Shown here: positions 1 through 10,096 of the stretch, piece by piece
How the letters are laid out: every line of letters begins with the position of its first letter
Numbering within the stretch: the first letter of the stretch is position 1
Source: Geopsychrobacter sp.
Lineage (GTDB): Bacteria > Desulfobacterota > Desulfuromonadia > Desulfuromonadales > Geopsychrobacteraceae
Assembly (NCBI GenBank): GCA_030620915.1
Contig: JAUXIR010000028.1
Coordinates: forward strand, 1 to 10,096
DNA: 10,096 nt
Direction: 5' to 3'
Program-made: the position numbers and the translations under genes
Notes under the pieces: model-generated
The model's input: the letters and a program-made list of their open reading frames with translations, nothing else
What the model was told of the DNA's origin: nothing
Databases searched by the model: none

Positions 1-924
1 GCACTGTCACAGCAGTTGGCACAGCTAATCGGCAGCGAACATCTCTATTTCTACGACGCCATCGCCCCGATCGTTGAGGCCGATTCGATCGACTTCGACA
101 TCGCCTGGCGCGCTTCTCGCTACGACAAGGGTGGAGATGACTACATCAACTGCCCGCTCAATCGCGAACAGTACGAGGGCTTTGTCGCCGCCCTGCTGGA
201 AGCCGATAAGGTTGCCGGGCGCGAGTTCGAAAAACTGATCCATTTTGAAGGCTGCATGCCGATCGAAGAGATGGCGGCACGTGGCGTCCAGACCCTCTCG
301 TTCGGGCCGATGAAACCGGTCGGCCTGCCCGATCCACGCACCGGCTATATCCCGCACGCGGTGATCCAGCTACGTCAGGATAACCGTCACGCCAGCCTCT
401 ATAATCTGGTCGGGTTTCAGACCCGCCTGACCTATCCTGAGCAGCAGCGCATCTTTCGCACGATTCCCGGTCTGGAAGGCGCGCGCTTTGAGCGCCTCGG
501 CAGCATGCACCGCAATACCTTTATCAATGCCCCGAACTCACTCAATCCACGCCTGCAGCTCAACAACGCGCCTCACATCACCCTCGCCGGGCAGATCAGT
601 GGTGTCGAGGGTTATGTCGAATCGGCGGCCTCCGGCCTGCTGGCCGGTCTCTTTGTGGCCGGAGAGCTCATCGGTCAGGAGATCCCGGCCCCCGCCGCGG
701 AGACGGCCCTGGGTGCGCTCCTCAACCACCTGCAGACAGCCGACCCGGACAATTTCCAGCCGATGAATGTCAACTACGGCCTCTTCCCCCCCCTGGTCCT
801 GGAACGCAAGATGAAACGTGCCGATCGCCGTCTGGCGATGGCCGCCCGAGCGCTAGCCGCCCTACCCGACTGGTGGACACAGATTTGCGAGGCCAAAGGG
901 CAAAGTTTAAAGGACAAAGGTTAA
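1..924 (+). CDS. trmFO: TrmFO, methylenetetrahydrofolate--tRNA-(uracil-5-)-methyltransferase, C-terminal part (5' end outside window)
   Basis: The reading frame is open from base 1, so the TTG at 16 is an internal leucine and not a start. About 307 codons are visible; the family is usually about 435-450 residues, so the N-terminal FAD-binding Rossmann motif is missing only because of the window edge. Family-typical blocks are present: [30 protein letters not shown], a FINAPNSL block and [20 protein letters not shown]. The last is shared with the GidA/TrmFO flavoprotein family. The enzyme forms ribothymidine at position 54 of the tRNA T-loop, using methylenetetrahydrofolate and reduced FAD, in the cytoplasm. 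The last codons ([11 protein letters not shown]) are encoded by an AAAGG-rich repeat and look like a non-conserved tail. Confidence 0.95.
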
Positions 925-973
925 ATCACAACTAAGCCCCTGCTTGACCTTTTGCCTTTTTGCTTTAGCCTTT
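895..973. repeat. Imperfect AAAGG-rich inverted repeat spanning the trmFO stop codon
   Basis: Bases 895-924 contain spaced AAAGG/CAAAG units, and 944-973 contain CCTTT units. The second arm, read on the minus strand, matches the first at 22 of 30 positions without gaps, around a 19-base loop (925-943). It could fold as an interrupted hairpin at the 3' end of the trmFO message or be the relic of a spreading low-complexity repeat. No uninterrupted stem followed by a U-run is seen, so I do not call it an intrinsic terminator. Confidence 0.5.
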
Positions 974-1004
974 CACCTAGTCCCGATACAGGAACCCGTT
1001 GCCC

Positions 1005-1607
1005 ATGAACGATACCATCATCCTCGCCTCTGCCTCACCACGGCGCAGTGAACTGCTGCGGCAAGTCGGTTTCGATTTCGAAGTGATTCCCAGTCAGGCC
1101 GACGAACAGGAAGTCGCCGGTGAAACCCCCGAAGAGCATGTTATTCGTCTCAGCCTGGATAAGGCGCGCGAGGTTTCAACCCGCGATGACATCGACGGGC
1201 GCTGGATCATCGGCAGTGATACCATCGTACTGCGAGACACCGTAATTCTCGGCAAACCGGAGGATAAAGAAGATGCCGCACGCATGCTGCGTTCGCTCTC
1301 CGGCCGCACCCACCAGGTTCTCTCCGGCTATGCAATTCTGGATCGCGGGACCGGCGAAAACCGGGCGGCCGCCGTCACCACCCGCGTGACCTTCCGTTCA
1401 TTGACAGATGCCGAAATCACGGGCTACATTGCCACAGGTGAACCGACCGACAAGGCCGGGTCCTACGCCATCCAGGGACTTGGCGCCTTCATGGTCAGTC
1501 GGATCGAAGGCAGCTACAGCAATGTCGTCGGCCTGCCGCTGTGCGAGGTTGTCCAGGCTCTCGAAACCCTCGGTGCACCGATTCCTGTTTTGCAACAGCC
1601 CAACTGA
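1005..1607 (+). CDS. maf: Maf family nucleoside triphosphate pyrophosphatase (YhdE-like, dTTP/UTP type)
   Basis: A 200-residue protein, the usual family length. The N-terminal signature SASPRR (residues 9-14), the GSDTIV block with catalytic Asp72, GKPEDKEDAARML with Lys84 (83-95), and the THQV and GSYAIQGLGAFMV blocks identify the Maf/HAM1-like fold. The double arginine in SASPRR (rather than an S-P-W-R motif) points to the YhdE subgroup, which hydrolyses dTTP, UTP and related modified nucleotides to monophosphates. I chose ATG 1005 over the in-frame TTG at 999 because the protein then starts MNDTIILASASPRR and an ACAGGAA element (988-994) sits 10 bases upstream. It is the first gene of a tight run; the next gene starts 16 bases after its stop. 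Maf proteins act in nucleotide pool sanitation and have been linked to septation arrest. Confidence 0.93.
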   Translation: MNDTIILASASPRRSELLRQVGFDFEVIPSQADEQEVAGETPEEHVIRLSLDKAREVSTRDDIDGRWIIGSDTIVLRDTVILGKPEDKEDAARMLRSLSGRTHQVLSGYAILDRGTGENRAAAVTTRVTFRSLTDAEITGYIATGEPTDKAGSYAIQGLGAFMVSRIEGSYSNVVGLPLCEVVQALETLGAPIPVLQQPN

Positions 1608-1623
1608 CACAAGGCATTCCCCG

Positions 1624-2313
1624 ATGAGTGAAATTGCCACCAACCTGACTCAGATCCGCCGGCAGATCGATCTTGCCTGCCGGAGTTGCGGACGCGACCC
1701 GCAGACCGTACGTCTGCTCGCGGTCAGCAAGAAGAAACCGGCACAGGCGATCAAAGACGCCTATGACGCCGGGCAGAAGCTCTTCGGTGAAAGCTATGTT
1801 CAGGAATTTTCACAGAAATCGGCAGAAATCGAGCTGCCGATCGAGTGGCATTTCATCGGCGGATTACAGAGCAACAAGGTCAAATACCTGCGCGGCAAAA
1901 CGGCACTGATCCACTCCGTCGATCGCTACTCCCTGGCCAAGGAAATCAGCAGCCAATGGGCAAAAATCGGTAAGACGGCCGACATCCTGTTGCAATTCAA
2001 CCTCGGCGGAGAAGCGACCAAGAGTGGCGCCGACGAGGCCGATGGCCTGGAACTGGCCCAGCGGATCTGCGCTCTCCCCAACCTGCAGGTGCGTGGCCTG
2101 ATGACCCTGCCGCCTTATTGTGAGGATCCTGAAGAGGTACGCCCCTATTTCCGCCGCCTGCGGCAGCTCGGCGAAAAGCTGGCCGCTGCCGATCTGCCCA
2201 ATCTGCTCATTGAAGAACTATCCATGGGAATGAGTCACGATTTCCGAGTAGCAATCGAAGAGGGGGCCACCCTGGTGAGGGTCGGCACCGCCATTTTCGG
2301 CGCGCGGGATTGA
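1624..2313 (+). CDS. YggS/PROSC (PLPBP) family pyridoxal phosphate homeostasis protein
   Basis: A 229-residue protein with the single-domain TIM-barrel architecture of the YggS/PROSC family. LLAVSKKKP holds the PLP-binding lysine (Lys36), followed by FGESYVQE, WHFIGGLQSNK, IHSVDR, VRGLMTLPP, LSMGMSHDF and VRVGTAIFGARD. The usual family motif is HFIGPLQSNK, so a glycine replaces the proline here. The protein binds PLP without known enzymatic activity and buffers free PLP and amino acid/keto-acid pools in the cytoplasm. ATG 1624 gives the canonical N-terminus (MSEIATNLTQIRRQI), with AAGG at 1611-1614; the frame is open much further upstream, but that part is a shadow of maf. Its stop lies five bases before the ATG of the next gene, so translational coupling is likely. 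Confidence 0.94.
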   Translation: MSEIATNLTQIRRQIDLACRSCGRDPQTVRLLAVSKKKPAQAIKDAYDAGQKLFGESYVQEFSQKSAEIELPIEWHFIGGLQSNKVKYLRGKTALIHSVDRYSLAKEISSQWAKIGKTADILLQFNLGGEATKSGADEADGLELAQRICALPNLQVRGLMTLPPYCEDPEEVRPYFRRLRQLGEKLAAADLPNLLIEELSMGMSHDFRVAIEEGATLVRVGTAIFGARD

Positions 2314-2318
2314 ACCCT

Positions 2319-2951
2319 ATGCCACCGGGCTGTCTACTCTTCGACCTCGACGGCACACTGGTCGATTCATTACCCGACCTGACCAGCGCAATCAATCTGC
2401 TCCGCGCCGACTTTGATTTGGCCGCCCTGAGCAGACCTCAGGTGCGAAACTATGTTGGTGATGGTGCCACCGCCCTGGTACAACGCGCCCTGCCCGATGG
2501 TGACTTTGACCAGCGCAAACTGACCAGCTTTCTCTGCTACTACCAACAACACCTCTGCGAACTGAGTTCTCCCTATCCGGGCATCCGCGAGATGCTTGAG
2601 CAACTCCATGGCTATCCGCTGGCAGTTGTGACCAACAAACCACGGCAGATGGCGGCTCAACTCCTCGAAAACCTGGGCCTGACCCGATATTTCCAGCTGG
2701 TGCTCGGTGGCGACAGTTGCGCGCAAAAAAAGCCCCACCCGGCACCGGTGATTGAAGCACTGCACCAGCTGAAAGCTGAAAACCAAAACAGCCTGATGAT
2801 CGGCGACCACCACACCGACCTTCGCGCCGCTAAGGCTGCCGGGGTACCTGCCTGCTTCTGCAGCTGGGGCTACGGCAATGATGGTGGCGAGACCCCGGCC
2901 TTTGCCGCGTCATCGGTTGCCGAACTCCGGCAGATATTGCTCAATCGATGA
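2319..2951 (+). CDS. gph: HAD-superfamily hydrolase, phosphoglycolate phosphatase-like
   Basis: A 210-residue HAD phosphatase of subfamily I (Gph/PGP-like). Motif I is FDLDGTLVDS with nucleophile Asp9 and acid/base Asp11. Motif II is VVTNKP (Thr105), motif III the KKPHPAP lysine (Lys138), and motif IV IGDHHTDLRAAKAAG (Asp163, Asp167). An alpha-helical cap occupies roughly residues 15-95. The predicted reaction is Mg2+-dependent dephosphorylation of 2-phosphoglycolate, which arises partly from repair of oxidised DNA ends. HAD substrate preference cannot be read reliably from motifs, so the exact substrate is inference. ATG 2319 was preferred; an in-frame TTG at 2310 would overlap the upstream stop and is the alternative. 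The 3' end overlaps the next gene by four bases (ATGA), indicating coupling. Confidence 0.88.
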   Translation: MPPGCLLFDLDGTLVDSLPDLTSAINLLRADFDLAALSRPQVRNYVGDGATALVQRALPDGDFDQRKLTSFLCYYQQHLCELSSPYPGIREMLEQLHGYPLAVVTNKPRQMAAQLLENLGLTRYFQLVLGGDSCAQKKPHPAPVIEALHQLKAENQNSLMIGDHHTDLRAAKAAGVPACFCSWGYGNDGGETPAFAASSVAELRQILLNR

Positions 2952-4249
2952 GTAGCACCCCATTACGCCAACGCGACATCGCCCTGTTCTTCTTCCCCCT
3001 GCTACTCAACGTTCAGCTGATGAGTCTTTCGCATACCATCATCAACGGAGCGTTAGCGCGTTACGCCGACTATGTCACCGCCCTGGCCGGCATGTCGGTC
3101 GCGATGGTGGTTCATCTGTTCATCGCATCCCCGTCTTACCAGAACCACACCGTCACCATCACCATGGTGCGCGGGCACCGCTCATTGCGTGCGGTCTTGA
3201 TATTTGTCGGCCTGATCGCCTGCTATGTTTCTCTGATGCTCGGGCTCATCGCCTTTACCGATCTGGGCGATCTGGTGCTGCTCGACCTGCTCGGTGCCCC
3301 ACCGAAAATCGCCACCGCAGCCCGTGAAGCCCTGCAGCTGTTAGTGCTGCTCCCTTTTTTTACCGGCATTCGGGGCTTTTTTCAGGGTCTGGTCATTCAG
3401 TCGAGACGCACCTCACTCATCTCAATCGCCACCGGCTTACGCGTCGCAGCCCTGCTAGGCTTTCTCGCCCTCGGCAAAGACTGGTTATACGGCGCCCAGC
3501 TCGGCGCCTTCGCGCTGGTCAGCTGTATCATCGTCGAAACCCTGCTGATGGCTTTTTTTGCCTGGCGAGTCCATCTGCCCCTGACTGAGCAGCAGGATGA
3601 AAAATCCACGGCGCAAATCTTTCGCTACGCCCTGCCACTCGCCTACTCGTCATGCCTGCAGCAAACCATCCCGCTGTTGATCAATTCGATCCTCGGCCGA
3701 CTGCCTGATGCGCCACTGGCGCTGGCGGCCTTCGGCGTGATTCGCGGCTTCCTGTTTCTGCTCGCCGGTCCGATGCGCAATCTGCAACAGGTCTACCTGA
3801 CGCTGGTCGATACCTTCGCCGACTATCAGGTCCTGAGGCGCTTCGCGGTGATTGTCGCCCTGGGCCTCGGGCTACTGGTGCTGCTGGTCGCAGGACCTGC
3901 CGCACAACCGATTCTGGGTCAACTGCTCGGGGTTGAGTCCGGCCTGCTCAACTACCTGCGCTTCCCTCTGGCCGGCTGTGCCCTCTTCCCGCTTCTCTAT
4001 GCCATCAGCAACCTGCTGCGCGGCTGGTTCGCCGGAGCACACAAAACCGCCCTGCTCGGTTATTCGACCCTCTTCAAGTGCAGTTTTTTGCTCCTGGTCT
4101 GGTGGCCAATCGTTCAATTCAAACCACCGGTTTCCGGCGCAGCGATCGGCATTGCCCTGTTGCTGTCTGCCGAAGCGATCGAGGCCCTCTACCTGCGCAT
4201 ACAACGCGGTCGCTTGCTTGCTCCAGATGCTGAGATCGCCCTAAAATGA
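2948..4249 (+). CDS. Polytopic inner-membrane protein, MOP/MATE-like exporter or flippase, ANKH-like
   Basis: A 433-residue, very hydrophobic protein with roughly 12 membrane segments, interrupted by a charged loop at residues 211-222 (PLTEQQDEKSTA) that splits it into two similar halves, as in the MOP flippase superfamily. I recognise no MATE or Wzx signature. By eye and from memory it parallels the ANKH/ANK transporter (PF07260): IAFTDLGDLVL (101-111) near the human IAYSDLG region, the FFTGIRGFFQG segment, and the C-terminal LLRGWFAGAHKTALL (356-370) followed by SGAAIGIALLLSAEAIE (396-412). ANKH moves pyrophosphate/citrate/ATP outward; the substrate here is unknown. Its ATG overlaps the stop of the upstream HAD gene, placing it in the same transcript. 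A lipid-linked glycan flippase is the main alternative. Confidence 0.72.
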   Translation: MSSTPLRQRDIALFFFPLLLNVQLMSLSHTIINGALARYADYVTALAGMSVAMVVHLFIASPSYQNHTVTITMVRGHRSLRAVLIFVGLIACYVSLMLGLIAFTDLGDLVLLDLLGAPPKIATAAREALQLLVLLPFFTGIRGFFQGLVIQSRRTSLISIATGLRVAALLGFLALGKDWLYGAQLGAFALVSCIIVETLLMAFFAWRVHLPLTEQQDEKSTAQIFRYALPLAYSSCLQQTIPLLINSILGRLPDAPLALAAFGVIRGFLFLLAGPMRNLQQVYLTLVDTFADYQVLRRFAVIVALGLGLLVLLVAGPAAQPILGQLLGVESGLLNYLRFPLAGCALFPLLYAISNLLRGWFAGAHKTALLGYSTLFKCSFLLLVWWPIVQFKPPVSGAAIGIALLLSAEAIEALYLRIQRGRLLAPDAEIALK

Positions 4250-4253
4250 ACCT

Positions 4254-4430
4254 ATGAGCAAAAACAAAAAACACCCCTGCCCTGACTGTAAGATGTGTCA
4301 GTGGTGCTCGGACGACCGCTGTCGTCTCTGTCTGCGGACTGACTGCCGCAAGAAACTGAGTATCGCCGAGCAGATAGCCCTTTATGAAAAGTTGAACCAG
4401 ACAGAGTCCAACCAGCAGAACCAATCCTGA
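4254..4430 (+). CDS. 58-residue cysteine-rich protein with stacked CxxC motifs (putative metal or Fe-S binding)
   Basis: The ORF starts 4 bases after the stop of the membrane protein gene. It encodes a 58-residue protein with seven cysteines at residues 9, 12, 15, 18, 23, 26 and 31 (CPDCKMCQWC, then CRLC and DC), with His7 just before them. After this comes a basic, helical C-terminal half (KKLSIAEQIALYEKL) and a Gln/Asn-rich tail. The spacing suits two metal sites, either zinc ribbon or iron-sulfur. I do not recognise a named family. No clear Shine-Dalgarno sequence precedes it, consistent with translational coupling to the upstream gene. That it is real is supported by a second, diverged copy of residues 16-48 at 6539-6634, where nine codons differ silently and only four change the residue. 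Bases 4299-4319 are the left arm of a perfect direct repeat. Confidence 0.75.
   Translation: MSKNKKHPCPDCKMCQWCSDDRCRLCLRTDCRKKLSIAEQIALYEKLNQTESNQQNQS
4299..4319 (+). repeat. Left copy of 21-bp perfect direct repeat (putative attachment core)
   Basis: Identical to 6539-6559. It encodes Q-W-C-S-D-D-R in the cysteine-rich gene. Homology stops abruptly on the left side. On the right, similarity continues at only 61 of 78 bases (to 4397/6637). Seven codons without even a silent change, beside 26 codons of which 13 differ, is a sharp boundary like the core of an integration site. Confidence 0.65.
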
Positions 4431-4727
4431 ACCTAAGCGTCGCAGCACCTGGCCTCTACCAGCTGACTCGCCTGCCCGACCAAAGTCATCTTTTTCGCTG
4501 ATGCTACTGCCCGAGAAATGTCCTTACTGACAGGGTCAGGAGAATTAAATGATCAGCTTGAGATCCGCAGGGCAATCCCATGCTCTTGCCGATCCGAACC
4601 TCGCTGTTGCAGTGGAGCGTATGAGCCGTGGGTCGACAGGTGCTTACGATTGATGCCTGAGCCTACGGGAGTCACTTTCCAGTTGCTTGTCTGAAATTTT
4701 CTCATTACTGTGAATTAAACATGTCAT
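4431..4727. other. Non-coding stretch between the cysteine-rich gene and the hipBA control region
   Basis: No convincing gene is seen. The first ~100 bases keep the GC-rich composition of the host, and the composition turns AT-rich near 4690. A short SD-preceded ORF (4549-4653) is listed separately with low confidence. If the island model is right, the left end of the imported DNA is this stretch. Confidence 0.5.
4549..4653 (+). CDS. Possible 34-residue small ORF
   Basis: ATG at 4549 follows a CAGGAGA element (4537-4543) at good spacing and opens a 34-codon frame ending in TGA. The product (starting MISLRSAGQSHALAD) resembles nothing I know, and codon use gives no strong support. It may be the remnant of a gene truncated by rearrangement, or chance. 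Confidence 0.18.
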   Translation: MISLRSAGQSHALADPNLAVAVERMSRGSTGAYD

Positions 4728-4747
4728 AGAGCCCCTATTTAGGCTCT
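4728..4747. promoter_or_regulatory. Palindrome upstream of hipB (distal operator-like site, or terminator)
   Basis: AGAGCC (4728-4733) and GGCTCT (4742-4747) form a perfect 6-bp inverted repeat with an 8-base centre. Read on the minus strand it resembles the two closer palindromes (AAGAGCC-TAAATA-GGGGCTCT against AATAGCCCTAAAAAGGGCT). A T-rich run follows, so a weak intrinsic terminator is an alternative reading. Confidence 0.4.
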
Positions 4748-4767
4748 TATGTTTATTTTTACCTAAC

Positions 4768-4789
4768 AAGAGCTCTAAAAAGGGCCGTT
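4768..4789. promoter_or_regulatory. Second operator-like palindrome for HipB (imperfect)
   Basis: AAGAGCTCT-AAAA-AGGGCCGTT has the same 9-4-9 layout and AAAA centre as the promoter-proximal palindrome, with 6 of 9 arm positions complementary. Its centre is exactly 60 bases upstream of the proximal one, so cooperative binding of two HipB dimers, as in other HipBA systems, is plausible. Confidence 0.45.
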
Positions 4790-4823
4790 ATTTCAAACGG
4801 GAAACCTTTCTGGATAAAAATTC

Positions 4824-4851
4824 TTGCAATAGCCCTAAAAAGGGCTATTAT
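4824..4851 (+). promoter_or_regulatory. Predicted hipBA promoter
   Basis: A -35-like TTGCAA (4824-4829) and a -10-like TATTAT (4846-4851) are 16 bases apart, 40 bases before the hipB ATG. A near-perfect palindrome fills the spacer, the expected arrangement for autorepression. A CATAAT at 4855-4860 is an alternative -10. Confidence 0.5.
4828..4849. promoter_or_regulatory. Proximal HipB operator: 22-bp perfect palindrome
   Basis: AATAGCCCT (4828-4836) and AGGGCTATT (4841-4849) are perfect reverse complements around AAAA. The site overlaps the spacer between the predicted -35 and -10 elements, so bound protein would block RNA polymerase. The natural ligand is the Xre-family HipB encoded just downstream; this is inference from position and symmetry. 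The sequence differs from the E. coli hip operator (TATCC-N8-GGATA). Confidence 0.65.
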
Positions 4852-4890
4852 TTGCATAATCGACTTTCTGTAGACCTTTTGGAGGCTGTT

Positions 4891-5226
4891 ATGGATTATT
4901 ACTATATGTCTGATGAGGCTATCGAAAAAGAGATAGGGAGTCGATTTCACGAGTTGAGGTTGAGAAAAAACCTGACTCAAAAAGAACTCTCAAGACGGAC
5001 TCTTCTTTCAGTCAACGCAATAAAGAACCTGGAGTCTGGGAAGGCGAGGTTGAGCACAGCAGTTGCTGTTCTTCGAGAGCTGAAAGCTTTAGATAATCTA
5101 GACTCATTCATCCCCGATCCTGGCCTCAGCCCTATGCAGCTTGCCAAGCTTCAAGGGCGAAAGCGAAAAAGAGCTAGCGGGAAGCAAAGCAACAAAAAAG
5201 AGCAGGATGAGGTCCCAGAATGGTAA
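4891..5226 (+). CDS. hipB: HipB-like antitoxin, Xre-family helix-turn-helix repressor
   Basis: A 111-residue protein. An Xre/Cro HTH covers about residues 14-70, with LTQKELSRRTLLSVNAIKNL (28-47) as the recognition region. A strongly basic stretch follows (GRKRKRASGK, 89-98) and then an acidic C-terminus ending Glu-Val-Pro-Glu-Trp. The last residue is tryptophan, as I recall for E. coli HipB, whose C-terminal Trp packs against HipA; this supports the assignment. ATG 4891 is chosen because GGAGG (4881-4885) sits 5 bases upstream; the frame is open back to a TTG at 4852, which lies in the promoter. The gene overlaps hipA by 7 bases. The product should dimerise on the palindromes upstream, repress the operon and neutralise HipA. 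Confidence 0.85.
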   Translation: MDYYYMSDEAIEKEIGSRFHELRLRKNLTQKELSRRTLLSVNAIKNLESGKARLSTAVAVLRELKALDNLDSFIPDPGLSPMQLAKLQGRKRKRASGKQSNKKEQDEVPEW

Positions 5227-6533
5227 AACAAGTCCAAACAGCCTATGTAAAGCTTTGGGGAGAGACAGTTGGTGCGGTGTCTTGGCGAGATGCAGGTTAT
5301 GCCGTATTCGAATACGACAAATCTTTTTTGCGTAAAGGGCTAGACCTCTCCCCTGTAATTATGCCGATTGACGACGCCATACGAAGCGACGGTATTTATG
5401 AATTTCCAAGCCTGAACGAAGAAACCTTCAAAGGGCTTCCAGGGCTTCTCGCAGATTGTCTGCCAGACAAGTTTGGCAACAAAATCATTGACGCCTGGTT
5501 GACTCGCCAGGGGCGTGATACGAAAAGCTTTACCCCTGTTGAGCGCCTCTGCTACACGGGAAGGCGAGGAATGGGAGCGCTGGAGTTTTCTCCCACCCTG
5601 AATTCAAGAAAAGAAGAATCAGCACCCGTAGAAATTGCACATCTCGTTGAACTTGCCCAAGCTATTACGACCGAGCGAGACGACCTTGGCCCGAAGCTGG
5701 GGAGCGATGAGAAAGAAAACTCTGACGCTTTACTAGAGATTATCCGGGTAGGAACCTCAGCGGGAGGAGCCAGGGCAAAAGCCGTAATTGCCATGGATTC
5801 CAAGGGGAATATTCGTTCAGGCCAAACTCAAGCCCCCAAGGGGTACTCTTACTGGCTGTTAAAATTTGATGGAGTAAATGACCTGGAGCTTGGTGCTTCA
5901 CAAGGATATGGTCGGATCGAATACGCTTATCACTTAATGGCACGCGCTGCAGGCATAGTCATGTCTGAGTGCGAACTTTTGAAAGAGAGTGGACGTGCTC
6001 ACTTCTTGACGAAGCGGTTTGACCGGGTTGGCGGTGAAAAAATACACATGCAGTCTTTGTGCGGAATAGGGCATTTCGACTTTAACATCGCAGGGGCCTA
6101 CGGTTATGAGCAGGCATTTGCGGTTATGCGTAAATTGAAAATTTCCAAACCAGAAGCCGTTCAGCAATTTCGTAGAATGATTTTCAATGTCGTATCGAGA
6201 AACCAGGACGACCACACAAAAAATATTGCATTTCTGATGGACAAGTCCGGCAAATGGGAACTTTCTCCGGCCTTCGATGTCACATATGCTCACAACCCCA
6301 AGGGGCAGTGGACGAATAGCCACCAAATGACCATTAATGGCAAGAAAGACGCTTTCACTTTGAAAGATTTTGTAAGGGTGGGAGAGTCGATAGGCGTAAA
6401 GAATTCATTAGAGATTGTCGCTGAAATCGTGGAAGTCGTCAGTCAGTGGTCAACCTACGCTCAAGAGGCTGGGTTGGGTGCCGTTGGAATCAAAAACATT
6501 GGGCGCTTTCACCGGCTCTCTTTTGAAAAGTGA
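5220..6533 (+). CDS. hipA: HipA-like serine/threonine kinase toxin
   Basis: A 437-residue protein, matching E. coli HipA in length. The N-terminal HipA domain covers roughly 1-125 (YVKLWGETVGAV; GLPGLLADCLPDKFGN at 72-87; RRGMGALEF). The kinase core follows: GTSAGGARAK (178-187), the glycine-rich autophosphorylation/P-loop block; WLLKFDG with Lys215; HFLTKRFDR (261-269); the catalytic loop RNQDDHTKN (327-335) with Asp, His and Asn; and the metal-binding LSPAFDVT (348-355). All key residues appear intact, so the toxin should be active. Known HipA kinases phosphorylate glutamyl-tRNA synthetase or other aminoacyl-tRNA synthetases, causing growth arrest and persistence; the target here is unknown. 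It overlaps hipB by 7 bases, with AGGATGAGG just upstream as ribosome binding site. Base composition is more AT-rich than in the flanking operons, suggesting transfer. Confidence 0.93.
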   Translation: MVKQVQTAYVKLWGETVGAVSWRDAGYAVFEYDKSFLRKGLDLSPVIMPIDDAIRSDGIYEFPSLNEETFKGLPGLLADCLPDKFGNKIIDAWLTRQGRDTKSFTPVERLCYTGRRGMGALEFSPTLNSRKEESAPVEIAHLVELAQAITTERDDLGPKLGSDEKENSDALLEIIRVGTSAGGARAKAVIAMDSKGNIRSGQTQAPKGYSYWLLKFDGVNDLELGASQGYGRIEYAYHLMARAAGIVMSECELLKESGRAHFLTKRFDRVGGEKIHMQSLCGIGHFDFNIAGAYGYEQAFAVMRKLKISKPEAVQQFRRMIFNVVSRNQDDHTKNIAFLMDKSGKWELSPAFDVTYAHNPKGQWTNSHQMTINGKKDAFTLKDFVRVGESIGVKNSLEIVAEIVEVVSQWSTYAQEAGLGAVGIKNIGRFHRLSFEK

Positions 6534-6661
6534 TACACCAGTGGTGCTCGGACGACCGCGGCCGTCTCTGCTTGCGCACTGACGGCCGCAAAAAACTGAG
6601 CATCGCCGAACAGATCGCCTTGTTCGAAGCGCTGAACTCCCCTGAAGTCGATAAAAAATGA
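6530..6661 (+). pseudogene. 5'-truncated second copy of the cysteine-rich gene
   Basis: From 6539 the frame reads Q-W-C-S-D-D-R-G-R-L-C-L-R-T-D-G-R-K-K-L and is homologous to residues 16-48 of the protein at 4254-4430. The first 15 residues, including three cysteines, are absent; the homologous part is cut exactly at the 21-bp repeat just after hipA. Two further cysteines (positions 23 and 31 of the intact protein) are glycine here. The only possible start in frame is the GTG at 6530, which overlaps the hipA stop (GTGA) and would give a 43-residue product by coupling; I consider it a remnant. Of 26 codons after the repeat, nine differ silently and four change the residue, so the copies diverged under selection before being brought together. 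Confidence 0.65.
6539..6559 (+). repeat. Right copy of 21-bp perfect direct repeat
   Basis: Identical to 4299-4319 and placed five bases after the hipA stop codon. Similarity begins here without any upstream homology and continues at about 78% identity into the truncated gene copy. Confidence 0.65.
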
Positions 6662-6972
6662 TCCACCAGCCCGGTTCAAATTGACAATCGACCAGAGCCT
6701 TGGAATAATTGGACGATATTTATCTGGAGGGTCTCATCAGTGCCAAATCAACCAGGCCAACTCCATCCAATCCTTCAGGCCTTGCTTGTTACAATTTTCA
6801 CTTGAGGGGATGAGCGCCGCCGGTGCTGCGGTCGTTTTCAGTACTGCACAAAGAAAATCGTAAATCCGTTGGATTGGATGCTCGGGTTCACCGTCATTAC
6901 GGTCCGAGATGTTGCGCTCGGCTAATACGAACGGCTCCTACACGCAATCAAAAGCAAAGAAAGGCTCAACAA
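6662..6972. other. 311-base stretch without a recognisable gene
   Basis: Frames here are short and without coding character. A separated 10-bp inverted repeat, CATCCAATCC (6764-6773) and GGATTGGATG (6871-6880), is the only structure I see, and with 97 bases between the arms it may be chance. The stretch may be the original downstream flank of the interrupted cysteine-rich gene. Confidence 0.4.
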
Positions 6973-7191
6973 ATGCCAAAGGAGTTTCTCGCCTGTCCAC
7001 GTTGCGCATGCCTGAAATTTTATTCTCGTGGGCCCGAGGGGAAAATGATTTTTTTCCAGATCAACGCAGACTTCCGGCCGGTCGCTACCGGGATCAGCAC
7101 CTCGGATTTGAGTAAAGCCGATTTTTCACCGATTCATTGTACCGGCTGTTCCTGGTCGGGAGAAATTAAAGACCTGAGGGTCAACGGTTGA
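6973..7191 (+). CDS. Small zinc-ribbon-like protein of unknown function
   Basis: A 72-residue protein starting MPKEFLACPRCACLKFY. It has CPRC-A-C (Cys8, Cys11, Cys13) at the N-terminus and CTGC (Cys56, Cys59) near the C-terminus, followed by SWSGEIKDL. The paired CxxC knuckles about 45 residues apart are typical of small zinc ribbons; a Cys-x-x-Cys...Cys-x-x-Cys-x-W-x-G arrangement is common in them. ATG 6973 is preceded by AGAAAGG (6958-6964) at 8 bases, which decides the start; the frame is open further upstream but without protein character. It stands alone between the HipBA island and the signalling operon. No partner or function can be inferred. Confidence 0.65.
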   Translation: MPKEFLACPRCACLKFYSRGPEGKMIFFQINADFRPVATGISTSDLSKADFSPIHCTGCSWSGEIKDLRVNG

Positions 7192-7253
7192 AACGTCAAT
7201 TGGCGGCAGGTTGATCGAGCAGCTGGGGATAACACCGGAAACTTCATTAAATT

Positions 7254-7284
7254 TTGTGAAAAATCAGCAAAACAGTGCTATATT
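7254..7284 (+). promoter_or_regulatory. Possible promoter of the signalling operon
   Basis: TTGTGA (7254-7259) and CTATAT/TATATT (7278-7284) are separated by 18-19 bases. A transcript from here would start near 7291 and carry the 7303-7343 hairpin in a leader of about 120 bases before the response regulator. The match is moderate. Confidence 0.35.
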
Positions 7285-7302
7285 CGCACCCAATTCACCG
7301 GC

Positions 7303-7343
7303 ATATAAGGCATGTTTTGTGCTGTTAAAATCATGCCTTATAT
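7303..7343. promoter_or_regulatory. Perfect 12-bp inverted repeat in the leader of the response-regulator operon
   Basis: ATATAAGGCATG (7303-7314) and CATGCCTTATAT (7332-7343) are exact reverse complements around 17 bases. The loop can add a TTTT/AAAA pairing with one bulged base, giving a long AT-rich hairpin. No U-run follows, so it is not a standard terminator. It lies 66 bases before the ATG at 7410, either as a protein-binding site or an RNA leader structure. Confidence 0.6.
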
Positions 7344-7409
7344 CTACTCATAGAGACTGTTGTAATGTCGCAGAACTAAATAACCGACTCAGTTAAGGAA
7401 GGGGCCAAA

Positions 7410-7778
7410 ATGGCAAAGATACTGATTGCAGAGGACAGTGACACCGAACTGGCATTTCTCCTGGAAGTGCTTAAAGAAACCGATCACGACTTGACCGTTA
7501 CGCGTGATGGACTTGAAGCCGAGGCAGCTGCCAAGGCAGGCAACTTCGACCTGATTATTCTCGATGTTATCATGCCGGGCAAGAATGGTTTTCAGGTTTG
7601 CCGTACGCTCAAGAAAGACCCTGCCCACAAAGACACGCCGATTATCCTGCTGACCTCAAAATCTGAGAATAGCGACAAGTTCTGGGGCATGAAACAGGGA
7701 GCAGAAGAGTACATCACCAAACCCTATAATCCAGTCGATCTGCTATTAGCAATTCGGCAGCATCTGGGAGCAAAATAA
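7410..7778 (+). CDS. Single-domain response regulator, CheY/PilH-like
   Basis: A 122-residue protein made of one receiver domain. The acidic pocket is Glu8-Asp9 (ILIAEDSD), the phosphoacceptor Asp52 (DLIILDVIMPG), the switch Thr82 (IILLTSKS) and the conserved Lys104 (YITKPYNP). The MPGKNGFQVCRTLKKDP and WGMKQGAEEYITKPY segments are typical of the PilH/PilG branch of twitching-motility and chemosensory regulators. There is no output domain, so it must signal by binding a partner or act as a phosphate sink; no histidine kinase is encoded nearby. AAGGAAGGGG (7396-7404) is a strong ribosome binding site. The stop shares one base with the ATG of the next gene (TAATG), so the two are translated together. 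Confidence 0.9.
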   Translation: MAKILIAEDSDTELAFLLEVLKETDHDLTVTRDGLEAEAAAKAGNFDLIILDVIMPGKNGFQVCRTLKKDPAHKDTPIILLTSKSENSDKFWGMKQGAEEYITKPYNPVDLLLAIRQHLGAK

Positions 7779-8350
7779 TGGATCTCGGCGAGGTACTGAA
7801 AACCTACCTCGGTGGTGACCAACAGGGCCAACTTGTCATCAAATTCGTCGGTGAGAACCATCTGTGCAAGATATCTGTCGAAGACGGACAGGCAATCTAC
7901 CTGACCCTGGGCTCGATGGGACCGGATGAAACCCTCAATCAGATTGTCGGCAAGGTCGCAGAATGGAGCAATTTCATCAAGGGAATGCCGACGCGCAAAC
8001 GTCTGGATGAACCGATCAATCAACTTCTGTTGCAGATTGCAGGGGCTGCGCCCCTGGCTGAGGGTGAAGTTCCGCTGGCCGCGACAACAGCGGCAGATGA
8101 TGCCGTGACGGCTGAGGTCGTCATTAAAGACACGATGATAGACACGGCCCGGATAAAGGCAGTGAGCGAGCGGTTCACCGATCTGGTCGGACCCCTTGCC
8201 ACGATTCTCACCGAAAAGATCTGCAGCAATCTGGCCCATACCGATGGGTCCTCAATGAGCGCTGCGACCTACAGTCGTTTCATTGCCGCATTAGCCGCCG
8301 AGGTCCCTGAAAATGATCGCCAAGGCTTTGTTGACGCTGCTGCACAGTAG
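7778..8350 (+). CDS. DUF4388/PATAN-like regulatory protein with a C-terminal helical domain
   Basis: A 190-residue soluble protein. The N-terminal part (1-87) follows the DUF4388/PATAN pattern: a beta-rich segment (GQLVIKFVGENHLCKISVEDGQAIYLTLG), then helices (DETLNQIVGKVAEWSNFIKG) and a conserved terminal helix (LDEPINQLLLQI). A flexible Ala-rich linker (about 88-118) leads to a helical C-terminal domain (124-187; SERFTDLVGPLATILTEKI ... FIAALAAEVPENDRQGFVDAA). From memory this resembles the 'GP-hA-hhh ... L-A-x-E-I-P' domain often found at the C-terminus of bacterial Ser/Thr kinases and cyclases. PATAN-type proteins couple to response regulators in gliding and phototaxis systems, so with the preceding regulator it plausibly forms a switch pair. 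It starts on the last base of that gene's stop codon. Domain assignment is by eye. Confidence 0.65.
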   Translation: MDLGEVLKTYLGGDQQGQLVIKFVGENHLCKISVEDGQAIYLTLGSMGPDETLNQIVGKVAEWSNFIKGMPTRKRLDEPINQLLLQIAGAAPLAEGEVPLAATTAADDAVTAEVVIKDTMIDTARIKAVSERFTDLVGPLATILTEKICSNLAHTDGSSMSAATYSRFIAALAAEVPENDRQGFVDAAAQ

Positions 8351-8380
8351 TCAACCTGATCAACCCTGGGAGGGTTAAGC

Positions 8381-9259
8381 ATGCTGAGAAACATGAGTAT
8401 CCGCAAACGCCTGTTGGTCATCCTGACCCTGGTCTACATCTTCTCAATGGTCGGCGCTATCGCCGGCGGCTACTACATCTTCGACCGTGATTCGGTGCGT
8501 GAAGCAAAAGAGAAAACCGAACTTTTCACCACAGTTATGACCGCCAATCAGAAGTTTATGGCGCGCAATGTTCGCCCTGAAATCATGGATCTCCTCCCCG
8601 ACACCTACTTTCCTGCGGCAACCGTCGGCATTGTAATGATGGGCGAGGCCGCCCAACTGATTCAAGAAGATTATCCTGAATATATCTTCAAGATTGCCTC
8701 ACCAAACCCACTGAATCCGGACAATCGCTCTGATTCCTTCGAAAATTCGATTATCGCCGGGTTCGATAACGGCGACTATGAGGAATGGGCAGGAACAGTC
8801 ACCAAGGCAGGCGAACGCTTTTACGCAACGGCCGTTCCGATTGAGGCCCGCAAAAGCTGTATCTGGTGTCATGACACCCCGGAGGTTGCCCATCCGGATA
8901 TGGTTGAGGAATACGGAACGGAATCAGGTTATGGCTACGAAGTCGGCGATGTCGTCGGCGGACGCTTTATCTATGTTTCGATGACCGCTACCGACGAAAT
9001 CACCATGCAGAAACTGGCCATCTTCGGCGGCGGAATCAGTCTGCTGTTTCTGATTGCCATGTTGTTCATCGACCGGATCGTTATCAGCACCGTGGTCAAG
9101 CCGATCGAAGAGATTGTCGAGGTCGCGGTAGATATCAGTCGGGGAAAAATGGATCGCGAATTTAATGTCAAGGGTAACGATGAGATTAAGTTGTTGGCCG
9201 ATGCCTTTAACCGAATGAAGGTCTCTCTGGCTAAAGCGATGGATATTCTTCGCAAGTAA
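8381..9259 (+). CDS. Membrane sensor with periplasmic c-type heme domain (Tll0287/DUF3365-like) and HAMP, no output domain
   Basis: A 292-residue protein. TM1 lies at about 10-33, a periplasmic domain at 34-210, TM2 at about 211-236, and a HAMP domain fills the rest (237-289; VVKPIEEIVEVAVDISRGKMD, then DEIKLLADAFNRMK). The periplasmic part has CIWCH (Cys160, Cys163, His164), a covalent heme c site, in a fold of the Tll0287-like/DUF3365 type (PATYFPAATVG-like LLPDTYFPAA; FKIASPNPLNPDNR; GERFYATAVPIEARKSCIWCH). Such domains are heme redox or gas sensors on chemoreceptors and histidine kinases of Geobacter-type bacteria. Here the protein ends three residues after HAMP, with no MCP or kinase output. 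GGGAGGG (8368-8374) six bases before the ATG fixes the start. It follows the response regulator pair by 30 bases and precedes a cytochrome c. Confidence 0.85.
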   Translation: MLRNMSIRKRLLVILTLVYIFSMVGAIAGGYYIFDRDSVREAKEKTELFTTVMTANQKFMARNVRPEIMDLLPDTYFPAATVGIVMMGEAAQLIQEDYPEYIFKIASPNPLNPDNRSDSFENSIIAGFDNGDYEEWAGTVTKAGERFYATAVPIEARKSCIWCHDTPEVAHPDMVEEYGTESGYGYEVGDVVGGRFIYVSMTATDEITMQKLAIFGGGISLLFLIAMLFIDRIVISTVVKPIEEIVEVAVDISRGKMDREFNVKGNDEIKLLADAFNRMKVSLAKAMDILRK

Positions 9260-9303
9260 TACCCCAGGTTGGGTACCTAATCACATTCATCGGAGGCACT
9301 TAA

Positions 9304-9645
9304 ATGAAACGTTTGCTGCAGATCCTTACAATCCTTGTTGTCGTTGCCGCACTGGCGTCGCCGGTTGTTGCGGCCAGTTCGCGCAAAGGCAAAAAAGTCT
9401 TCAAGAAAAGTTGCAAAACCTGCCACACCAGAAGAGGCGAAGGAGGAAAGCTCTCCCCGCTGCAGAAAACCATGGCTCAGTGGCGCATCTATTTCAAGAG
9501 GGACCAACACGCTGACAAATCGGAGGTCTGGCAAGGTGACAAATCGGAGGTCTGGCAAGGGATGAGTGAAAAGCAACAAAAAGATCTGCTCAAATTCTTC
9601 CTCGATTTCGCCCTCGACGCAGATCAGCCGGAAACCTGCGGCTAG
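9304..9645 (+). CDS. Small periplasmic monoheme cytochrome c
   Basis: A 113-residue protein with a Sec signal peptide (MKRLLQILTILVVVAALASPVVA, cleavage near 23-24). Then come the helix GKKVFKKSC and the heme c motif CKTCH (Cys37, Cys40, His41). GEGGKLSPLQKTMAQW and the C-terminal DLLKFFLDFALDADQPETCG recall a small cytochrome family seen in sulfur- and metal-reducing Desulfuromonadales. Candidates for the sixth ligand are Met57, His69 and Met87; the sequence alone does not decide. Residues 71-86 are an exact duplication (DKSEVWQG twice). GGAGG (9292-9296) fixes the start. It is 44 bases after the heme-HAMP gene and is probably a redox partner of its heme domain; this is inference from position. 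A strong terminator follows. Confidence 0.88.
   Translation: MKRLLQILTILVVVAALASPVVAASSRKGKKVFKKSCKTCHTRRGEGGKLSPLQKTMAQWRIYFKRDQHADKSEVWQGDKSEVWQGMSEKQQKDLLKFFLDFALDADQPETCG
9513..9560 (+). repeat. Perfect 24-bp tandem duplication inside the cytochrome c gene
   Basis: Bases 9513-9536 and 9537-9560 are identical and in frame, encoding DKSEVWQG twice. Complete identity at silent positions indicates a very recent slippage event, or an assembly artefact. Confidence 0.95.
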
Positions 9646-9691
9646 AGAAGTATTCCGCCAGACCTGCCACAGTGGCGGTGTAAATAAAAAA

Positions 9692-9725
9692 GGTACGATT
9701 CCGCTCGGGATCGTACCTTTTTTTT
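9692..9725. terminator. Bidirectional intrinsic terminator
   Basis: An 11-bp stem (9692-9702 with 9707-9717, one G-U pair) with a GCTC loop is followed by eight T on the plus strand and preceded by six A, so it can end transcription from both sides. It separates the cytochrome c gene from the convergent transporter gene. Confidence 0.93.
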
Positions 9726-9766
9726 ATTCCGAAGCGGTGATTTTAAATATCAGCAATCACCAACGG

Positions 9767-10096
9767 TCATACTTTCTTCTGCGCTTTCTTCCCAAGAGTC
9801 TTCTGCCACAGGAGCCCACAGACAATCAGCACCAGACCGGCAAGGGTCGCCGGCAATATCTCTTCTCCAACCAGAAAATGGATAAAAAAGAGCGACACAA
9901 AGGGTGAAATAAAAATCAGACTGCTGATCCTGGCGGTGCTTTCGGCAGTGCGCAGTGCCAGCAACCAGAGGACGAAGCAGGCCCCCATCTCGAAAAAACC
10001 GATAGATATCGCGCCGAGCAGACCCGGCAAGGGCGGCCAGACCAGTTCGGAGAAGAGCAGGCAATAGCCGAGCACGAAGGGGAAGCTACACAGAAA
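9767..10096 (-). CDS. EamA/DMT-family transporter, C-terminal fragment (5' end outside window)
   Basis: A minus-strand frame open to the window edge; 109 residues are visible and the GTG at 10075 is an internal valine. Four hydrophobic segments match the C-terminal EamA repeat: LGYCLLFSELVW, PGLLGAISIGFFEMGACFVLWLLALR, ARISSLIFISPFVSLFFIHFLVGE and TLAGLVLIVCGLLW. The 'ALR-T-x-x-x-x-A...ISPFVSLFFIHFLVGEE-I-L-P-A-T-L-A-G-L-V-L-I-V-C-G' pattern is highly characteristic of this superfamily. These inner-membrane proteins export or import amino acids, purines or other metabolites; substrate unknown. A basic tail (LGKKAQKKV) ends the protein. It converges on the cytochrome c gene and shares its terminator. 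Confidence 0.85.
   Translation of the reverse strand, partial: FLCSFPFVLGYCLLFSELVWPPLPGLLGAISIGFFEMGACFVLWLLALRTAESTARISSLIFISPFVSLFFIHFLVGEEILPATLAGLVLIVCGLLWQKTLGKKAQKKV

Follow-up and report, generated by a model that had tools for sequence, protein, structure and literature searches.

How does a toxin-antitoxin (TA) module that stands alone on a chromosome come to lie there, and can its arrival still be read in the gene beside it? According to a 2020 review, how such modules are mobilised and inserted remains unelucidated (PMC7167474). The question is raised by a locus of Geopsychrobacter sp. in which hipBA is placed between an intact and a truncated copy of a small cysteine-rich gene, here called cys. 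The locus lies within a 10,096-nt stretch (contig JAUXIR010000028.1), the whole of which is referred to as the window. A first-pass annotation had read the arrangement as an element integrated into a protein-coding gene, and had proposed that gene as an integration hotspot. The first part of this reading, insertion into a protein-coding gene restored by an imported 3′ end, is supported by the empty site and by the gene tails, whereas the hotspot is not. The features concerned are collected in Table 1.

Table 1. Features of the hipBA locus in the window, with the evidence for each
Feature	Position	Strand	Evidence and remarks
MATE/ANKH-like transporter gene, conserved upstream neighbour	2948..4249	+	Pfam ANKH 5.5e-7; MatE 1e-4, below cut-off
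cys, small cysteine-rich gene, intact left copy	4254..4430	+	58 aa; in the favoured reading chimeric, with a native 5′ part and an imported 3′ part
21-bp perfect repeat, left copy	4299..4319	+	Sequence identity; conserved codon block
99-nt direct repeat (83%), left copy	4299..4397	+	Sequence comparison
cys tail of type 'A' (KLNQTESNQQNQS) with the adjoining 33 bp on its 3′ side	4391..4463	+	68/73 common to sister genome G019/L003
Left part of insert, ahead of hipB	4464..4870		No match among 446 loci, not counting the copies in the window itself
Probable HipB operators, three palindromic sites ahead of hipB	4725..4853		Reading of the sequence; two sites belong to one repeat family
hipB, antitoxin gene (HTH)	4891..5226	+	Pfam HTH_31 5e-8, HTH_3 1e-7; couple_hipB 4e-6, below its cut-off
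hipA, toxin gene	5220..6533	+	Pfam HipA_C 9e-50, Couple_hipA 3e-18; open throughout
21-bp perfect repeat, right copy	6539..6559	+	Sequence identity
Truncated right cys copy	6539..6661	+	Native 3′ end ('B' tail), tail type as in L004, L005, L009, L061
Native cys 3′ flank and ZIP transporter gene remnant	6662..6888	+	Aligns with L061 to 6888, with L009 to 6850
znr, small CxxC protein, native downstream gene	6973..7191	+	Orthologues 65-72% identical in G021-G024

Direct comparison within the window reproduced what had been noted of the layout, namely the perfect 21-bp repeat, the complete left and 5′-truncated right copies of cys with hipBA between them, the loss of homology to the left of the repeat, and the 61 matches in 78 positions that continue it (cys nt 67-144). 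The similarity forms an ungapped direct repeat of 99 nt at 83% identity (4299-4397 against 6539-6637) and, given its BLAST E value of 1.7e-23 within the window, is not due to chance. On the right, the hipA stop codon is followed by 5 nt and then by the repeat; the right copy opens at codon 16, codons 1-15 being gone, and two of its cysteines have been replaced (RCR to RGR and DCR to DGR). To take the 21-mer itself for an established att core would be unsafe, because it coincides with a strongly conserved codon block (QWCSDDR; exact in 2 of 80 relatives, with one mismatch in 6 and with two in 13) and because 82 matches randomly ordered over 99 positions are expected to yield a run of at least 21 in 20% of cases, and one at the repeat start in 1.2%. 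Within the order, cys was found in 94 of the 136 genomes searched, and profile searches placed it in no Pfam or NCBIfam family.

The cargo is predicted to be a type II TA pair, HipBA, as judged from its domains, from the putative catalytic stretches DDHTKN and SPAFD of HipA, which align to solved HipT chains, and from an HTH antitoxin gene directly upstream whose end (5226) overlaps the start of hipA (5220); the start codon of hipB was assigned by reading of the sequence. No other large ORF lies between the repeats, and the ORF list, together with a negative tyrosine-recombinase profile search of the window, bears out the earlier statement that a TA pair is the sole recognisable cargo and that no recombinase accompanies it. 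Homology to hipBA of the nearest relatives (G058, G056) is limited to 4871-6541, so these relatives show no larger parent element. In a plasmid collection, hipA matched 713 records, every one at less than 60% identity, and Rfam matched nothing in the window.

The empty site that the first-pass annotation had suggested looking for is present in four members of the genus. When the flanks are joined at the repeat, they align unbroken to single-copy loci over 407 nt (L061), 345 nt (L009), 241 nt (L005) and 242 nt (L004), and the left copy as it stands aligns to the same loci only to 131-155 nt; a fifth member, the complete genome G017, has the same single-copy gene order, its DNA alignment not reaching past the gene. 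The upstream transporter gene has counterparts ahead of cys in L003, L004, L009, L061 and G017. Downstream, the right fragment runs into native sequence, comprising the start of a ZIP transporter gene, then znr and a response-regulator operon. The ZIP gene is intact in L009 and L061 (Pfam Zip 8e-24 for the L061 copy), and the gene order around znr is kept in L004, L005, L009 and L061. This native sequence had been overlooked in the earlier annotation. The region downstream of cys is fluid, with the ZIP gene kept or lost among relatives, and znr and its neighbours lost in G019.

Neither a second cys copy nor hipA or hipB was found in the examined flanks (short in some loci) of 80 cys loci, so that relatives with tandem cys copies or with hipBA lacking the repeat, named earlier as the outcome expected of paralogue rearrangement, were not encountered there. 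A second copy is likewise missing from the 93 other cys-bearing genomes among the 136 searched. The proposed hotspot is accordingly rejected, duplication being confined to one of 94 cys-bearing genomes, the window's own, in a protein search that would miss a very short attachment site, and the cys loci having yielded no tyrosine recombinase. The genomes are mostly MAGs, that of the window being 70% complete and in 378 contigs.

The two tails of cys differ in type. Since the right fragment retains the native tail and flank and the left copy ends in a different tail, common to G019, hipBA probably arrived with its own 3′ end, as had been proposed. Beyond G019/L003, the A tail and its flank matched none of the other loci compared in that search; A-like tails are also present in P0002 and P0010. 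In G019, a single cys copy bears the A tail on a contig that stops 112 bp past the gene, and neither znr nor the following operon was found; the left copy as it stands aligns to it over 222 nt at 86%, and the joined form over 156 nt at 79%. These features of G019 count against the course of events favoured below: either G019 once had the islet and has deleted it, or the A tail is no more than the allele of the sister lineage.

The course of events that we consider probable is that a hipBA circle bearing a foreign cys 3′ part integrated by one crossover in the chromosomal cys, giving rise to a CIME-like islet. A DNA circle carrying hipBA and the 3′ part of cys from a related bacterium would have recombined once with the chromosomal gene, within its conserved 3′ half; the upstream half would have gained a new, complete 3′ end to become the left copy, and the native 3′ end, with the sequence downstream of it, would have been moved beyond hipBA and decayed to the truncated right copy. 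The result would be laid out as integrative elements at 3′ gene ends are, with only an addiction pair between the ends (end-TA-end, no recombinase). The incoming molecule was presumably circular, the crossover may have been made by a site-specific recombinase that the islet no longer carries or that was supplied in trans, and hipBA would have been kept because its loss would be toxic. As no tyrosine recombinase was found at the locus or in 47 other HipA loci, site-specific recombination is something that we only infer.

Profile searches of the window and the 80 cys loci, 6602 ORFs in all, recovered no tyrosine recombinase, the control search recovering 11 ORFs in six of seven control loci (L220 was missed). 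The 47 HipA loci were covered with flanks of up to 5 kb per side, a further 60 collected later lying outside this test. Phage_integrase had no match anywhere in the window's genome (G000, 70% complete), searches of phage, plasmid and IMG/VR collections yielded no cys at the cut-offs applied, and no integrase-bearing relative at the cys target was found among the cys-bearing genomes and cys loci. An autonomous tyrosine-recombinase element is not supported, no integrase gene being found inside. A DNA transposon is not supported either, as none of the 25 longest of 66 inverted repeats pairs the insert ends and hipB and hipA are the sole large ORFs. Integron cassettes were set aside because the repeats that can be named at the compared loci are tRNA, gene or terminator sequences, the repeated units of L238 not being among those named.

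The architecture recurs at other TA loci, which favours the course of events given above. With repeats searched within 2 kb, flanking direct repeats were found at 30 of 101 hipA loci; the corresponding counts were 6 of 116 for other ORFs of these loci (Fisher 1e-6) and 8 of 190 for ORFs in cys loci (Fisher 3e-9). Under a stricter test (repeats of at least 60 bp, E <1e-8) the counts were 6/36 for hipA and 2/143. The fic gene of L227 is one of the six positives among other ORFs. Loci with flanks below 300 bp were dropped (5/48 of the first hipA set, 2/60 of the second), and hipA was bounded by its tblastn span in the first set and by its ORF in the second. A ±1.2 kb test, whose HipA loci overlap the first of these sets, gave 17 positives among 77 TA toxins (HipA 5/28, Fic 5/25, ParE 7/24) and none among 26 glycosyltransferases (p 0.006), after loci without a usable ORF or flank had been removed (2, 5, 6 and 4 of 30 for HipA, Fic, ParE and glycosyltransferase, respectively). 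Several ParE repeats (L424, L442) resemble dispersed genomic repeats. The window is counted in all HipA totals, which without it become 29/100 and 4/27, and the hipA loci are not fully independent, including G017 paralogues and a tandem duplication (L249).

Manual reading covered 25 of the 30 positives (L249, L268, L329, L331 and L364 were omitted, and controls were not sorted by repeat type). In nine of these, among them the window, the repeats are 3′ ends of tRNA or protein genes or else terminators, with L339 as a weak case (76%, E 0.001); the other 16 are dispersed, duplicated, unclassified or borderline (L338, L360). The tRNA cases comprise tRNA-Leu (L263, L340) and tRNA-Ser CGA (L253, L267), with an exact 21-bp repeat in L253; L239 shows a mirror layout at a 5′ gene end, and L330 involves a terminator only. 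The labels oleD, tRNA-Pro (L285) and tRNA (L417) stem from manual reading, the latter two tRNAs not being called by ARAGORN. Repeats are spaced 1838-2535 bp from start to start in nine hipA cases and 5077 bp in L261, in short search windows. What recurs is the cargo, HipA and some other TA toxins between repeats of which some are copies of gene 3′ ends, and not the target. The starts of the cys and epimerase repeats share 11 of 12 bases (simulated 0.0003 for the pair), a post hoc match to which no weight is given and which was seen in none of the remaining repeats examined.

Rather unlikely, in our view, is a RecA-type insertion without a site-specific recombinase, in which incoming DNA with an A-tailed cys and hipBA downstream would have recombined by homology on one side and been joined illegitimately on the other, or a circle would have entered by an ordinary single crossover. 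Such an event would suit the long, imperfect repeat, the existence of the A tail in G019, P0002 and P0010, the lack of a tyrosine recombinase in the HipA loci tested, and the 5′ gene end of L239 and lone terminator of L330, both atypical as integrase sites. It fits poorly with the several HipA cases at tRNA 3′ ends, flanks of the kind that usually mark integration by a tyrosine recombinase, and with repeats down to the 21 bp of L253, which is too short for RecA to recombine efficiently and is a typical length at integrase sites. A local rearrangement, whereby hipBA would have come to lie between ancestral tandem cys copies with different tails and the right copy would have been truncated last, is improbable: both tail types do occur in the genus and the downstream region is fluid, but two copies are seen in none of the 80 loci, within the flanks examined, or of the 93 other genomes, and the truncation falls 5 nt past the end of hipA, a position that resembles an insertion junction. 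That assembly joined two genomes or paths through the 21-mer is very improbable, for although the genome is a MAG of 378 contigs and assemblers often use 21 as their smallest k-mer, both halves are equally distant from relatives (MATE gene/downstream 80%/79% to L004 and 71%/71% to L009) and other genomes have the same layout.

Single-crossover integration would place the locus close to CIMEs (cis-mobilizable elements), which are decayed ICEs or IMEs with att sites and without recombination or transfer genes (PMC5704250). Here, a 99-nt repeat at the cys 3′ half, its att role putative, flanks the cargo, the site is empty in four relatives, and recombination and transfer genes are absent between the repeats according to the ORF list and the tyrosine-recombinase profile. 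As described in PMC7563491, classical CIMEs carry cargo in 1.2-13 kb and are parts of composite islands located where rpmG, rpsI, fda or rplL has its 3′ end; solitary CIMEs at an S. agalactiae tRNA-Lys gene are cited there, and single CIMEs are by its own account not identifiable by its method. The likeness consists of cargo between two target-gene 3′ ends, a restored gene and no recombinase; however, the cargo here is a TA pair alone and the target a small cysteine-rich gene, and both descent from an ICE or IME and cis-mobilisation would be putative. TA-only, CIME-like islets are the best reading, and may be decayed islands or units mobilised in trans.

Island-borne HipAB is described in Shewanella putrefaciens CN-32, where it lies on GI21 within CGI48 and helps maintain the island; GI21 relatives integrate in yicC, and GI21 is part of a composite island at tRNA-Trp (PMC8978831). 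As presented there, expressing integrase and excisionase brings about excision of the islands, and CGI48 measures 48 kb, whereas in the window only hipBA is left. In E. coli, type II TA modules form stand-alone operons between genes at the folA-apaH, relA-mazG and dinB sites (PMC7167474), and so resemble hipBA in occupying a particular intergenic site, but in the sections on these sites nothing is said of repeated 3′ ends of an adjoining gene on either side, such as the window has. In a selection of titles and abstract openings from the open-licence literature, no description was found of TA modules bracketed by such copies.

More tentatively, stand-alone TA modules may spread as minimal islets made of a TA pair and a borrowed gene, tRNA or terminator 3′ end, recombinase-free, which would be inserted at a matching 3′ end by recombination in trans (or RecA) and kept by addiction; the locus of the window would then belong to a class in which hipBA, fic and possibly parE islets are found. 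The scar of the insertion can still be read here, since the neighbour gene has its old 3′ end on one side and a new 3′ end on the other. Should the pattern hold, a direct search for junctions, donors and recombinases becomes feasible, and TA islets could be dated and traced by their swapped tails. Some other TA units in related bacteria lie between similar gene-end copies and provide a means of testing how such units move. Protein-gene cases include hipBA at a pyridoxal-decarboxylase gene (L234; repeat 102 bp, 94%), with a terminator-like hairpin behind the fragment and none behind the intact copy in the stretch read, and hipA at a GFA-family gene (L381; 102 bp, 84%). In G056, fic lies at an epimerase gene (repeat 85 bp, 88%), and comparison with G058 places the native flank on the fragment and a new flank on the intact epimerase copy.

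The reading that hipBA inserted into the small cysteine-rich gene (cys) is supported in that the right fragment carries the old cys 3′ end with its flank, the left tail differs, and an empty site occurs in relatives. The reported 21-bp repeat and 61/78 match count were likewise confirmed, with a 99-nt repeat at 83%. Matching loci to genomes by coordinates assigned L003 to G019, L004 to G023, L005 to G024, L009 to G022, and L061 to G021, all genus members. An empty-site construct, in which window positions 4242-4298 were joined to 6539-6888, aligned unbroken to L061 (407/407 nt), L009 (345), L004 (242), and L005 (241), whereas alignment of the unjoined left copy to these loci covered only 131-155 nt; a single-copy cys locus without a break at the join, the proposed check, is thus present in all four. 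Because the joined flanks align unbroken, the locus held one ordinary cys gene before insertion; the right fragment represents that gene's old 3′ end and old 3′ flank. This flank takes in the beginning of a ZIP transporter gene (in L061 a Pfam Zip match); L061 and L009 retain the whole gene, and in the window most of it has been deleted. Within the flanks covered, the 80 cys loci of GTDB genomes contained no second cys copy (0/80), and neither hipA nor hipB was seen in them. A single cys lies 3′ of the MATE gene in G017, G021, G022, and G023, with a long intervening ORF in G021 and G023, while the G024 contig ends before the MATE side of cys; in G017 neither form aligns beyond cys. A long lipoprotein-like ORF (865-888 aa) occurs on the opposite strand 5′ of cys in three relatives, and in L004 and L061 it separates cys from the MATE gene; it is absent from the window and L009, and its L004 protein has no Pfam family.

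The left cys copy ends in the tail KLNQTESNQQNQS, whereas the fragment and four relatives (L004, L005, L009, and L061) have tails of types like LNSPEVDKK. The left tail plus 33 bp past the stop matches G019 (L003) at 68/73 positions, and none of the other loci compared; two homologues, P0002 and P0010, have similar tails, and the donor was probably a close relative. In G019, the best alignment was to the unjoined left copy (222 nt, 86%) rather than the joined form (156 nt, 79%). This genome has one cys copy and lacks znr, which encodes a CxxC protein, and the following operon; its contig ends 112 bp past cys, where 61 bp match window 7241-7301. Either the islet was lost there by deletion, or the left tail is an ordinary allele.

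The first-pass annotation further proposed cys as an integration hotspot, a claim rejected here: cys occurs in 94/136 genomes of the order, with two matches in the window's genome only (1/94), and a profile search of the window and the 80 cys loci (6602 ORFs in all) found no tyrosine recombinase. The profile, built from 30 tyrosine recombinases, recovered 11 ORFs in 6/7 diverse control loci, missing L220. Searches of phage, plasmid, and IMG/VR collections likewise detected no cys at the thresholds applied.

The most interesting result is a wider pattern at toxin loci, for which a cleaner census is needed. By blastn between 2-kb flanks (E up to 1e-3, direct orientation), flanking repeats were detected at 11/43 and 19/58 HipA loci in two sets, compared with 5/72 and 1/44 for the other ORFs (300-520 aa) at those loci (Fisher, 1e-6) and 8/190 ORFs of cys loci (3e-9). 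Within ±1.2 kb, repeats flanked HipA (5/28), Fic (5/25), and ParE (7/24), and no glycosyltransferase (0/26). Among 25 of the 30 positive HipA loci read by hand, nine repeats were 3′ ends or terminators (see table); among the others are dispersed or unassigned units, duplicated hipB or hipA ends, two short ORF-end copies that are borderline (L338, L360), and a repeat at a 5′ end (L239). In L330, hipBA lies between 41-bp palindromic, terminator-like copies (95% alike), and each neighbour keeps one. Beyond the 2-kb limit, L261 has tRNA-Gly(GCC) and terminator copies 5.1 kb from each other, with hipBA and a TOTE conflict-system primase-helicase gene lying between them; no tyrosine recombinase was found in this islet, and the first 47 HipA loci other than the window likewise yielded none.

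The closest hipBA relatives, G058 (86%) and G056 (84%), belong to another family. In G056, fic has an intact epimerase gene on one side and, on the other, an 85-bp duplicate (88%) of that gene's 3′ end; comparison with G058 places the native flank at the duplicate instead of at the full gene. Within 6 kb, L227 holds fic between epimerase 3′-end copies, hipBA, and an AbiTii-family ORF bracketed by a 33-bp repeat (88%), apparently separate small inserts. The repeat starts at cys (window 4299) and epimerase (L227 6431) agree at 11/12 bases (CAGTGGTGCTCG / CAGTGCTGCTCG; simulated 0.0003 for this pair, chosen post hoc). In L270, a 93-bp identical repeat makes the final hipA residues equal to the C-terminus of an ORF 5′ of hipB.

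Coordinates and repeat types of the features discussed
Locus	Feature	Position
Window	cys, intact left copy	4254-4430
Window	three palindromes: AGAGCC-N8-GGCTCT; GAGCTCTAAAAAGGGCCG; TAGCCCTAAAAAGGGCTA	4725-4853
Window	hipB	4891-5226
Window	hipA	5220-6533
Window	cys fragment (repeat: cys 3′ end)	6539-6661
Window	znr	6973-7191
L004	lipoprotein-like ORF	2992-5658
L061	lipoprotein-like ORF	3070-5667
L005	lipoprotein-like, two ORFs	193-2804
L234	repeat: pyridoxal decarboxylase 3′ end	
L381	repeat: GFA family gene 3′ end	
L253, L267	repeat: tRNA-Ser CGA	
L263, L340	repeat: tRNA-Leu	
L339	repeat: tRNA-Met terminator, weak	
L330	repeat: terminator between convergent genes	3007-3047, 4940-4980
L261	tRNA-Gly(GCC) islet	4001-9125
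L227	fic, hipBA, AbiTii cluster	6431-12383
L270	93-bp repeat	650-742, 2323-2415

A circle carrying a cys 3′ end would, by a single crossover, give this arrangement: on one side of hipBA a complete gene with a replaced tail, on the other the native tail and flank. Site-specific recombination is suggested by the HipA islets at tRNA 3′ ends, where repeats are as short as 21 bp; that the 99-nt repeat is imperfect and no recombinase was detected allows for a RecA-type route as well. Two histories fit: small units moved in trans, or large islands decayed down to a pair that is toxic to lose. Spacing is nearly constant at about 2 kb, which speaks for the former, though weakly, because the 2-kb search window itself favours detecting small units.

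In structure alone, the locus matches cis-mobilizable elements (CIMEs) as defined in reviews (PMC5704250, PMC7563491), both structural features being present, but differs in having a toxin-antitoxin pair as its sole cargo. CIMEs standing alone at a tRNA-Lys gene are reported (as cited in PMC7563491), HipAB is known to stabilise a Shewanella island (PMC8978831), and one review terms the route of toxin-antitoxin integration unelucidated (PMC7167474). Among the titles and abstract beginnings listed by a search of open-licence papers, none described a toxin-antitoxin module with this insertion scar.

The source MAG is 70% complete (378 contigs), and the window spans positions 1-10096 of contig C232; its closest cys loci come from MAGs labelled Geopsychrobacter, Deltaproteobacteria, and Desulfuromonadales. 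The gene order, in which several labels rest on reading of protein sequences, is trmFO, maf, yggS, gph, MATE-like, cys, hipB, hipA, cys fragment, ZIP remnant, znr, response regulator, orf190, HAMP, cytochrome c, and EamA. Neither the 58-aa cys protein nor the 72-aa znr product has a Pfam or NCBIfam family; znr orthologues occur in four genus members, and the G017 match has two stops. The three palindromes 5′ of hipB are probably HipB operators, and a similar palindrome (AGCCTTATTTAAGGCT) precedes hipB in L130, the nearest hipBA relative.
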